Below are positions 1 to 64,000 of a stretch of 64,000 bases of DNA, piece after piece. This DNA is from an uncultured Eubacteriales bacterium. GTDB lineage: Bacteria > Bacillota > Clostridia > Peptostreptococcales > Anaerovoracaceae. Position 1 is the stretch's first letter; each line of letters opens with the position of its first letter. A program made the position numbers and the translations under genes. The notes below the pieces were generated by a model. That model was not told the origin of the DNA. It worked only from the letters and a program-made list of their open reading frames with translations, and did no database searches. The DNA is taken from assembly GCA_902775345.1 (NCBI GenBank), contig CACYLW010000005.1:36117-100116 (forward strand), read 5' to 3'.

Positions 1-164
1 TTTATGCCAATCTGGACGTCCTGGGCGGATCCCAGAAAGGCCAGATGGTGATATGCCTGGCAGCCGACAGGGAAACCGCTGAAAAGCAGAAGGAGTACCT
101 CAAGGCAAAAGGCGTGGAGTTCACAGAGATCGAAGAGGATGATGATTACGGAGAGGAGGAATAG
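1..164 (+). CDS. metN: Methionine ABC transporter ATP-binding protein MetN, C-terminal end (partial)
   Basis: Only the last ~53 codons are in the window (reading from base 3 to the TAG at 162-164). The fragment (starts YANLDVLGG, then KGQMVICLAAD and EYLKAKGVEFTEI) looks like a NIL domain, the ligand-sensing C-terminal domain of MetN, in which methionine binding inhibits transport. The tail is strongly acidic (EIEEDDDYGEEE). The ATPase domain lies outside the window. The assignment rests on this domain plus the metI and metQ genes that follow; the stop is only 4 bases before the metI start. Confidence is limited by the short fragment. Confidence 0.8.
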   Translation, partial: YANLDVLGGSQKGQMVICLAADRETAEKQKEYLKAKGVEFTEIEEDDDYGEEE

Positions 165-168
165 CTTG

Positions 169-831
169 ATGGATACACATACATTGCTTAATCTTCTCGG
201 CGAGGGCACCGTTCAGACCCTGATAATGACACTTATAGGAACCCTGGTCTCGTACATCATAGGCCTGCCTGTAGGAGTCTCGCTGATAGTTACCGGACCT
301 AACGGGATACATCCTCTGCCTGCGTACAATAAGGTCATGGGTTTCATAGTAAATGTCATCAGGTCGGTACCGTTCCTGATACTGATGATAGCCCTGACGC
401 CTTACATAAGGATGGTGATCGGAACAGGCATCGGCACACCGGCTACGACTGCGGCGCTCATACTGGCAGCATGGCCGTTCGTGGCAAGGATGGTCGAGCA
501 GAGCCTTCTGGAAGTAGACGCGGGAGTCATAGAAGCTGCACAGGCCATGGGAGCGAGCAACATGCAGATAATACGCAAAGTCCTGCTGCTTGAGGCAAGA
601 CCTTCTCTCCTTAACGGAGCTGCCGTGGCGACTATTACGATTCTCGGTTATTCAGCAATGGCGGGAACGCTCGGCGGAGGCGGCCTGGGAGACATTGCAA
701 TAAGATTCGGACATTACAGATTCCAGCCGACTATCATGTGGATCACCATCATAATCCTGATAATCTTGGTACAGGTGATGCAGGAAATCGGCATCAAACT
801 CGCGGCAAAGATGGATAACCGCCTTAATTAG
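169..831 (+). CDS. metI: Methionine ABC transporter permease MetI
   Basis: A 220-residue integral membrane permease that would carry D/L-methionine across the membrane with MetN and MetQ. It has about five hydrophobic helices and the coupling-loop motif EAAQAMGASNMQIIRKV, which contacts the ATPase, followed by the family's conserved GTLGGGGLGDIAIRFG segment. Length matches MetI (about 217-220). The start at ATG 169 is chosen over an in-frame ATG at 139 because GAGGAGGA at 153-160 sits at the right distance and because 139 would overlap metN by 26 bases. It belongs to an operon with metN upstream and metQ downstream. The 73-base gap to metQ holds a tiny ACCC-GGAA-GGGT hairpin at 838-849. Confidence 0.95.
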   Translation: MDTHTLLNLLGEGTVQTLIMTLIGTLVSYIIGLPVGVSLIVTGPNGIHPLPAYNKVMGFIVNVIRSVPFLILMIALTPYIRMVIGTGIGTPATTAALILAAWPFVARMVEQSLLEVDAGVIEAAQAMGASNMQIIRKVLLLEARPSLLNGAAVATITILGYSAMAGTLGGGGLGDIAIRFGHYRFQPTIMWITIIILIILVQVMQEIGIKLAAKMDNRLN

Positions 832-904
832 TTAAAAACCCGGAAGGGTCAAAAAACAGATACAAAATACACATAATATCTAACAGGAAAGAAAGGGGTA
901 TAAC

Positions 905-1729
905 ATGAAGAACATCAGGAAAAACATTATTCTGGCAGCAATTCTTGTACTTGCACTCAGCATCCTTGCTGCATGCGGAGGCGGCGGCTCTGACGATGCG
1001 GATAAGACCATAAAGGTTGCAGCATCACCTACACCTCATGCAGAGATCCTCAACTCTGTTGCCGACAAGCTTGCAGAAGAGGGATGGACTCTCGAAGTTG
1101 TCGAATTCGATGACTATGTTCAGCCAAATGTTGCTACGACCGACGGCGACGTGGATGCCAACTACTTCCAGCACGTTCCTTATCTTGATTCGTACAATGA
1201 GGAAAACGGTACTGACCTTGTTTCCGTAGCAGGGATCCACTATGAGCCGATGACAGTACATGCAGGCACAAAGAAGAGCTTCGATGATCTCGAAAAGGGC
1301 GACAAGATCGGTGTTCCTAACGACACGACAAATGAAGCAAGAGCCCTGCTTCTCCTCGAGGCAAACGGAGTCCTTACTCTTAAGGAAGGCGCCGGAGTAA
1401 ATGCTACAAAGGAAGACATCGTAGATAACCCTAAGGAAATCGAGATCGTTGAACTCGAAGCAGCTTCGATCCCTGGATCGCTGCCTGACCTCGCTATCGG
1501 CGTGATCAACGCAAACTATGCTATCGGTGCAGGTCTCCAGAATGCTGATGCTCTTGCTGTAGAGGCACCGGACTCACTCGCTGCTGACACATATGTAAAC
1601 ATCATCGTTGTAAACAAGGGTAATGAAGAGACCGAAAAGACAAAGGCTCTCGTAGCAGCACTCCAGACTGACGAAGTAAAACAGTTCATCGAGGAGAAGT
1701 ACAACGGCGCAGTTGTTGCGAAGTTCTAG
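905..1729 (+). CDS. metQ: Methionine-binding lipoprotein MetQ (NlpA family)
   Basis: The extracytoplasmic binding protein of the methionine importer, 274 residues. The N-terminus is a lipoprotein signal peptide ending in the lipobox LAAC (Cys at residue 23), followed by a GGGGS-like flexible linker. The mature part carries the NlpA-family features: KVAASPTPHAEIL at the start, DVDANYFQHVPYLD, GIHYEPMTVHAGTKKSFDDL, DLAIGVINANYAIGAGL near the end. A good Shine-Dalgarno sequence (GAAAGGGG) precedes ATG 905. It would be anchored to the outer leaflet and deliver methionine to MetI. The overlapping racemase-type gene starts 4 bases after its stop. Confidence 0.95.
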   Translation: MKNIRKNIILAAILVLALSILAACGGGGSDDADKTIKVAASPTPHAEILNSVADKLAEEGWTLEVVEFDDYVQPNVATTDGDVDANYFQHVPYLDSYNEENGTDLVSVAGIHYEPMTVHAGTKKSFDDLEKGDKIGVPNDTTNEARALLLLEANGVLTLKEGAGVNATKEDIVDNPKEIEIVELEAASIPGSLPDLAIGVINANYAIGAGLQNADALAVEAPDSLAADTYVNIIVVNKGNEETEKTKALVAALQTDEVKQFIEEKYNGAVVAKF

Positions 1730-1733
1730 ATCA

Positions 1734-2438
1734 ATGAATGACAAAAGACAGGTTGCTGTAATTGCCGGTACGCCGGTAGACACTCAGATGGGTGCAGAAT
1801 GCATTGAAAGAAAAACGCGTGAAGCCGGCCTTGTGCCCGGCTTCATGCCGTTGAACTGTCCGGCTTCGGCTGACTGCGACGAGCAGGTCAGATTCCAGTA
1901 TTCGGATAATGACGGAAAGCGTGCGGTCATGGACAACATCTTTGATCCGGCCATTGAGGACGGTGTCAGGGACTTTTTCGTATACTGCAACTCGCTGTCC
2001 GGAGCGTTTGATTTTGACGCCTACGCCCTGCGCAAGTCGATAGAGTCAGGGGCGGATATAAGGATCTACACACCGCTGCAGGTGTACAGGGAGCTTGGGC
2101 GGGCATATGAGCGTGTCGGGGTCATGGCCGCAAATAATCTCTCAGCACACGCGATCGAGGAGGCGCTGATGGCGTCCAATCCTGACATTTACATGATCGG
2201 TACGGGCAACATGGCCATAGTCCGCGCGATAGAGGACGGTCTTTCTCCCGGAGAGATAGTGGAAAAATGCGGTCTGGCTCATCTGGTGAAATACCTGGAA
2301 GCGTGCGGAGCTGAAGCTCTCGTGCTCGGATGCACCCACTTCCCGTACATAAAGGAAGAGATCGGAAAACTGACTGACCTTCCTGTGGTCGATCCGGCAG
2401 ATGAAATGTTTAAGGCTCTTATGGAAGCAGCCTGTTGA
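1734..2438 (+). CDS. Aspartate/glutamate racemase family protein
   Basis: A 234-residue member of the Asp/Glu racemase superfamily. These enzymes invert an alpha-carbon using two cysteines without pyridoxal phosphate. Both expected cysteine motifs are present: CNS (in FVYCNSLSGAF) near the first third and GCTH (in LVLGCTHFPY) near the end; the N-terminus VAVIAGTPVDTQMG fits the family's first strand. Substrate cannot be told from sequence. The ATG at 1734 has no clear ribosome binding site and lies 4 bases after the metQ stop, so translation is probably coupled; a TTG at 1713 is an alternative but would overlap metQ. Its place as last gene of the met operon suggests a link to amino-acid enantiomers, possibly D-methionine, but that is inference. 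Confidence 0.8.
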   Translation: MNDKRQVAVIAGTPVDTQMGAECIERKTREAGLVPGFMPLNCPASADCDEQVRFQYSDNDGKRAVMDNIFDPAIEDGVRDFFVYCNSLSGAFDFDAYALRKSIESGADIRIYTPLQVYRELGRAYERVGVMAANNLSAHAIEEALMASNPDIYMIGTGNMAIVRAIEDGLSPGEIVEKCGLAHLVKYLEACGAEALVLGCTHFPYIKEEIGKLTDLPVVDPADEMFKALMEAAC

Positions 2439-2461
2439 ACAAACGGTAACAGAAAACAGAG

Positions 2462-2496
2462 ATCCGCAGATCTTAAATCGATCTGCGGATTTCTTT
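2462..2496 (+). terminator. Rho-independent terminator of the met operon
   Basis: ATCCGCAGATC (2462-2472) pairs perfectly with GATCTGCGGAT (2480-2490) across a 7-base loop, followed by TTCTTTATTTT. It lies 24 bases after the racemase-family stop. Confidence 0.9.
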
Positions 2497-2522
2497 ATTT
2501 TGCGCGGATAATTTAGTATAAT
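2494..2522 (+). promoter_or_regulatory. Probable sigma-70 type promoter for the giant repeat-protein gene
   Basis: A perfect TATAAT lies at 2517-2522, 73 bases before the start codon at 2595. The best -35 at 17-base spacing is only TTTATT (2494-2499), so the -10 carries most of the evidence. It comes directly after the met operon terminator, where a new transcription unit is expected. Confidence 0.55.
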
Positions 2523-2594
2523 CTACTATGTATGATTATGTGCTAAAGAAGACACGAAAACATATAACACTGAAGATAAAAAAGGACAGAAAAA

Positions 2595-5500
2595 ATGGCA
2601 GGCAACTTTAAAAAAGTAGGCAAATGGGGCGAATGCCTCTGGGGGATAGACGAGAACGGAAACCTCATCATAGACAATGGACAGGCTGCGGATCTGGGTG
2701 CTGAAGGATCCCCGTGGAAGGGCTTTGAAGACACGGTCAAATCAGTTGTTGCAACTCGTGACGTGAGCTTCCCTGACGGCGCATCGCTTGCAGGACTGTT
2801 CAAGGGATTCAGAAAACTGGTCAAGGCGGATCTGAGCGGATTCGACACTTCAAATGTCACTCGCATGGACTCGATGTTCGAGGGCTGTGCGAACCTTTGC
2901 GAACTCGACCTCTCATCCTTCGACACGCGCCGGTGCTCTGATCTGAGCAGAATGTTCGGGCAGTGCGCAAAGCTTGACGACATACTGCTGGGTGAGAACT
3001 TCAATACCGAAGGCGACGGCAGCACTGACTGCGGAAGACTTGCGGTGAAGGAGTACGGCAAGTACAAAAAGGCAAAACCGATCGCGGTAGAGGGATTCAG
3101 GGTGGCATACCACAGCAACTTCGACGGCGAGGGTGCAGAGGTGACCGAAGAGAGACGCACCATCCCGAACGCGCCGTACCTGATCGAGGCGCCTATGTTC
3201 AGCACACCTGATGAAAGCTGGGCTTTCAAATCGTGGAACTCCCGTCCTGACGGAAGCGGAGCGAACATCCCGGCCGGTACCGAGATCCATTCGATCGACA
3301 GGGACCTCGAACTGTACGCGGTGTGGGGACACGCACCGAAGATCGGCGAGGTCACAGAACCTGCGGCCTTCTGCTTCGGCGAGACCATCCCGTTCGAGCT
3401 TCCTGAGATCATCTCGGTCAATGACCCTGAAGTTACGGGCTATCTTGAGATAAGTGAAACAGGCGAAGAGGGCACATGGAAAGCGATCAATCACAACGCC
3501 ATCCTGCCTGTATCATGTGACGGAAATTTCATCAGACTCCATGCTGCAAACAGCGTAGGCGAGGCGGTTTCGAATATCGTGAAGCTGAGCATCAAAAAGG
3601 CTAACATTGATGTGTCCGCCGTCCGCTGGGCAGAAGAGGACGACATGACATATGACGGCAGCGTCAAGCGTGTATGGCTCGAGGGACTCCCTACCGGTGT
3701 CGTGCCTAGATACATTGGCAATGAAGGCGTTGAGGCCGGTACTTATACATCGACGATCAGCTTTGATTTCGATCAGGACAACTTCAATGAACCTCTCATA
3801 GTGCGCGAGCATGAGTGGACCATCCGTAAGGGTGCTTATGACATGTCGCAGGTCAAATGGAACTATGAGGGTCCGTTCGTATATGACGGCAGCAGCCACG
3901 GCGTAGAGCTCAGGGGACTGCCTGAAGGAGTAACTGCTCATTATGAGGATAATAACGCGCTGAGGGCCGGAGTCTATACTGCAAAGGCGAAGTTTGAATA
4001 TGACAGCGCCAATTACGAGAAGCCTCAGGATGTGGCTCCTTGCGTCTGGGAGATCAAGAAAGTAGGTATCGAAGCATCCGGCCTTGAGTGGTCAGGCTGC
4101 GAAGACTTCGTATACGACGGTTCTCCTAAGAAAGTGTTCATCAGGAATCTTCCTGAGGATGTCGAAGTCGAATACGACGGAGCTGAGGAGACACAGGCCG
4201 GCAAGTACCTCGCGAGGGCAACTGTCAGCGGAAACTACTGCTTCATGGGCCCGGCGGAATACGAATGGGAGATCGCAAAGGCTTCCTATGATATGTCCGG
4301 CACGGCGTGGAGTGAAAAGACAGACTTCGAATACGACGGAGAGGCACACAGCGTACAGCTGGCTTCTTATCCGGAGGAGCTCGGAGTAAGATACAGCGGA
4401 AATGAAGGAAGAAGAGCCGGAGAATACAAAGCCCGTGTATCCTTCATCAATCCTGATACACACAACTACAATACACCGGACGACATGACCATCGGATGGA
4501 GGATCGGAAAGAAGAACCTCGACATGTCCGCCGTCAGGTGGAATTACGATGGAGCTTTCACATACGACGGAGAGCTCAAGAAGGTGGAACTCACAGGGCT
4601 TCCTGAGGGTGTCTATGCTGAATATGAGAATGCTTCGGCATATGACGCGGGCATCTACAATGCGCACGCGAACCTCAGATTCGACGGAGACAACCTGGAA
4701 GTTGCGTCCCCTGCGGACTGCAGCTGGAGGATCACAAAGAAAAGAATAGATATCTCGGATGTACACTGGGATTACTCTGAACCGTTCGAATACGACGGAA
4801 ACGAGCACGGCATCTATCTTGTCAATGTTCCTGAGGGAGTCGATGTAGAGTACAGCGGCAACACACGCATCGAGGCGGGCAAGTACGCGGCGAGCGCAGT
4901 GCTGGTACCGGCTGATGCGAACAACTACGAAGTTCCTGAGGTCAACGGCTGCGCATGGTCGATCGACAAGGCGGAGTACAGGCTGCCTCAGCTCTCATGG
5001 ACAGACTCATCGTCTTTCATTTATGACGGAAGCGAAAAATCCGTAGGCATTATAAACGACCTCGGAGATGCTGTCAGGGTCGATTACACAGGCAACAGCG
5101 CAAAAGGCGCCGGCAGATACTTCGCGAAGGCGGTATTCTCGCCTGTCGACAGCGACAACTACAGCGCACCGGATCCGCAGGGCTATTCGTGGAGCATCGG
5201 CAAGGCTCAGTTCGACATGAGCGGAGCTTACTGGGATTACAGCGAACCGTTCATTTATGACGGCAGCCCTAAGACAGTGAAGGTCGCAGGCCTTCCTGAC
5301 GGAGTATCGGCTGAATACTTCAACGCCTCGGCCACGGATGCCGGCGCGTACACTTCGACTGCGAAGTTCAGGGTCATGGATGCTGACAATTACGAAGACA
5401 ACATTCCTGACATGATGCTCGACTGGCGCATCGACAAGGCATCGTTCGACATGAGCGCAGTCAGGTGGCAGGATAACAGGGAATTCTCGTACGACGGCGA

Positions 5501-8500
5501 AGTCAAGGGCGTCAGACTGACAGGCCTGCCTGAAGGACTCACTCCTGAGTATGAAGGCAGCTCGGCTTCGGAAGCCGGTGAATATACAGCCAGAGCCGGA
5601 TTCGAATACGATGAGAGAAACTACAGAAAGCCTGAAGTGCCGACCTGCCACTGGGTCATCGAGAGGACTCCTGTAGACATCTCTGCAGTGAACTGGGATT
5701 ATGAAGAGGCATTCGTATACGATGGCTCCGAAAAGACAGTCGCTGCCAGGAACATACCGGAAGGCACAACGGTCAAATACAACAATGCCAGGGCGATACA
5801 GGCGGGCACATACGTAGCAGCTGCCGAGATCATCCCTGATGACATGGATAACCTCACAAAAACCAGACTCGAGAACCTCACATGGAGGATCGACAAGGGC
5901 AATTACGACATGAGTCATGCCCGCTGGGATTATGATAAGCCTTTCACATATGACGGAAGCGAGTTCAGGGTAATACTGAAGGGACTCCCTGAAGGCGTTC
6001 TGCCTACATACAGGGGCAATACGGCGCGCGATGCCGGAACATATAAGGCAAGCGTTTCCTTCACAGCCGTGGACGGCCGCAACTTCAACACGCCTGAACC
6101 GATGGAACTCGAATGGACCATCAGGAAGGCTGAATACGACATGTCCGGAGCTTCATGGGATTATGAGGGCGAGTTCATTTATAACGGAAGGATGCATGAA
6201 GTATCGCTCAGGGGACTTCCTGACGGAGTCAGAGCGGTATATTCAGGCAACGCTGCAGCTGATACAGGCTCATATGAGGCAGCTGCGGAGCTGATCCCGT
6301 ACGATTCGTACAACTACAACCAGCCGTTCATCGAAAGCTGCAAATGGCAGATCGTGAAAGCTGACTATGACATGTCCGCAGTCAGATGGGATTACAGCAG
6401 TCCGAAAGTTTACAACGGAAGAGAGCAGAGCGTAATGCTCGAACAGCTCCCGAACGGCATCCAGGCCAGCTATTCGGGCAACGAGGGCAAGGAAGCCGGA
6501 AAATATACAGCAAAAGCAGTTCTTACGGTTTCCGATCCTGCAAACTACAACACACCGTCTGTAGCAGACTGCGACTGGGAGATCGAAAAGGCTGAATACG
6601 ACCTGTCGGCAGCTGACTGGGGCTACAGGCCGGGATGCTTCGTATATGATGGAGGCAGAAAGACCATCGAACTCAAGGGCCTGCCTGAGAATGTAACAGC
6701 TGAATATAACGAGAACAGCGCTGACAAAGCCGGAAAATACACGGCTACGGCAAGCTTCACTACATCTGACAGCAACTTCAGGGCTCCGGATCCGATCCGT
6801 ATCGACTGGAGCATCGACAAAGCTGACTATGACATGAGCAAGGCTGCGTGGGACTATGACGGAAGCTATGTATTTGACGGAACACCGAAGAGGATACAGC
6901 TTACCGGCATCCCTGAAGGTGTAAGCGTAAGCTATGAAGGCAACACTGCAGTAAATGCGGGAGACTATACGGCTGTCGCGAGATTCGGGATCGATACTTC
7001 GGACTTCAATGTGCCTGAAGAGATGATCTGTGAATGGACGATCGAAAAAGCTGATCCTGACATCCGCAGCCTAAGATGGGATTACTCACGCGCATATACT
7101 TATGACGGCAGGGAAAAGTCCGTAAGGCTCGAGGGCATCCCTGGGTCTCTTGACGTAGAGTATACGGGCAACGCGGCAAGTGAGGCCGGACTTTACACAG
7201 CTCACGCGATCCTCACGCCAAAGGATCCTGACAACTACAACGGCACATCAATAAGAGACTGTGAGTGGCGCATCGTAAAGGCCACTTACGACATGTCAGG
7301 TGCGAGATGGGAAGGCGAGTTCGAATCCGTATATGACGGAAGCGAAAAGTCGGTATATGTTGCGGGACTCCCTGAAGGAATCACACCTGTATACCACGGA
7401 AATACCGCCGTGAACGTAGGAGAGTACAGCGCTTCAGTCGACCTGAAATACGACGCTGTCAACTACCACACACCGGAAATGGGCGGATGCACCTGGAAGA
7501 TCAGCAAGGCTTCATATGATTTGTCGAAGACCGCATGGCAGGGTGTCACGGGATTCACATTTGACGGAAGTCCGAAGACTGTCGAACTCACAGGGCTCCC
7601 TGAGGGCATCACACCGGTATACTCCGGCAACACAGCGACTGACGCAGGCTCGTACGAAGCGTCTGTAAGTCTGGAATACGATGCTGAAAACTATGAACAG
7701 CCTACTTTCGGAGGCTGCAGCTGGAGCATAGCTCCTGCCGCGGTCGATGTGGATACCAAGGCGGTCGAATGGGTATACGAAGGCCCGTATGTCTATGACG
7801 GTACGCCTAAGAGCGTCTGCATAGCTACAAAGACACGCCAGCTCGGATTCTTTGAGAAGCTGCGCGGCGTAGTGCCGGAATCATACCTCACGGGTATACC
7901 TGAAGGCTTCGACGTGGTCTACGACGGAGAGACAGCGACCGACGCCGGCGTATACTATACGACTGCCAAACTGATCAACAGAGAGCCGGGCAATTACACT
8001 GAGCGCGAGCTTCCTCCGTTCAAGTGGGAGATACTGAAGGCGCCTATCGACATGAGCGGCGTTCACTGGAACTACGAGGGACCATTCACGTTTGACGGCG
8101 AAGAGAAGTGCATCGAGCTCGTCGGCCTTCCTGATACAGTCAAGGTCACATATACAGACAACAGAGCCATGAACTCAGGCGAGTACGAGGCAATGGCTGT
8201 CGTAGAGGCGAAGGACCCGGTCAACTACGAAACCCCTGCTCCTGTAAGCGGATGCTGGTGGCATATCGACAAGGCAAGCTACGACATGTCGCAGGTAAGA
8301 TGGGACTACGATGATGAGTTCGTATACAACGGCAAGGAAAAGAGCGTAAGGCTGACCGGCCTGCCGGAAGGTGTCAGAGTAGAGGCGTATGTAGGCAACA
8401 AGGGTGTCGACGCAGGCGGATATACCGCTGAGGCTAAGCTCAGATACAAGCATAAAGAGAACTTTGAAGCGCCGTCCGTACCTGAACTCAGGTGGAGGAT

Positions 8501-8981
8501 CGCCAAGAAGCCGATCGATCTTTCGGAAGTGAAGTGGAACTACAGCGATGAAACGGTCTTCGTATATGACGAAAAGGCGAAGGAAGTAAAGCTTGAAGGC
8601 GTTCCTGAAGACATCGAGGTCGTTTACACCGACAATTCCAAGATCAACGCAGGCACTTACACTGCAAGGGCAAGGCTCATCTACGACACACGCAACTGTG
8701 AGGCGGTAGAGATCCCTGACCTCAAGTGGAGGATCCTCAGAGCCAGATATGACACCTCGGCAGCTCACTGGGATTATGAGGAGCCGTTCGAATACGATGG
8801 CACTGAAAAGCACATCACGCTGAAGAACGTTCCGTGGCAGATCGCAGTCAGATACAGAGACAACAGAGCTGTCGCTCCTGGCAAATATACCGCAAAGGCA
8901 TATCTGACATACGACAACGAAAACTATGAGGCTCCTGAGATCGATACTACGATCGACTGGGAGATCACCGGAAAGGAATAA
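2595..8981 (+). CDS. Giant tandem-repeat protein (BspA/DUF285-like N-terminus, 23 MBG/YDG-like repeats), no signal peptide
   Basis: A 2128-residue protein of unknown function. Residues ~8-45 (WGECLWGIDENGNLII, ending in SPW) match the entry segment of BspA-type leucine-rich proteins; residues ~65-140 hold DUF285-style repeats (ADLSGFDTSNVTRMDSMF, LDLSSFDTRRCSDLSRMF). Residues ~170-245 resemble an InlB/Flg_new beta-grasp repeat (FKSWNSRPDGSG ... LELYAVW). From ~335 to the end come 23 repeats of ~78 residues. Proteins with these modules are normally surface-exposed, yet there is no signal peptide, membrane segment, sortase motif or cell-wall domain. An in-frame TAA at 2577-2579 excludes an upstream start, and AAAAAGGA precedes ATG 2595. 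The stop overlaps the next gene's ATG by one base. Alternatives are a cytoplasmic scaffold or export by an unrecognised route. Confidence 0.85.
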   Translation: MAGNFKKVGKWGECLWGIDENGNLIIDNGQAADLGAEGSPWKGFEDTVKSVVATRDVSFPDGASLAGLFKGFRKLVKADLSGFDTSNVTRMDSMFEGCANLCELDLSSFDTRRCSDLSRMFGQCAKLDDILLGENFNTEGDGSTDCGRLAVKEYGKYKKAKPIAVEGFRVAYHSNFDGEGAEVTEERRTIPNAPYLIEAPMFSTPDESWAFKSWNSRPDGSGANIPAGTEIHSIDRDLELYAVWGHAPKIGEVTEPAAFCFGETIPFELPEIISVNDPEVTGYLEISETGEEGTWKAINHNAILPVSCDGNFIRLHAANSVGEAVSNIVKLSIKKANIDVSAVRWAEEDDMTYDGSVKRVWLEGLPTGVVPRYIGNEGVEAGTYTSTISFDFDQDNFNEPLIVREHEWTIRKGAYDMSQVKWNYEGPFVYDGSSHGVELRGLPEGVTAHYEDNNALRAGVYTAKAKFEYDSANYEKPQDVAPCVWEIKKVGIEASGLEWSGCEDFVYDGSPKKVFIRNLPEDVEVEYDGAEETQAGKYLARATVSGNYCFMGPAEYEWEIAKASYDMSGTAWSEKTDFEYDGEAHSVQLASYPEELGVRYSGNEGRRAGEYKARVSFINPDTHNYNTPDDMTIGWRIGKKNLDMSAVRWNYDGAFTYDGELKKVELTGLPEGVYAEYENASAYDAGIYNAHANLRFDGDNLEVASPADCSWRITKKRIDISDVHWDYSEPFEYDGNEHGIYLVNVPEGVDVEYSGNTRIEAGKYAASAVLVPADANNYEVPEVNGCAWSIDKAEYRLPQLSWTDSSSFIYDGSEKSVGIINDLGDAVRVDYTGNSAKGAGRYFAKAVFSPVDSDNYSAPDPQGYSWSIGKAQFDMSGAYWDYSEPFIYDGSPKTVKVAGLPDGVSAEYFNASATDAGAYTSTAKFRVMDADNYEDNIPDMMLDWRIDKASFDMSAVRWQDNREFSYDGEVKGVRLTGLPEGLTPEYEGSSASEAGEYTARAGFEYDERNYRKPEVPTCHWVIERTPVDISAVNWDYEEAFVYDGSEKTVAARNIPEGTTVKYNNARAIQAGTYVAAAEIIPDDMDNLTKTRLENLTWRIDKGNYDMSHARWDYDKPFTYDGSEFRVILKGLPEGVLPTYRGNTARDAGTYKASVSFTAVDGRNFNTPEPMELEWTIRKAEYDMSGASWDYEGEFIYNGRMHEVSLRGLPDGVRAVYSGNAAADTGSYEAAAELIPYDSYNYNQPFIESCKWQIVKADYDMSAVRWDYSSPKVYNGREQSVMLEQLPNGIQASYSGNEGKEAGKYTAKAVLTVSDPANYNTPSVADCDWEIEKAEYDLSAADWGYRPGCFVYDGGRKTIELKGLPENVTAEYNENSADKAGKYTATASFTTSDSNFRAPDPIRIDWSIDKADYDMSKAAWDYDGSYVFDGTPKRIQLTGIPEGVSVSYEGNTAVNAGDYTAVARFGIDTSDFNVPEEMICEWTIEKADPDIRSLRWDYSRAYTYDGREKSVRLEGIPGSLDVEYTGNAASEAGLYTAHAILTPKDPDNYNGTSIRDCEWRIVKATYDMSGARWEGEFESVYDGSEKSVYVAGLPEGITPVYHGNTAVNVGEYSASVDLKYDAVNYHTPEMGGCTWKISKASYDLSKTAWQGVTGFTFDGSPKTVELTGLPEGITPVYSGNTATDAGSYEASVSLEYDAENYEQPTFGGCSWSIAPAAVDVDTKAVEWVYEGPYVYDGTPKSVCIATKTRQLGFFEKLRGVVPESYLTGIPEGFDVVYDGETATDAGVYYTTAKLINREPGNYTERELPPFKWEILKAPIDMSGVHWNYEGPFTFDGEEKCIELVGLPDTVKVTYTDNRAMNSGEYEAMAVVEAKDPVNYETPAPVSGCWWHIDKASYDMSQVRWDYDDEFVYNGKEKSVRLTGLPEGVRVEAYVGNKGVDAGGYTAEAKLRYKHKENFEAPSVPELRWRIAKKPIDLSEVKWNYSDETVFVYDEKAKEVKLEGVPEDIEVVYTDNSKINAGTYTARARLIYDTRNCEAVEIPDLKWRILRARYDTSAAHWDYEEPFEYDGTEKHITLKNVPWQIAVRYRDNRAVAPGKYTAKAYLTYDNENYEAPEIDTTIDWEITGKE
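3600..8978 (+). repeat. 23 tandem protein-coding repeats of about 78 codons
   Basis: Each unit follows the pattern Y/D-x-MS-x3-W-(D/N)Y-x3-F-x-YDG-x-K-x-V-x-L-x-GLPEGV-x4-Y-x-GN-x2-A-x2-AG-x-Y-(T/x)-A-x-A-x-F, then DxxNY, then W-x-I-x-KA. This resembles Ig-like MBG/YDG-type repeats. Units are diverged in both protein and DNA, with no long identical stretches, so expansion looks old. Unit 19 carries an insert of about 20 residues (around 7825-7885, containing GFFEKLRGVVPESY) between the first strands, and unit 3 is the shortest (about 73 residues). The last unit ends at the stop, leaving no room for an anchor. Confidence 0.85.
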
Positions 8982-10240
8982 TGAACGGATATCTTATAGC
9001 AATAATACTTCTTACGCTGAGCTCCACGTTCTTCTCGGCTACCGAGACGGCGTTCAGCTCTGCGAACAAGATAAAGCTCAAGAACCTCGCTGCCGACGAC
9101 AACAAGCGCGCGGCTTACGCTCTCAGGCTCTGCGAGGATTTCGACAGGCTTATCACCGCGGTGCTGGTCGGAAACACCATATCCAACATCACCATGACTT
9201 CCGTTGCAACGGTATACGGGATCATGACATGGGGATCGAAGATAGGTCCGACCATCGCCACCATCATGGTCACTTTTCTTGTACTCGTGCTGGGCGAGAT
9301 ATCACCGAAAATACTCGCCAGGGAGTACGCGGAGGAGATCGCGCTCTTCCTGACTCCTTTTGTCAGGGCGCTCATTTTCATACTGACACCGCTGACATTC
9401 ATCTTCAACGGACTCAAGATCTTTCTTAAAAAAGCTTTCGGCAAGAACGATGAGCCGGAGTTCAGCGAGGATGAACTGCTGACAATAGTCGAAGTGGCTG
9501 AGGCGGGAGGCGCCATCGGTGAAGAGCAGAGCGAGCTCATCGCCAACGCGATCGAGTTCAATGACATAGAAGCCATCGATATCCTTACACCGAGGGTGGA
9601 CATCGTCGCGGTCGAAAGAGGAACTCCTGTTGCGGAGATCAAGAATGTCTTCAAGGAATCCGGTCTTTCGAGGCTTCCTGTGTATGAGGACGACCTTGAC
9701 AACATCATCGGTGTCATCAACCAGAAGGATCTTTACAACAACAATGTGAAGACCATAAAGGACACCGAAAAGATCATCAAGCCGGTGGCTTACGTGGCAG
9801 AGACCCTCAAGGCGGCTGTTCTTCTCAAGAAGATGCAGGCCAAGAGGACTCATATCGCCATAGTTGTCGACGAGTACGGCGGCACTACGGGACTGGTCAC
9901 ACTCGAAGACATCATCGAAGAGATCGTAGGCGATATCTATGATGAGCACGATGCGGTCACATCGAGAGATGTCAGACCGGCGGGCGATGATAAATACATG
10001 GTAGCCGGAGGAGCGAACCTTGAGGACTTCTTTGAGATGTTCGACGAGGAGATCGAAGCCGACGCCACCACGATCAACGGATGGGTGATGATAGAACTCG
10101 ACAGGCTGCCTAAGGTGGGCGACGAGTTTGATTATGAATCAAGACACAAACTGTTCCACGTCGAGGTAACCAAGGCTGACGCAAGGCGCGCTCTCATGAC
10201 GCGCATAACAGTCAAGGACAGACCGGAAGACGAGGACTGA
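8981..10240 (+). CDS. CNNM/CorC-HlyC family membrane protein (DUF21 plus CBS pair)
   Basis: A 419-residue protein with the classic architecture: an N-terminal DUF21 membrane domain of about four helices (LTLSSTFFSATETAFSSANKIKL at the start, VLVLGEISPKILAREYAEEIA), a CBS-domain pair in the middle (DILTPRVDIVAVERGTPVAEI; SRLPVYEDDLDNIIGVINQKDL; HIAIVVDEYGGTTGLVTLEDIIEEIVGDI), and a C-terminal CorC_HlyC transporter-associated domain (MVAGGANLEDFFEMF ... INGWVMIELDRLPKVGDEF). The family is linked to Mg2+ and Co2+ efflux or sensing; older annotation as hemolysin is misleading. ATG at 8981 overlaps the TAA of the giant gene by one base, with AAAGGA before it, so translation is coupled. secA follows 21 bases later. 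Confidence 0.92.
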   Translation: MNGYLIAIILLTLSSTFFSATETAFSSANKIKLKNLAADDNKRAAYALRLCEDFDRLITAVLVGNTISNITMTSVATVYGIMTWGSKIGPTIATIMVTFLVLVLGEISPKILAREYAEEIALFLTPFVRALIFILTPLTFIFNGLKIFLKKAFGKNDEPEFSEDELLTIVEVAEAGGAIGEEQSELIANAIEFNDIEAIDILTPRVDIVAVERGTPVAEIKNVFKESGLSRLPVYEDDLDNIIGVINQKDLYNNNVKTIKDTEKIIKPVAYVAETLKAAVLLKKMQAKRTHIAIVVDEYGGTTGLVTLEDIIEEIVGDIYDEHDAVTSRDVRPAGDDKYMVAGGANLEDFFEMFDEEIEADATTINGWVMIELDRLPKVGDEFDYESRHKLFHVEVTKADARRALMTRITVKDRPEDED

Positions 10241-10261
10241 TACGAAAGGAAACACATTACT

Positions 10262-13027
10262 ATGGGTTTAATGGAGAAGATCTTTGGAGATCTTAATGCA
10301 AAAGAAGTCAGAAAAGTCGAGAAGATCGTAGACGTAATAGAGTCGTACGATCAGGAAATGCAGGGCCTTTCTGACGACGAGCTGAGAAATAAAACCGTGG
10401 AGTTCAGGGCAAGGCTTGCCGAAGGGGAGACCCTTGACGACATATTGCCTGAAGCGTTCGCCGTATGCCGTGAGGCGGCATGGCGTTCACTGGGAATGAA
10501 GCATTTCAGAGTACAGCTCATAGGAGGCGTAGTACTCCATCAGGGCCGCATCTCGGAGATGAAGACAGGTGAAGGTAAGACTCTGGTGGCGACCCTGCCG
10601 GCATATCTCAACGCACTTGAGGGACGCGGCGTGCATGTCGTCACAGTCAACGACTATCTGGCCAAGCGTGACGCGGAGTGGATGGGAAAACTCTATTCAT
10701 TCCTTGGCCTCAAGGTCGGCTGCGTGATACACGCGGTCGAAGGCCCTGCCAGACACGAACAGTACATGGCTGACATCACATACGGCACAAACAATGAGTT
10801 CGGTTTCGACTACCTCCGTGACAACATGGTCACTTACAAGGAGGAACTGACACAGAGAGAACTCAACTATGCCATCGTCGACGAGGTGGACTCGATCCTC
10901 ATCGATGAGGCCAGGACACCGCTCATCATTTCCGGCAGAGGCGTTGACTCAAGCGTGATGTACAGAAATGCCAACACCTTTGTAAAGACCCTCAACGAAG
11001 GAACGGACTACAAGGTGGAGGAGAAAGACAATCAGGTGTCGCTGACTGACGACGGAGTCAAGCTCTGCGAGTCGTACTTCAAGATCGACAACTTCTCGGA
11101 TCCTGACAACATGGAACTCAACCATTACGTGCATCAGGCTCTCCGCGCGAACTTCCTCATGAAGAAAGACGTCGACTACATTGTCAAGGACGGAGAGATC
11201 CTCATCGTAGATGAGTTTACCGGACGTCTGATGTACGGAAGACGCTTCAGCAACGGTCTGCATCAGGCTATCGAGGCAAAGGAAGGCGTGAAGGTCAGGT
11301 CTGAGTCGAGGACACTCGCAACCATCACTCTCCAGAACTACTTCAGGATGTACAACAAGCTCGCCGGAATGACTGGTACTGCAAAGACCGAAGAAGACGA
11401 GTTCCGCGACATATATAACATGGACGTAGTCGTCATACCGACCAATAAACCTGTTATCAGGGAAGATAAGCAGGATTCGGTATACGCGCATCAGAAAGCA
11501 AAGTACAAGGCGATAGTCAACAGAGTAGTGGAAGCCCACGAGACAGGACAGCCTGTGCTGGTCGGTACGATCTCGATCGAGATATCCGAACTCATCAGCG
11601 GCATGCTTAAGAAACGCGGCGTAAAACATAACGTGCTGAACGCGAAGCACCACGAACAGGAGGCTGAGATCGTCGCCGAAGCCGGCAGGCTCGGAGCGGT
11701 CACGATCGCGACCAACATGGCCGGCCGTGGTACGGATATCATCCTGGGCGGCAACCCGGACTTCGAGGCGCGCAAGCAGATGCGCAAGGAAGGATATACG
11801 CCTGAGCAGATCTCATTCGCGACCGGCTTTGAGAAGACGGACGATCCTGAAATGCTTGAAGCACGCGCAAAATACAATGAGCTCCACGAGCAGATCAAGA
11901 AGGAGAGAGCTCCGGAGCAGGAGAAGGTAAAAGAACTCGGCGGACTCTGCATTGTAGGTACCGAGCGTCATGAATCCAGACGTATCGACAACCAGCTCAG
12001 AGGACGTTCCGGACGTCAGGGCGACCCAGGCAACACGCAGTTCTTCATCGCGCTCGAAGACGACCTGATGAGGCTCTTCGGAGGAGAAAGGATGCAGGGC
12101 ATACTCCAGAGAGTAGGCATGGATGAGGACGAGCCGCTCGAAGCCGGCATGCTGTCGAGATCGATCGAGAGCGCGCAGAAAAAAGTCGAGGGCAAGAACT
12201 TCGGAATACGTAAATACGTTCTGCAGTACGACAACGTAATGAACAAGCAGCGTGAGATCATCTATGATCAGAGACGCATGGTACTGAACGGCGAGGACGT
12301 CTCGGAGTACATCAGGAACATGACATACGAACTGATCGACGGCATAGTCGACCCGGTAGTCATGGAATCCAAGTATTCAGAGGAGTGGGACATCAAGAGG
12401 ATCACGGACGGCCTCGAGCAGATCACGCCTAACTTCAGGGGAAGATTCAGGGCTGACGAGGATTACCTCAGCGGCCTCGATGAGCAGCAGCTCAAGGATG
12501 ACATCAAGCGGATCTTCGACGAGATGTACGCTGAGAAGGAAGCAGAGATCGGCGAAGAACAGATGAGAGAAGTCGAGCGCATGATCCTTCTGAGAGTAGT
12601 AGACAACCGCTGGATGGATCACATCGACGCGATGGATCAGCTGAAAGACGGTATCGGACTCAGAGGTATCGGCCAGCAGGATCCTGCAGTGGCCTATGCG
12701 CAGGAAGGTTTCGCGATGTTCGACGAGATGATCGCTGACATCAGAGAGGAGACCGTCAAGTTCTGCTACAACGTGACAGTGACCACAAAGACAGAGAGAC
12801 GCAATGTTGTAAGCGGAAGAACATCTGCCGCAAAGGAAGAATACAAGGACGACACTGCAGCCCAGGCTAACGGAAAGGGAGGCAGCATGCCTTCAGCAGC
12901 TCCTAAGGCAGATAAGACGGGCAAGCAGGAGACCATAAGGCGCGACATGCCTAAGGTGGGCAGAAACGATCCTTGCCCTTGCGGAAGCGGTAAAAAGTAC
13001 AAAAACTGCTGTGGACGCAACGCGTGA
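10262..13027 (+). CDS. secA: Preprotein translocase ATPase SecA
   Basis: The motor that drives unfolded preproteins through SecYEG, 921 residues. It has Walker A MKTGEGKT at residues 100-107, the DEAD-like box in [21 protein letters not shown], the helicase motifs [10 protein letters not shown] and [13 protein letters not shown], and a C-terminal zinc-binding SEC-C motif (Cys 905, 907, 916, 917 in [13 protein letters not shown]) that binds SecB or ribosomes in other bacteria. The length exceeds B. subtilis SecA (841) mainly through internal and linker segments, including a Lys/Glu/Ala-rich linker before the zinc motif. RBS and ATG at 10262 are clear (GAAAGGAAA). In many Bacillota prfB follows secA directly; here four genes lie between. 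Confidence 0.98.
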
Positions 13028-13066
13028 TACACGGCAGCTGATCATAAGTAATGAAAGGAGTCCGGC

Positions 13067-13348
13067 ATGCTGACATTTGTTATTATTCTGGTGATAGTAG
13101 TTGCAGTTTTCTTTGCACTCACCTACAACTCGCTGACGAAGGACAAGAACCGCATCGAACTCGCGGAGGTCGAGCTTCGCAAGTATGAGGAGGCGGGAAA
13201 TCCCGAGGACATCAGCAACGCAAAGAAATACTACAACGCCGTGCTTCGCGACTATAACACAAAGGTCGAGAGTTTTCCGACCAGCCTTGTCGCGAACATG
13301 TTCAACTTTCCTAAGATGCACACTGAGGAATTCGATGAAGGCCTCTAG
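13067..13348 (+). CDS. Miniature LemA-like membrane protein
   Basis: A 93-residue protein, about half the usual LemA length (~185). Residues 2-19 form one membrane helix with almost no preceding tail. The remainder keeps only the last part of the LemA helical bundle, including YYNAVLRDYNTKVESFPTS and LVANMFNFPKMHTEEF, which match the conserved LemA C-terminal segment. The central helices appear to be deleted rather than frameshifted, since the reading frame is intact and has a good RBS (AAAGGAG). The next gene encodes a DUF2207 protein, the usual LemA neighbour, which supports the family call. Function of the family is not established; roles in envelope or membrane processes have been suggested. 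Confidence 0.75.
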   Translation: MLTFVIILVIVVAVFFALTYNSLTKDKNRIELAEVELRKYEEAGNPEDISNAKKYYNAVLRDYNTKVESFPTSLVANMFNFPKMHTEEFDEGL

Positions 13349-13362
13349 AGGGGGATACTGTA

Positions 13363-15318
13363 ATGACAACTATCAAAACTCGCAGTAAGCGCATACTGAA
13401 AAGGGCGGCTGCGGTGCTGGCGATCGCGGCTGTCGCGGTCATGATGATTCCGTTCATGACCGGCGGCGCGGGAACATATGCCAGCGACAACACGATGTAC
13501 ACCACCAACTATGATGTCACCGTCGATGTCGCGGAAAACAATTCATATGATTATCATGAGCATCTTGACATGTACTATGTCACTGCTCACCACGGCATCT
13601 ACAGATTCCTGCCTATGCAGGGACAGAAGATCTCACACATAAAGGTGCCGGGCTATGATTACGAAACATACAATCAGTCAGGCTACCAGGTAATAAAGAT
13701 CGGAAGCGGCAGCTACACTCTCACCGGAGAGAATCCTTACGACATCTTCTACAACATCGCGATGTACGAGGATGAAAATAACGAGAAGGACATGCTGCTC
13801 CTCAACCTTATACCGACAGACTGGGAGACCGACATAATGTCGAGCAAATGCGTGGTCAACCTTCCGAAAGAGGCCGATCTCAGCAAGGCGAAGATCTACT
13901 CCGGTTCATACGGTACCGATTCGAACGAAGACAATGCCGTCCTTGAGACCAGTGAAGACGGAATGACCATGACTGTAACTGCGTCGGATATACCCGCGCA
14001 TCACGGCGTGACGCTTCAGCTCGAACTTCCTCAGGGATACTGGGAAGGTGCTCCGCAGTTCGGAAAACTCAGCATTGCCAACATGTTCCTGTTCCTGCTC
14101 GGACCTGTCGGAGCGATCCTGCTCTGGTATCTCTACGGCAGAGACAAACATATGGTAAAGACACTTGAGTTCTATCCGCCGGACGGCCTTACTCCGGGTG
14201 AGATAGGTTACCTCGCAGACGGCAGAGCCGACAAACAGGATGTGATCTCCACTATCGTTTACCTCGCGGATCAGGGGTATATCGAGATCGAAGAGATAGA
14301 CAGAAAGAAGTTCAGGTTCATAGGACTGAAAGAACCGGGTGCGGAAGTTCCGGAGTATGTGCGCACTATCTACAGAGGCATATTCCCGGGCGAAAAGAAC
14401 GTCAGGACGAGCACGCAGATGGCATCTTCGTCAACGTTCGGAAAGAAGTATCTGAAGTCCAAGGAACAGCTCGAGGACATGTTCAGCGGCAGCAGCGCGA
14501 TCATAAGACCGGATTCACGCGTGGCGAGAGCGGCCTGCATGGTAGCGGCCATCATGCCGTCTGCGGCATATGTAACCTGGGCAGGGATCAACGGAGACGA
14601 GATGGGCGTCTTCATGCTGGGATGGGCAGCCGTTCATATCCTGATCTCCGTATATCTCATGTGCTCTGTTTACGATAACATCCGTTCCACTTCGAAAGTG
14701 AAAACGGTTCTCAAGAGCCTTGGCGCGATATGGTTCTTCACGATGGGGGTCGGCATACTTCCGCTGGCTTCGGACGCGCTGAGCCTGCTCGCAAGACCTA
14801 AGGCTATAGCACTGGTAATGTATCTGGTGATCGGCACGCTGATAAGCATGTTCTTTGCTGTCATAGCGGTCGCAAAGACAGACAGCTATACAGACCTGCT
14901 CGGCAGAGTGCTCGGATTCAGAGACTTTATAAAGACGGCCGAACTCGATAAGCTCAACGAACTCGTCGAGGAAGACCCGGGATATTTCTATCATATAATG
15001 CCATATGCTTATGTATTTGGTCTGAGCAACAAGTGGATAAAGAACTTCGAGGATCTTCCTGTGTTTGCTCCTGACTGGTACCGCAGCCCGCGCGGCTTCG
15101 ATAGCTTTGATTACTACATGATGGGAAGAATGATGAGCGACTGCAACGCCAGCGTGCGGGACAGCATAGTGATCCCGTCTCAATCGTACGGCGGATCCGG
15201 CGGATCCGGCGGTGGCTGGAGCAGCGGAGGCGGCGGAAGCTGGAGCGGCGGAGGCGGTTTCAGCGGAGGCGGCTTCAGCGGCGGAGGTGCCGGCGGAGGC
15301 GGAGGCGGAGGCTGGTAG
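13363..15318 (+). CDS. DUF2207 family membrane protein with glycine-rich tail
   Basis: A 651-residue protein. Residues ~10-40 form a signal peptide or signal anchor (RAAAVLAIAAVAVMMIPFM), followed by an extracytoplasmic DUF2207 domain (NYDVTVDVAENNSYDYHEHLD, HHGIYRFLPMQGQ). A membrane helix at ~240-262 leads to a domain with LEFYPPDGLTPGEIGYLADGRAD and IVYLADQGYIEIEE, typical of the family, then further membrane helices (~385-435, ~450-510). The end is a run of Gly/Ser/Trp (GGWSSGGGGSWSGGGGFSGG) found in this family and in TPM-domain proteins. It is paired with the LemA-like gene 14 bases upstream, a very common pairing. The molecular role is unknown. Confidence 0.88.
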   Translation: MTTIKTRSKRILKRAAAVLAIAAVAVMMIPFMTGGAGTYASDNTMYTTNYDVTVDVAENNSYDYHEHLDMYYVTAHHGIYRFLPMQGQKISHIKVPGYDYETYNQSGYQVIKIGSGSYTLTGENPYDIFYNIAMYEDENNEKDMLLLNLIPTDWETDIMSSKCVVNLPKEADLSKAKIYSGSYGTDSNEDNAVLETSEDGMTMTVTASDIPAHHGVTLQLELPQGYWEGAPQFGKLSIANMFLFLLGPVGAILLWYLYGRDKHMVKTLEFYPPDGLTPGEIGYLADGRADKQDVISTIVYLADQGYIEIEEIDRKKFRFIGLKEPGAEVPEYVRTIYRGIFPGEKNVRTSTQMASSSTFGKKYLKSKEQLEDMFSGSSAIIRPDSRVARAACMVAAIMPSAAYVTWAGINGDEMGVFMLGWAAVHILISVYLMCSVYDNIRSTSKVKTVLKSLGAIWFFTMGVGILPLASDALSLLARPKAIALVMYLVIGTLISMFFAVIAVAKTDSYTDLLGRVLGFRDFIKTAELDKLNELVEEDPGYFYHIMPYAYVFGLSNKWIKNFEDLPVFAPDWYRSPRGFDSFDYYMMGRMMSDCNASVRDSIVIPSQSYGGSGGSGGGWSSGGGGSWSGGGGFSGGGFSGGGAGGGGGGGW

Positions 15319-15324
15319 AGCTCG

Positions 15325-15507
15325 CAGCTATCCGCGAGAAGTGTACGGCTCTCGCCTCGCTGCGGCTTAACGCAGCGGACGCTAAGCTCTGTCTTCGCAG
15401 CCGGCAGAGCAAAATAACTTAAATAGCTGCTCGCCAATCGCTAAGCGCCGGCTACCGCAGAGCCACTTCTCGCGGATAGCTGCTCGCTGACAGTGTACGG
15501 CTCTCGC
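15325..15507 (+). repeat. Intergenic mosaic element with perfect 19-bp inverted repeat and repeated words
   Basis: In the 209-base gap after the DUF2207 gene, CAGCTATCCGCGAGAAGTG (15325-15343) is repeated in inverse as CACTTCTCGCGGATAGCTG (15464-15482). GTGTACGGCTCTCGC occurs twice in direct orientation (15341-15355 and 15493-15507), TAGCTGCTCGC twice (15424-15434 and 15477-15487), and a local hairpin CGCTGCG/CGCAGCG sits at 15358-15364/15371-15377. No open frame explains it. It resembles a REP-like or degenerate non-autonomous mobile element, but no target-site duplication is visible. Confidence 0.7.
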
Positions 15508-15527
15508 ATCGCTTACTATAAGATTTG

Positions 15528-16220
15528 ATGGATAAGAAATATATTATATTCGATTTTGACGGCACTCTTGCCAATACAAACGACATAATCATCGCGTCAT
15601 GGAAGGCGACCTTTGAGCGGTACCTGGGATACTCTCCTGCGGTCAGGGAGATCGAGGCGACTTTCGGGGAAATTCTCGTGGATACGATCGGCAGGCTGAT
15701 ACCTGACGCTCCTGTTAATGAAGTCGTAGACTTTTACCGGGCCTATCAGGATTCACATCAGCAGGATTACGAGGTATATGTCTTTGAAGGTGTTAAGGAG
15801 ACTCTCAGACAGCTGAGGATGCGCGGTTGCATCATCGGCGTCGGTACGTCCAGAACTTCCTTCAGCTTCTGGAATTACATGAAAAAGCTTGGGATGGAAC
15901 ATCTGGTGGACGAGGTCGTCACAATGAATGACGTGACTTCGCACAAGCCTGATCCTGAGACCATAGATGCTGTATTGATAAAGATGATGACTAATGCAGG
16001 TGAGGCATATGATCCCGGCTACGGGATACCCGACAAGGTGCATGATGCCGCACTGATGGTAGGCGATACGAAATACGACATAGGCTGCGCCAACAACGCA
16101 GGAGTAGACAGCGTTATGGTCGGCTGGAGCCACTATGTCGATGAAGAGGCAATGCTGGCTGACGGCTTTGTGCCGACATATCACATAGATAAACCTGAGC
16201 AGTTGCTGGAACTGATATGA
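15528..16220 (+). CDS. HAD superfamily hydrolase (phosphoglycolate phosphatase-like)
   Basis: A 230-residue cytoplasmic phosphatase of the HAD IA type. Motif I is IIFDFDGTLANT (nucleophile Asp and acid/base Asp), motif II is around IIGVGTSRTSF, motif III Lys is in HKPDPETI, and motif IV is MVGDTKYDIGCANNAGV. The helical cap lies between motifs I and II, as in Gph and pyrophosphatase PpaX. The substrate is not predictable. The start is ATG 15528; a TTG at 15525 is in frame. Neither has a Shine-Dalgarno sequence, and a TATAAG at 15517-15522 lies so close that the message could be leaderless. The next gene starts 7 bases after the stop. Confidence 0.88.
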   Translation: MDKKYIIFDFDGTLANTNDIIIASWKATFERYLGYSPAVREIEATFGEILVDTIGRLIPDAPVNEVVDFYRAYQDSHQQDYEVYVFEGVKETLRQLRMRGCIIGVGTSRTSFSFWNYMKKLGMEHLVDEVVTMNDVTSHKPDPETIDAVLIKMMTNAGEAYDPGYGIPDKVHDAALMVGDTKYDIGCANNAGVDSVMVGWSHYVDEEAMLADGFVPTYHIDKPEQLLELI

Positions 16221-16227
16221 ACTGAAA

Positions 16228-18522
16228 ATGAATCTGGTAACATTCCTGCACGTAATTCTTGAATCCGGATTTGCGCTGTTCTGCCTGCTGTCAGTGCTCT
16301 CTGTCCGCATGTACGACAAAGGCGACCGCAAGGCGGCAAAGGTTTTAGTCGCAACGCTGATCACGAACGCGGTGATCAATATTGCTGATGCGCTTGCATA
16401 TGTTTACCGCGGAGATCCGACAAGCCTCGGTTATAACATGGTAAGAATAAGCAACTTTGTTGTTTTTACCGGCATGTTTGTGCTGCTCGCATTCGGCAAC
16501 AGGCTGCTTGACACACTGCTTGAAGAGAAAGGCGCCGGAGAAGACAAGAGACCGTACAAGGCGGTCTACGGCCTGTGCGGTGCCGGAGTGGCACTGGTTA
16601 TCCTTTCTGCAATGTTCGGCTTTCTCTACAGCTTCGATGATCAGAACTATTATCACAGAGGAATCCTTTTCCCTGTGCTCCCGGTACTTGCCGCTGTAGC
16701 TGTTGTCATCCTGCTCGTGAGGACGCTTAATGAACGGGATGCCCTGCCTGAAGGAGAGTACCGCGCGCTGATGTGCATCTGGGTGCTTCCTGTCATGGGA
16801 ATGGCTGCCCAGACGCTGTATTACGGCATCTCGCTTTCAAACATCTGCAATTCCATAGCTGTCATTATCATGACAACAGTGTTCATCCGTGAGACCATCG
16901 ACTCCATCTCGGTAAGAAGAAGCTTCATCCTCAGCGGTGAAAGTGTAGAGCGCATCTCTGACGATCTTGAAGCTTTTCTCAGGGGCACCGGAACAGAGAG
17001 ACAGAACCGCATCAGGATACGCTTTACTGTCGAAGAAGCGCTGCTCAGCATATGGGAGCGCTTTGGGGAACTGAATATGGTAAAGGTCATCGCGAGCATA
17101 CGGTTCGGACGGCCTTCGATCAGGATCGAGCATGTAGGAGATGCATATAATCCTTTCAGCAAAACGAAATCGACTGTTGAAGAATGGAGCCGCGGGCTGC
17201 TTTCTTCAGCGGGCATCAGCCCTACCTACAGCTATTCACACGGTACAAATATAATGAAGATTCCGATGCGCAGGATGAGTGTGAATCCTGTCATCGTAGT
17301 GATATTTTCAATCATTTTCGGCATTATTGCAGGCAGCGTTGCCATGGTCGCACTGACCGAGGGCGATGCTCAGTTCGTGACAGACGGACTTCTGATGCCG
17401 GTATATGACCTGTGGAACAACATACTCTACAGTGTGTCCGCGCCGGCGATGCTCATTATAGTCATGTCCACCATGCTCGATACCCGTGAAGTATCGGAGC
17501 AGGGCGGAAACGCAGGCATAATCACAGGCAGATATTTCATAATAAGCCTTGTGCTGGGCGTGGTCCCTATAGCGGCAGCCGTGCTGATATCAGGGCACCG
17601 CTTCTCATACAACGGGTTCTCGAGAGATACGCTCTCCGACCTGATAAGAAGCTTATTCAGCGTGATCCCTGAGAACATGCTTGACCCTATAAGGGATTTC
17701 AACACAGCACAGCTCATACTGATGGGAATCATATTCGCGTATGCAGCCATGGCGGTAGGTCAGGGGGCGAGCGGGATCGTCTCTCTCATACATGAGCTGA
17801 ACCTGATATGCACGCAGCTGGCGCAGTGGATCTCTGTACTGATGCCCGGGTTTACGGTCTTCCTGACGGCACAGCTCATCATAAGCCGCAATGCCCAGCT
17901 GCTCACATCGCTTCTGGTAGTGATACCGTTTGCGATAATAGTTTCAATACTGATAATGATAAATACACTGCTGCTTGTATGCGGCAGACTTGGGGTAAAC
18001 ACCGGTGTGATGGTAAGGAAACTATGGCCGTCATTCATACTTACCCTCAGGACCGGCCTTGATGCTGACTCATACGCGCTTTCCGAAAAGATATGCGTAA
18101 AAAGCCTCGGCATACAGAAAATATTTACGAACAAGGTGCTTCCGCTTGGGCTGGTGCTCTACATGCCTGCAAGCATAGTAGGAATGATATCGTTCGTAAT
18201 ATTCGCCGCGCTGAGCAGCGGTGTGGCGATAACGCCGGTATGGATACTTAAGGCGATAGTCTTCGCGCTGATACTGCTCGTGGCAGCGCCCCCTATCCCG
18301 GGAGTAAACCTGCTGTCGTATGTAGTCATAATCGGACAGCTCGGCATAGGAAAGGAATACGTGATCGCGGCAATGGTATTCGATATATTGTTCAACGCTT
18401 TCGGAGCTGCCGCCAATCAGATGATGCTGCACCTTGATATGATCCTGCAGGCAGAACACATGGGGCTTCTCAGCCATGCTGCCCTGAGAAGCGACCGTAT
18501 TGAGGACAGCGCTGCCCGATGA
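16228..18522 (+). CDS. Fusion: 7TM membrane domain, HATPase-like domain and dicarboxylate symporter
   Basis: A 764-residue protein with three parts. Residues ~5-230 contain seven hydrophobic helices, like the membrane sensor part of some signalling proteins. Residues ~235-345 resemble an RsbW/histidine-kinase type ATPase fold (RIRFTVEEALLSIWERFGE as a degenerate N box; RIEHVGDAYNPF as a D-x-G-like box), but the N-box Asn seems missing, so ATP binding is doubtful. Residues ~350-745 form a sodium:dicarboxylate symporter domain, with helices from VIVVIFSIIFGIIAGSVA through PIPGVNLLSYVVIIGQLGI and FDILFNAFGAAANQMMLHLD. Substrate residues differ from GltP/DctA, so the substrate is unknown. A plausible role is a transporter whose activity is gated by the attached domain, or a sensor built from a transporter. 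It lies between HAD and prfB genes with no two-component partner. Confidence 0.75.
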   Translation: MNLVTFLHVILESGFALFCLLSVLSVRMYDKGDRKAAKVLVATLITNAVINIADALAYVYRGDPTSLGYNMVRISNFVVFTGMFVLLAFGNRLLDTLLEEKGAGEDKRPYKAVYGLCGAGVALVILSAMFGFLYSFDDQNYYHRGILFPVLPVLAAVAVVILLVRTLNERDALPEGEYRALMCIWVLPVMGMAAQTLYYGISLSNICNSIAVIIMTTVFIRETIDSISVRRSFILSGESVERISDDLEAFLRGTGTERQNRIRIRFTVEEALLSIWERFGELNMVKVIASIRFGRPSIRIEHVGDAYNPFSKTKSTVEEWSRGLLSSAGISPTYSYSHGTNIMKIPMRRMSVNPVIVVIFSIIFGIIAGSVAMVALTEGDAQFVTDGLLMPVYDLWNNILYSVSAPAMLIIVMSTMLDTREVSEQGGNAGIITGRYFIISLVLGVVPIAAAVLISGHRFSYNGFSRDTLSDLIRSLFSVIPENMLDPIRDFNTAQLILMGIIFAYAAMAVGQGASGIVSLIHELNLICTQLAQWISVLMPGFTVFLTAQLIISRNAQLLTSLLVVIPFAIIVSILIMINTLLLVCGRLGVNTGVMVRKLWPSFILTLRTGLDADSYALSEKICVKSLGIQKIFTNKVLPLGLVLYMPASIVGMISFVIFAALSSGVAITPVWILKAIVFALILLVAAPPIPGVNLLSYVVIIGQLGIGKEYVIAAMVFDILFNAFGAAANQMMLHLDMILQAEHMGLLSHAALRSDRIEDSAAR

Positions 18523-18546
18523 TATATATTCGTAATTGGAGGAAGA

Positions 18547-19663
18547 ATGTTACAGCTTGATGAAATAAGAAGCCAGCTTCCGGCTCTCAAGGAGCAGATA
18601 GCGGAAGTGGGAGGCTATCTTTGACCCGGAGGGTCTGAAGAAAAGAATAAAAGAACTTGAGGACGAGAGCCTCAAGGAAGGCTTCTGGAATGATCAGAAG
18701 AACGCCCAGAAAGTTCTCAAGGAGAAGAAGTCTCTTGAGGACAAGCTTGGTCTGTATGAAAGACTGGCTTCCGAGGCGGATGAACTTCCTGAACTTATAG
18801 ATATAGCGGAAGAACTTGAGGACGAGGATGAAGCAAAAAGCGTCATCGCAGGTTTTGATAAGCTTTCAGATGAACTGGAAGATCTCAAGACCAATATGCT
18901 GCTGTCCGGAAAATACGACAGCAAAGACTGTATACTTAGCATACATTCAGGCACGGGCGGTGTCGATGCCAACGACTGGGCGGAGATGCTCGAGAGGATG
19001 TACCTCAGATACTGCGAAAAGAAGGGCTTTAAAACCAGGATCCTTGACAGACAGGATGACGTTGATTACGGCATAAAAAGCTCGACCATAGAGGTAAGCG
19101 GTGACAACGCTTACGGGCTGCTGAAATCTGAGAACGGCGTGCACAGGCTCGTGCGCATCTCGCCGTTCAACGCGATGGGAAAGAGACAGACGTCATTCGC
19201 TGCGGTGGAGGTCGTTCCCGACATCGGAGACGAGATAGAGGTGAACATCGATCCGAATGACCTGAAGATAGATACATACAGATCGGGCGGTGCCGGAGGT
19301 CAGCATGTAAACACGACTGATTCGGCCGTAAGGATCACACATATCCCTACCGGCATAGTGGTTACGTGCCAGAATGAGCGCTCGCAGATAATGAATCGTG
19401 AGGTCGCCATGAAGATCCTCATATCCAAACTGACAAGGATAGCAGAGGAAGCTCATAAGGAGAACCTCAACGAGATAAAGGGCGACCAGTCCATGGCGAC
19501 ATGGGGATCACAGATAAGAAACTATGTGTTCCAGCCGTATACCATGGTCAAGGACACCCGCACCGGAGCCGAGGTCGGCAATGTGGAGGCTGTGATGGAC
19601 GGGGACCTTGATGTGTTCGTCCGCGCAAAACTCTCGCAGGATGCGGCTAAGGCAAACGGATAG
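18547..19663 (+). CDS. prfB: Peptide chain release factor 2, with programmed +1 frameshift
   Basis: RF2 recognises UAA and UGA and releases the peptide. The frame opens at ATG 18547 (GGAGGAAG before it), reads 25 codons and meets an in-frame TGA at 18622-18624; after a +1 slip on CTT the frame resumes at GAC (18623) and runs to 19663, giving 371 residues, the normal RF2 size. The anticodon-like tripeptide is SPF (in LVRISPFNAMGKRQTSF), specific for RF2 rather than RF1, and the catalytic GGQ is at residues 250-252 (SGGAGGQHVNTT). Annotation without the shift would wrongly start at the ATG at 18896 and lose the N-terminal domain. addB follows 13 bases later. Confidence 0.97.
18609..18625 (+). 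promoter_or_regulatory. RF2 autoregulatory frameshift site
   Basis: GGGAGG (18609-18614), an internal Shine-Dalgarno-like element, lies 4 bases before CTT TGA C (18619-18625). This is the CUUUGAC slippage signal known from bacterial prfB: when RF2 is scarce, termination at UGA is slow and the ribosome slips +1, restoring RF2 synthesis. Confidence 0.96.
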
Positions 19664-19676
19664 ATAACGGTAACAG

Positions 19677-22600
19677 ATGCTGAGAATATTTGCAGGCAGA
19701 GAGAATATCGATAAGGAGCGTTTCATCTATGACCGTGTAAATGAACACGGAGGTGAGACGCTTGTTTTGGTGCCCGATCAGTACACTCTGGTAGCGGAGG
19801 AGCAGGCGCTGAAGTATCTCGGAACTGACTGCCTGTTCAATGTTGAGATAACATCGATGAACCGTCTCGGACTCAGAGTCCTCAGGGAGCAGGGGACAGA
19901 GTCGGTCAGGATGATCGACAAGTACGGCCGCTTCATGCTGCTGTCGATGCTCATCCGGGAGCATCAGGAAGATTTCGATATCTTCAGCAGGGTGGCAGGC
20001 AAACTGACTTTCACTTCGATGCTCAACGATTTTATTTCTGAATTCAAACAGCAGGACTGCACTCTCGAAAAGCTCCGGGAGATGAGCGGCGATGCCGGCG
20101 GAGATCCTATACTCGAAGCAAAGCTCAGGGAACTAAGCGGAGTCATAACTGCTTATGAAAAGGCCATCGAGGGCAGATACACTGACTCAGAAGACTACAT
20201 AGCCATGTATGTCGGTGCGATCAGAGACTCGAAACTGGTCCGCGGCAAAGCGATATGGATATACGGCTATGACAGCATCACTCCGAAATTCGCTGACGCG
20301 GCGATGGAACTTGCGAAGACCGCAGAGTCAGTTAACTTTATCGTCAACAGGAGTGACTTCGGGCTTGACGGCAGACTGACTGCCTCGCTTATCAGACTTG
20401 GCGCGGACAATAACGTGGATGTCAGCTGTGAAGATATACCTGCCTCATATGAGCTGCAGAAGAGCGAAACGGTTAAACGCATGGAGAGGTATCTCTGGAA
20501 GGATGTCCTCAGTCCTGCACAAAGAGCTGAAAACGCCGGCTTCGTACCGGAAGACCTCACTGTAGTGTGCGCGGCAAATCCGTATTACGAAGCGGAGAGC
20601 GCAGCCGCTTATGTGTGGCACCTGATACGCGACCTCGGTTACAAAATGAGGGAGATCCAGCTTATAGCCAATGACGAAGGCACGATGCAGCCTATCATCA
20701 GGAGGGTCTTTGCGGAATACGGACTGCCGGTCTTTGCCGATACTTCACGCGACATCACCGACAGCGCAGCTGTAGGATTCATAGTCAACATGCTGGACTT
20801 CATGGTCCACCGTAAGTCGTCGCAGTACCTTTTTGCGATGCTTAAGACCGGACTCACAGGCATGGAAGACGGTGACATAGAAGACCTCGAGAACTACGCG
20901 AGGGAATACCGCATCAAAGGCTCCATGTGGGACAGGCCTTTCAAATACGGCAGGGAAAGTCTCGGTGAAAAAGCATTTGACAGGCTGGAGTCCATGAGGT
21001 CGACTCTCTCAGATTCACTGTCCGGACTGGCTGAGATCTCAAAATGCGGAACAGTCTCGGAATTCATCAGGGCATTCAGATCATACCTTGATGATGAGTG
21101 GAAACTGGCTGACAGGGTCGCAGAAGCCGCTGCCGCGCAGGATGAAGCGGGGCTGCACGATGAGGCTCAGCGCACGACACAGAGCTTTGCAAAGGCCATG
21201 GATCTGCTCGAACAGATCGACGGAATAATGGGCAGCTCCGGGATGGATCTTGCGGAGTTCACTGACATATATGTGGCGGGACTGTCGGATGTTGAGGTAG
21301 GGGTGATCCCGCCGTCTGTTGACGGGCTTTCAATGGGCACCATGATAAGGACCAGGCCGCGTCAGATGAAGGCCGCCGTGATTCTCGGAGCCTGCGAGGG
21401 CGTATTGCCGCTTTCGCCTCAGACAGAAGGCCTGTTCTCAGTAGATGAGAAGGAGTTCTTCAAGACGAAGGGCTTTGCTCTCGGAAGCCTTGATGACATA
21501 AAAATGGATGAGGAAAATGCCGCCATGTATCGCATGATGGCAAGACCTTCTGAAAAGATATACATAAGCTGGGCCATGACAGATTCTGAGGGCAGGGACA
21601 CTAGTCCGTCGCCTGTCATCGATTCGCTCAGGATGCTGTTCCCGCGTATTGACGCAGATGGCCTTATCCGCAAAGACATAATAAGCATGGGCTGCGGAGA
21701 GACTCTTGAAGCAGGCGGGACAGACAGGATCAACACCGCGGGAGACGGCATGCGGCATCTCATAAACCGCATAAAAGACCCGAATGCTCCTGATGAGCCA
21801 GATGCCCTCACGAAGGCCTTGCTTCACTGGTATGCGGACAACCGCAGGGAAGAACTTGACACAATGCTGAAAGCGGCAGCTTACGACAACGTACAGCGCC
21901 CTCTCGGACGAAGCACGGCAAAAGACCTCTTCTGCAGGAGAGACGGAAGTCTGTCGCTGAGCGCTTCATCCATAGGCAGTTACATCGACTGCCCGTTCAG
22001 GTACTTCATAGACAGGGGCCTGAGACCTAAGGAGGAGAGGACCTTCGCGAGTGACGCACGCTCTGTGGGCGATGTGTACCACGAATGTCTCATGGCAGTC
22101 GCAAGACAGATAATGAAAGCGGATGAGATCCCTGACGATGATTCCCTCGAGGATCTGGTTACGGCCGCTCTTGACGAGCTGTCAGAGAACTACATGGGAG
22201 GACTCTTCATATCCACCGGCTGCGAAGAATACCGCATGAGCCGCATACGCGAGATCTGCGCCGCGGCTGCAAAGGCGATGGCCACGCAGCTGGCAGCCGG
22301 ATCCGTGGTGAGCGCTGCGTTCGAGGAACCGTTCGGAAGAAACGCGGAAATCGGACCGCTGAAAATAAGCGCCGGCGACAGCGAGGTATATGTTGAAGGA
22401 AAGATAGACCGCGCCGACATTATGGACATCGATGGTGAAAAGCGGGTCCGCATAATAGACTACAAGACAGGCAGCGACAAGCTCGATCTCTGGAAGATGC
22501 GCCAGGGATACAAGATGCAGCTCATGATCTACCTGATCTCCGCTTCGTCGGGTGATCTGACCCCTGCGGGGATGTTCTACTTCAACATCAAGGATCCGAT

Positions 22601-22979
22601 CGAATCGATGAACGACAAGAGCGCGAACCAGATAGATACGCTTCTCGCAAAGGAAGCGGAAGACGAGTTCAAACTGAAGGGAGCGTTCATCAACGAAGAG
22701 GGCGTGCTGAGAGCCATGCCTGAAAAGGTGCTCTCTTCAGTAAAAAAAGGAGCAATCAGCCGGGAAGAGTATGATGATGTACGCAGCGAAGTGATCGCCC
22801 GCATAGAAGAAACAGCAGAAGGGATACTCGGCGGAAAGATAGGCATCAATCCGCTCAGAGTCGACAGCAGACTTGCCTGCGGCTACTGCAGCTACAGGCC
22901 GGTATGCAGACGTGACCGCGGATATGTGAAGAACTCATACCGCCCTATCAAACCGAGACCGAAAGAAAAGAATGATTGA
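19677..22979 (+). CDS. addB: AddB/RexB-type helicase-nuclease subunit with PD-(D/E)XK domain
   Basis: An 1100-residue protein resembling the AddB subunit of the AddAB (RexAB) complex, which processes double-strand breaks for recombination. The C-terminal nuclease motif is RIIDYKTG (Asp 928, Lys 930), flanked by the four cysteines of the iron-sulfur clasp: Cys 772 (SYIDCPF), then Cys 1068, 1071 and 1077 (ACGYCSYRPVC). The N-terminal UvrD-like part begins MLRIFAGRENIDKERFIYDR; B. subtilis AddB has a Walker A there, and here the GKT is absent. ALILGACEGVLPLSPQTEG-like helicase motif (VILGACEGVLPLSPQ) is present. No addA partner lies in the window; it may be elsewhere. It overlaps the next gene by 8 bases. 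Confidence 0.88.
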   Translation: MLRIFAGRENIDKERFIYDRVNEHGGETLVLVPDQYTLVAEEQALKYLGTDCLFNVEITSMNRLGLRVLREQGTESVRMIDKYGRFMLLSMLIREHQEDFDIFSRVAGKLTFTSMLNDFISEFKQQDCTLEKLREMSGDAGGDPILEAKLRELSGVITAYEKAIEGRYTDSEDYIAMYVGAIRDSKLVRGKAIWIYGYDSITPKFADAAMELAKTAESVNFIVNRSDFGLDGRLTASLIRLGADNNVDVSCEDIPASYELQKSETVKRMERYLWKDVLSPAQRAENAGFVPEDLTVVCAANPYYEAESAAAYVWHLIRDLGYKMREIQLIANDEGTMQPIIRRVFAEYGLPVFADTSRDITDSAAVGFIVNMLDFMVHRKSSQYLFAMLKTGLTGMEDGDIEDLENYAREYRIKGSMWDRPFKYGRESLGEKAFDRLESMRSTLSDSLSGLAEISKCGTVSEFIRAFRSYLDDEWKLADRVAEAAAAQDEAGLHDEAQRTTQSFAKAMDLLEQIDGIMGSSGMDLAEFTDIYVAGLSDVEVGVIPPSVDGLSMGTMIRTRPRQMKAAVILGACEGVLPLSPQTEGLFSVDEKEFFKTKGFALGSLDDIKMDEENAAMYRMMARPSEKIYISWAMTDSEGRDTSPSPVIDSLRMLFPRIDADGLIRKDIISMGCGETLEAGGTDRINTAGDGMRHLINRIKDPNAPDEPDALTKALLHWYADNRREELDTMLKAAAYDNVQRPLGRSTAKDLFCRRDGSLSLSASSIGSYIDCPFRYFIDRGLRPKEERTFASDARSVGDVYHECLMAVARQIMKADEIPDDDSLEDLVTAALDELSENYMGGLFISTGCEEYRMSRIREICAAAAKAMATQLAAGSVVSAAFEEPFGRNAEIGPLKISAGDSEVYVEGKIDRADIMDIDGEKRVRIIDYKTGSDKLDLWKMRQGYKMQLMIYLISASSGDLTPAGMFYFNIKDPIESMNDKSANQIDTLLAKEAEDEFKLKGAFINEEGVLRAMPEKVLSSVKKGAISREEYDDVRSEVIARIEETAEGILGGKIGINPLRVDSRLACGYCSYRPVCRRDRGYVKNSYRPIKPRPKEKND

Positions 22980-23793
22980 AATAGTATCAGTAGGGAGCAG
23001 CAGCTCCGGAAATTCATATATAGTAATGACGGAAGGCCGGACGCTCATTATTGACGTAGGCCTCCCGGCCAAGAAGATAATCGGCGCTCTTGAGCATCTG
23101 GGGACAGATCCTGCGGATGTCGATGCCGTTCTCATCACCCATGAGCATGTCGACCATGTAAAAAGCGTGAGGGCGATATCACGCAAGTGCTGCAACGCGT
23201 TCTTCTACGCCAGCCGCGGCACGGTGGAAAACACGGACAGCTTCCGTTATGTGCCTGATGAGAGGATAGTGCTGTTATCGGCGGGAGAGATCGTCAGAAT
23301 AGATAATGACGATGACATGGAGATCGGCGCGTTCCCGTTAAGCCACGACGCGGCAGAGCCGCTGGGCTTTACCGTCACGTCCCGCGGAGAAAAACTGGCG
23401 GTCGTGACGGATACCGGAGTGGTAAGCGAAGAGATATATGCTGCCATCAGGGACGCCGGACTGCTTGTCTTTGAAGCTAATCATGATGTGGACATGCTGA
23501 TGTTCGGAGAGTATCCTTACCCTGTGAAGGTGAGGATAAAGGGCGATAAAGGCCATTTGTCGAACGATTATGCAGGCCAGGTCCTCGCATACCTGCTTTC
23601 AGAAAGAAAGGCAGGCGGAGCGCAGAGCCCGCTGAGGGTGATGCTGGCACATCTGAGCTTCCACAACAACGCCCCTCTGTTTGCCCGGCAGACAGTTGAA
23701 GAAGCTCTCGGTGCGGCCGGATTCCACAAAGGAGAAGATTATCTTCTTGATGTAGCCGCCAGAGAAGGCTTCACATTTATGCCGGAGCTTTAG
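22972..23793 (+). CDS. MBL-fold metallohydrolase, YycJ/WalJ-like
   Basis: A 273-residue metallo-beta-lactamase fold protein. The zinc motif HxHxDH is His57, His59, Asp61, His62 (THEHVDH); further ligands are in FPLSHDAAEPLGF and AHLSFHNN. The start SVGSSSSGNSYIV is the hallmark of the YycJ/WalJ group, predicted to act on nucleic acids (5'-3' exonuclease-like) and in some bacteria to influence cell wall and mutation avoidance. It shares 8 bases with the addB end, so it is co-translated; together with addB this supports a DNA-repair or nucleic-acid role. rlmH follows 22 bases later. Confidence 0.88.
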   Translation: MIEIVSVGSSSSGNSYIVMTEGRTLIIDVGLPAKKIIGALEHLGTDPADVDAVLITHEHVDHVKSVRAISRKCCNAFFYASRGTVENTDSFRYVPDERIVLLSAGEIVRIDNDDDMEIGAFPLSHDAAEPLGFTVTSRGEKLAVVTDTGVVSEEIYAAIRDAGLLVFEANHDVDMLMFGEYPYPVKVRIKGDKGHLSNDYAGQVLAYLLSERKAGGAQSPLRVMLAHLSFHNNAPLFARQTVEEALGAAGFHKGEDYLLDVAAREGFTFMPEL

Positions 23794-23815
23794 AAACTAT
23801 TGAAACAGTCCCAAA

Positions 23816-24295
23816 ATGCTGAATATTAAAATCATCTGTGTAGGAAAATTCAAGGAGAAATATTGGGAAGCCGCCTCGGCTGAGTACATGAAAAGGCTCG
23901 GCGCCTATTGCAATGTCTCTGTTATTGAGGTAAAAGAAGAGAGGCTGCCCGCTCATGCCTCACGCGCAGACGAAGAGAACGTTATAATAAAAGAAGGAAA
24001 GTCGATCCTCGACAAGACGGGAGCGGGAGACTATGTCATAGCCCTCGATATAGGAGGACGGGAGCTCTCATCGGAAGATCTGGCCGCTAAGATATCAGAT
24101 ATATCTTTTACAAACTCCACGATCGATTTTGTGATAGGCGGCAGCCTCGGCCTGAGCAGGGAAGTGAAATCGCGCGCTGCGCTGAGACTGAGCTTCGGAA
24201 GGATCACGCTTCCGCACCAGCTCGCACGCATTGTTCTGCTCGAGCAGATATACAGAGCATTCAAGATAAACGCGGGAGAAACATATCATAAGTAA
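23816..24295 (+). CDS. rlmH: 23S rRNA pseudouridine-1915 N3-methyltransferase RlmH
   Basis: A 159-residue SPOUT methyltransferase that modifies pseudouridine 1915 in helix 69 of 23S rRNA on assembled 70S ribosomes. The family signatures are all present: N-terminal KIICVGKFKEKYWEAASAEY, the SAM-binding knot with DFVIGGSLGLS, and the C-terminal HQLARIVLLEQIYRAFKIN ending in YHK. Length matches the usual 155-160 residues. Proximity to a walJ-like gene matches the common Bacillota arrangement. Confidence 0.97.
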   Translation: MLNIKIICVGKFKEKYWEAASAEYMKRLGAYCNVSVIEVKEERLPAHASRADEENVIIKEGKSILDKTGAGDYVIALDIGGRELSSEDLAAKISDISFTNSTIDFVIGGSLGLSREVKSRAALRLSFGRITLPHQLARIVLLEQIYRAFKINAGETYHK

Positions 24296-24333
24296 AAAGC
24301 CGCAATGCCGGCATGTCGGAAAGGGATAAAGAA

Positions 24334-24498
24334 ATGGCAAATAACAGCAGAAAAAGCAGCAGCTCAAACAAGACGATGAAGGATTACGAGGACCGCAGAA
24401 AGCGCCTCAACACCGGCGCGAAGATAATGGCGCTGGTACTTGTGGCCGCGATGGTAGTTTTTTACGTGATCTCTGCAGGGATGTTTTTATGGAACTGA
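24334..24498 (+). CDS. Small single-pass membrane protein, unknown function
   Basis: A 54-residue protein with a polar, Ser/Lys-rich N-terminus (NNSRKSSSSNKTMKDYEDRR) and one membrane helix near the end (AKIMALVLVAAMVVFYVIS). The positive charges before the helix predict an inside N-terminus. It resembles small DUF4044-type proteins, but I am not certain of the family. ATG 24334 is chosen because GAAAGGGA lies 8 bases before it; an in-frame ATG at 24313 has no such site. A terminator lies 73 bases after the stop, so it is probably the last gene of the prfB-addB-rlmH unit. Confidence 0.6.
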   Translation: MANNSRKSSSSNKTMKDYEDRRKRLNTGAKIMALVLVAAMVVFYVISAGMFLWN

Positions 24499-24570
24499 TT
24501 AAATGACAAAAGTTTCCGCTGAAGCCTGCTGAGGCGTTCTTTTTGCAGCCATATTGTTTTTTTGTGTATT

Positions 24571-24593
24571 GAACCCGGAAGGGTTCTTTTTTT
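24571..24593 (+). terminator. Rho-independent terminator
   Basis: GAACCC (24571-24576) and GGGTTC (24581-24586) flank a GGAA tetraloop, followed by an uninterrupted T run to 24593. It closes the prfB-addB-walJ-rlmH unit and insulates the V-ATPase promoter. Confidence 0.85.
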
Positions 24594-24648
24594 AAGCCTT
24601 GCAATGCCTGCGTTAAAAGATTATCAAGGGAAATTAATTATGTTTTAT

Positions 24649-24677
24649 TTGAAGTGCATCTGTGATGCCGTTATAAT
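24649..24677 (+). promoter_or_regulatory. Sigma-70 type promoter of the V-ATPase operon
   Basis: TTGAAG (24649-24654), a 17-base spacer and a perfect TATAAT (24672-24677). Transcription should start near 24684, giving a 5' leader of about 93 bases before ATG 24777. Confidence 0.85.
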
Positions 24678-24693
24678 TAACATAGGAGAAACT

Positions 24694-24724
24694 GTGCCCC
24701 GAAGTATTCGCTTCAAAGGGGTAC
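24694..24724 (+). other. Structured 5' leader hairpin of the V-ATPase operon
   Basis: GTGCCCC (24694-24700) pairs with GGGGTAC (24718-24724) with one G-T pair, and GAAG (24701-24704) with CTTC (24711-24714) inside it, leaving a 6-base loop and an AAA bulge. A second small stem TGATT/AATCA (24755-24759... 24762-24766) abuts the ribosome binding site AGGAGGTG (24766-24773). This may affect translation; no ligand is identified. Confidence 0.5.
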
Positions 24725-24776
24725 TACCATAAGTTTTCGGTGATGAAGGTTGTTGATTCAAAATCAGGAGGTGCCT

Positions 24777-25340
24777 ATGGAATTACAGATTCAAGACCTT
24801 GTCTCCTCTATCCGTAAAGAGGGTATAGAGGCGGCAAATGCCGAAGCGGAATCTATTATTGCAGAAGCAAAAAAGAAAGCCGAATCAATCGTTGCCGGGG
24901 CAAAGTCTGAGGCACAGCAGTACAAAGATGCAGCTGAGAAGGAAATCTCCATTCTCAGAGAAAGTGCCGCAGTCAGTGCCGAGCAGGCAAAGCGTGATGC
25001 TGTCCTGGCATTCAAGACTGAGATCCAGGGAGAGTTCGAGAAGATCCTCTCTGCTGATATCGGAAAAGAGCTTTCTGGTGCAGCGCTTGGCAAATTGATC
25101 CGCGCGGCCGTTGCCGGTGAAAATGTTGCAGATTACGCAGCAGAAGTATCCGAGGTCGGCGATACTCTTAAGAAAGAGCTCGCAGAGGAAATCAAAAAAG
25201 GACTGGAAATCAGACCGACAAAGGATGTTCAGCAGGGATTCCGTCTTGCAGCAAAGGACGGTTCCGGTTATTTCGACTGCTCAGACGACGGAATAATGGA
25301 AATGCTGATGCCTTACTTCAGAGACCTTGACTTCCAGTAA
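24777..25340 (+). CDS. ntpE: V-type ATPase subunit E (peripheral stalk)
   Basis: A 187-residue subunit E, which with a partner forms the peripheral stalk that holds the A3B3 head still. The first ~85 residues are a long coiled coil rich in Ala/Lys/Glu (ANAEAESIIAEAKKKAESIVAGAKSEAQQYKD), and the C-terminal part is a small globular domain (IRPTKDVQQGFRLAAKDGSGYFDCSDD) that matches bacterial V-type E subunits. ATG 24777 is preferred over a TTG at 24750 because AGGAGGTG lies directly before it. It is the first gene of the V-ATPase operon. Confidence 0.88.
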   Translation: MELQIQDLVSSIRKEGIEAANAEAESIIAEAKKKAESIVAGAKSEAQQYKDAAEKEISILRESAAVSAEQAKRDAVLAFKTEIQGEFEKILSADIGKELSGAALGKLIRAAVAGENVADYAAEVSEVGDTLKKELAEEIKKGLEIRPTKDVQQGFRLAAKDGSGYFDCSDDGIMEMLMPYFRDLDFQ

Positions 25341-25355
25341 AAAAGGAGGAGCGGT

Positions 25356-25877
25356 ATGGCTTCGTATTATTATCTGATAGCAAGCCTTCCTGACCTCAGA
25401 GCAGACGGAGATATGCCGATAACATACGACGAATTTCTGTCATGCTGCCAGTCAAATGTGAGTGATGCAAAATATCAGCTGCTTGAAGACCTCACGCTAT
25501 CTTCCACGGAAGGGCCGCTTGTAGATGAGTGGGCAAAATTCTACGGGATGCTGACCAAAGAACTGAATTATCAGAGAAGCATGAATCTCGGCAAGAGTTA
25601 TTCATCAGCCTTTGATAAGGACGGTCAGATCGCACAGGTAGTTGCTGCCGCACTGTCCGCAAAGAATCCGCTTGAAGCGGAGAAGGTACTTCTGGAGTAT
25701 GAGTTTGAGGCTCTTGACTCACTGGTCGGACTGCATATGTTTGATGATCATGTGCTGTTCGGATATGCGATCAAGTTGAAATTGCTGGAGCGCCAGAACT
25801 GCTTCGAGGATACGAAGGGCAAGGCTGAATTCAAATCTCTATTCGACGGGATACAGCAGCGCGTATACAGTTTGTAA
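25356..25877 (+). CDS. DUF2764 family protein, V-ATPase operon component (subunit C-like role)
   Basis: A 173-residue soluble protein beginning ASYYYLIASLPDL, the signature of DUF2764. This family occurs between subunits E and A in V-ATPase operons of Chlamydiae, spirochaetes and Bacteroidetes, where no ordinary subunit C gene is found. The YYYLIASLP start also recalls the N-terminus of subunit C/d. It is therefore inferred, not shown, to serve as the socket linking the central stalk to the membrane ring. It sits 15 bases after ntpE and 12 bases before ntpA with its own RBS (AAAAGGAGG). Confidence 0.78.
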   Translation: MASYYYLIASLPDLRADGDMPITYDEFLSCCQSNVSDAKYQLLEDLTLSSTEGPLVDEWAKFYGMLTKELNYQRSMNLGKSYSSAFDKDGQIAQVVAAALSAKNPLEAEKVLLEYEFEALDSLVGLHMFDDHVLFGYAIKLKLLERQNCFEDTKGKAEFKSLFDGIQQRVYSL

Positions 25878-25889
25878 CAGGAGTGCTAT

Positions 25890-27620
25890 ATGAAAACACA
25901 AACAGGATTTGTAGCCGGAGTCAACGGCAACCTTATTAAGGTAGATTTCGATGGCTCCGTTCGAAAGAATGAAGTAGGTTACATCCTCGTTGACGATAAG
26001 CGCCTCAAAGGAGAGGTTATCCGTATCAACAACGGGGAAGTAAGCATGCAGATCTACGAAATGACCAACGGCATCAAAGTCGGTGACAAGGTAGAGTTCA
26101 CCGGCGAGCTGATGAGCGTAGATCTGGGTCCGGGACTGCTGACACAGGTCTTCGACGGCCTGCAGAATCCTCTGCCTAAACTGGCGGAGCAGTGCGGCTT
26201 CTTCCTGGACAGAGGAGTATATCTTGACGCGATCCCTGATCGTGACTGGGACTTCACGCCGGTAGCAAGCGTCGGTGACAGTGTGAAAGCGGGCAGCACA
26301 ATCGGTACCGTACCTGAAGGTCTGTTCACACACCACATCATGGTGCCTTTCACACTCAGAGGCAGTGACTGGACTGTGAAGTCGATCAACAAAGCAGGTT
26401 CATACAATGTAAGATCAACGATCTGCACGATCGAAAACGCAAAGGGCGAAACAAAGGATCTCAGCATGGTCTTCACACAGCCTATCAAGCAGGCGGTAAA
26501 GTGCTACGCTGAAAAGCTGCGCCCTACAGAACCGCTCGTAACAAAGATCCGCTGCATCGACTCGTTCCTTCCTGTAGCCAAGGGCGGAACATTCTGCACA
26601 CCGGGACCTTTCGGAGCTGGCAAAACCGTACTTCAGCACATGCAGGCGAAGAACTCTGAGGCAGACGTTGTAATCGTAGCTGCCTGCGGAGAGCGTGCCG
26701 GCGAGGTAGTAGAAGTACTGAAAGAGTTCCCTGAACTGATCGACCCTAAGACAGGCCGTTCACTGATGGAAAGAACCATTATCATCTGTAACACATCGTC
26801 CATGCCGGTTGCTGCCCGTGAAGCTTCCTGCTACACAGCGGTAACACTGGCTGAGTATTATAGACAGATGGGACTCGACGTCCTGCTGCTCGCTGACTCC
26901 ACAAGCCGCTGGGCTCAGGCGATGCGTGAGATGAGCGGACGTCTTGAGGAGATCCCTGGCGAGGAAGCGTTCCCTGCTTACCTCGAGTCAACGATCGCTG
27001 CGTTCTATGAAAGAGCCGGAAGAGTACGTCTTGATGACGGACAGATCGCTTCCATCACTATCGGCGGTACGGTATCACCTGCCGGCGGTAACTTCGAGGA
27101 ACCTGTAACACAGGCGACCCTGAAGGTAGTAGGAGCGTTCCACGGACTCGCAAGAGAGCGTTCGGATGCGCGTAAGTATCCGGCGATCCACCCGGTTGAT
27201 TCCTGGTCGAAGTACAAAGGTGTTGTCGACATGGATCTTGTAAACAAGGCCCGCGGCATCCTCATCAGAAGTACGGAAGTAAACCAGATGATGAAGGTAG
27301 TCGGTGAGGAAGGTACCTCATCTGAAGACTATATCATCTATCAGAAGGGTGAACTTCTCGACGCGGTATATCTGCAGCAGAACTCATTCGACCCTATCGA
27401 TGAGGCCTGCGTACCTGAGAGACAGCGCAGGGAATTCAACAGACTCTATGATGCGTTGACAAAGAAATACGATATCACAGACAAGAGAGAGATCCGTGCA
27501 TTCTTCAACCAGCTCAGACAGGAATTCCTTGACTGGCACGGCACAGTATTCGAGACACCTGAGTTCGAAGCACAGGAGAAAAAGATCTCAGACTTTTACA
27601 TGGCAAAGGTCGTAGAGTAG
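25890..27620 (+). CDS. ntpA: V-type ATPase catalytic subunit A
   Basis: The ATP-hydrolysing subunit, 576 residues, close to the usual 580-595. The P-loop GPFGAGKT is at residues 239-246, with the catalytic region AACGERAGEVVEVLKEFPEL (Glu of GER) and DSTSRWAQAMREMSGRLEEIPGEE. The N-terminal beta barrel and the A-type insertion (TGTVPEGLFTHHIMVP region) distinguish it from F-type beta. It forms the A3B3 head with NtpB. Genes on either side of it are spaced by 12 bases each, indicating tight co-expression. Confidence 0.98.
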   Translation: MKTQTGFVAGVNGNLIKVDFDGSVRKNEVGYILVDDKRLKGEVIRINNGEVSMQIYEMTNGIKVGDKVEFTGELMSVDLGPGLLTQVFDGLQNPLPKLAEQCGFFLDRGVYLDAIPDRDWDFTPVASVGDSVKAGSTIGTVPEGLFTHHIMVPFTLRGSDWTVKSINKAGSYNVRSTICTIENAKGETKDLSMVFTQPIKQAVKCYAEKLRPTEPLVTKIRCIDSFLPVAKGGTFCTPGPFGAGKTVLQHMQAKNSEADVVIVAACGERAGEVVEVLKEFPELIDPKTGRSLMERTIIICNTSSMPVAAREASCYTAVTLAEYYRQMGLDVLLLADSTSRWAQAMREMSGRLEEIPGEEAFPAYLESTIAAFYERAGRVRLDDGQIASITIGGTVSPAGGNFEEPVTQATLKVVGAFHGLARERSDARKYPAIHPVDSWSKYKGVVDMDLVNKARGILIRSTEVNQMMKVVGEEGTSSEDYIIYQKGELLDAVYLQQNSFDPIDEACVPERQRREFNRLYDALTKKYDITDKREIRAFFNQLRQEFLDWHGTVFETPEFEAQEKKISDFYMAKVVE

Positions 27621-27632
27621 GAGGTCGAAAAA

Positions 27633-28928
27633 ATGCAAAAAGTATATACAAAAATAGAATCGATAGTCGGTAACGTAGTCACCGTACGTGCGCCGGGCGT
27701 CAAGAACGGCGACCTTGCTCTCGTAGGCGACAGTTACGCGAACGTTATCAAACTGGATAAAGACATAGTCTCGCTCCAGGTATTCGCCGGCGCGCAGGGC
27801 GTCAGCACAACTGACCCTGTACGTTTCCTCGGCAGACCTATGATGGTCTCGTTCTCAGACCACCTGCTCGGACGTATCTTCGATGGCGCGGGAGTTCCGA
27901 GAGACAACGGACCGGCACTGACCGAGAACATGATCCCTATCGGAGGCCCGTCCTTCAACCCGGCAAAGCGTATCCTTCCTAACAAGATGGTACGTACCGG
28001 TATCCCGATGATCGACGTATTCAACACACTGGTTGAGAGCCAGAAGCTCCCTATCTTCTCCATTTCCGGAGAACCTTACAACCAGCTGCTCTCGAGAATC
28101 GCGATGCAGGCTGAAGTAGACGTCATCATCCTGGGCGGCATGGGACTCAAGTACGATGACTACATGGAATTCCGTGATACCCTTGAAAAGGGCGGAGCCA
28201 TGAGCCACACCGTAATGTTCATCCATACTGCAGCTGACCCTATCGTAGAGTGCACACTGGTGCCTGATATGGCTCTGGCAGTTGCTGAGCAGTTCGCTCT
28301 TACCGGAAAGAGAGTACTCGTTCTTCTGACAGACATGACCAACTTCGCTGACGCGCAGAAGGAAATGGCTATCACGATGGAGCAGGTACCGTCGAACCGT
28401 GGTTATCCGGGCGACTTATACAGCTGCCTCGCTTCGCGTTATGAAAAGGCAGTAGATATCGAAGGCGCAGGATCCATCACCATCCTCGGTGTTACAACGA
28501 TGCCTGGTGACGACGTAACTCACCCGGTACCTGACAACACAGGATATATCACGGAAGGTCAGTACTACCTCAAGGGCGGCCGTATCGAGCCGTTCGGATC
28601 ACTGTCACGTCTTAAACAGAACGTAAACGGCAAGACGAGAAATGACCACCGTGCCCTGATGGACGGCATGATCAAGCTCTACGCTCAGTACAAGGAATCC
28701 CTCGAAAAGAAATCCATGGGATTCATGATGACTGAGTGGGATGACAAGCTCCTTAAATACGGTGAGATGTTCGAGACAAAGATGATGGATCTGTCCGTGA
28801 ACATTCCGCTTGAAGATGCTCTTGACCTCGGTTGGGATATCCTCGCAGAGTGCTTCGACCCTGTTGAAACAGGAATGAAGACAAGTCTGATCGAGGAGAG
28901 ATGGCCGAAGAAGGATGCGTTGAACTAA
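27633..28928 (+). CDS. ntpB: V-type ATPase regulatory subunit B
   Basis: The non-catalytic nucleotide-site subunit, 431 residues, slightly shorter than the usual ~460. The degenerate P-loop [16 protein letters not shown] lacks GKT, as expected for B. Other family blocks are [55 protein letters not shown] (arginine-finger region near SR in ASRYEKA), and [24 protein letters not shown]. It alternates with subunit A in the head. RBS GGAGG at 27620-27624. Confidence 0.97.
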
Positions 28929-28943
28929 CAGAAGGAGCGGGTC

Positions 28944-29552
28944 ATGGCTATCAAACTTACAAAGAATGAACTGAAGAAGCAGAAGGACAACCTTAAGCAG
29001 TTCCAGCGCTATCTTCCGACCCTTCAGCTCAAGAAACAGCAGCTGCAGACGGTAATCATGGGGATTCGCGCAGAACTCGAGCGTAAGGAAGCCGAACGCA
29101 TTCAGATGATCGGTGATTTGGACGATTGGGTAGCTGTATTCGCAGAAAACGAACTCTTTGAAGAAAAGAAAAGACTTGATCAGCTCGTACAGCCTGACAA
29201 GGTCATCGTAAAGGATGACAACATCGCAGGTGTCACGATACCTGCCTTCGAAGAGCTCACGTTCAAAGACATCAATTACGATGTGGACGACTATCCGCTC
29301 TGGGTAGACACTGCAGTCTTCAAACTTCGTGAGATCGCCAGACTGGACGCTTTAGTCTCAACTCTCCGGAAGCAGACAGAACTTCTGGAGAAAGAACTCC
29401 GGACGACTTCGCAGAGGGTCAACCTGTTTGAAAAGGTCAAGATCCCTGAAGCCAAAGAGAACATCCGCGTCATCCAGGTATACCTGGGAGACCAGCAGAC
29501 GGCAGCGGTAGTCCGCGGCAAGATCTCAAAGAAGAAATTAGTGGAGGTATAG
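28944..29552 (+). CDS. ntpD: V-type ATPase subunit D (central stalk)
   Basis: A 202-residue subunit D, the rotating axle of the head. The N-terminal helix (KLTKNELKKQKDNLKQFQRYLPTLQLKKQQLQ) and C-terminal helix (LRKQTELLEKELRTTSQRVNLFEKVKIPEAKENIRVIQVYLGDQQTAAVVRGKISKKK) form the antiparallel coiled coil typical of the family; RVNxxE/KVKIP is its signature. The usual partner subunit F is not found in this operon. Confidence 0.95.
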   Translation: MAIKLTKNELKKQKDNLKQFQRYLPTLQLKKQQLQTVIMGIRAELERKEAERIQMIGDLDDWVAVFAENELFEEKKRLDQLVQPDKVIVKDDNIAGVTIPAFEELTFKDINYDVDDYPLWVDTAVFKLREIARLDALVSTLRKQTELLEKELRTTSQRVNLFEKVKIPEAKENIRVIQVYLGDQQTAAVVRGKISKKKLVEV

Positions 29553-29554
29553 CG

Positions 29555-31378
29555 ATGGTAGAAAAAATGAAAATGGTACACATCGTCACAACTGCCTCTG
29601 CTAAGGAAGAGATGCTTAAAAGCCTCAGAGATATAGGGGTGCTGCATCTCTCAGAAAAACAAAGCGCAGACCGTGAGGTAAGCGATCGCTTCCAGACACT
29701 GTCAAAGACCGAAATGGCTCTTAAGGACTATGCGGAACCTAAGCAGGCACAGGCAAGCGAGATCCTCACAGACGATGAATTCTATAAAATGTACGACGGG
29801 GTGCTCGAGGCAATGGACCGTAAGGCGACCCTGGGGCAGGAAATAGGCGCTGCCAACACGGAGATAGACAGGATCGCAGCATGGGGCGATTTTTCGCCGC
29901 AGGAGCTGAAAGACCTTAAGGAAGAAGGTTACGACTTCCACTTCTACCGCATGGGCAGCAAGGAATTCCAGGCGCTCCAGGCCGAAGAAGATGTACGGTA
30001 CATCCGTCTTGCTCCTGTCGATAAGCAGGATGCGGTAGCTGTATTCGGTACACTTCCGCCATCCATCCAGGCAACCGAGTTTATCCCGGGTGACAACAGC
30101 GTAAGCGAGCTTAAGCAGAAGATCGAAGAGGCCAATAAAGGCATAGAAGAATGCAACGAAACTCTTAAGGCTGCATCCGTCTATGACGCAAGCTTCAAGA
30201 ATCAGCTGCTCAAGGTGCAGAATGAGGTCAATTTCTCATCCGCAAGCGCGACCGCTCAGGGCGATGGCGACTTCGTATGGATTTCGGGTTATGTTCCTGA
30301 AGTCGAGCTCGATAAAGTCAGAGCCATGGCAGCCGAGAACAAGCTCGCATGGGCTGCAGATGACGTAGCCGAAGACGATGACAAGATACCTACGAAGCTC
30401 CGCTTCAACAAAGTATCGAAACTCATCGAGCCGGTATTCGACATTCTCGGCGTTCTGCCTGGTTACAGAGAGCAGGATGTATCGCTCTGGTTCTTCCTGT
30501 TCTTCACCCTGTTCTTCGCGATGATAATCGGAGACGGAGGCTATGGTGTACTCATTCTGCTTGGAACGATAGCTCTCAGAGTAAAGCAGAAAGAGGGAAG
30601 CACTGTTACATTCCTTCTCTTCGTGCTGTCGATAGCAACCATAATATGGGGAGCTGTCACCGGCACGTGGTTCGGAATGGAAAGCGCCATGAAGGTGCCT
30701 TTGCTTAAGAGCCTCGTAATACCGAGTCTGGCGACATATCCGGATTATTTCGGACTGACGTCGACTGTGACTCAGAACGCGATAATGAAGTTCTCGTTCT
30801 CGATAGGCGCGATCCAGATGGTGCTTGGCTCGATCCTTTCGATAAAGGAAAAACTTCCAAAGAAGGATCTTTCATGGGTAGCAAGTCTGGGCTGGGCGAT
30901 CGCCGTAGTAGCGATGTACCTCCTTGCCCTGAACTTGGTCATCCACGAAAACATCAGCCTTGTACCGGTGTTTGCACTGATCGGTGTCGCATTCGTCCTT
31001 GTACTTCTGTTTGGCGGCATGTCGCCTGACCTTACTTTCGGACAGGGACTTAAAGCCGGTCTGGCAAACGCATTTACGGACTTCCTTGACACCATAAGCT
31101 GTTTCGGAAATGTAATGAGTTACATAAGACTGTTCGCAGTCGGTATGGCCGGCGTTGCGATCTCACAGAGCTTCAACGGGATCGCGGCAGGTATGCACGG
31201 CCCTCTGATAATCCTCGGTGTACTGGTCGTACTTATAGGCCATGCACTCAACATAATAATGTGTTTCCTGTCGGTAGTCGTTCACGGCGTGCGTCTGAAC
31301 GTACTCGAGTTCTCGGGTCAGGTCGGCCTCGAGTGGACAGGACTGCCATATGAACCATTTAAGAAAGTAAACAAATAG
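29555..31378 (+). CDS. ntpI: V-type ATPase membrane subunit I (a-subunit)
   Basis: A 607-residue stator subunit. Residues 1-~290 form a cytoplasmic, coiled-coil-rich arm (starting MKMVHIVTTASAKEEMLKSLRDIGVLHLSE); residues ~305-600 contain seven or eight membrane helices (SLWFFLFFTLFFAMIIGDGGYGV; LDTISCFGNVMSYIRLFAVGMAGVAIS; VHGVRLNVLEFSGQVGLEW). The conserved Arg of the penultimate helix region (SYIRLFAVG) provides the ion-pathway residue facing the K-ring glutamate. It starts 2 bases after ntpD. Confidence 0.96.
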   Translation: MVEKMKMVHIVTTASAKEEMLKSLRDIGVLHLSEKQSADREVSDRFQTLSKTEMALKDYAEPKQAQASEILTDDEFYKMYDGVLEAMDRKATLGQEIGAANTEIDRIAAWGDFSPQELKDLKEEGYDFHFYRMGSKEFQALQAEEDVRYIRLAPVDKQDAVAVFGTLPPSIQATEFIPGDNSVSELKQKIEEANKGIEECNETLKAASVYDASFKNQLLKVQNEVNFSSASATAQGDGDFVWISGYVPEVELDKVRAMAAENKLAWAADDVAEDDDKIPTKLRFNKVSKLIEPVFDILGVLPGYREQDVSLWFFLFFTLFFAMIIGDGGYGVLILLGTIALRVKQKEGSTVTFLLFVLSIATIIWGAVTGTWFGMESAMKVPLLKSLVIPSLATYPDYFGLTSTVTQNAIMKFSFSIGAIQMVLGSILSIKEKLPKKDLSWVASLGWAIAVVAMYLLALNLVIHENISLVPVFALIGVAFVLVLLFGGMSPDLTFGQGLKAGLANAFTDFLDTISCFGNVMSYIRLFAVGMAGVAISQSFNGIAAGMHGPLIILGVLVVLIGHALNIIMCFLSVVVHGVRLNVLEFSGQVGLEWTGLPYEPFKKVNK

Positions 31379-31394
31379 AAAAGGAGAAATTATT

Positions 31395-31829
31395 ATGAAT
31401 CTTGCATTTATAGGTATGGCTGCGGCCCTTGGTTTATCTGCTGCTGGTTCTGCATTTGGTGCCGGATTTGCCGGAATGTCATCGGTAGGCGCATGGAAGA
31501 AGTGCTATGCTGCCGGAAAGCCAGCTCCGTTCATTATGATCGCTTTCACAGGTGCTCCGCTCACACAGACCATCTACGGCTTCCTGCTGATGAACTTCAT
31601 CAACAGCGCAAACTGCGATGCCGGCATGGCTCTCGGTGTAGGACTCTTCGGAGGACTTGCAATCGGAATGTCAGCTCTTTTCCAGGGCAGATGCGCAGCT
31701 GCTGCATCTGATGCTCTTGGCGCAACAGGCAAAGGTACCGCAAACTACTTCATCGTTATCGGTATCGTAGAGACAGTAGCGCTCTTCACACTGGTATTCG
31801 GTCTGCTGCTGCTCAACAGTGCAGGCTAA
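31395..31829 (+). CDS. ntpK: V-type ATPase rotor-ring proteolipid subunit K, Na+-type ligand set
   Basis: A 144-residue, four-helix proteolipid made of two fused hairpins, as in bacterial and eukaryotic V-ATPases. The ion-binding Glu is E126 (VIGIVETVALF). The other side-chain ligands defined in the Na+-dependent Enterococcus hirae K ring have matches: Thr57 and Gln58 with Tyr61 four residues after Thr (PLTQTIYG) and Gln97 (ALFQGRCAAAA), with 29 residues between Gln97 and Glu126 exactly as between Q110 and E139 of E. hirae. This suggests Na+ rather than H+ coupling. It is the last gene of the operon and is followed by a terminator. Confidence 0.94.
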   Translation: MNLAFIGMAAALGLSAAGSAFGAGFAGMSSVGAWKKCYAAGKPAPFIMIAFTGAPLTQTIYGFLLMNFINSANCDAGMALGVGLFGGLAIGMSALFQGRCAAAASDALGATGKGTANYFIVIGIVETVALFTLVFGLLLLNSAG

Positions 31830-31854
31830 GCCTGAAATCAGTTAATAATTACAG

Positions 31855-31886
31855 GCAGGGGCATGATTGCCCCTGCTTTGCTTTTT
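31855..31886 (+). terminator. Rho-independent terminator of the V-ATPase operon
   Basis: GCAGGGGCA (31855-31863) pairs perfectly with TGCCCCTGC (31868-31876) around a TGAT loop, followed by TTTGCTTTTT. Confidence 0.92.
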
Positions 31887-31924
31887 ACACTGTCTTTACT
31901 TACATATATTTGATGGCCTTTTTA

Positions 31925-31933
31925 TGATAGAAT
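31925..31933 (+). promoter_or_regulatory. Extended -10 promoter for the phosphohexomutase unit
   Basis: TGATAGAAT has the TGn extension directly before a TAGAAT -10 hexamer. No convincing -35 lies at 17 bases. It follows the V-ATPase terminator, and the next gene starts 70 bases downstream. Confidence 0.5.
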
Positions 31934-32002
31934 AATCATGTAGTAATATGTCCTGCCGCTATCGGCGAACAGGCATAATTCCTTTTACAGAGAGGCGCAA
32001 AT

Positions 32003-33502
32003 ATGATCGATTTCAAGAAACTCCAGAACGGAAGTGATATCCGCGGGATCGCAATACAGACTGAAGGCGGACCGGAGCCGAATCTCACTAAAGAGACTGC
32101 CGGACGCATCGCGGGATCTTTCGTTTACTGGCTTTCAAAAAAAGTGAATAAGAACCCGGTGATGCTCAAGATCTGCGTGGGTCAGGACTCGCGTATTTCC
32201 GGAGACATGCTCAAGGAAGGTGTGCTTGAAGCGATAGCGCTCTGGGGAGCCGAGGGCCATGACGCAGGGCTTTCTACAACGCCTGCGATGTTCATGTCAA
32301 CGGTCATGCCTCAGTTTGAGTTTGACGGCGCAATAATGATCACTGCGAGCCACCTGCCTTATGAGCGCAACGGTTTTAAGTTCTTCACGGCAGAAGGCGG
32401 GACAGACAAGGAAGACATAGCTGAGATACTGCGGCTGGCCAGCCGTTATAACTTCATCGGTGGAGTCTATGACAGGATGGAGACCAATGTCACGATGATG
32501 TACGCGGCTTATCTCCGCCAGATGATTGCTGCGGGACTGAAAGACGTTCCGGGATATCTGAAGGGCATGCATATAGTTGTTGACGCGGGAAATGGAGCCG
32601 CAGGATTTTTCGCCAAAGACGTGCTCGGAAAGATGGGAGCCGATGTCAGCGGCAGCCTTTACCTTGAGCCTGACGGAATGTTCCCGAATCATCCGGCCAA
32701 CCCTGAGAATGCCGAAGCGATGGCTGCAATATGCAAAGCGGTCAGGGATAACGACGCGGATCTCGGTATCATATTCGACACAGACGGCGACAGGTCGGCT
32801 GCTGTGGGACCGGGAGGAATCCCTATCGCGCGCAATGATATCGTAGCGCTTGCTGCAGCTCTTGCTGCGGAGGATTACCCGGGCGGCACGGTCGTTACCG
32901 ACAGCGTCACATCGAATGAGCTCCACGAGTTCCTCGAGGACAAACTCGGCCTCAGGCATCTGAGATTCAAGAGGGGATATAAGAACGTCATCAACAAGGC
33001 AAAAGAGCTCAATGCTGCGGGAGAGCAGGCATTCCTGGCGATAGAGACATCCGGTCACGCAGCGTATTCCGACAACTACTATCTTGACGATGGGGCATTC
33101 CTTGCGGTACAGATAGTGATCAACGCAGCAAGACTTAAAGCTCAGGGAAAAGACATCATGGCTCTTCTCGACGGTCTGGAATCGCCGGCAGAGTCGAAGG
33201 AAGTCAGGCTTAAAATAAAAGCTGAAGACTTCAGACAGTACGGCGCGGGCGTGCTTGAGGATTTCAGCAAGTGGGCAGAGTATTCTGGAGATCTCGAAAT
33301 CGTCGAGCCAAACTACGAAGGCGTGAGGGTCAACTACGACATGGACGGGAGCAGGGGATGGTTCCTGCTTAGGATGTCGCTCCACGATCCTGTGATGCCT
33401 CTCAATGTAGAGTCAGAGACCCCGGGAGGTACAGACAAGGCTCTGGCTGCAGTCTATGATTTCATGAAAGATTATAAGGAGATAGAGATCCCTGAAGCCT
33501 GA
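32003..33502 (+). CDS. Phosphomannomutase/phosphoglucomutase family protein
   Basis: A 499-residue alpha-D-phosphohexomutase, which moves phosphate between C6 and C1 of hexoses through a phosphoserine and a glucose-1,6-bisphosphate intermediate. The active-site Ser is in MITASHLPYERNG, the Mg2+ loop is FDTDGDRSAA, the sugar-specificity loop is AIETSGHAAYSD, and the phosphate-binding C-terminal domain follows (NYDMDGSRGWFLLRMSLHDPVMPLN). The Ser-His-Leu-Pro version of the usual SHNP loop is a small deviation. Whether mannose or glucose phosphates are preferred cannot be told. A sortase gene follows in 27 bases, so a role in surface glycan precursors is possible. A perfect 14-bp palindrome (33497-33510) spans its stop codon. 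Confidence 0.9.
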   Translation: MIDFKKLQNGSDIRGIAIQTEGGPEPNLTKETAGRIAGSFVYWLSKKVNKNPVMLKICVGQDSRISGDMLKEGVLEAIALWGAEGHDAGLSTTPAMFMSTVMPQFEFDGAIMITASHLPYERNGFKFFTAEGGTDKEDIAEILRLASRYNFIGGVYDRMETNVTMMYAAYLRQMIAAGLKDVPGYLKGMHIVVDAGNGAAGFFAKDVLGKMGADVSGSLYLEPDGMFPNHPANPENAEAMAAICKAVRDNDADLGIIFDTDGDRSAAVGPGGIPIARNDIVALAAALAAEDYPGGTVVTDSVTSNELHEFLEDKLGLRHLRFKRGYKNVINKAKELNAAGEQAFLAIETSGHAAYSDNYYLDDGAFLAVQIVINAARLKAQGKDIMALLDGLESPAESKEVRLKIKAEDFRQYGAGVLEDFSKWAEYSGDLEIVEPNYEGVRVNYDMDGSRGWFLLRMSLHDPVMPLNVESETPGGTDKALAAVYDFMKDYKEIEIPEA

Positions 33503-33529
33503 CGTCAGGCCCGGAGATACAGTAGACCT

Positions 33530-34270
33530 ATGGACGAAAAACAAAGGAAAGCACCATCAAGAAGCAGAAGGATCAGACGCATGGCCTCGAATGTCATCAT
33601 GATATGCCTTGCGGGCATCATGCTGGTATCGGGCTGGAAAGTATTTACGATACTTAGAAATTATCAGGCCGACAAGTCAGTATACAATAAGATATCTGAA
33701 GAAGCCGGAGATGACATAGACTTTGACGCACTCAGAAAGATCAATCCGGATGTCATAGGATGGCTGTATTACGAAGACACTGTCATTGATTATCCTGTGG
33801 TCCAGGGAGAGAACAACGATGTATATCTGAGCATGCTCTTCGACAGGACATGGGGAGGCTGCGGCACTCTCTTTGCTGACTGTGTTACGGAGGCGCCTTT
33901 CAACCAGTTCAATACGATAGTATACGGGCATCACATGAAGGACGGCACCATGTTCGCGTGCCTTAAGGAACTCAGAGATCCTGAATACTGTGCTAAACAT
34001 CCGAAGCTTGAGCTGACTACGCCTGAAGGAAAGTTCGATCTTGAGATCTGGGCATTCCTCAATGAGCCGTCTGACAGCAACATCTATCAGACCAACATCA
34101 AGGCTGAGGAGGATAAACAGAAGTATCTCGACCTGGCGGAGAGTCTGGCGGATTATACGACAGATGTAAAGGTATCGACTGAAGACCGGCTGGTGATGCT
34201 TTCGACATGCGCATATGAGTTTGAAGACGCGCGTTATATCATTGCGTGCAAGATGGTCCCGCAGAAATAG
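33530..34270 (+). CDS. srtB: Class B sortase
   Basis: A 246-residue membrane-anchored transpeptidase. A basic N-terminus (RSRRIRR) precedes one signal-anchor helix at ~19-40 (NVIMICLAGIMLVSG). The catalytic domain has the class B layout: NPDVIGWLYYEDTVIDYPVVQ, His134 (YGHHM), Cys227 (LSTCAYEF) and Arg235 (DARYIIACKM). Class B enzymes attach heme-uptake proteins, pilin subunits or other proteins to peptidoglycan. No protein in this window has a recognisable sorting signal, so the substrate lies elsewhere. The ATG at 33530 has only a weak RBS and may depend on the upstream mutase gene. Confidence 0.93.
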   Translation: MDEKQRKAPSRSRRIRRMASNVIMICLAGIMLVSGWKVFTILRNYQADKSVYNKISEEAGDDIDFDALRKINPDVIGWLYYEDTVIDYPVVQGENNDVYLSMLFDRTWGGCGTLFADCVTEAPFNQFNTIVYGHHMKDGTMFACLKELRDPEYCAKHPKLELTTPEGKFDLEIWAFLNEPSDSNIYQTNIKAEEDKQKYLDLAESLADYTTDVKVSTEDRLVMLSTCAYEFEDARYIIACKMVPQK

Positions 34271-34313
34271 GCGTCAGCCGGACACAAAAAAACTACAAAA
34301 TTATAGTGCGTTG

Positions 34314-34322
34314 TGATAAAAT
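34314..34322 (+). promoter_or_regulatory. Extended -10 promoter for the phosphoribosyltransferase gene
   Basis: TGATAAAAT: TGn extension plus a TAAAAT hexamer, 38 bases before ATG 34360. The -35 region is poor. Confidence 0.55.
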
Positions 34323-34359
34323 TTCTCTGTTGTTATTGTGATAATCGAAAGGAAGAACC

Positions 34360-34908
34360 ATGGATTATAAGATGACTATCGCAGGCCTCGAGAGGCATCT
34401 GCCGCTCTGCAAGGTCACAGACGACCTGTATATTGCAGGTTTCATTATGTTCAATGATGTGGAGGTAACTGAGGCTGCAGCGCGCGAACTGCTTAAGCAG
34501 GCGCCTGAGTTCGATGTGCTCATCACTGCAGAGAGCAAAGGCATTCCACTGTGCTATGAGATGGCACGCCAGTCCGGAAAGCCTTACATCGTAGCCCGCA
34601 AGGGAGCAAAGCTTTACATGCAGGACGTAGTAAAAGTCCAGGTCAATTCGATCACCACAGACCACGTTCAGACACTCTGTCTCGGAAGAGACGAGAGGGA
34701 GCAGATCCAGGGCAAGCGCACCCTGATCGTCGATGACGTGATCAGCACCGGCGAATCCCTCGCTGCTCTTGAGACGCTGGTTGATACAGTCGGCGGACAG
34801 ATCGTAGGAAAGTTCACTGTTCTCGCTGAGGGCGAGGCTGCTGACCGCACCGATATCACATATCTCGAGTATCTGCCTCTCTTCAATTCAGACGGCACAC
34901 CGCAATAA
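34360..34908 (+). CDS. Type I phosphoribosyltransferase (adenine/xanthine PRT-like)
   Basis: A 182-residue enzyme of the purine salvage PRT family. The PRPP-binding motif is TLIVDDVISTGESLAAL, preceded by the flexible catalytic region (KPYIVARKGAKLYMQ) and the early loop LITAESKGIPLCYEMAR, which resembles the E-S/A-R-G segment of Apt and the regulatory PRTs. It would join a purine base to PRPP; the base cannot be assigned with certainty. It is a single-gene unit with its own extended -10 promoter and strong terminator. Confidence 0.85.
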   Translation: MDYKMTIAGLERHLPLCKVTDDLYIAGFIMFNDVEVTEAAARELLKQAPEFDVLITAESKGIPLCYEMARQSGKPYIVARKGAKLYMQDVVKVQVNSITTDHVQTLCLGRDEREQIQGKRTLIVDDVISTGESLAALETLVDTVGGQIVGKFTVLAEGEAADRTDITYLEYLPLFNSDGTPQ

Positions 34909-34937
34909 CTTAAAAGAGCAATACAATACGATTATCA

Positions 34938-34968
34938 GCCTCCCGGACGGGAGGCTTTTCTCTTTTTT
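34938..34968 (+). terminator. Rho-independent terminator of the phosphoribosyltransferase gene
   Basis: GCCTCCC (34938-34944) and GGGAGGC (34949-34955) flank GGAC, followed by TTTTCTCTTTTTT. Confidence 0.93.
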
Positions 34969-34996
34969 GGTCAAAAAAACGATTGTTTTGTATAAT
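34967..34996 (+). promoter_or_regulatory. Possible upstream promoter of the liv region
   Basis: TTGGTC (34967-34972), an 18-base spacer and a perfect TATAAT (34991-34996). It overlaps the tail of the preceding terminator and lies 73 bases upstream of the stronger promoter at 35041-35069, so the liv region may have tandem promoters. Confidence 0.5.
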
Positions 34997-35040
34997 GTAC
35001 ACAATTTAGAGCCTGAAAATAGTTTTTTTTCACAAAATGG

Positions 35041-35069
35041 TTGACACACAATCTTCACAATACTATAAT
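35041..35069 (+). promoter_or_regulatory. Perfect consensus sigma-70 promoter of the liv region
   Basis: TTGACA (35041-35046), exactly 17 bases, TATAAT (35064-35069): every consensus base matches. Transcription should begin near 35076, giving a leader of about 260 bases before livJ. Nothing else in the window matches consensus this closely. Confidence 0.93.
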
Positions 35070-35073
35070 CGCA

Positions 35074-35098
35074 CTGTACACAAAACCTGTGCACAAAA
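35074..35098 (+). repeat. Pair of near-identical 12-bp direct repeats at the liv transcription start
   Basis: CTGTACACAAAA (35074-35085) and CTGTGCACAAAA (35087-35098) differ at one base and are 13 bases apart, covering the predicted start site and the region before the leader ORF's RBS. This is the position of a repressor operator, although no regulator is known. Confidence 0.45.
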
Positions 35099-35107
35099 GG
35101 AGACCAT

Positions 35108-35194
35108 ATGTACTTTAGTTCAAGCCTTATCGTCATCGGTATTATCGGCGTCCTTCTGGTCGTAAGACTGGTAGAGGGCGATGTTATGCTGTAG
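35108..35194 (+). CDS. 28-residue Leu/Ile/Val-rich small protein or leader peptide upstream of livJ
   Basis: A short ORF too small for usual gene finders. AAGGAG (35097-35102) stands 5 bases before ATG 35108, and the perfect promoter lies just upstream, so translation is likely. It reads M-Y-F-S-S-S, a hydrophobic core (LIVIGIIGVLLVVRLV), then EGDVML and TAG. Fifteen of 28 residues are Leu, Ile or Val, the amino acids the downstream importer carries, as in ilv leader peptides. The same composition would suit a one-helix membrane microprotein or a type I toxin. A stem-loop follows 37 bases after the stop. Which role applies cannot be decided from sequence. Confidence 0.6.
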   Translation: MYFSSSLIVIGIIGVLLVVRLVEGDVML

Positions 35195-35209
35195 GGCGAT
35201 AGAGTGCAC

Positions 35210-35271
35210 AAGGTCGAAACCTTAAGCCTGGAAGCCCGCAGCAATGCGGGCTTATTAAATGCCCGGGCTTA
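35210..35271 (+). promoter_or_regulatory. Structured leader RNA between the small ORF and livJ
   Basis: Three pairings are possible: AAGGT-CGAA-ACCTT (35210-35223); AAGCCCGCA (35232-35240) with TGCGGGCTT (35245-35253) around a GCAA tetraloop; and TAAGCCTGG (35223-35231) with CCGGGCTTA (35263-35271), with one G-T pair, which could enclose the second stem. CGGGCTTA occurs twice, so AAGCCCG could also pair with the distal copy (35264-35270) instead of the near one. The T run is poor, so it is not a standard terminator; attenuation or RNA processing are options. Confidence 0.45.
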
Positions 35272-35335
35272 GGTGAAAGCAACTATCAACTAACACTCAG
35301 TCAGATATCGTTTAATCAGAAAGGGAGAAAACAAA

Positions 35336-36502
35336 ATGAAAAAGACATGGACAAAGGTCGTAGTTGTGGCACTCTCCTGCATGATGGCATTCGTAATGGC
35401 ATCTTGCGGCGGTGGCGGCGGAAGCAGTGATGCAGAGGGCGGCGCTCTCCACATCGGCGTTATCGGACCTTTCACCGGCGGAGCTGCTCTTTACGGAACA
35501 GCAGTTAAGAATGGTGCTGAGCTCGCAGTAAACGAGATCAACGCAAACAATCCTGATGGCCTGCAGCTCGTAATGGATGCTCAGGACGACGAGCACGATG
35601 CTGAGAAATCAGTTAACGCTTACAACAAGCTCGTTGATGACGGAATGCAGGTTCTCATAGGACCTACAACTTCAACACCGGCTACAGCAGTAGCAGCAGA
35701 AGCTGACGCTAACAGAACATTCCTGCTCACACCATCCGGTTCTTCACCTGACGTAACTGCAGGACACGACAACGTATTCCAGCTTTGCTTCTCTGACCCT
35801 AACCAGGGAATCGCCAGTGCTGAATACATGGCAGCAAACTTTGCTGATGCCAAGGTAGGCGTTATCTACAAGAACGACGACAACTACTCAACAGGAATCT
35901 ACAATAAGTTCAATGCAGAGTGGGAAGCTCAGGGCAAGAAGGTCGTAGCAGCAGAAACATTCACTGATGGTGTTACAGACTTCAGCGCTCAGCTCAACAG
36001 CCTTAAGAATGCCGGTGCAGATCTGGTGTTCCTGCCAATCTACTATGATGCAGCATCGAACATCCTCACACAGGCAGACAAGATGGGATATGCTCCGAAG
36101 TTCTTCGGATGTGACGGCATGGACGGAATCCTCTCAATGGAAGGATTCGATACATCTCTCGCAGAGGGACTCATGCTTCTGACACCGTTCACACCATACT
36201 CAGAAGATGCTAAGTCAAAGGCATTCACAGAGGCATATCAGGAAGCATACGGCGAGCTGCCGATCCAGTTCGCAGCTGACTCCTATGACTGTGTATACGC
36301 AATCTATGATGCATTCCAGAAGACTGGCCTTGATGCAAGCGCAAGCATGGCAGACATCTGCGAAGCACTGATCGCTCAGTTCACAGGCGACTTCGTTGCA
36401 AGCGGTATCACAGCCGACGAGATGAAGTGGAACGCTAACGGCGAAGTTGAAAAGACTCCGAAGGTTTGCGAGATCCAGGACGGCAAGTATGTTGAAAAGT
36501 AA
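35336..36502 (+). CDS. livJ: Branched-chain amino acid ABC transporter, substrate-binding lipoprotein
   Basis: A 388-residue lipoprotein. The signal peptide ends in the lipobox VMASC, followed by a Gly5-Ser2 linker. The mature domain begins LHIGVIGPFTGGAALYG and contains LIGPTTSTPATAVAAEA, FLLTPSGSSPDV, FQLCFSDPNQGIASAEYMA and FAADSYDCVYAI, all typical of periplasmic-binding fold type I Leu/Ile/Val-binding proteins (the Ser/Thr loop binds the amino-acid head group). Exact substrate range is unknown. The RBS GAAAGGGAG is strong. It is first of the livJHMGF operon and is separated from livH by strong hairpins. Confidence 0.95.
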   Translation: MKKTWTKVVVVALSCMMAFVMASCGGGGGSSDAEGGALHIGVIGPFTGGAALYGTAVKNGAELAVNEINANNPDGLQLVMDAQDDEHDAEKSVNAYNKLVDDGMQVLIGPTTSTPATAVAAEADANRTFLLTPSGSSPDVTAGHDNVFQLCFSDPNQGIASAEYMAANFADAKVGVIYKNDDNYSTGIYNKFNAEWEAQGKKVVAAETFTDGVTDFSAQLNSLKNAGADLVFLPIYYDAASNILTQADKMGYAPKFFGCDGMDGILSMEGFDTSLAEGLMLLTPFTPYSEDAKSKAFTEAYQEAYGELPIQFAADSYDCVYAIYDAFQKTGLDASASMADICEALIAQFTGDFVASGITADEMKWNANGEVEKTPKVCEIQDGKYVEK

Positions 36503-36537
36503 TACACTGACTGACTTAAGTGTATAGTTGTTGGCGG

Positions 36538-36588
36538 AGGGGTGCTGCATGAAAATGCGGCACCCCTAAGCCGCATATAGACATGCGG
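36538..36588 (+). other. Two RNA hairpins between livJ and livH
   Basis: A 13-bp stem with GAAA tetraloop (arms 36538-36550 and 36555-36567, one G-T pair; begins AGGGGTGC, ends GCACCCCT) is followed by CCGCAT/ATGCGG (36571-36576/36583-36588). No T run follows, so full termination is unlikely. Such structures after a binding-protein gene commonly protect the upstream message and raise its level above that of the permeases. Confidence 0.75.
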
Positions 36589-36611
36589 ATTAAAAATCAA
36601 GGAAGAATAGT

Positions 36612-37496
36612 ATGAATTTTTTAAGCAGTTTGATTTCGGGACTCAGTCTCGGGAGCGTATACGCGATAATTGCGCTCGGCTATACGATGGTATATGGCAT
36701 ATCAAAGATGCTCAACTTTGCTCATGGTGATGTAATCATGATCGGAGCTTATGTATCTTTCATTATGTCCATGCACCTCGGAATGAATGGCTGGTTAGCG
36801 CTTTTGGTAGCCATGTTCGTCTGCACATGCCTGGGCGTTCTGATAGAACGTCTTGCATACAGACCGCTGAGAGGAACCGGTTCACTCGCGGTACTCATTA
36901 CAGCCATAGGTGTATCCTATTTTCTGCAGAATATGGCACTGCTGATCTGGGGCGCTAACCCAAGGATCTTCACCAGCCTGTTTAACGGCATGGCGCCGAT
37001 CCACGCAGCAGGAGGACAGCTGAACATATCGGCAGAGTCCATTTTTACCATTGCTGCAAACATCATCATAATGATCGTGCTTACTCTCTTTGTTAACAAG
37101 ACAAAGGCAGGCAAGGCAATGAGAGCTGTATCTGAAGACAATGGAGCGGCTCAGCTGATGGGCATCAATGTCAATCAGTCCATATCGCTCACGTTCGCCA
37201 TCGGATCAGGTCTTGCTGCGGTAGCTGGCGTACTGATGTGCTCCGCTTATCCGGTACTGATACCTACTACAGGTGCCATGCCTGGCATTAAGGCGTTCAC
37301 GGCAGCGGTATTCGGAGGTATCGGTTCTATCCCGGGAGCAATGATCGGAGGCCTCATACTTGGCATAATCGAGATCTTCTCCAGAGCATATATATCTACC
37401 GAACTTGCTGATGCTATCGTATTCGGTTGTCTCATCGTAGTGCTTCTTGTCAGACCTACCGGTCTCCTGGGCAAGAAAGTACACGAGAAAGTGTAG
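36612..37496 (+). CDS. livH: Branched-chain amino acid ABC transporter permease LivH
   Basis: A 294-residue permease with about eight membrane helices, starting FLSSLISGLSLGSVYAIIALGYTMVYGISKMLNFAHGD, the classic LivH opening. The cytoplasmic coupling region includes KAMRAVSEDNGAAQLMGINVNQSISLTFAIGSGLAAVAG, and the end FGGIGSIPGAMIGGLILGIIE is conserved. It pairs with LivM to form the channel. RBS AAGGAAG precedes the ATG. Confidence 0.96.
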   Translation: MNFLSSLISGLSLGSVYAIIALGYTMVYGISKMLNFAHGDVIMIGAYVSFIMSMHLGMNGWLALLVAMFVCTCLGVLIERLAYRPLRGTGSLAVLITAIGVSYFLQNMALLIWGANPRIFTSLFNGMAPIHAAGGQLNISAESIFTIAANIIIMIVLTLFVNKTKAGKAMRAVSEDNGAAQLMGINVNQSISLTFAIGSGLAAVAGVLMCSAYPVLIPTTGAMPGIKAFTAAVFGGIGSIPGAMIGGLILGIIEIFSRAYISTELADAIVFGCLIVVLLVRPTGLLGKKVHEKV

Positions 37497-37503
37497 GTGC
37501 GCC

Positions 37504-38673
37504 ATGGCAGAAAGATTACTGAAATCAGTGAGCGTCAGAGCGCTTAAAGGAGCAAAGAGAGGCGGCCAGTACAGAAGAGAGGCGATGATAGCTTACGGCA
37601 TTCTCATCGTAGGTTATCTTCTGCTGCAGCTCGGTGCTGCTACAGGCCTGATTGGCATGAACCTGCAGGGTCAGTTTGTACCTATCTGCGTTTACATGTC
37701 ACTTGCCATCTCGCTCAATCTGGTAGTAGGAATATCGGGAGAGCTTTCTCTCGGCCACGCCGGATTCATGGCAGCGGGAGCTTTTACAGGAGTCGTTGTT
37801 ACAAGAGTACTTGAGGGAAGTCTGGGCTTTGCGCCTGCAAGACTGATAATCGCGCTGATCGCTGCGGCATTTGTGGCAGCCATCGCAGGCTTTATCATTG
37901 GAATCCCTATCCTGGGACTCAGAGGTGACTATCTGGCTATCGTTACACTGGCGTTCGGAGAGATAATCCGTAACTTCATGAACGTTATCTACTTCGGCCT
38001 CGACAAGAACGGTCATCTTCTGTTCTCGTTCAACCATGCCATCGACGGCCTGGAGGACGCCAACAGAGTCATTACCGGACCTATCGGCGCTACAGGTATT
38101 ACAAAGATCGCAACATTTACCGGTGCAACGCTTCTTACGGCATTCACTCTGTTTGTTGTTCTTAACATAAAGAATTCAAAGCAGGGCAGAGCCATCATGG
38201 CTATAAGAGACAACAGGATCGCCGGCGAATCGATCGGTCTTGACGTCAAGAAGTACAAGCTTATGGCATTCGTAGTCAGTGCTGCTCTCGCAGGCATGGC
38301 CGGATGCATGTTCGGACAGAACTACAGCACACTGGCACCTGTAAAATTCAATTTCAACACTTCCGTACTTATCCTGGTATTTGTAGTACTGGGCGGAATC
38401 GGTAATATCTGGGGAAGCATGATCGCTGCAGCCCTTCTTACGATCTTACCGGAAGCTTTAAGGCAGTTCTCGGATTACAGAATGCTGACCTACGCGATAG
38501 TACTCATCCTGGTTATGATCTGTACATACAATCCGGCAATCAAGGCCAGGATCACGGGTATCATGGCAAAAATCAATCCGTTCAAAAAACCTAAAGACGG
38601 GGGCGGCAAAACCGGCGGAAGAAAGACCGGCGGAAGCAAATCAAAGAAAAAGAGCGGAAAGGAGGAGGCATAG
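37504..38673 (+). CDS. livM: Branched-chain amino acid ABC transporter permease LivM, basic C-terminal tail
   Basis: A 389-residue permease. Core family blocks are SLNLVVGISGELSLGHAGFMAAGAF, LGLRGDYLAIVTLAFGEIIRNFMN, RAIMAIRDNRIAGESIGLDVKKYKLMAFVVSA and VLGGIGNIWGSMIAAALLTILPE. ATG 37504, 7 bases after livH, is preferred over an in-frame ATG at 37447 that would overlap livH by 50 bases. The C-terminus carries an unusual ~35-residue tail rich in Lys and Gly (NPFKKPKDGGGKTGGRKTGG, then SKSKKKSGKEEA) facing the cytoplasm. The next gene starts right after the stop. Confidence 0.94.
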   Translation: MAERLLKSVSVRALKGAKRGGQYRREAMIAYGILIVGYLLLQLGAATGLIGMNLQGQFVPICVYMSLAISLNLVVGISGELSLGHAGFMAAGAFTGVVVTRVLEGSLGFAPARLIIALIAAAFVAAIAGFIIGIPILGLRGDYLAIVTLAFGEIIRNFMNVIYFGLDKNGHLLFSFNHAIDGLEDANRVITGPIGATGITKIATFTGATLLTAFTLFVVLNIKNSKQGRAIMAIRDNRIAGESIGLDVKKYKLMAFVVSAALAGMAGCMFGQNYSTLAPVKFNFNTSVLILVFVVLGGIGNIWGSMIAAALLTILPEALRQFSDYRMLTYAIVLILVMICTYNPAIKARITGIMAKINPFKKPKDGGGKTGGRKTGGSKSKKKSGKEEA

Positions 38674-39750
38674 ATGGCTGATAAAAAAGACGCACGTGAA
38701 GAAATTCGCGATATCGACATCTCCGACTCCGGTCACGCTTATGAAAACAGACAGGAGATCTATTATAACGATAATGTCGGCGGACGTGCCGTATTCGTTG
38801 ACTCCAAGGAGCAGTATGATCCTGACGAGCCGTATAATGATCAGGTCGTCATTCCTGAAAAGGACAAGGGCAAGACGCCTATCCTTGAGGTCAAGGGTCT
38901 CGGCATCGACTTCGGCGGACTTACGGCCGTAGACAATTTCAACCTGGCACTCGGCCGCACGGAGATCGGCGGACTCATCGGACCGAACGGCGCCGGAAAG
39001 ACGACGATTTTCAACATGCTCACAAAGGTTTATGAGCCTACGAGAGGAGAGATCTTCTTTGACGGCAAGAGCACCAAGGGCATGAACACCGTTGATATCA
39101 ATAAAGCCGGAATGGCGCGTACATTCCAGAATATCAGGCTTTTTGACAAGCTCACGGTAGAGGAGAACATCAAGGTAGCTCTTCATCATACAACTAATTA
39201 CAGCCTTGTTGACGGAATGCTCCATACTCCGAAATACAGACATGAGGAGTTCCGCATCCGTAAGGAGGCTATGAAGTACCTCAAGATCTTCGGAATGACC
39301 AAGACTGCTGACTACAGAGCCGGCTCGCTCCCTTACGGAGCTCAGAGAAGGCTCGAGATCATGAGAGCGCTTGCTACGAAGCCGAAACTGCTGCTGCTCG
39401 ACGAGCCTGCGGCAGGTATGAACCCGTCCGAGACATCAGAGCTGATGGATACTATCAAGGAGATCCGCGACAGGTTCCAGATAGCAATATTCCTCATTGA
39501 GCACGACATGAGCCTGGTCATGGGAATCTGCGAGGGCATCGTGGTGCTGAACTACGGAAGAGTCATAGCGAAGGGTCTGCCTGAAGAGATCCAGAGCAAT
39601 CCTAAGGTTATCGAGGCTTACCTCGGAAAGAGCCGCGGCAAGATGGAAGAGGAGGAAGAAAAGGAGAAAGCAGATATCGAAAAAGCTCTCAGAAAGGGCA
39701 GACTTGAATCTGCTGCTTCCGGAAAACCTGACAGAAAGGAGGGTGAGTGA
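38674..39750 (+). CDS. livG: Branched-chain amino acid ABC transporter ATPase LivG with N- and C-terminal extensions
   Basis: A 358-residue ATPase, about 100 residues longer than usual LivG (~255). The core starts near residue 70 (PILEVKGLGIDFGGLTAVDNF), with Walker A GPNGAGKTT, the LivG signature LPYGAQRRLEIMRAL, Walker B LLLLDEPAAGMNP and the switch His in LIEHDMSLVMGI. The first ~68 residues are an acidic, low-complexity extension (EEIRDIDISDSGHAYENRQE); the last ~40 are a charged helix (KMEEEEEKEKADIEKALRKG). RBS AAAGGAGGAGG lies within the end of livM. The extensions have no recognised function. Confidence 0.93.
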   Translation: MADKKDAREEIRDIDISDSGHAYENRQEIYYNDNVGGRAVFVDSKEQYDPDEPYNDQVVIPEKDKGKTPILEVKGLGIDFGGLTAVDNFNLALGRTEIGGLIGPNGAGKTTIFNMLTKVYEPTRGEIFFDGKSTKGMNTVDINKAGMARTFQNIRLFDKLTVEENIKVALHHTTNYSLVDGMLHTPKYRHEEFRIRKEAMKYLKIFGMTKTADYRAGSLPYGAQRRLEIMRALATKPKLLLLDEPAAGMNPSETSELMDTIKEIRDRFQIAIFLIEHDMSLVMGICEGIVVLNYGRVIAKGLPEEIQSNPKVIEAYLGKSRGKMEEEEEKEKADIEKALRKGRLESAASGKPDRKEGE

Positions 39751-40460
39751 TGGGCTCAGTACTGACAGTTAAAAACATCAATGTTTACTATGGCGCCATC
39801 CATGCCCTCAAGGGCATCTCTCTGGACGTAAACAGGGGCGAGATCGTTACACTGATCGGCGCAAACGGAGCCGGCAAGTCGACGACTCTTCACACCATTT
39901 CAGGGCTCCTGCGCAGCAAGACGGGTGACATCGAATTCCTTGAGAGTTCAATCGCCCATGTTCCGGCGCACAAGATCGTTGCCATGGGAATCTCGCACGT
40001 TCCTGAAGGAAGACGCATATTCCAGGGACTGACTGTAGAAGAGAATCTTCAGATGGGAGCCTTCGTTACAAAGAAGGACCGCATCGCTCACAACCTCGAA
40101 TATGTTTATGAGCAGTTCCCTAGACTCAAGGAGAGGACATCGCAGATAGCGGGTACGCTTTCCGGCGGAGAACAGCAGATGCTGGCCATGGGCAGGGCTC
40201 TTATGTCTGACCCGGAACTGCTGATGCTTGATGAGCCTTCGATGGGACTGGCTCCGATCCTCGTAGACCAGATCTTTGATATCATAGTGAACCTCAACAA
40301 GGCAGGCACGACGATCCTTCTGGTAGAGCAGAACGCCCAGATGGCGCTTTCGGTAGCCGACAGAGCATATGTTATTGAGACCGGACGCATTACCCTTTCG
40401 GGTACAGGCGAGGAGCTTTCAAAATCCGAAGAGGTCAAAAAGGCTTATCTCGGCGGCTAA
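39750..40460 (+). CDS. livF: Branched-chain amino acid ABC transporter ATPase LivF
   Basis: A 236-residue ATPase of standard length. Walker A is GANGAGKSTT, the signature is LSGGEQQMLAMGRAL, Walker B is LLMLDEPSMGLAPI and the switch region LLVEQNAQMALSVADRAYVIETGRI is that of LivF. The ATG at 39750 overlaps the last base of the livG stop, with AAGGAGGG 7 bases ahead; an in-frame GTG at 39747 is an alternative. It completes the JHMGF importer. Confidence 0.95.
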   Translation: MGSVLTVKNINVYYGAIHALKGISLDVNRGEIVTLIGANGAGKSTTLHTISGLLRSKTGDIEFLESSIAHVPAHKIVAMGISHVPEGRRIFQGLTVEENLQMGAFVTKKDRIAHNLEYVYEQFPRLKERTSQIAGTLSGGEQQMLAMGRALMSDPELLMLDEPSMGLAPILVDQIFDIIVNLNKAGTTILLVEQNAQMALSVADRAYVIETGRITLSGTGEELSKSEEVKKAYLGG

Positions 40461-40510
40461 CAAGGTCTCAGATCACATATCGACACTTAAATTTCATAAA
40501 AAAAACACTC

Positions 40511-40541
40511 AAAGAGACGGCACTGCCGTTTCTTTGTTTTT
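40511..40541 (+). terminator. Rho-independent terminator of the liv operon
   Basis: AAAGAGACGGC (40511-40521) pairs with GCCGTTTCTTT (40525-40535) with one G-T pair, loop ACT, followed by GTTTTTAT. Confidence 0.88.
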
Positions 40542-40594
40542 ATCTGCTGTGGTATTATTACTTGATAATTGTTCTATAAGGGGGAGAATAATAA

Positions 40595-41227
40595 ATGACA
40601 CATAAAAAGAGATCACTGGGATTATTAGCCCTGCTGCTCATGCTTGTGCTGGCTATGATGCTGGCGGCATGCGGCGCTAAGGCCAGTGAAGAACCCGTGC
40701 CTGAGGAAGTACCGGAGGAGACCGTTGAGGAACCTGTTGTAGAGGTCGTAAAATCCATCGAAGAGATCGATACTGAGGATATGAAGGATGTCCCGCTCCA
40801 GATCGAATCGATAACACTTTTCGAAGACGGATCGCTCAGGATCGTCCCTACAGAGGATCTTCTTAAGAATGCCGAGACAAACAACGAACTCGTTGACGGC
40901 GCTGTATATCCGTTCGAAGACAGCGGCAAGGTAAAAGATGTTTTTCTTGTCAGATACGGAAGCGACGGATACAGGACTATCATATGCCTGATGGAAGATG
41001 GATCGCTTTCCGCGATGAGCGCTACCGAGCTCATCAAGGATCATATAACGGTGGTATGGGACAATCTCACCGGAAGGGATACATATGTTTCCGTCGAAGA
41101 GCGCGTGTCTGAAGATGAGTCTGAAGATGAGGACGGAGAGGAATCTGAAGGCGAGACCGCTTACAGAGTCGTCGGCATAACCGAGGACGGAGAAGAGATA
41201 GATCTTGATTTCAGCCTTGATTTCTAA
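40595..41227 (+). CDS. Acidic lipoprotein of unknown function
   Basis: A 210-residue predicted lipoprotein. The signal peptide LLALLLMLVLAMMLAAC ends in a clear lipobox (LAAC). Next comes a Pro/Glu/Val linker (EEPVPEEVPEETVEEPVVEV), then a compact domain of ~130 residues with two similar beta-rich stretches (ITLFEDGSLRIVPTEDLLKNA and ICLMEDGSLSAMSATELIKDH), suggesting an internal duplication, and a very acidic segment (SEDESEDEDGEESEGE). It has no family I recognise. It sits alone between the liv terminator and the promoter of the XpaC-like gene, with a strong RBS (GGGGGAG). Confidence 0.75.
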   Translation: MTHKKRSLGLLALLLMLVLAMMLAACGAKASEEPVPEEVPEETVEEPVVEVVKSIEEIDTEDMKDVPLQIESITLFEDGSLRIVPTEDLLKNAETNNELVDGAVYPFEDSGKVKDVFLVRYGSDGYRTIICLMEDGSLSAMSATELIKDHITVVWDNLTGRDTYVSVEERVSEDESEDEDGEESEGETAYRVVGITEDGEEIDLDFSLDF

Positions 41228-41244
41228 CGAATCAGGGCAGTTTA

Positions 41245-41253
41245 TGCTATAAT
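41245..41253 (+). promoter_or_regulatory. Extended -10 promoter of the XpaC-TelA unit
   Basis: TGCTATAAT is a full extended -10 (TGnTATAAT), 38 bases before ATG 41291. No good -35 is seen. Confidence 0.65.
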
Positions 41254-41290
41254 AATTTGTACTAGTTTTTTCTGAACGAAAGGAACGGAA

Positions 41291-42901
41291 ATGACAAACG
41301 CAATAGATGCACGCGCGGCTATCGCGGAGTGGTTTGAAACCGACTTCAAAGATGCGGCAAAGGCTACTACAAAGACATCGAGGCTCGAGGACGGAAGACT
41401 GAGCTACAGTTTTTCTGTTGTCAATAATTCGGGTTTTGACTTTGATAAGTTCTCGTTCAAGATCAAGGTGATCGACAGGACCAACAACATGGAGATAGGC
41501 ACTGCTTCCATAAACGCGGGCAAGTGGGCGAGCGGAGAGAAGAAGACCTTCAAATCGCGCCTGACCATCCCTGCGGGAGTGAGGAACCTGTCCTTTGTAA
41601 TGTATGCGAACTCGCTCGACTATGCGGCGATGCCGGCGGATGGCGCTGCCCCGGTCGTCAGGGAGGCCGAAGGATCATTAAAAGATATCGGTGATATACT
41701 GACCGGAGCCGACGGAAGCGGCGGAGTGTTCGGAGAACTCTTCGGTACGGGCGGAATGCCTCAGTCAGGCGGCAAGACGGTAACTACAAAGACTACCACC
41801 ACAAGAAACGCCAACGGTACTACTACAACAAAAACTACCACGACTACTACAACCAGAAAGCCTAATTCGGGTACTGTCAACGCAGGTCAGCGCAGACAGC
41901 AGTACAGCGGTCAGCAGGGGCGCCCTGCAGAGCAGAGAGGCACTTACGCACAGCGCCGCAGCGAAAAGAAGCTGAACAAAAAGAGGCTCGGAAAATCAGG
42001 CTGGACTGTCGCGTCACTGATAACGGGAATCATGTTCCTGATGTCGGCAGCCGGATCAACGGATTCTCCTGAATTCAGGCTCGGAGTCGCCATAGTAGGA
42101 GGCATACTGATTGCTGCTGCAGGCATCATAAAACTGGTTCTTAACTCTAAGGCAAAGAGGATCAGAACGTACGAGGCAAAGATCAACAGGAACGGAAACA
42201 CATCTATCGATGACCTTGCTGCATATGTCGGAAGACCTTTCAACAAGGTAGCTGACGATCTTCAGTCCATGATAGCCGACGGTTTCTTCCCTGAAGCTTA
42301 TGTGGATATCAATAACCGCATGCTCGTCATGACCAGGAACGGCGTTCCTATCGAATCGGTTGAGAGATCTGCAGCTGAGGTGAAGGCGGCCAAGCGCAAG
42401 AAGGCGCGTGACGGCGGACTTGCTCCTGAATCGCTTGATGATCTCATCGTAATGACTGATGACAGCGAGCTCAAGAGCAAGCTCAAGGCTCTCAGAACGA
42501 TCACCAGAAAAATCGATGAAAGGGTCGAGCAGGTGCCTGAACTCGAGAAGCAGGTCAAGGACTTCAGAGAAAAATACTATCCTGAAGTCGTACGTCTGAC
42601 CGACAATTACAACGAAAAGATCGCAGACATGGGAAAGCTCAGTACAGAACTGCCTAAGGATGAAGTCGCGACGGATTCTTCCGGAGCGCCTGTACTCAAC
42701 ACCAACCCGAATTACCTGCAGGAGCAGGCTGACGAGATCAAGGCTCAGCTTATCAGCCTTATCGACTCCGTCACGGAGGCATCCGAGAACCTGCTCGAAA
42801 AGCTCCATGAGGATGACATCATGGACATCACAACAGATATCAAAATGCTGCAGACTACGCTTGCGAGCAAAGGCCTGCTGGATTCGGATTTTGACATTTA
42901 A
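41291..42901 (+). CDS. XpaC-like protein (5-bromo-4-chloroindolyl phosphate hydrolysis family)
   Basis: A 536-residue protein. Residues 1-~115 look like a beta-sandwich (DGRLSYSFSVVNNSGFDFDKFSFKIKVID); residues ~160-190 are a Thr-rich linker (KTVTTKTTTTRNANGTTTTK); two short hydrophobic segments at ~240-285 could form a membrane hairpin; then a winged-helix-like block (TSIDDLAAYVGRPFNKVADDLQSMIADGFF) and a helical C-terminal half containing the XpaC-type region (LKALRTITRKIDERVEQVPELEKQVKDFREKYYPEVVRLTDNY). XpaC and TelA are usual neighbours, and TelA follows here. The biochemical role is unknown; the historical phosphatase name is not evidence of enzyme activity. The added N-terminal domain makes it longer than ordinary XpaC. 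Confidence 0.72.
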   Translation: MTNAIDARAAIAEWFETDFKDAAKATTKTSRLEDGRLSYSFSVVNNSGFDFDKFSFKIKVIDRTNNMEIGTASINAGKWASGEKKTFKSRLTIPAGVRNLSFVMYANSLDYAAMPADGAAPVVREAEGSLKDIGDILTGADGSGGVFGELFGTGGMPQSGGKTVTTKTTTTRNANGTTTTKTTTTTTTRKPNSGTVNAGQRRQQYSGQQGRPAEQRGTYAQRRSEKKLNKKRLGKSGWTVASLITGIMFLMSAAGSTDSPEFRLGVAIVGGILIAAAGIIKLVLNSKAKRIRTYEAKINRNGNTSIDDLAAYVGRPFNKVADDLQSMIADGFFPEAYVDINNRMLVMTRNGVPIESVERSAAEVKAAKRKKARDGGLAPESLDDLIVMTDDSELKSKLKALRTITRKIDERVEQVPELEKQVKDFREKYYPEVVRLTDNYNEKIADMGKLSTELPKDEVATDSSGAPVLNTNPNYLQEQADEIKAQLISLIDSVTEASENLLEKLHEDDIMDITTDIKMLQTTLASKGLLDSDFDI

Positions 42902-42922
42902 TTGTTATTAAAGGAGGAAAAA

Positions 42923-44170
42923 ATGGCAGATTTTGAACTTAATCCTGAAGCTGTAGTTGACGCAGCACAGACACAGGCAGCTGAACTTGAGGCAGGAGTA
43001 CAGGAGGTAGCAGCACAGGCTGCCGCTCTCGACATGGCTCAGGCTTTCGACTTTGCTCCTGAATTCGCGGCTGAAGAAGAAAAGAAGGAAGATCCGCTCG
43101 CAAAGTTCACACCGGATGAGCAGAGACAGATCAGAGCGGTTGCCGATAAGATCGATATCACAGACAGCAACGCAGTTCTGAGCTACGGCGCAAGCGCACA
43201 GCGCAAGGTTTCGGATTTTGCTGACGGTGCTCTCCAGAGCGTAAGGACCAAAGACATGGGCGAAACCGGACAGGTTCTGACATCGCTTCTCGTTGAACTC
43301 AAGTCAAATGGCGAAGAAAAGAAGAGCTTCTTCGGAAAGCTGTTCGGCAGCGCTGAGAAGAATTTCGAAAAACTCAAAACACAGTACACAACAACAGAAG
43401 CCAACATCGACAGGATCGTAAAACTGCTCGAAGAGCATGAAGAACAGCTCCTCAAGGATATCGTCCAGCTCGACAGGCTCTATGACAAGAATAAACTCTA
43501 CTTCAAGGAAGTATCGATGTACATCGAAGCCGGAAAGCTCGCTCTTGAGAAGGCAAAGAATGAAACTCTTCCAGAACTCGAGGCAAAGGCAAGAGAGACC
43601 GGCTCCGTTGATGATGCACAGGCAGCACAGGACTACGCAGACATGATCACAAGATTCGAGAAAAAGATCTACGATCTGGAGCTCTCGAGAACAGTATGCC
43701 TGCAGTCGGCACCTGAGATCAGAATGGTACAGAACTCCGACACCATCATGTCAGAGAAGATCCGTTCTACTATCGTAAATGTCATCCCTATGTGGAAGAC
43801 ACAGATGGTCCTGGCACTCAACAACTATCACACCCAGAAGGCCATCGAGGCTCAGCAGGCAGTCACAGAGGCTACCAATGAGATGCTCAAGAAGAATGCC
43901 GAGGCTCTGCACCAGAACACTGTTGATACAGCTAAGGCAAGCGAGAGAGGTATCGTTGATATCGAGACACTGCAGCACACCAACCAGGAACTGATCGGTG
44001 CCATCGACGAGATCATCCAGATCCAGGAGGAAGGCAAGGTCGCAAGAGCAGAGGCCGAGAAGGAACTCGCAAGGATCGAGCAGGAACTCAAGGACAAGAT
44101 GCTCGGTATCGCTGCTAACGCGAGATGGACAGGCGAGGACATCGCAGCCAATCGCTCAGCTGAGAAATAA
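42923..44170 (+). CDS. telA: TelA family protein (toxic anion resistance, PF05816)
   Basis: A 415-residue, largely helical cytoplasmic protein. Family blocks include TPDEQRQIRAVADKIDITDSNAVLSYGASAQRKVSDFAD, a Gly/Lys/Phe loop KKSFFGKLFGSAEKNFEKLK, LLKDIVQLDRLYDKNKLYFKEVSMYIEAGKLAL, and the later IRSTIVNVIPMWKTQMVLALNNYHTQKAIEAQ. TelA was linked to tellurite resistance and more generally to envelope stress and antimicrobial tolerance; mechanism unknown. ATG 42923, after AAAGGAGG, is chosen over a TTG at 42902 that abuts the previous stop. A long Ala/Glu-rich segment occupies the first ~45 residues. Terminator follows at 44225. Confidence 0.9.
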   Translation: MADFELNPEAVVDAAQTQAAELEAGVQEVAAQAAALDMAQAFDFAPEFAAEEEKKEDPLAKFTPDEQRQIRAVADKIDITDSNAVLSYGASAQRKVSDFADGALQSVRTKDMGETGQVLTSLLVELKSNGEEKKSFFGKLFGSAEKNFEKLKTQYTTTEANIDRIVKLLEEHEEQLLKDIVQLDRLYDKNKLYFKEVSMYIEAGKLALEKAKNETLPELEAKARETGSVDDAQAAQDYADMITRFEKKIYDLELSRTVCLQSAPEIRMVQNSDTIMSEKIRSTIVNVIPMWKTQMVLALNNYHTQKAIEAQQAVTEATNEMLKKNAEALHQNTVDTAKASERGIVDIETLQHTNQELIGAIDEIIQIQEEGKVARAEAEKELARIEQELKDKMLGIAANARWTGEDIAANRSAEK

Positions 44171-44224
44171 TCAGGATTACACGGGTGACTTGCACATAGC
44201 CTTGCATGACAAAGGAGTTTTTGG

Positions 44225-44276
44225 AAAAAGTTACATATTTCGATATTTTTCATCGTATATGTAACTTTTTCTTTTT
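44225..44276 (+). terminator. Rho-independent terminator of the XpaC-TelA unit
   Basis: AAAAAGTTACATAT (44225-44238) pairs perfectly with ATATGTAACTTTTT (44257-44270); an inner CGAT/ATCG stem (44241-44244/44252-44255) caps it, and TTTTTCTTTTTT follows. The A-run on the other side means it could also work in reverse. Confidence 0.93.
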
Positions 44277-44302
44277 TCAGCATGCCGGTTCAGCAAAAGC
44301 AG

Positions 44303-44330
44303 TTGACCATAACGGGCATAATTGTAATTT
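44303..44330 (+). promoter_or_regulatory. Possible promoter of the nuclease gene
   Basis: TTGACC (44303-44308), a 16-base spacer and TAATTT (44325-44330), between the TelA terminator and ATG 44372. It supports a nuclease start downstream of it. Confidence 0.4.
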
Positions 44331-44371
44331 TTTTTCAAAAACTCCTCTCTGGAAGGAATAAACCTAAGGAT

Positions 44372-45463
44372 ATGGGATCAAAGAAAGAAAACACTGATTC
44401 AAATAACACGCGCAGACGGCTGCTGCCGGCGATCATTATCGTGGTGCTTATAGCAGCAGCACTTTTCGCCGTGTCGGATGCTCCTTTTATAAAAAACGCC
44501 AGAGATTCAGTCTTTCAGAAGCTCGGATATGAGGCGATAGATCAGAACGGGGACGGCGAAGGCGATGTGACCGGAAATCCCGGTACAGAGAACAGCAGTG
44601 AAAACGGAAGTGCCAAAACCTCAGAATGGGACAGTGCCGCAGATATTGATCCGGCCGCGCTTCCGGAGTACAACGGACAGCACTATGTAAATGTAAACAG
44701 CGGAGTCCCGGTGTTTCCTGATGACGTGTACGAACGCGCCGGCCTTGTAAAAGACGGTAACAGCTGGAAGACCAAAGGCAATCTGATGGGTACCGTTGAT
44801 TCGCACAAGCTGACTCCGTACGAGTATTACGGTGAACTCGACGACCGGGGCAGATGTACTGTCGCTTATGGCCTTCTCGGAGAAGAGACCATGCCTCAGG
44901 ACGGTCAGGAACGCGGAGACATCTCGTCAGTCCATCCGTCGGGATGGGCAAAGGCGCAGAGCTGGGAGCGCTGCCACCTTATAGCCTGGGCGCTTTCTGC
45001 AGAGAATGCCAACCCGTCAAACCTGGTCACGGGAACGCATTATCTTAATTACGACGGCATGAGGCCGCTCGAGGAGGAGGTCGAGCACTATATCTGGAAC
45101 ACCGGCTACCACGTGCTGTATTATGTGAAGCCGTGGTTCGTGGACGATGAGCTGGTGCCGAGAGGCGTACAGATGGTTGCCCGGTCGATAGAGGACAAGG
45201 GAGACGGGATTTCCTTCAATGTCTATTGCTTCAACGTGACACCGGGTGCGGAGATCGATTATAAATCCGGTATTGTGACGACAGAGGAACAGGCTGCTCA
45301 GGATGCGAGAGTCTATGTAATAAATACACGCTCGGGAGTATTCCACTACCCGACTTGCGATGGCGTCAGGGAGATGTCGGAGCACAACAAGAAGACAGTT
45401 ACAGCGACACGTTCGGAGCTGACATCTCAGGGATATACACCGTGCGGTTACTGTGAACCATAA
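44372..45463 (+). CDS. Membrane-anchored DNA/RNA non-specific endonuclease with C-terminal zinc-ribbon-like domain
   Basis: A 363-residue protein. One signal-anchor helix (LLPAIIIVVLIAAALFAV) follows a basic start; a Gly/Asn/Ser-rich linker leads to an EndA/NUC1-type nuclease domain (DRGRCTVAYGLLG, then WERCHLIAWALSAENANPSNLVTGTHYLNYDGM), where His of ERCHLI replaces the usual DRGH and Asn residues of the later helix bind metal. The last ~50 residues (VINTRSGVFHYPTCDGVREM ... GYTPCGYC) resemble an Ada-type metal-binding module with three or four Cys. It would act outside the membrane, in DNA uptake or nucleic-acid scavenging. ATG 44372 lies after the promoter; the longer frame from 44282 starts inside the terminator tail without an RBS. 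Confidence 0.82.
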   Translation: MGSKKENTDSNNTRRRLLPAIIIVVLIAAALFAVSDAPFIKNARDSVFQKLGYEAIDQNGDGEGDVTGNPGTENSSENGSAKTSEWDSAADIDPAALPEYNGQHYVNVNSGVPVFPDDVYERAGLVKDGNSWKTKGNLMGTVDSHKLTPYEYYGELDDRGRCTVAYGLLGEETMPQDGQERGDISSVHPSGWAKAQSWERCHLIAWALSAENANPSNLVTGTHYLNYDGMRPLEEEVEHYIWNTGYHVLYYVKPWFVDDELVPRGVQMVARSIEDKGDGISFNVYCFNVTPGAEIDYKSGIVTTEEQAAQDARVYVINTRSGVFHYPTCDGVREMSEHNKKTVTATRSELTSQGYTPCGYCEP

Positions 45464-45493
45464 ATAATCAATTAATATAAAGGAGCATGTACT

Positions 45494-46789
45494 ATGCGTT
45501 CGATCACTTCTATCAAAACATCACTATCCGCAGGCAGTTATGACATGATGCTCAAAAGCCTCTACTGCCGTCCGGCTGACTTGCTCGGGCCTTACAGAGA
45601 CAGGGTAGTCAGGGTCCTTGACGGTTTCATGAAAGAATTCGGTGCGGGCCCTGAAACTGAAGTATCTGTATACAGCGCGCCTGGGCGTACCGAGATCGGC
45701 GGAAACCATACCGACCACCAGAGAGGAAAGGTCCTCACGGGCTCTGTGGATCTTGATGCCATAGCCTGTGCCGCACCGAACGGGAGCAGCATCGTGCGGA
45801 TCTACTCTGAAGGCTACGGCCTGACGACGGTGGACATCAGCAGTCTCGAGCCTGTAAAAGAAGAAGAAAACACAACGAAGGCCATAATCCGCGGAACTCT
45901 TGCCGCCATTTCGTCAAGAGGATATGAGATAAAAGGCTTTGACGCCTATGTCACATCTGACGTTCCGGGGGGATCGGGACTTTCATCTTCGGCATGTTTC
46001 GAGGTCCTTATAGGCGTTACAGTCAACGGATTGTTCTGCGCTAACAGCATACCTCTTGCCGAGATAGCCAAGATCGGACAGTATGCTGAGAACGTATATT
46101 TCGGCAAGCCGTCCGGACTGCTCGATCAGATGGGATGCGCTCTCGGCGGTATTGTGGCTATAGACTTCCAGGACAAGGACAATCCGCAGTATCACGCGGT
46201 TGACTTTGATTTCGCATCTGCCGGATACGCGCTCTGCATAATCGATACAGGAGCTGACCACGCCGACCTTACGGGAGATTACGCTGCAGTCCCTGCCGAG
46301 ATGAGATCTGTCGCGGAAGCCTTTGGAAAGGAAGTGCTCTGCGAAGTGGATGAGGCGGAATTCTACAACTCTATCGCGAAGCTGAGGACGAAACTCGGAG
46401 ACCGCGCAGTGATGCGCGCAATACATTACTTCACGGACTGCCACCGTGTTGAGCAGCAGGTCGAAGCTCTTGAAAAGCATGAATTTGACAGGTTCCTGAA
46501 ACTGGTAAGCAGTTCGGGACATTCATCATACATGTATCTCCAGAATGTGGCTACGTACAGGGATCCTGCAGACCAGCCGGTCGCTCTGTCTCTGGCAATG
46601 GCAGGGTATTATCTTGCGGGACGAGGTGCGCGCAGAGTGCATGGCGGCGGATTCGCAGGTACCATACAGGCTTATGTACCGTTAGATCTTGTGGAAGAAT
46701 TCAGAGAGGGAATGGACTCCGTGCTGGGCGAGGGAGCCTGCAGAGTCACATACATACGTCCGGTCGGCGGATGTACTCTCATAGACTGA
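45494..46789 (+). CDS. galK: Galactokinase
   Basis: A 431-residue GHMP kinase that phosphorylates galactose at C1, first step of the Leloir route. The galactokinase signature is present as SAPGRTEIGGNHTDHQRG (a GGNHTDH variant of GEHTDY), the ATP-binding glycine loop is DVPGGSGLSSSACFE, and the C-terminal motif is GGGFAGTIQAYVPL. The Asp-rich region around KPSGLLDQMGCALGGIVAIDF supplies the catalytic base. It is longer than E. coli GalK (382) at the N-terminus (~40 residues). RBS AAAGGAG. galT follows 41 bases later; galE is not present here. Confidence 0.93.
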   Translation: MRSITSIKTSLSAGSYDMMLKSLYCRPADLLGPYRDRVVRVLDGFMKEFGAGPETEVSVYSAPGRTEIGGNHTDHQRGKVLTGSVDLDAIACAAPNGSSIVRIYSEGYGLTTVDISSLEPVKEEENTTKAIIRGTLAAISSRGYEIKGFDAYVTSDVPGGSGLSSSACFEVLIGVTVNGLFCANSIPLAEIAKIGQYAENVYFGKPSGLLDQMGCALGGIVAIDFQDKDNPQYHAVDFDFASAGYALCIIDTGADHADLTGDYAAVPAEMRSVAEAFGKEVLCEVDEAEFYNSIAKLRTKLGDRAVMRAIHYFTDCHRVEQQVEALEKHEFDRFLKLVSSSGHSSYMYLQNVATYRDPADQPVALSLAMAGYYLAGRGARRVHGGGFAGTIQAYVPLDLVEEFREGMDSVLGEGACRVTYIRPVGGCTLID

Positions 46790-46830
46790 TAAAAGACACG
46801 GACCATACCGGACATAACAGGAGGATATAA

Positions 46831-48216
46831 ATGGAGTTGTTGATTTCTCAACTTGTTGAATACGCTGTAAGAAAAGGCTGGATCGAAGGATCTGACCGCA
46901 TCTGGGCATCAAACCGGATACTCGAAGCCCTGCACATGGATGGCTTCGACGGTCTGACAGAGATAGAAGGGGAACTACCGCAGATACAGGAAATCCTGGA
47001 TGGGTTATGTGACTATGCTTATGAACACGGTGTCATAGATGGCAACTCGGCGACGTATCGCGACCTTTTCGATACGGAACTGATGGGTCTCCTGATACCG
47101 AGGCCGTCAGAGATCACTGAGGAGTTTTACAGGAGATATGAATGCTCGCCAAAGGAAGCGACTGACTGGTACTATGGTTTTTCGGGAGATACGAATTACA
47201 TCAGAAGAGACCGTATCGCAAAGGATCGCAAGTGGACTGTAGACACAGAGTACGGGACTCTGGATATAACGATTAATCTGTCCAAGCCTGAGAAAGACCC
47301 TAAAGCTATAGCTGCTGCAGGCAAAGCAAAGGCGTCGGGTTACCCGAAGTGCCTGCTGTGTGCAGAGAATGAAGGCTACGCCGGCAGGCTCGACCATCCT
47401 GCAAGGCAGAATCACCGCATCATACCGGTAGAGCTGGGCGGGCAGGACTTCTTCATGCAGTACAGTCCTTACGTTTATTACAACGAGCACTGTATTGTCT
47501 TCAACAAGAAGCATATACCGATGCATATAGACAGACAGGCGTTTACAAACCTGCTGGATTTCGTAACGGTATTTCCGCATTACTTTGTCGGTTCGAACGC
47601 GGATCTTCCGATAGTAGGAGGAAGCGTTCTCAGCCATGACCATTACCAGGGCGGCAATTACGAATTCGCCATGGCTAAGGCCGGAGTAGAAACGGCTTTC
47701 ACAGTGCCGGGTTATGAAGATATAGAAACAGGCATAGTTAAGTGGCCGATGTCCGTGATCCGTCTTAAAGGGAAAGACCGGGAGAGGATCATCGATCTGG
47801 CTGAACTGATACTGAATAAATGGCGGGAATATGATGACCCTGATGCTTTCATCTTCCATGAAACAGACGGTGAGAAGCACTCGACCATAACACCGATAGC
47901 TCGCAGAAGGGGCGAAGCATACGAACTGGACCTCGTGCTGCGTAACAATATAACTACTGAAGAGAACCCTCTTGGGGTATTCCATCCTCATGCAGACAAG
48001 CACCACATCAAAAAAGAGAACATAGGGCTCATCGAGGTGATGGGACTTGCCGTACTGCCTGCACGCCTGAAAGGTGAGCTGGAAGCGGGGCATTACACTG
48101 AGCAGGAGATCGGCGAAGTCTTTGCTGCAGTGCTCGAGGATGCGGGAGTATTCAAGAGAACTGAAGAAGGAAGAGCGGCATTCGGACGATTCATAGACTG
48201 CATTGCCGCAAACTAG
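46831..48216 (+). CDS. galT: Galactose-1-phosphate uridylyltransferase, class II (Bacillota type)
   Basis: A 461-residue GalT of the long class II type, with residues differing from the E. coli type. It exchanges UMP between UDP-glucose and galactose-1-phosphate. The nucleophilic-His region is GGSVLSHDHYQGGNYEFAMAKA, and other blocks are ECSPKEATDWYYGFSGDTNYIRRDRI, YPKCLLCAENEGYAGRLDHPARQNHRIIPVELGG and FHPHADKHHIKKENIGLIEVMGLAVLPARL. A strong RBS (ACAGGAGG) precedes ATG 46831. With galK it feeds galactose freed by the alpha-galactosidase at 55.8 kb into glucose phosphates. Confidence 0.95.
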   Translation: MELLISQLVEYAVRKGWIEGSDRIWASNRILEALHMDGFDGLTEIEGELPQIQEILDGLCDYAYEHGVIDGNSATYRDLFDTELMGLLIPRPSEITEEFYRRYECSPKEATDWYYGFSGDTNYIRRDRIAKDRKWTVDTEYGTLDITINLSKPEKDPKAIAAAGKAKASGYPKCLLCAENEGYAGRLDHPARQNHRIIPVELGGQDFFMQYSPYVYYNEHCIVFNKKHIPMHIDRQAFTNLLDFVTVFPHYFVGSNADLPIVGGSVLSHDHYQGGNYEFAMAKAGVETAFTVPGYEDIETGIVKWPMSVIRLKGKDRERIIDLAELILNKWREYDDPDAFIFHETDGEKHSTITPIARRRGEAYELDLVLRNNITTEENPLGVFHPHADKHHIKKENIGLIEVMGLAVLPARLKGELEAGHYTEQEIGEVFAAVLEDAGVFKRTEEGRAAFGRFIDCIAAN

Positions 48217-48242
48217 AGAAAAACAAAGAGAGGTAAGAGTAT

Positions 48243-49040
48243 ATGGCAAGCGGAAGAGTGGAATTCCACGCAGAATCCATAATGCAGCACACAAACTTCA
48301 GCTTTGTACTGCCTAACGATGTTGCGATGGAGGAGGTCTTCGACCTCAAGTATTATGACAGAGATCCGATGAATCTCATACTGCTTCACGGACTCACGGG
48401 TACTGATACTGACTGGCTGTACGGCGGTGTGGCACAGCTTATGGCCATCCAGTATAACCTGAATATATTCATGCCTACAACGGGCAATTCCTTCTATCTT
48501 GATAAGGGATATCAGGGAAGGAACCACTGCGAGTTCATCGCGGAGGAACTGCCTGAATATATACAGAAGACATTCGGGATCGAGATGAAGAGAGAGAACA
48601 CCATGATCGGAGGCCTCTCGATGGGAGGATACGGCTCCCTGCACACAGCGCTCACATATCCTGATAAATTCAGCGCATGCATTGCGCTTTCGTCGGCTCT
48701 TGTAGTAAGAGATGTTGCTAAAAAGCCGGACTCGGAAGTCGGAAGTGTACTTCCTAAGGAATTCAGAAAAGAACTGTTCGGAAGCCCTTCAAAACTGATC
48801 AAATCCGACATGAATCCCGAAGTGCTTTACAGGAAAATAAAGAAACAGGGTAAAGAGGCGCCGTTCATATACCTTGCAATAGGTGTTGACGACAACCTGC
48901 TTGAAAGCAACCGCACGTTCCGCGACTTCCTGAAGAAAGAGAAAGCAGACTTCTTCTATGAAGAGGGACCGGGCAGACATACATGGCAGTTCTGGAACGA
49001 ATACATTGACAGAGGTTTAAAGACCGTACTCAACAGATAG
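48243..49040 (+). CDS. Alpha/beta-hydrolase esterase (EstA/tributyrin esterase-like)
   Basis: A 265-residue esterase of the putative esterase family (PF00756) that also contains S-formylglutathione hydrolases and feruloyl esterases. The nucleophile elbow is GGLSMGGYGSLH, the oxyanion region is ILLHGLTGTDTDW, the acid is in VDDN, and the catalytic His is in GPGRHTWQFWNEYI. It has no signal peptide, so it is cytoplasmic. Its place between galT and a GH13 glucosidase suggests removal of acyl groups (for example acetyl) from imported sugars, but the substrate is not known. Confidence 0.85.
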   Translation: MASGRVEFHAESIMQHTNFSFVLPNDVAMEEVFDLKYYDRDPMNLILLHGLTGTDTDWLYGGVAQLMAIQYNLNIFMPTTGNSFYLDKGYQGRNHCEFIAEELPEYIQKTFGIEMKRENTMIGGLSMGGYGSLHTALTYPDKFSACIALSSALVVRDVAKKPDSEVGSVLPKEFRKELFGSPSKLIKSDMNPEVLYRKIKKQGKEAPFIYLAIGVDDNLLESNRTFRDFLKKEKADFFYEEGPGRHTWQFWNEYIDRGLKTVLNR

Positions 49041-49052
49041 AGAGAACACAAT

Positions 49053-50696
49053 ATGCTGAGCAATAAATACAAGGATTTTACAAAATGGGTCATCTATCAG
49101 ATTTATCCAAGGAGCTTTAAGGACAGCAACGGAGACGGCATAGGCGACCTGCAGGGCATCATCAGCAAGCTTGACTACATCAGGGAACTCGGTGTAAATG
49201 CAGTGTGGCTCTGTCCCTGCTTCAAAAGCCCAAATGAGGACAACGGGTACGATGTCGCAGACTATTGTGACATCATGGATGAGTTCGGCACTATGGACGA
49301 TATGGATCAGCTTGTTGAAGAGCTGCACAGGCGCGGCATGAAGCTGATTCTTGATTTGGTACCGAATCATACATCAACTGAACATAAGTGGTTTCAGGAA
49401 TCAAGAAAAGGAAAAGACAATCCGTACAGTGACTTTTACTATTGGTTTGATGAGCCTCTGAACGACTGGGAATCATCCTTCGGGGGCAGCGCATGGCAGT
49501 ATGATGAAATGCGGGGACAGTATTATCTGCACACATTTGCCGTGGGGCAGGCAGATCTTAACTGGGAGAATTCCGCAGTTGTGAAGGAGATGCAGAATAT
49601 TGTTGATTTCTGGGTCGGCAAAGGCTGTGACGGATTCAGGATAGATGTCATAGACTGCATATCAAAAGATATTCCAAACGACAGGAACGGGCATGGTCTG
49701 CGCCTTCATGAATACATACGCGCGCTTTTCGGCCGTGAAAAAACGGCACATCTTTTCACGGTCGGCGAAGGCAATACCGACGACATAGAAGATATCGTTC
49801 TGCACTGTGCATCTGACCGGAACGAGCTGTCGACTCTTTTCATTTTTGAACATATGAAGTGCGGACGTTCAGATAAATTCACGCCGAAGGATGAAGGCCT
49901 GAGTGCTTTAAGAGATTATTTGGTGTACTGGCAGAACGAGACCGGCAAAAGAGATCTGCTGTATAGCCTGTTTATAGAAAATCACGACCAGCCGCAGATG
50001 ATATCCCGCATTGGCAATGATCGTGAGCTCAGGTATGAATGTGCGACAGATATTGCGGCTATGGTCTACCTGCTGAAAGGTGTTCCGTTTATCTATCAGG
50101 GGCAGGAGATCGGCATGCCTGCTGCTCATTATGATAGCATCGGTGACTTTGATGATGTAGAGTGCCTCGGAGCATATCGCAAGTACCGGAAAACGCTCAG
50201 TGAAGAAGCGGCTTTGGAAAAGATCAACTTCGGAAGCCGGGATAATGCACGGCATCCTATGGCATGGGACGACAGCAAAAATCACGGATTTACAGAAGAT
50301 AACTGCGAGCCGTGGCTCATAAACCACTCGAGAGCCGGGGAAGTAAATGTAAAGAATGACATAAGCTCCGATAGATCTGTGTACAGGTTTTATCAGGAGC
50401 TGCTTGAGCTGCGTTCAGACTGTGACGCGTTTCAGGAAGGAGACTTTGAGGTGATTTCGTCAAAAGACGATGACTTCTTTGTATATACCCGGACGGCGGG
50501 TGATGAAAAATGGGTCGTGATCTGCAACTTTGAAAACGAAAAGACCATAGAAGCTCCGTTTGAATGTGAACCGCCGGCACTTACAAATCTCGGAAGGTCA
50601 ACTGCCTCCGGTATATATCTTCCATATGAGTGCGCCGTTTCAAAGCTTAAATGCGGTCAAAGTGTGAAAAAAATAACTAAACTGCCTATATTTTAA
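49053..50696 (+). CDS. GH13 alpha-glucosidase (oligo-1,6-glucosidase type)
   Basis: A 547-residue cytoplasmic glycoside hydrolase of family 13, subfamily 31 type. The barrel begins VIYQIYPRSFKDSNGDGIGDLQGI; catalytic residues are nucleophile Asp198 (FRIDVIDCIS), acid/base Glu239 (TVGEGNTDD) and transition-state Asp312 (ENHDQPQ). DLVPNHTSTEHKWFQESR is the typical first conserved block. It probably cleaves short alpha-glucosides such as isomaltose, sucrose or maltose; VEC-type specificity residues were not resolved. By eye this gene is a little more A+T-rich (about 47% G+C in sampled lines) than its neighbours, which might mean separate acquisition. Confidence 0.88.
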   Translation: MLSNKYKDFTKWVIYQIYPRSFKDSNGDGIGDLQGIISKLDYIRELGVNAVWLCPCFKSPNEDNGYDVADYCDIMDEFGTMDDMDQLVEELHRRGMKLILDLVPNHTSTEHKWFQESRKGKDNPYSDFYYWFDEPLNDWESSFGGSAWQYDEMRGQYYLHTFAVGQADLNWENSAVVKEMQNIVDFWVGKGCDGFRIDVIDCISKDIPNDRNGHGLRLHEYIRALFGREKTAHLFTVGEGNTDDIEDIVLHCASDRNELSTLFIFEHMKCGRSDKFTPKDEGLSALRDYLVYWQNETGKRDLLYSLFIENHDQPQMISRIGNDRELRYECATDIAAMVYLLKGVPFIYQGQEIGMPAAHYDSIGDFDDVECLGAYRKYRKTLSEEAALEKINFGSRDNARHPMAWDDSKNHGFTEDNCEPWLINHSRAGEVNVKNDISSDRSVYRFYQELLELRSDCDAFQEGDFEVISSKDDDFFVYTRTAGDEKWVVICNFENEKTIEAPFECEPPALTNLGRSTASGIYLPYECAVSKLKCGQSVKKITKLPIF

Positions 50697-50734
50697 AAAA
50701 GACAAAAAATAAGTATACCTCGCATACTCTTAAA

Positions 50735-50743
50735 TGATAAAAT
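50735..50743 (+). promoter_or_regulatory. Extended -10 promoter of the sugar importer operon
   Basis: TGATAAAAT: TGn extension with TAAAAT, the same form as at 34314. It lies 76 bases before ATG 50819. No catabolite-response (cre) box was recognised around it. Confidence 0.55.
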
Positions 50744-50818
50744 ACCTCTGTTAGTGTTCCCTGCACCATAATACTGTGATGCAGAGATTTTAAACTAATA
50801 ATGTATAGGAGGAATAAT

Positions 50819-52099
50819 ATGAAGAAAAGCACAGTTAAGAAGCTGTTGGTTGTAATGCTTACATTTGCGATGGTATTCGCAATGGCAGCATGCGGCGGCG
50901 GTGGCGGCGGAGATGAGGGCTCCACAGACGCAGCAGGCGGATTCACTATCTTCAACTCGAAGAGTGAGATCCAGGGCGCGTTCGAAGAGCTCGCTAAGCA
51001 GTACACAGAGGAGACAGGTGTACCTGTTGAAGTATACATGTCACAGGACACTGTAGCTGCACATCTCGCAACCAAATACGCATCCAAGGATCCGTACACA
51101 CTCAACATGGTAGACCCTAAGGACATCTACTCACTCGGCGTTCAGTACGGACTCGACATGAGCGGCATGGACTGGATCAGCGACACAACCAGAGCTATCG
51201 AGGTAGATGGCAAGGTTCTCGGATATCCTACCTGCGTAGAGGGCAGAGGTATCATCTACAACGGAACAGCTATCAAGAACATCACAGGCAAGGATTTCGA
51301 TCCTGCAAGCATCAAGACTCTTGACGATTTCACAGCAATCTGCGAAGAGCTCAAGAAGGGCGGAATGGAAGCACCTGTCGGCATCCTCAAGGATGACTGG
51401 TCGCTCGCAGCTCACTATCTTGCTCAGGCAATCGAAGAGAGAGAAGACGTTGACGGATATGTTGCTTCCCTGAAGGCAGGCGAGGCCAAGATCATCGACG
51501 ACCCTAAGTTCAACTCCCTCATGGACACATTCGATGTTCTGATGAAGTACAACGCATTCGCTGCAAACGCTTCATCTGTTGAGAGAGAGCAGGTAGAGCA
51601 GATGCTGTCAGAAGGACAGATCGCATTCATGTTCGGCGGTAACTGGGACTTCGCTCTCATGAAGGACTTCGACTACACAGGCGGAGCAGGCATGATGGCA
51701 GTACCTCAGAAGGAAGAAGATGCTTACACTGGCAAGCTCCTCGGCGGCGGATCGAAGTATTTCTACATCGATGCAAGCGAGGGTACAACACCTGAAGAGC
51801 AGCAGATGGCTAAGGACTTCCTCGAGTGGCTCAGAACTTCCGAGGCAGGACAGACATTCATTTCCGACACTTGCGGAATGGTTTCGCCATTTGCCAGCAA
51901 TACTATACCTGTTAATGACGACCTCGGCGCAGCCATCAAGACTTATGCTGACGCAGACATGCTCATCCCTAACTATCTCTACTTCCCAGATGATCACATC
52001 TCGGTAATGGGAGCTAAGATGCAGGAGTACCTCGGTGGTAAGTGCACAAGAGAGGATCTCGCAGCTGCATATGATGCTTATTGGCAGGCTAATAAGTAA
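50819..52099 (+). CDS. Sugar ABC transporter substrate-binding lipoprotein (CUT1 type)
   Basis: A 426-residue extracellular binding protein of the MalE/MsmE/RafE kind. The signal peptide (VVMLTFAMVFAMAAC) ends in a lipobox and is followed by a Gly6 linker. Family blocks are FTIFNSKSEIQGAFEELAKQYTEETGVPVEVY, PTCVEGRGIIYNGTAIKNI and IAFMFGGNWDF. ATG 50819 is preferred over an in-frame ATG at 50801 because AGGAGG (50806-50811) lies between them at the right distance. Given the downstream alpha-galactosidase and GH32 genes, raffinose-family sugars or sucrose are likely ligands, but this is inference. Confidence 0.9.
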   Translation: MKKSTVKKLLVVMLTFAMVFAMAACGGGGGGDEGSTDAAGGFTIFNSKSEIQGAFEELAKQYTEETGVPVEVYMSQDTVAAHLATKYASKDPYTLNMVDPKDIYSLGVQYGLDMSGMDWISDTTRAIEVDGKVLGYPTCVEGRGIIYNGTAIKNITGKDFDPASIKTLDDFTAICEELKKGGMEAPVGILKDDWSLAAHYLAQAIEEREDVDGYVASLKAGEAKIIDDPKFNSLMDTFDVLMKYNAFAANASSVEREQVEQMLSEGQIAFMFGGNWDFALMKDFDYTGGAGMMAVPQKEEDAYTGKLLGGGSKYFYIDASEGTTPEEQQMAKDFLEWLRTSEAGQTFISDTCGMVSPFASNTIPVNDDLGAAIKTYADADMLIPNYLYFPDDHISVMGAKMQEYLGGKCTREDLAAAYDAYWQANK

Positions 52100-52152
52100 A
52101 ACTGAAACCCGGTCATTGGAGTGAAACAATTGGCTCGGAAAGGGGTTAATTA

Positions 52153-53031
52153 ATGAATAGGAACACTTTTAGCTACAAGTTAAAACAGGTTCTGATGTTT
52201 GCCGGCCCGGGCACCATCCTGTTCTTCTGTGTAGTAGTAGTACCGTTCGTTTACGGTCTCTACCTCACATTCACGAGCTGGGACGGTGTATCGCCTAACA
52301 AGCCTTTCGTAGGCTTTGAGAACTATGTGGCGGCATTTCAGGACAGCGCATACTGGATAGCACTCGGAAGAACGGCCATCTATTCGATCTTCGCCGTCGT
52401 CTTCATCAACGTGCTGGCATTTGCGCTCGCTTATCTGGTAACGAGCGGAGTCAAGGGACAGAATTTCTTCCGTGCCGGCTTCTTCGTTCCTAACCTGATC
52501 GGCGGAATCGTACTTGGTTATATATGGAAGTTCGTATTCAACAGAGCATATGTTGCACTTGCAAGCGCGATAGCGGGGGGGCAGGTTGCTTCCCCGCTGT
52601 CGACTACCGGCGGCGCAATGTTCTGTCTGATATTCGTATCCGTATGGCAGTACGCGGGCTACATGATGCTCATCTATGTAGCCGGATTCATGAGCGTATC
52701 TGATTCGCTCAAAGAGGCAGCCATGATCGACGGCTGCACTCCATCCCAGGCTATGCGCAATGTAACGATCCCGCTGATGCGTTCATCGTTCGTACAGTGC
52801 ATATTCCTCAGTATCACAAGATGCTTCGTAGTATACGATGTCAACCTGTCGTTGACCAAGGGCGAGCCGTTCGGCACATCAGTAATGGCGGCTATGCACG
52901 TTTACAACACAGCGTTCACATACAAGAAGTACGGCTTGGGACAGGCTGAAGCTCTCATCCTGTTCCTCGTATGCGCGATCGTAGGTGTCACTCAGGTGGT
53001 AATCGGTAAGAAAGGAGAGGTGGAAGCATAA
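52153..53031 (+). CDS. Sugar ABC transporter permease, MalF/MsmF type
   Basis: A 292-residue CUT1 permease with six helices, beginning GPGTILFFCVVVVPFVYGLYLTFTSWDG. The coupling-loop EAA motif is KEAAMIDGCTPSQAMRNVTIPLM. It forms a heterodimer with the next gene product, which starts on its last base (53031). The ATG at 52153 has GGGG-type RBS (AAAGGGG). Confidence 0.93.
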   Translation: MNRNTFSYKLKQVLMFAGPGTILFFCVVVVPFVYGLYLTFTSWDGVSPNKPFVGFENYVAAFQDSAYWIALGRTAIYSIFAVVFINVLAFALAYLVTSGVKGQNFFRAGFFVPNLIGGIVLGYIWKFVFNRAYVALASAIAGGQVASPLSTTGGAMFCLIFVSVWQYAGYMMLIYVAGFMSVSDSLKEAAMIDGCTPSQAMRNVTIPLMRSSFVQCIFLSITRCFVVYDVNLSLTKGEPFGTSVMAAMHVYNTAFTYKKYGLGQAEALILFLVCAIVGVTQVVIGKKGEVEA

Positions 53032-53894
53032 TGACTCAGAACGAAAAGGCTGCTGCAGCCAAGAAGAGAAGTCATGCAATCATGATCATTGTGCTCGTTT
53101 TGCTGTTCATTCTCTTCATAATACCGTTTATCCTGGTAGTGATAAACGTATTCAAGACCAAGGGCGATATTCTTTCGAATCCTATGGCTCTTATCGGCGC
53201 ACACGGATTCACGCTGCAGAACTTCCCTGAAGCTATGGCTAAGATGAACTTCTTCAACGTGTTCAAGAACTCGCTGATCATCACGATTTTATCGACCATC
53301 CTTACCATCCTTGTATCGGCGATGGCATCGTTCGTCATCGTACGTAACGGAAAGTGGAAATTCTGCTCAGGCATCTTCGCTCTCATGGTTGCATCGATGG
53401 TCATTCCGTTCCAGGTACTGATGGTACCGCTGGTATCGGTATACGGAGGAATCTTCGGAGTACTCAACCACCGCATCACACTTATTCTGATGCACACAGG
53501 ATTCTCGGTCTCCATGGCTACGTTCATGTTCCACGGAGCGATCCACACTAACATACCTTTAGAGCTTGAGGAAGCGGCTCTGATCGACGGCTGTTCCAGA
53601 TGGCAGACATTCTGGAAAGTCGTATTCCCGCTCCTCAAACCGACAATCGCAACAGTAACGATCATCGACGCGATGGCGTTCTGGAACGACTACCTCCTGC
53701 CAAGCTTAGTACTGACAGACAAGTCGCTCTACACCATCCCTATCGCTACACAGGCCTTCTACGGAACATATTCCACAGACATCGGTCTGGTAATGGCGGC
53801 GCTGCTGCTGGCGATGCTGCCTATACTTATCCTGTACCTATTCCTGCAGAAGTACATTGTTGCGGGAGTTACATCAGGTGCTGTAAAGGGCTAA
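53031..53894 (+). CDS. Sugar ABC transporter permease, MalG/MsmG type
   Basis: A 287-residue CUT1 permease; six helices, EAA motif LELEEAALIDGCSRWQTFWKVVFPLLKPT and the ending LYLFLQKYIVAGVTSGAVKG, which is typical of the MalG group. Its ATG overlaps the stop of the upstream permease by one base (TAATG), with AAAGGAGAGG ahead, so the two are made together. Confidence 0.94.
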   Translation: MTQNEKAAAAKKRSHAIMIIVLVLLFILFIIPFILVVINVFKTKGDILSNPMALIGAHGFTLQNFPEAMAKMNFFNVFKNSLIITILSTILTILVSAMASFVIVRNGKWKFCSGIFALMVASMVIPFQVLMVPLVSVYGGIFGVLNHRITLILMHTGFSVSMATFMFHGAIHTNIPLELEEAALIDGCSRWQTFWKVVFPLLKPTIATVTIIDAMAFWNDYLLPSLVLTDKSLYTIPIATQAFYGTYSTDIGLVMAALLLAMLPILILYLFLQKYIVAGVTSGAVKG

Positions 53895-53935
53895 GGTATA
53901 TTACGGAAAATGAATTGACAGCAAGTATATAACGG

Positions 53936-54559
53936 ATGGAAAAGTTCTTTGATTCTGAAAACCCTGTAATGAGGTTTCTCTCAAGGCTCGTCGATCTGGC
54001 ACTGCTGAACATACTTACGGTATGCACATCAATGCTGATCGTGACGGCAGGCGGAGCGCTTACGGCAATGAACAACGTATTGCTTCACCTTGTAAGGGGA
54101 GACGAAACGTATGTGACCAGGATGTACTGGACATCGTTTAAAAAGAATTTCAGACAGGGGATACCCGAAGGCCTTCTGCTTCTGGCAGTGGCTGCCGTAA
54201 CTGCAGTCGACATGTGGACGCTGCACGGGTCGGGATCCAGACTTGCCACGATGATGATGATAATCGTCACCTTCATAGCCATGTTTCTGGCTGTGACATT
54301 CGTATATATGTTTGCGCTCCAGGCAAGGTATGAGAACACAGTCCGCGGTACGATCATAAACGCGTTCAGGCTGGCCATAGGCAATCTGCCGAGGACGGCC
54401 GGGATGTTGCTTATCTGGATCGTATGGGTGCTGATACTGGTGTATCTGCACAACGCTGCACCCGGGTTTTTCCTGTTATGCGGCCTGACTTTGCCGGGAT
54501 ATCTGTGTGCCATGCTTTATAACGGAGTATTCAACAAACTGGAGACTGAAGGAGAATAA
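53936..54559 (+). CDS. DUF624 (YesL-like) membrane protein
   Basis: A 207-residue protein with about six membrane helices (LALLNILTVCTSMLIVTAGGALTAMNN; LLLLAVAAVTAVDMW; MLLIWIVWVLILVYLHNAA). The start EKFFDSENPVMRFLSRLVDLALLN matches the DUF624/YesL family, which is commonly found beside CUT1 sugar importers and whose function is unknown. It lies between the permeases and the ATPase. ATG 53936 has a weak RBS (AACGG), so it may be made at a lower level than its neighbours. A second copy is on the - strand at 62478-63155. Confidence 0.88.
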   Translation: MEKFFDSENPVMRFLSRLVDLALLNILTVCTSMLIVTAGGALTAMNNVLLHLVRGDETYVTRMYWTSFKKNFRQGIPEGLLLLAVAAVTAVDMWTLHGSGSRLATMMMIIVTFIAMFLAVTFVYMFALQARYENTVRGTIINAFRLAIGNLPRTAGMLLIWIVWVLILVYLHNAAPGFFLLCGLTLPGYLCAMLYNGVFNKLETEGE

Positions 54560-54565
54560 AAAAAT

Positions 54566-55675
54566 ATGGCAAGTTTATCATTAAAACACATTGAGAAGAT
54601 CTACGAGAACGGATATCATGCCGTTCACGATTTCAATCTCGAAGTCGAAGATAAAGAATTTATTATCTTCGTAGGACCTTCCGGATGCGGAAAGTCCACA
54701 ACTCTGCGTATGATCGCTGGCCTTGAGGACATCTCCGAGGGAGAATTCCTCATCGACGGTGTAAAGATGAATGACGTAGAGCCTAAGGACAGAGATATCG
54801 CGATGGTATTCCAGAGCTACGCTCTCTATCCACACATGACAGTAAGAGACAACATGGGATTCGCTCTTAAGCTGAGAAAGGTTCCTCAGGCTGAGATCGA
54901 TGCTAAAGTAGACGAAGTAGCAAAGATCCTCGACCTCGAGAAGTTCCTCGACAGAAAGCCAAAGGCTCTTTCCGGCGGCCAGAGACAGCGTGTAGCCATG
55001 GGTCGTGCTATCGTTAGACAGCCTAAGGTATTCCTCATGGACGAGCCTCTGTCAAACCTCGATGCTAAGCTGAGAGTACAGATGAGAACAGAGATCGCTA
55101 AGCTCCACGAGAGACTGGGAACTACGATCATTTACGTAACTCATGACCAGACTGAGGCTATGACTCTCGGTACACGTATCGTAGTCATGAAAGATGGTCT
55201 CGTTCAGCAGATCAACTCGCCTGAACATCTCTACAACAAGCCATGCAACCTCTTCGTTGCAGGATTCATCGGATCACCTCAGATGAACTTCCTCGATGCT
55301 GTTGTTGAGAAGAAGGGCAATGACACATTCCTGGATATCGCAGGATTCCCAATCAAGCTTCCGGCTGACAAGGCAGAAGCTCTTAAGGGATACGAAGGCA
55401 AGACTGTTATTGCAGGTATCAGACCTGAGCACCTCCTCGACGGAAGAGGCAAAGAGAAAGACTTCGTTACGATCAAGGCTCCTATCGAAGTTCGTGAGCT
55501 CCTCGGCGCAGAAGCTTATCTGTACTTCACACTTGGCGGCAAGCAGTGCACAGCAAGAGTTGCTTCCGACGTAGACCTCTACGTAGGAATGGAAGGAACA
55601 ATGGCACTTGATCTTAACAAGCTCCAGCTCTTCGACAAGGAGACAGAGCAAAGCCTCCTCTGGAAAGAGTGGTAG
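54566..55675 (+). CDS. Sugar ABC transporter ATPase, MsmK/UgpC type
   Basis: A 369-residue ATPase of the MalK family: Walker [13 protein letters not shown]-loop [12 protein letters not shown], signature [15 protein letters not shown], Walker [17 protein letters not shown], switch VTHDQTEAM, and a C-terminal TOBE-type regulatory domain (~240-369; [11 protein letters not shown]). In many Bacillota one such ATPase serves several sugar importers. It starts 7 bases after the DUF624 gene and is followed by a strong terminator, closing the importer operon. Confidence 0.96.
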
Positions 55676-55711
55676 GATTTACAGATCTTGTACTTAAGTA
55701 AAACACTTTAT

Positions 55712-55750
55712 AGGACTGTCACTATCCGGTGGCAGTCCTGTTATTTTTTT
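55712..55750 (+). terminator. Rho-independent terminator of the sugar importer operon
   Basis: AGGACTGTCAC (55712-55722) pairs with GTGGCAGTCCT (55729-55739), one G-T pair, loop TATCCG, then GTTATTTTTTT. Confidence 0.93.
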
Positions 55751-55794
55751 GATATTATCTTCGTGTAATAAAAACACTTTAAACGGAGAGGGAA

Positions 55795-57981
55795 ATGAGC
55801 ATACGGTATATAGAAGAGACGAAACATCTGATACTTGAAACAAAGAATTCAGGTTACCATATGAAGATCGACCATCTGGGCTATCTTCAGCATATGTATT
55901 ACGGACCAAAGCCGGGACAGGACAACCTGTCTTACGCGTTCCGTTATTATGACAGAGGGTTCTCCGGCAATCCTTATGACATGAGGTATGACCGCACATA
56001 CTCTCTGGATTCTATGCCGCAGGAGTATACATCTTTCGGTGTGGGAGACTTTCGCGTAAACAGCATAGCGGCATCATGTTCAGACGGTAGCCGCTGTGCG
56101 GAATTCAAGTATGTGTCCCATGAAATTGTAAGCGGAAAACTCAGCATACCGGGACTTCCGTCAGTCTATGATGAAGAAGGCAAGGCCCAGACGCTGATAG
56201 TGACACTGATTGATAACGCGGCAAACATGGGTATCAAGCTGTATTACGGTGTGTTTGAAGATCTTGATATCATTACCAGATCAGCAGAAATAATCAATGC
56301 CGGTTCAGAAATGGTGTGGCTGCGCAAGGCATCCTCCATGTGCCTCGATCTGCCTTATGGAAACTGGGATCTGATCCATTTCCACGGCAGGCACTGCATG
56401 GAACGTCAGGTAGAGCGCATAAAAATGTTCCACGGTGTCCATACTTTTATATCAGGACGCGGAATGTCGAGCCATCAACATAATCCTTTTATAATCATAT
56501 GCGATCATGATGCTACCGAAGACAGCGGCATATGCTACGGCATGATGCTCATGTATTCGGGAAACCACAAAACTGAGGTCGAACGCGATCAGTTCGAGAG
56601 CGTCCGTGTAGTAATGGGACTCAATGACGACCGGTTCCGCTGGGAGCTTGAGCCGGGCACATCGCTTCATACACCTGAAGTGATACTTACATGCGCTGAC
56701 GGACTGACTGAGCTTTCGAATAATTATCACCGCTGCATACGCAACAACGTAGTGAGAGGAAAGCATAAACTCAGCCACAGACCGGTGCTTGTCAACAACT
56801 GGGAAGCAACATACTTTGATTTCACAGAAGACAAACTCCTTGAGATCTGCGGTATAGCCAAGGATCTCGGTATAGAGATGTTTGTGCTCGATGATGGCTG
56901 GTTCAGAAACAGAAAAGATGACAACGGCGGCCTGGGCGACTGGGTGGTTGACACAGATAAGCTGCCGAACGGGCTCGGAGGTCTGATCTCAAAGGTCAAG
57001 GGAATGGGCCTTAAGTTCGGACTCTGGATAGAACCGGAGATGATAAGCGAAGATTCAGATCTGTACAAGGCACATCCTGAGTGGGCCCTGACAGCTCCGG
57101 GACGGGCACCTATGATGGCGCGCAACCAGCTTGTGCTCGACCTGTCAAACGATGATGTGCATGAATATTTATATAACACCATAGCCGGACTGCTCAGGGA
57201 CTACGATATAGATTATATAAAATGGGACTTCAACCGTCCGATATCTGATGTTTACTCACATTCGACTCCGTCAGCCAGACAGGGCGAAGTACCTCACCGC
57301 TATTATCTGAGCCTTTATAAATTGTACGACAGGCTTACCACGGAATTCCCGGACGTGCTGTTCGAGGGATGCGCGGGCGGCGGCGGACGTTTTGACGCGG
57401 GCATGCTTCAGTACTCACCGCAGGTATGGTGCTCAGATAACACAGATCCGGTGGCGCGGCTTACCATTCAGTACGGCACCTCGTTCGGATATCCATCCTC
57501 TTCAATGGGAGCGCATGTAAGCGCATCACCGAATCATCAGACAGGACGTAAGACGCCTCTGTCGACACGCGGTGTTGTGGCAATGGCCGGTACATTCGGA
57601 TATGAGCTTGATCTTACAAAGCTCACAGTGGAGGAATGCGGCGAGATAAGAAATCAGATAAAGCGATATAAGGACATAGAACCTGTGGTCCATGGCGGAC
57701 GTTTATACAGGCTGAGTGACCCGTCGGAAAACAGCAGGTACTTTTGCTGGGAACATGTAAGTCAGGACAGAAGCCGCTGCATACTTAGTGTTGTCGTGAC
57801 TGATCCGCAGGCAAATTACACTCTTGTACATGTGAAACTTAAGGGACTGGATCCGGATGCGATGTACTCTGTCGGAGCTGAGTTCGAATGCCGCGGCAGT
57901 ACTCTGATGCAGAACGGATACACCTTCCCTCAGCTGACCGGGGATTATCCGGCACAGCAGTTGGATATAATCAGGATATAA
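55795..57981 (+). CDS. Alpha-galactosidase, glycoside hydrolase family 36
   Basis: A 728-residue enzyme that removes terminal alpha-1,6-galactose from raffinose, stachyose or melibiose. The nucleophile is Asp478 (YIKWDFNRPISD) and the acid/base is Asp548 (CSDNTDPVARL); both numbers coincide with Geobacillus AgaA/AgaB. FVLDDGWFRNRKDDNGGLGDW and GLWIEPEMISEDSDLYKAHPEW are the usual substrate-pocket blocks. It has no signal peptide, so cleavage is in the cytoplasm after uptake. A GH32 gene follows 15 bases later, giving galactose plus sucrose, then fructose and glucose. RBS ACGGAGAGGG. Confidence 0.97.
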   Translation: MSIRYIEETKHLILETKNSGYHMKIDHLGYLQHMYYGPKPGQDNLSYAFRYYDRGFSGNPYDMRYDRTYSLDSMPQEYTSFGVGDFRVNSIAASCSDGSRCAEFKYVSHEIVSGKLSIPGLPSVYDEEGKAQTLIVTLIDNAANMGIKLYYGVFEDLDIITRSAEIINAGSEMVWLRKASSMCLDLPYGNWDLIHFHGRHCMERQVERIKMFHGVHTFISGRGMSSHQHNPFIIICDHDATEDSGICYGMMLMYSGNHKTEVERDQFESVRVVMGLNDDRFRWELEPGTSLHTPEVILTCADGLTELSNNYHRCIRNNVVRGKHKLSHRPVLVNNWEATYFDFTEDKLLEICGIAKDLGIEMFVLDDGWFRNRKDDNGGLGDWVVDTDKLPNGLGGLISKVKGMGLKFGLWIEPEMISEDSDLYKAHPEWALTAPGRAPMMARNQLVLDLSNDDVHEYLYNTIAGLLRDYDIDYIKWDFNRPISDVYSHSTPSARQGEVPHRYYLSLYKLYDRLTTEFPDVLFEGCAGGGGRFDAGMLQYSPQVWCSDNTDPVARLTIQYGTSFGYPSSSMGAHVSASPNHQTGRKTPLSTRGVVAMAGTFGYELDLTKLTVEECGEIRNQIKRYKDIEPVVHGGRLYRLSDPSENSRYFCWEHVSQDRSRCILSVVVTDPQANYTLVHVKLKGLDPDAMYSVGAEFECRGSTLMQNGYTFPQLTGDYPAQQLDIIRI

Positions 57982-57996
57982 CAGGGAGAAAGACAA

Positions 57997-59640
57997 TTGA
58001 TCAGTAAGGAACTACAGCAGGTAAGAGAATACGAAGAACGTGAATCGGCGCTTGTTACCGGAGAAGAGCGCCCGGTATTTCATTTAACACCGCGCATAGG
58101 ATGGCTCAACGACCCTAACGGATTCTCCTTCTATAATGGCGAATACCATCTTTTCTACCAGTATCATCCGTACAGCTCATACTGGGGCCCTATGCACTGG
58201 GGACATGCAGTCAGCAAGGACCTGATAAGCTGGAAATACCTTTCTGCCGCCATGGCCCCGGATACGGAGTACGACGGCGCGGGGTGCTTTTCGGGTACAG
58301 CGATGATATTGCCGGACGGAAGACAGCTCCTCATGTATACGGGCTGCGGAGACAACAGCAAGGACCCACTCGGAAAAGGAAGATGGCTCCAGACACAGTG
58401 CGTTGCCGTTTCGGAAGAACAGGATGACGGAAGCATTGAGTATGTGAAGTGCGACGGCAATCCCGTGATCGATATATGCGATCTGCCGGAGGACTGTGAC
58501 CCGTACGAGTTCAGGGATCCGTACATATGGCGCACCCCGGACGGCACTTACAGAGCGCTTGTTGCCGCAGGCAGGACAGGTGAGATAGGCGAAGACGGGA
58601 ACTACGTGCATGAAAAGGGTACGCAGCTTATCCTGTTCAGGAGCAAAGACTGCTTCAACTGGGAGTTCGGAAAGGTGCTTTTTGAAGACCACCGCAAGAT
58701 AGGCGTCATGTGGGAATGTCCGAATTTCTTTGAACTTGACGGCAAGCATATACTGATCGCCAGCCCTATGGACATGCACGCTGAAGCTGATGAAGCGATC
58801 GGCTCGGTAAGATTCCCTCAGGGCAGCAATGTATGCTGCATAGCAGGGGCATATGATGAAGAGACGGAAACATTCACCCCGGACGGCGGCTATGAGCCGG
58901 TAGATATCGGTCTCGATTTTTATGCGCCGCAGGTGATGGAGGCTCCGGACGGCAGACACATAATGATCGGCTGGATGCAGGACCCTAAGAACGGCAACTT
59001 TGTCAGCGCGCAGGACGACATTTCAAGACCGGGACTTCTGTATGCTGTTCCTATGGATCATCCGGACGGATATGTCCACGGACCGGAAGGCTCGCATACA
59101 TTCGGCCAGATGACTGTTCCGAGAGAACTGAAATACAGAGACGGAAAGCTTTATCAGTGGCCGGTCAGGGAGATCTGCGAGTACAGAAAGGACAGACTGG
59201 ATTATGACGGTGTGCTGCTCAAAAATGAGGAGCGCAGTTTTGACGGAATATCCGGCAGGTCAATAGAGCTGGAAGTAGTGATCGCTCCGCGTGAGCCGGG
59301 CGCCCCGCTCTACAGGGAGTTCCATATAGATTTCGCCAAAGATGAAGAACACTTCATAAGGCTCAGCTATAAACCGGCAAGATCGCTGATCACGATCGAC
59401 AGAAGCCGCAGCGGCCAGTGCAGCGAGATCACTGCGAGGAGAAGCTACAGGGCGGCGTATGCTGACGGCAGCCTCAGCCTGAGGATACTTATAGATAAAT
59501 GGAGCGCTGAAGTATTCGTCAACGGAGGTGAGCAGGTCATGTCGCTCACTTATTACACTCCTGCAGATGCAGAAGGTATCACGTTCTCGGCTGACGGTAC
59601 AGCAGCAATGGATATAACAGCATATCATATACAAAAATAG
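57997..59640 (+). CDS. Beta-fructofuranosidase / sucrose-6-phosphate hydrolase, GH32, TTG start
   Basis: A 547-residue GH32 enzyme. Nucleophile Asp39 is in WLNDPNG, the transition-state Asp174 is in EFRDPYIW, and the acid/base Glu240 is in MWECPNFFEL; a beta-sandwich forms the last ~170 residues. No ATG lies upstream of the catalytic Asp in this frame, so the gene must use TTG 57997, with GGGAG (57983-57987) ahead of it. No phosphotransferase gene is nearby, and an ABC importer is, so free sucrose or the sucrose left after galactose removal is the likely substrate rather than sucrose-6-phosphate. Confidence 0.93.
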   Translation: MISKELQQVREYEERESALVTGEERPVFHLTPRIGWLNDPNGFSFYNGEYHLFYQYHPYSSYWGPMHWGHAVSKDLISWKYLSAAMAPDTEYDGAGCFSGTAMILPDGRQLLMYTGCGDNSKDPLGKGRWLQTQCVAVSEEQDDGSIEYVKCDGNPVIDICDLPEDCDPYEFRDPYIWRTPDGTYRALVAAGRTGEIGEDGNYVHEKGTQLILFRSKDCFNWEFGKVLFEDHRKIGVMWECPNFFELDGKHILIASPMDMHAEADEAIGSVRFPQGSNVCCIAGAYDEETETFTPDGGYEPVDIGLDFYAPQVMEAPDGRHIMIGWMQDPKNGNFVSAQDDISRPGLLYAVPMDHPDGYVHGPEGSHTFGQMTVPRELKYRDGKLYQWPVREICEYRKDRLDYDGVLLKNEERSFDGISGRSIELEVVIAPREPGAPLYREFHIDFAKDEEHFIRLSYKPARSLITIDRSRSGQCSEITARRSYRAAYADGSLSLRILIDKWSAEVFVNGGEQVMSLTYYTPADAEGITFSADGTAAMDITAYHIQK

Positions 59641-59652
59641 AGCGATTCAATG

Positions 59653-59658
59653 TATAAT
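59653..59658 (+). promoter_or_regulatory. Possible -10 element before the fructokinase gene
   Basis: A perfect TATAAT, with TG directly before it but lacking the spacer base of a true extended -10. The best -35 (TACAAA, 59630-59635) is weak. It would allow the fructokinase-amylosucrase pair to be transcribed apart from the GH36-GH32 pair. Confidence 0.4.
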
Positions 59659-59701
59659 TATCTCATCTGAAACAACTGCGGAAAGATAAAGGGGAATTAA
59701 T

Positions 59702-60652
59702 ATGATTGATATAATTACACTCGGAGAACTTCTGATAGATCTTACTCAGCGCGGTTCTGACGAAAACGGAAACGGAGAATTCACTGCATATCCGGGCGGT
59801 GCTCCGGCGAACGTAGCTGTTGCAGCTTCAAGACTCGGAGCTTCAGCAGGCTTTATCGGCAAGGTCGGTGATGATGCTTTCGGACGCAGCCTTGCAGATA
59901 CACTGAAGAAAGATAATGTCGACATAAAAGGCTTATATTATGATGATTATCAGCCGACAACCATGGCGATAGTTTCGGTAGACGAGTCCGGTGAACGTGA
60001 TTTTTCGTTTTACAGAAAGCCGGGCGCAGATACTCAGCTGACAGTAGAAGAGGCTGTAGCAGCCCTGGCAGATCTTCCGAAGATCCTGCATGTAGGTTCG
60101 CTGTCGATGACTACTTCGCCGGGAAAGGAAGCGTGTGTAGAAGCTGTTAAATATGCGAAGGATAACGGCTCGGTAATAAGCTATGACCCTAACTACAGGG
60201 CGGCGCTCTGGGACAGCGAGGAGCATGCCATCGAGATGATGAAGGTGCTTCTCCCTTATGCTGACATACTTAAGGTGTCAGATGAAGAGATGGTCATGCT
60301 GACCGGAACAGACGACTTCGAAAAAGGAAGCCTTGTACTTGCTGAGTATGGCTGCGGCCTTGTCATGGTGACCCTCGGCGCAGACGGTGTTTTCGTCCGC
60401 ATGGGAACTCATACTGCAACAGTGCCTGGATTCAGCGTAGAAGTGGCTGATACCAATGGCGCGGGCGACACCTTCCTTGGAGCCATGCTCATGCAGATCG
60501 CGAAAGGCGTATCAGGATCTGAAGATGTATGGTCGCAGCTGCTGGACATGGTGCGCTATGCCAACAAGGCTGCGTCACTGACCTGCTCTCGTCACGGAGC
60601 AATTCCTGCAATGCCTACACTTGCCGAAATGGAGAAGGAATTCAATGAGTAA
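59702..60652 (+). CDS. scrK: Fructokinase (PfkB family)
   Basis: A 316-residue ribokinase-fold sugar kinase. The N-terminal signature is GGAPANVAVAASRLGASAGFIGKVGDDAFG, and the C-terminal PfkB signature with the catalytic base is ADTNGAGDTFLGAMLMQ. Next to sucrose-splitting enzymes, fructose is the obvious substrate; the product, fructose-6-phosphate, enters glycolysis. RBS AAAGGGG before ATG 59702. Its last 8 bases overlap the amylosucrase gene. Confidence 0.92.
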   Translation: MIDIITLGELLIDLTQRGSDENGNGEFTAYPGGAPANVAVAASRLGASAGFIGKVGDDAFGRSLADTLKKDNVDIKGLYYDDYQPTTMAIVSVDESGERDFSFYRKPGADTQLTVEEAVAALADLPKILHVGSLSMTTSPGKEACVEAVKYAKDNGSVISYDPNYRAALWDSEEHAIEMMKVLLPYADILKVSDEEMVMLTGTDDFEKGSLVLAEYGCGLVMVTLGADGVFVRMGTHTATVPGFSVEVADTNGAGDTFLGAMLMQIAKGVSGSEDVWSQLLDMVRYANKAASLTCSRHGAIPAMPTLAEMEKEFNE

Positions 60653-62456
60653 AGAATCCAAACCAAAAAGAAAAAGCGTATTTGATGAAAGACTGGAGAA
60701 ATACCATGATGAGCTCAAATGGCTCTACATGGAACTGTACAATGATGAGGAGGCCTTTGAATACTTTCTGAACATGCTTCGCAGAAGCTTCAAGGAGCGT
60801 AAATCGTCGCTTCGCAGTGTTGATGCCAGACGTTCAGCTCATCCTGACATGCATCATTCCAACAAGATGATGGGCATGATGCTTTATACGGAGAATTTCG
60901 CGGGAAACCTGCCGGGTGTCAGAGACAGACTTGATTATCTCAGGGAGTGCGGTGTCAAGTATCTCCACCTGATGCCGCTTCTGGACACACCTGCAGACAG
61001 CGCAAGAAGTGACGGCGGATACGCAGTCTCTGATTTCAGAAAAGTAAGGCCTGATCTCGGTACTATGGAAGATCTCGAGAAACTCGCAGGAGACTGCCAC
61101 AAGAGAGGGATAAGGGTATGTCTCGATTTTGTGATGAACCATACGAGTGACGAGCATGAATGGGCAAAGGCTGCAAGGGCAGGTGATCCTGAAGCTCAGA
61201 GCAGATACTTCTTCTATGATAACTGGGATATCCCGAGACAGTACGAGCAGACGATGCCGCAGGTATTCCCTGAGACGGCTCCGGGCAATTTCACGTATTT
61301 TGAAGACTTCGGAAAGATAGTCATGACGACTTTCTATCCGTTCCAGTGGGACCTTAACTACGCGAATCCTACAGTCTTCAACGACATGACAGAAAACCTG
61401 CTCTACCTGGCAAACAGGGGAGTAGATATAGTAAGGCTCGATGCTGTTCCGTATATCTGGAAAGAACTGGGCACTAACTGCCGCAACCTGCCGCAGGTGC
61501 ACACGCTTGTCCGCATGATGAACATATCCTGCAGGATCGTATGCCCGAGCGTACTGCTCCTTGGCGAAGTCGTAATGGAACCGAGCAAGGTTCTCCCGTA
61601 CTTCGGCACTGAAGAAAAGCCTGAATGTGACATGCTCTACAACGTTACCACCATGGCTTCCATCTGGCACACCATGGCTACACGCGACGTAAGACTGCTC
61701 AGACATCAGCTGCAGCAGATAGAAAACCTGCCTTCAAACTGCATATTCCAGAACTATCTCAGATGCCACGATGATATCGGCTGGGGACTGGATTACGGAA
61801 TCCTTTCACAGTACGGCATGGGCGAGGCTTCACACAAGAAATACCTCAATGACTGGTTCACGGGAAAGTATTACGGAAGTCCTGCAAGGGGCGAGCTGTA
61901 TAACGATTCGGAGTGGCTCCGCGATGCCAGACTCTGTGGTACAACAGCTTCTCTCTGCGGGCTCGAAGCTGCCCTGTATGAGAATAATGAGGAATTAGTG
62001 CAGAGGTCCATCGACGCTGTCGTCATGCTCCACGCATGCATGCTTACACTTCGCGGCATACCTGTTTTCTACAGCGGTGATGAGATCGGGATGCTGAATG
62101 ACTACGGATATCATGATGACCCGGGCAGATGGGCAGACAGCCGCAACATACACAGAGGAAAGATGGACTGGGAGAAGGCAGAGGAAAGAAAAGATCTCTC
62201 CACTCCGACAGGAAAGATCTTCCATGAACTGCGCGAGCTCGTTATGATACGCAGATTCAACGAAGTATTCCATTCAGACGCCCACGTTTATCCGATCGAT
62301 ACGGGTGACAACAGAGTGCTTGGAATAGCCAGAGACTACAAGGGAAAGCGCATGCTCGGCCTCTTTAACTTCTCACCGGATGAGGTGTGGGTAGACGCAT
62401 GGACCGGCGGAAGCATGATGAAACCGTACGGATTCCGCTGGATCCTTGAAAGATAA
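60645..62456 (+). CDS. Amylosucrase-type GH13 enzyme (GH13 subfamily 4)
   Basis: A 603-residue enzyme that matches Neisseria amylosucrase around the active site: nucleophile Asp266 in VRLDAVPYIWKELGTNCRNLPQVHTLV, acid/base Glu308 in LLGEVVMEPSKV, and Asp376/377 in NYLRCHDDIGWGLDYG. A helical N-terminal domain (~1-90), as in amylosucrase, is present. The enzyme transfers glucose from sucrose onto alpha-1,4-glucan and frees fructose; related enzymes only hydrolyse sucrose, so the balance is uncertain. ATG 60645 (GGAGAAGGA ahead) overlaps the fructokinase gene by 8 bases, linking fructose release to its phosphorylation. No signal peptide is seen. Confidence 0.9.
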   Translation: MSKESKPKRKSVFDERLEKYHDELKWLYMELYNDEEAFEYFLNMLRRSFKERKSSLRSVDARRSAHPDMHHSNKMMGMMLYTENFAGNLPGVRDRLDYLRECGVKYLHLMPLLDTPADSARSDGGYAVSDFRKVRPDLGTMEDLEKLAGDCHKRGIRVCLDFVMNHTSDEHEWAKAARAGDPEAQSRYFFYDNWDIPRQYEQTMPQVFPETAPGNFTYFEDFGKIVMTTFYPFQWDLNYANPTVFNDMTENLLYLANRGVDIVRLDAVPYIWKELGTNCRNLPQVHTLVRMMNISCRIVCPSVLLLGEVVMEPSKVLPYFGTEEKPECDMLYNVTTMASIWHTMATRDVRLLRHQLQQIENLPSNCIFQNYLRCHDDIGWGLDYGILSQYGMGEASHKKYLNDWFTGKYYGSPARGELYNDSEWLRDARLCGTTASLCGLEAALYENNEELVQRSIDAVVMLHACMLTLRGIPVFYSGDEIGMLNDYGYHDDPGRWADSRNIHRGKMDWEKAEERKDLSTPTGKIFHELRELVMIRRFNEVFHSDAHVYPIDTGDNRVLGIARDYKGKRMLGLFNFSPDEVWVDAWTGGSMMKPYGFRWILER

Positions 62457-62477
62457 TATAGTAACTAAAGATTTGCT

Positions 62478-63155
62478 TCAGATCAGATCCGGTTCGGATT
62501 CCTCATCCGGACCGGATCTGTCCGGCAATTCGAAATCAAAATACGGAGCAAGAGGCTTCATCATCAGCTTTGAACAAAGATAAGCCGTGCCGCCGAAAAA
62601 CAAAGCTGGCCACAGTACGATGATGCGGCTCAGAATGAACGGGGCAAAAGCCAGCAATGCTACCGGGACCAGCCACAGCACACACATGACAAGTGTGCGC
62701 GGCAGCCATGAAATGCCTAAGTAAAAGGCGTTTTTTATTGTCTGAAAAATACCGTTCTCAAACTGTGACGTGAGCGCGAATGCCCACACTGCAGTGATCA
62801 TCCATATGATCATTCCTATTACCGCTATGATGCGCTGGATGCGTGCGGACGGGCTTCCCGATGCAGAGAGTACGACCAGATCAAATATAAAAACAGCAGC
62901 AGCCAGAAGGAACAGCAGCCAAAGCAGCGTGCCGTTCTTCAGATTGCTGCGGAAGTAGCGGAAGAAGTGGCGTGAGCGCCAGTTGCCTTCCTCGGTATTC
63001 ATGTTAAGTACGCATCTCATCAGGGCAGCCGAAGCGGCACCCATCGTGATGACGGGGATCGAACAAATCGTCCAGAGTATGCTGAGCATGGCAATATCAG
63101 CCATCCTTCCGAACAATGCCCAGATGGGAGTCTCAGAATCAAACAGTCTGTTAAT
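62478..63155 (-). CDS. DUF624 (YesL-like) membrane protein, apparent ATT start
   Basis: A second YesL-like protein, 225 residues if it starts at ATT (63155-63153). About six membrane helices (AMLSILWTICSIPVITMGAASAAL; LLWLLFLLAAAVFIFDLVV; LVMCVLWLVPVALLAFAPFIL). The first residues, read as (M)NRLFDSETPIWALFGRMADIAML, match the usual family start, which a TTG at 63116 would cut off and which has no RBS. GGAGG (63167-63163) stands 7 bases before the ATT. The upstream GH13 gene stops at 63158, so the two genes are 2 bases apart and coupled. The C-terminus is acidic (PDRSGPDEESEPDLI). Confidence 0.8.
   Translation of the reverse strand: MNRLFDSETPIWALFGRMADIAMLSILWTICSIPVITMGAASAALMRCVLNMNTEEGNWRSRHFFRYFRSNLKNGTLLWLLFLLAAAVFIFDLVVLSASGSPSARIQRIIAVIGMIIWMITAVWAFALTSQFENGIFQTIKNAFYLGISWLPRTLVMCVLWLVPVALLAFAPFILSRIIVLWPALFFGGTAYLCSKLMMKPLAPYFDFELPDRSGPDEESEPDLI
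62484..62520. repeat. Inverted repeat within the 3' end of the - strand DUF624 gene
   Basis: CAGATCCGGT (62484-62493) and ACCGGATCTG (62511-62520), with inner CGGAT/ATCCG, form a long hairpin between the convergent amylosucrase and DUF624 genes. There is no T run on either side, so it is at most a bidirectional pause or weak terminator, and part of it is coding. Confidence 0.45.
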
Positions 63156-63157
63156 AG

Positions 63158-64000
63158 CTATACCTCCATATATGATGGGACAGAGATCCAGAGCGGATCG
63201 CCGTCACAGTGTATGAGTCCGCCGGAAACGCTTACCTTGCCGCCTCCGAACAGGTCGTCGTATACTCCGTCAGGAAGGTCCACCGGAACATCCCCGGAAA
63301 GACCCCTGAATGAGAAAATGCCTGTCTTGCAGTTTATCCTGTCATCTCTTGTGAGTACGGCAATATCTTTTTCATCATCTGTCTCAGCAGTAAATATATC
63401 ATCTGCTGAGAGAGTTTCTTTCTTAAGTTTTGCAAGCTTGCTGATGAGATCCGAAATGTCTGCTCCCGCATCCCAGTCAACAAGGTCACGGTCGAAGAGG
63501 GAAGGCGTGTGCGCGGCTTTCACTTCCTGTCCCCCGTAGATAAGAGTCGTTCCTTTGAGGAAAAAGATCAGCGCTGTAAAGTTCCTGAGCGCCTGCTCGT
63601 TTGCCGCTCTCGGAGCAAAACGGGCTGTATCGTGGTTCTCCAGATAGCGGAGCTTGTTATACGTCTTAGGATATGCGAAATCCTGGAAGCACAGAAGATC
63701 CATCCAGTGTGACAGGCTGCCTTTTCCGTCAACATACTTATCGAAAGATTCGCGCACATCGTACTCATACTCGATGTCGAATGCTTCAAAGGCCTCGGTA
63801 TCGGTAGCAGAGTACATTCCGCGTCTCCGGCATTCCACACTGAAACCGCGGTAGACGCTCTCGGCAAGCCAAATGAAATCAGGTTTTATTTCAGCGATCT
63901 CCCTGCGGGCTCTTTTCCAGAATTCCACCGGAATGAAAGACGCCACATCGCAGCGGAACCCGTCCACTATCCGTGCCCATCCCTTGAGCGACTCTATCTG
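63158..64000 (-). CDS. GH13 alpha-amylase family enzyme, C-terminal part (5' end outside the window)
   Basis: The frame is open to base 64000, so the gene begins beyond the window; 280 codons are seen. Catalytic blocks: nucleophile in VDGFRCDVASFIP, acid/base Glu in IWLAESVYRGF, and the third Asp in LENHDTARFAP. GTTLIYGGQEV is also typical. The C-terminal beta domain is short and ends in SVPSYMEV. GH13 type (alpha-glucosidase, amylase or sucrose-acting) cannot be fixed from this part. It is convergent to amylosucrase and in an operon with the DUF624 gene, so it may degrade the alpha-glucan that amylosucrase could form. Confidence 0.88.
   Translation of the reverse strand, partial: QIESLKGWARIVDGFRCDVASFIPVEFWKRARREIAEIKPDFIWLAESVYRGFSVECRRRGMYSATDTEAFEAFDIEYEYDVRESFDKYVDGKGSLSHWMDLLCFQDFAYPKTYNKLRYLENHDTARFAPRAANEQALRNFTALIFFLKGTTLIYGGQEVKAAHTPSLFDRDLVDWDAGADISDLISKLAKLKKETLSADDIFTAETDDEKDIAVLTRDDRINCKTGIFSFRGLSGDVPVDLPDGVYDDLFGGGKVSVSGGLIHCDGDPLWISVPSYMEV

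Follow-up and report, generated by a model that had tools for sequence, protein, structure and literature searches.

A probable ribosome-mediated attenuator ahead of a branched-chain amino acid importer operon in a genus of Clostridia

The window (the whole stretch of 64 kb that was analyzed) carries, ahead of a livJ-like gene, a short ORF rich in Leu, Ile, and Val codons and a set of RNA strands that can pair in two mutually exclusive ways. We hold it very probable that this leader is a ribosome-mediated transcription attenuator that adjusts expression of a branched-chain amino acid (BCAA) ABC importer to how much charged tRNA is available for Leu, Ile, and Val, the ORF being most likely the starvation sensor. 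The first-pass annotation had raised attenuation as one reading of the sequence; the parts of the switch, the conserved reading frame, and the recurrence of such leaders before livJ in other genera all support it.

Results

The locus and its promoter

The window belongs to a 2.25-Mb genome in 26 contigs. Its nearest livJ relatives among named records include MAGs of uncultured Clostridiales and of Mogibacterium, two of which come from the gut of goat and sheep; Mogibacterium is placed by the NCBI taxonomy in Anaerovoracaceae, Peptostreptococcales, presumably also the family of the window. Upstream of the leader lie an adenine-phosphoribosyltransferase-like gene (34360–34908, profile match) and, after it, a terminator-like site (34937–34956). 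The promoter, of the sigma-70 type (35041–35069, forward strand, as are livJ and all leader features below), is as flawless as first described: TTGACA-N17-TATAAT agrees with the consensus at 12/12 positions, has a 17-nt spacer, and is the only exact match in 64 kb (two matches with at most one mismatch, 0.26 expected). In relatives the -35 element and usually the spacer are kept, and the -10 element is often altered at one or two positions. With up to three mismatches allowed, the whole promoter motif occurs once genome-wide. The spacer (35047–35063, CACAATCTTCACAATAC) shows strong conservation across most clade leaders (exceptions: L019, L022, and L026) and may be an operator. A second promoter-like site, TGGTCA-N17-TATAAT (34968–34996, 10/12), stands between the preceding terminator and the main promoter.

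The leader is followed, as the first-pass annotation had it, by livJ of a BCAA importer. The livJ-like substrate-binding protein (35336–36502), encoded by the first gene of the controlled operon, matches Peripla_BP_6 (E = 2e-48) and also, below the cut-off, the LIV-binding subfamily model NF011933; a BPD_transp_2 permease comes next, and a second permease and two ATPases were recognized by eye among the ORFs further downstream. From the LIV-binding-protein-like gene and the branched-chain permease, the operon is predicted to handle Leu, Ile, and Val.

A conserved leader ORF

The leader RBS (AAAAGGAG, 35095–35102) is a purine-rich, AAAGGAGA-like element in the alignment of relatives. The well-placed RBS and the 28-codon ORF behind it (35108–35194; ATG at 35108, TAG at 35192–35194) are present as claimed, the encoded peptide being MYFSSSLIVIGIIGVLLVVRLVEGDVML, with L, I, or V at 15 of its 28 residues. 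Relative to F, A, M, W, and C, the share of LIV is 0.73 in whole leader peptides, 0.57 in LivH, and 0.56 in LivM; in the densest 21-mers it is 0.91 for leader 21-mers, which were picked for LIV, against 0.65 for 14 hydrophobic 21-mers of membrane proteins in the window.

DNA matching 35070–35340 was found in 37 of the 47 genomes of the genus, and the leader RNA (35075–35335) folds better than its shuffles (z = -4.1). As to whether relatives carry the ORF at all, the ORF, its RBS, and its reading frame are conserved in them. The 35 aligned leaders have two insertion positions inside the ORF, each of 3 nt, and the only other indel there is a 1-nt deletion in the last stop-codon column of L015, which could equally be placed just past the stop; of the 46 indel events that the same leaders show 3′ of the ORF, 11 are multiples of 3. 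The clade peptide is well conserved (MYF...IVIS/GII..VLLV.RLVE), with pN/pS = 0.64 (31 of 37 rows, the six with in-frame insertions or early stops being left out of the codon comparison), and codons GTC, CTT, GTC, and AGA are invariant even at synonymous positions (31/31 each). In L017/L018 the stop TAG has become CAG and the ORF is three codons longer, with the nucleotides of antiterminator strand 2 (below) retained; in L028 and L031 the ORF ends early, at codon 25, yet the DNA ATGCTGTAGGGC or GTGCTGTAGGGC is retained. The indel pattern, together with stops that moved while strand 2 was kept, indicates that the frame of the ORF is apparently under selection, and the nucleotides at its end appear, from the alignment, to be kept for something other than the peptide.

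Mutually exclusive antiterminator and terminator helices

The first-pass annotation had described the ORF as lacking strong pairing with the stems that follow it, and this is refuted by our analysis. Strand 2 (UGCUGUAGGGC, 35187–35197), the 5′ arm of an antiterminator lying across the stop codon, forms ten pairs with one bulged A (UGCUGUaGGGC) with strand 3 (GCCCGCAGCA, 35234–35243; RNAalifold and pairing counts). Strand 3 is at the same time the 5′ arm of a terminator-like hairpin predicted by folding (AGCCCGCA-GCAA-UGCGGGCU, strands 3:4, 35233–35252), so that pairing of strand 2 excludes hairpin 3:4; the GC-rich stems with alternative pairing that had been described are thus, by computation, mutually exclusive. 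Folding also gives an outer stem around the hairpin (35220–35231 with 35262–35273), whose changes in relatives look compensated by eye.

The antiterminator duplex of the window has an energy of -17.4 kcal/mol, and 1% of shuffles are as good. The alignment with relatives that had been proposed as a check shows the pairing conserved: among 35 distinct leaders, 98.6% of cells are paired (slid controls: 22–49%), a level reached by one of 500 shuffles, and none of the 500 reached the observed covariation score or the doubly changed cells. Two pairs have changes on both sides (reached by 20/500 shuffles), and there are five further pair types (38/500). The double changes are G-C to U-A in L034/L037 and U-A to C-G in L032 and may represent as few as two events; a U-G pair is C-G in L017/L018, and five of the ten pairs never vary.

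Two further helices would involve the ORF. RNAalifold gives a possible but weak closing helix P1 (UGUACUU, 35109–35115, with GAGUGCA, 35202–35208; 95.9% paired), and strand 1 (CGGUAU, 35137–35142) can pair, again weakly (94.8%), with 35186–35191 of strand 2 when no ribosome is present. The protector fold P1–P5, which encloses the ORF, is 96.5% paired and shows no covariation beyond shuffles, so that a hold on strand 2 in the absence of a ribosome is put forward as a suggestion.

Applying a ribosome mask, we computed how probable the antiterminator is while the growing transcript reaches only as far as strand 3. With no ribosome the window's leader has a probability of 0.17; an A site at codons 1–23 gives about 0.8, and a ribosome at the stop gives 0.01. 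Averaged over 29 leaders, the probability is 0.48 with no ribosome and 0.27 with one at the stop, and for positions within the ORF it is 0.77 at LIV codons against 0.61 at the others. Probability at LIV codons exceeds that at the stop by more than 0.2 in 27/29 leaders and that without a ribosome by the same margin in only 15/29. Since non-LIV codons (0.61) come near LIV codons (0.77), the mask shows dependence on ribosome position, not on codon identity. When four leaders were folded at equilibrium with the hairpin complete, the terminator was favored in the window's own leader (at most ribosome positions), G160_AT, and G005, and the antiterminator only in G002, at about codons 8–24. With the terminator favored at equilibrium once strand 4 is present, the switch must be kinetic, decided during RNA synthesis, as is the choice of fold in other attenuators.

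We infer the translation, stalling, and termination steps as follows. Transcription would begin at the promoter and a ribosome would engage the leader ORF. A shortage of Leu, Ile, or Val would stall it in the run of such codons, leaving strand 2 free to pair with strand 3 ahead of the synthesis of strand 4; this 2:3 pairing would block hairpin 3:4, and livJ would be transcribed. If supply is ample, the ribosome would reach the stop codon and cover strand 2, hairpin 3:4 would form, and transcription would end early. In an untranslated leader, strand 2 may be occupied by strand 1 or P1, in which case hairpin 3:4 would form too.

A hairpin without a U-run

The stem had been described as lacking a good T run, which is true: its tail is TTATTAAAT, an A/U-only stretch (UUAUUAAAU, 35252–35260) in place of a U-run. 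The 9-nt tail is all A/T in 26/35 clade leaders and at least 8/9 A/T in 34/35. Within 12 nt starting 3 nt before the hairpin end, the best 8-nt stretch of the 35 clade leaders has 3–5 T (mean 3.9) and the longest T run is 1–3, whereas 28 leaders from outside the clade have 5–7 T (mean 6.5) and runs of 3–7, a comparison that is partly circular because most of the 28 were found by requiring T-rich tails. The leaders of G002 and of the G160 aminotransferase-like gene (below) were found by covariance model R1, which carries no such requirement. Judged as intrinsic terminators (a GC-rich hairpin followed by a U-run), the 35 clade leaders have the hairpin and lack the U-run. Compared with attenuators of the intrinsic-terminator type (ilv, leu, and trp), the window's leader accordingly has the leader ORF, the target genes, and the exclusive antiterminator, but not the U-run.

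Beyond the tail lies a conserved, C-rich and G-poor block that is specific to the clade (CAACTATCAACTAACACTCAGTCAG, 35280–35304) and is a candidate for Rho loading or another signal. It resembles CAACTATCAACTATCACTCAGTCAG, with the core ATCAAC-TA in 31/35 clade leaders and a looser core in 35/35; both cores are absent from the 28 other leaders (0/28). From hairpin to Shine–Dalgarno (SD) site, the C/G ratio is 1.21 in the 35 clade leaders and 0.63 in 25 others. Rho is encoded in the genome (562.8 bits, above the cut-off). Insertions after the hairpin also occur: L011, L013, and L015 have an extra GC-rich one of about 45 nt (GCATTGCAACAAGGAGGG-like) between hairpin and block, and L023, L033, L035, L036, and others have different ones. 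With the U-run missing and a conserved block after the hairpin, the stopping step may be Rho-dependent or otherwise noncanonical; in the clade, termination would be either weak intrinsic termination on the A/U tract or Rho-assisted. A tentative elaboration, which we think possible but rather doubtful, is that the clade converted an intrinsic-terminator attenuator into one without a U-run, keeping hairpin and antiterminator nearly unchanged and moving the stop signal to 35280–35304, for instance to a Rho-loading site exposed or hidden according to the position of the leader ribosome.

Leaders in other lineages

Homologues of livJ (E ≤ 1e-40) were found in 86 of the 349 family genomes. Thirty-six of these are genus members matched by R1, and the other 50 yielded 48 upstream regions, G337 and G037 (= L027) being cut by contig ends. 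In 28 of these 48 regions outside the window's clade (27/40 + 1/8; 2/3 in the same genus and 26/45 in other genera) we detected a LIV-rich ORF preceded by a purine-rich RBS and, downstream, a hairpin whose tail is T-rich, and 20 failed; the controls for the 40 regions passed in 0/200 shuffles and 1/40 reverse complements. The pass rate was 27/33 where LivJ shares at least 50% identity with the window's (two of the six misses, G045 and G329, have <160 nt of upstream sequence) and 1/15 below 50%. The peptides outside the clade are LIV-rich and differ in sequence, with 27 to 74 residues (e.g., MTVLTNLLIVISIIIIVLGIIKDDICYVVR and MTATATNITVRPAAETAVDFVVVLRLLAPILRIAGIVRRIVLLGVARSIE), and the hairpin with its T-rich tail occupies the corresponding place. 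Leu/Ile/Val richness is thus kept while the peptides differ between genera.

Complementarity between the ORF end and the 5′ arm of the hairpin extends in these lineages up to 13 and 14 pairs (G161 and G109, respectively). Among 28 rows chosen for having ORF and hairpin, those within a genus not being independent and G002 not being included, the duplex was matched by at most 5% of shuffles in 15 and by more than 5% in 13, six of which were matched by more than half (G281, G284, G297, G299, G300, and G129). The mean duplex energy was -14.6 kcal/mol for own pairs and -10.6 kcal/mol for swapped pairs; swapped pairs were as good as own pairs in 14% of cases for the window and in 34% for G002, a diverged leader found by R1 with the tail TTTTTCTT.

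Searched with the covariance model, 38/349 family and 23/393 order genomes matched, comprising one genus and G160. Among the 40 genus genomes with livJ, 36 match R1, G004/G005 have diverged leaders, and G037/G045 are cut by contig ends; among the seven without a livJ match, the leader occurs only in G042, whose contig ends shortly past it. In G160, of another genus, a LIV-rich leader ORF and a terminator with the tail TTTATTTTT precede an aminotransferase-like gene (L077:326–415 and 503–1831), whose best NCBIfam model is PRK08593, below the cut-off; we take it to be of class III, and its leader suggests a BCAA-linked enzyme.

The livJ relatives in named records (80 loci, two of them too short) gave 2 passes among 78 upstream regions, with 0/156 for shuffles and 0 for reverse complements. 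Five of the 78 (L162–L166) belong to the window's genus, of which L162 passes and the other four fail; in the remaining 73, mostly from other families, only L215 passes, which looks like chance. A stricter detector, of uncalibrated sensitivity, passed 1/78. That a LIV-rich ORF and a terminator recur before BCAA-related genes while the peptide changes is expected under attenuation but not for a microprotein.

Discussion

Three other accounts of the leader have to be weighed against attenuation. The ORF might encode a membrane microprotein with one helix that functions in the importer, the RNA structure being incidental, and the hydrophobic peptide, well conserved within the clade at the pN/pS given above, is what one would then expect. 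This account leaves the antiterminator/terminator architecture unexplained, however, and the strand DNA is kept in L028 and L031 despite their early stops. Because the LIV-rich peptides diverge between genera while several clade codons are invariant even synonymously, a microprotein as sole explanation is unlikely, and we consider it very improbable. A riboswitch binding a branched-chain amino acid or related metabolite, with a conserved core translatable by accident, would agree with the strong sequence conservation and the compact predicted fold, and a Streptomyces “livJ motif” is listed among strong riboswitch candidates in the part of that survey available to us (PMC11109978). Yet here it is the ORF, RBS, and frame that are conserved, P1–P5 lack covariation beyond shuffles, and in other genera the LIV-rich ORF and the terminator persist although the conserved sequence is absent. 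Nor did any of 4227 Rfam families match in the window at gathering score, all permissive matches over the region being below gathering (Trp_leader, 19 vs. 41 bits); we give the riboswitch very little credence.

The leader might, alternatively, act on translation by gating the SD site of livJ instead of termination, for which the ermC leader is a precedent in the portion of the source seen (PMC2965389) and with which the missing U-run of the clade would fit. Predicted SD accessibility, however, is 0.62 in the terminator and 0.59 in the antiterminator state (mean of 35; largest single-sequence difference 0.28). Being nearly equal in both modeled states, it does not support SD sequestration as the output, and a translational attenuator seems to us quite unlikely. 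A T-box (RF00230) at the leader was considered and dropped, with no Rfam match to it in the window.

Elsewhere in the same genome, two T-box matches below gathering (73 and 67 bits) lie on L160 and L161, contigs other than that of the liv operon. The genome also has an ilv-leu biosynthesis operon (L244:5203–16967, ilvD over the cut-off), with no Rfam match upstream, and a simple scan, which skipped ORFs inside longer same-strand ORFs, found it to have no leader ORF rich in LIV; import and synthesis may therefore be controlled differently.

Leader-peptide attenuation has mostly been described for biosynthesis operons, and in Clostridia T-boxes are the expected solution. The E. coli ilv and leu attenuators resemble the window's leader in their four-strand logic and in having control codons close to strand 1, but belong to Proteobacteria, control biosynthesis, and have strong U-runs. 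BCAA leader-peptide attenuators have already been reported in Firmicutes for ilv operons, as far as the portions of the sources seen go (PMC5864092, PMC5794164). Rli60 of Listeria monocytogenes, the ilv-leu attenuator, which has been mutated at its RBS and start codon and for which super-attenuator mutants are described, resembles our leader in its Firmicute host, BCAA-rich leader peptide, 2:3 antiterminator, and 3:4 terminator; it differs in having a 13-aa peptide and a biosynthesis operon and in being experimentally tested, whereas the window's 28-aa peptide precedes an import operon, its hairpin has no U-run, and the case is a computed one (PMC5864092, in part). The leucine-rich attenuator of Staphylococcus aureus ilvD likewise has a BCAA-rich leader peptide, of 26 aa, with a hairpin 52 nt past the stop, but controls biosynthesis and has a poly-U tail sequestered in the antiterminator fold (PMC5794164, in part). 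The Corynebacterium ilvB uORF motif pairs a LIV-rich uORF with an antiterminator complementary to the terminator, which is intrinsic, in Actinobacteria, and before ilvB; the Streptomyces livJ motif also precedes LIV-binding-protein genes, but its SD is predicted in a P1 bulge and no leader ORF is mentioned in the excerpt available (both PMC11109978). Also lacking a standard intrinsic terminator are the Mycobacterium cys leader peptides, possibly Rho-dependent like E. coli tna, although they control cysteine operons and have no conserved hairpin, that of the window being nearly invariant (PMC1262725, in part). Firmicutes leader peptides were noted in 2010 for hisS paralogues in a paper whose main text does not contain the whole words “liv,” “ilv,” or “branched-chain” (PMC2965389, in part). 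Our literature search, whose reach excluded most subscription journals, turned up no leader-peptide attenuator described for a liv importer in Clostridia.

Related leaders are numerous, some with a U-run and some lacking one, and offer a natural comparative set for studying what makes a terminator hairpin work and by what routes attenuators exchange one means of stopping for another. They also caution that a conserved “structured RNA” or “microprotein” ahead of an amino acid operon may be a leader peptide. Since such leaders precede importer genes in several genera of a single family, import would there be tuned directly to tRNA charging.
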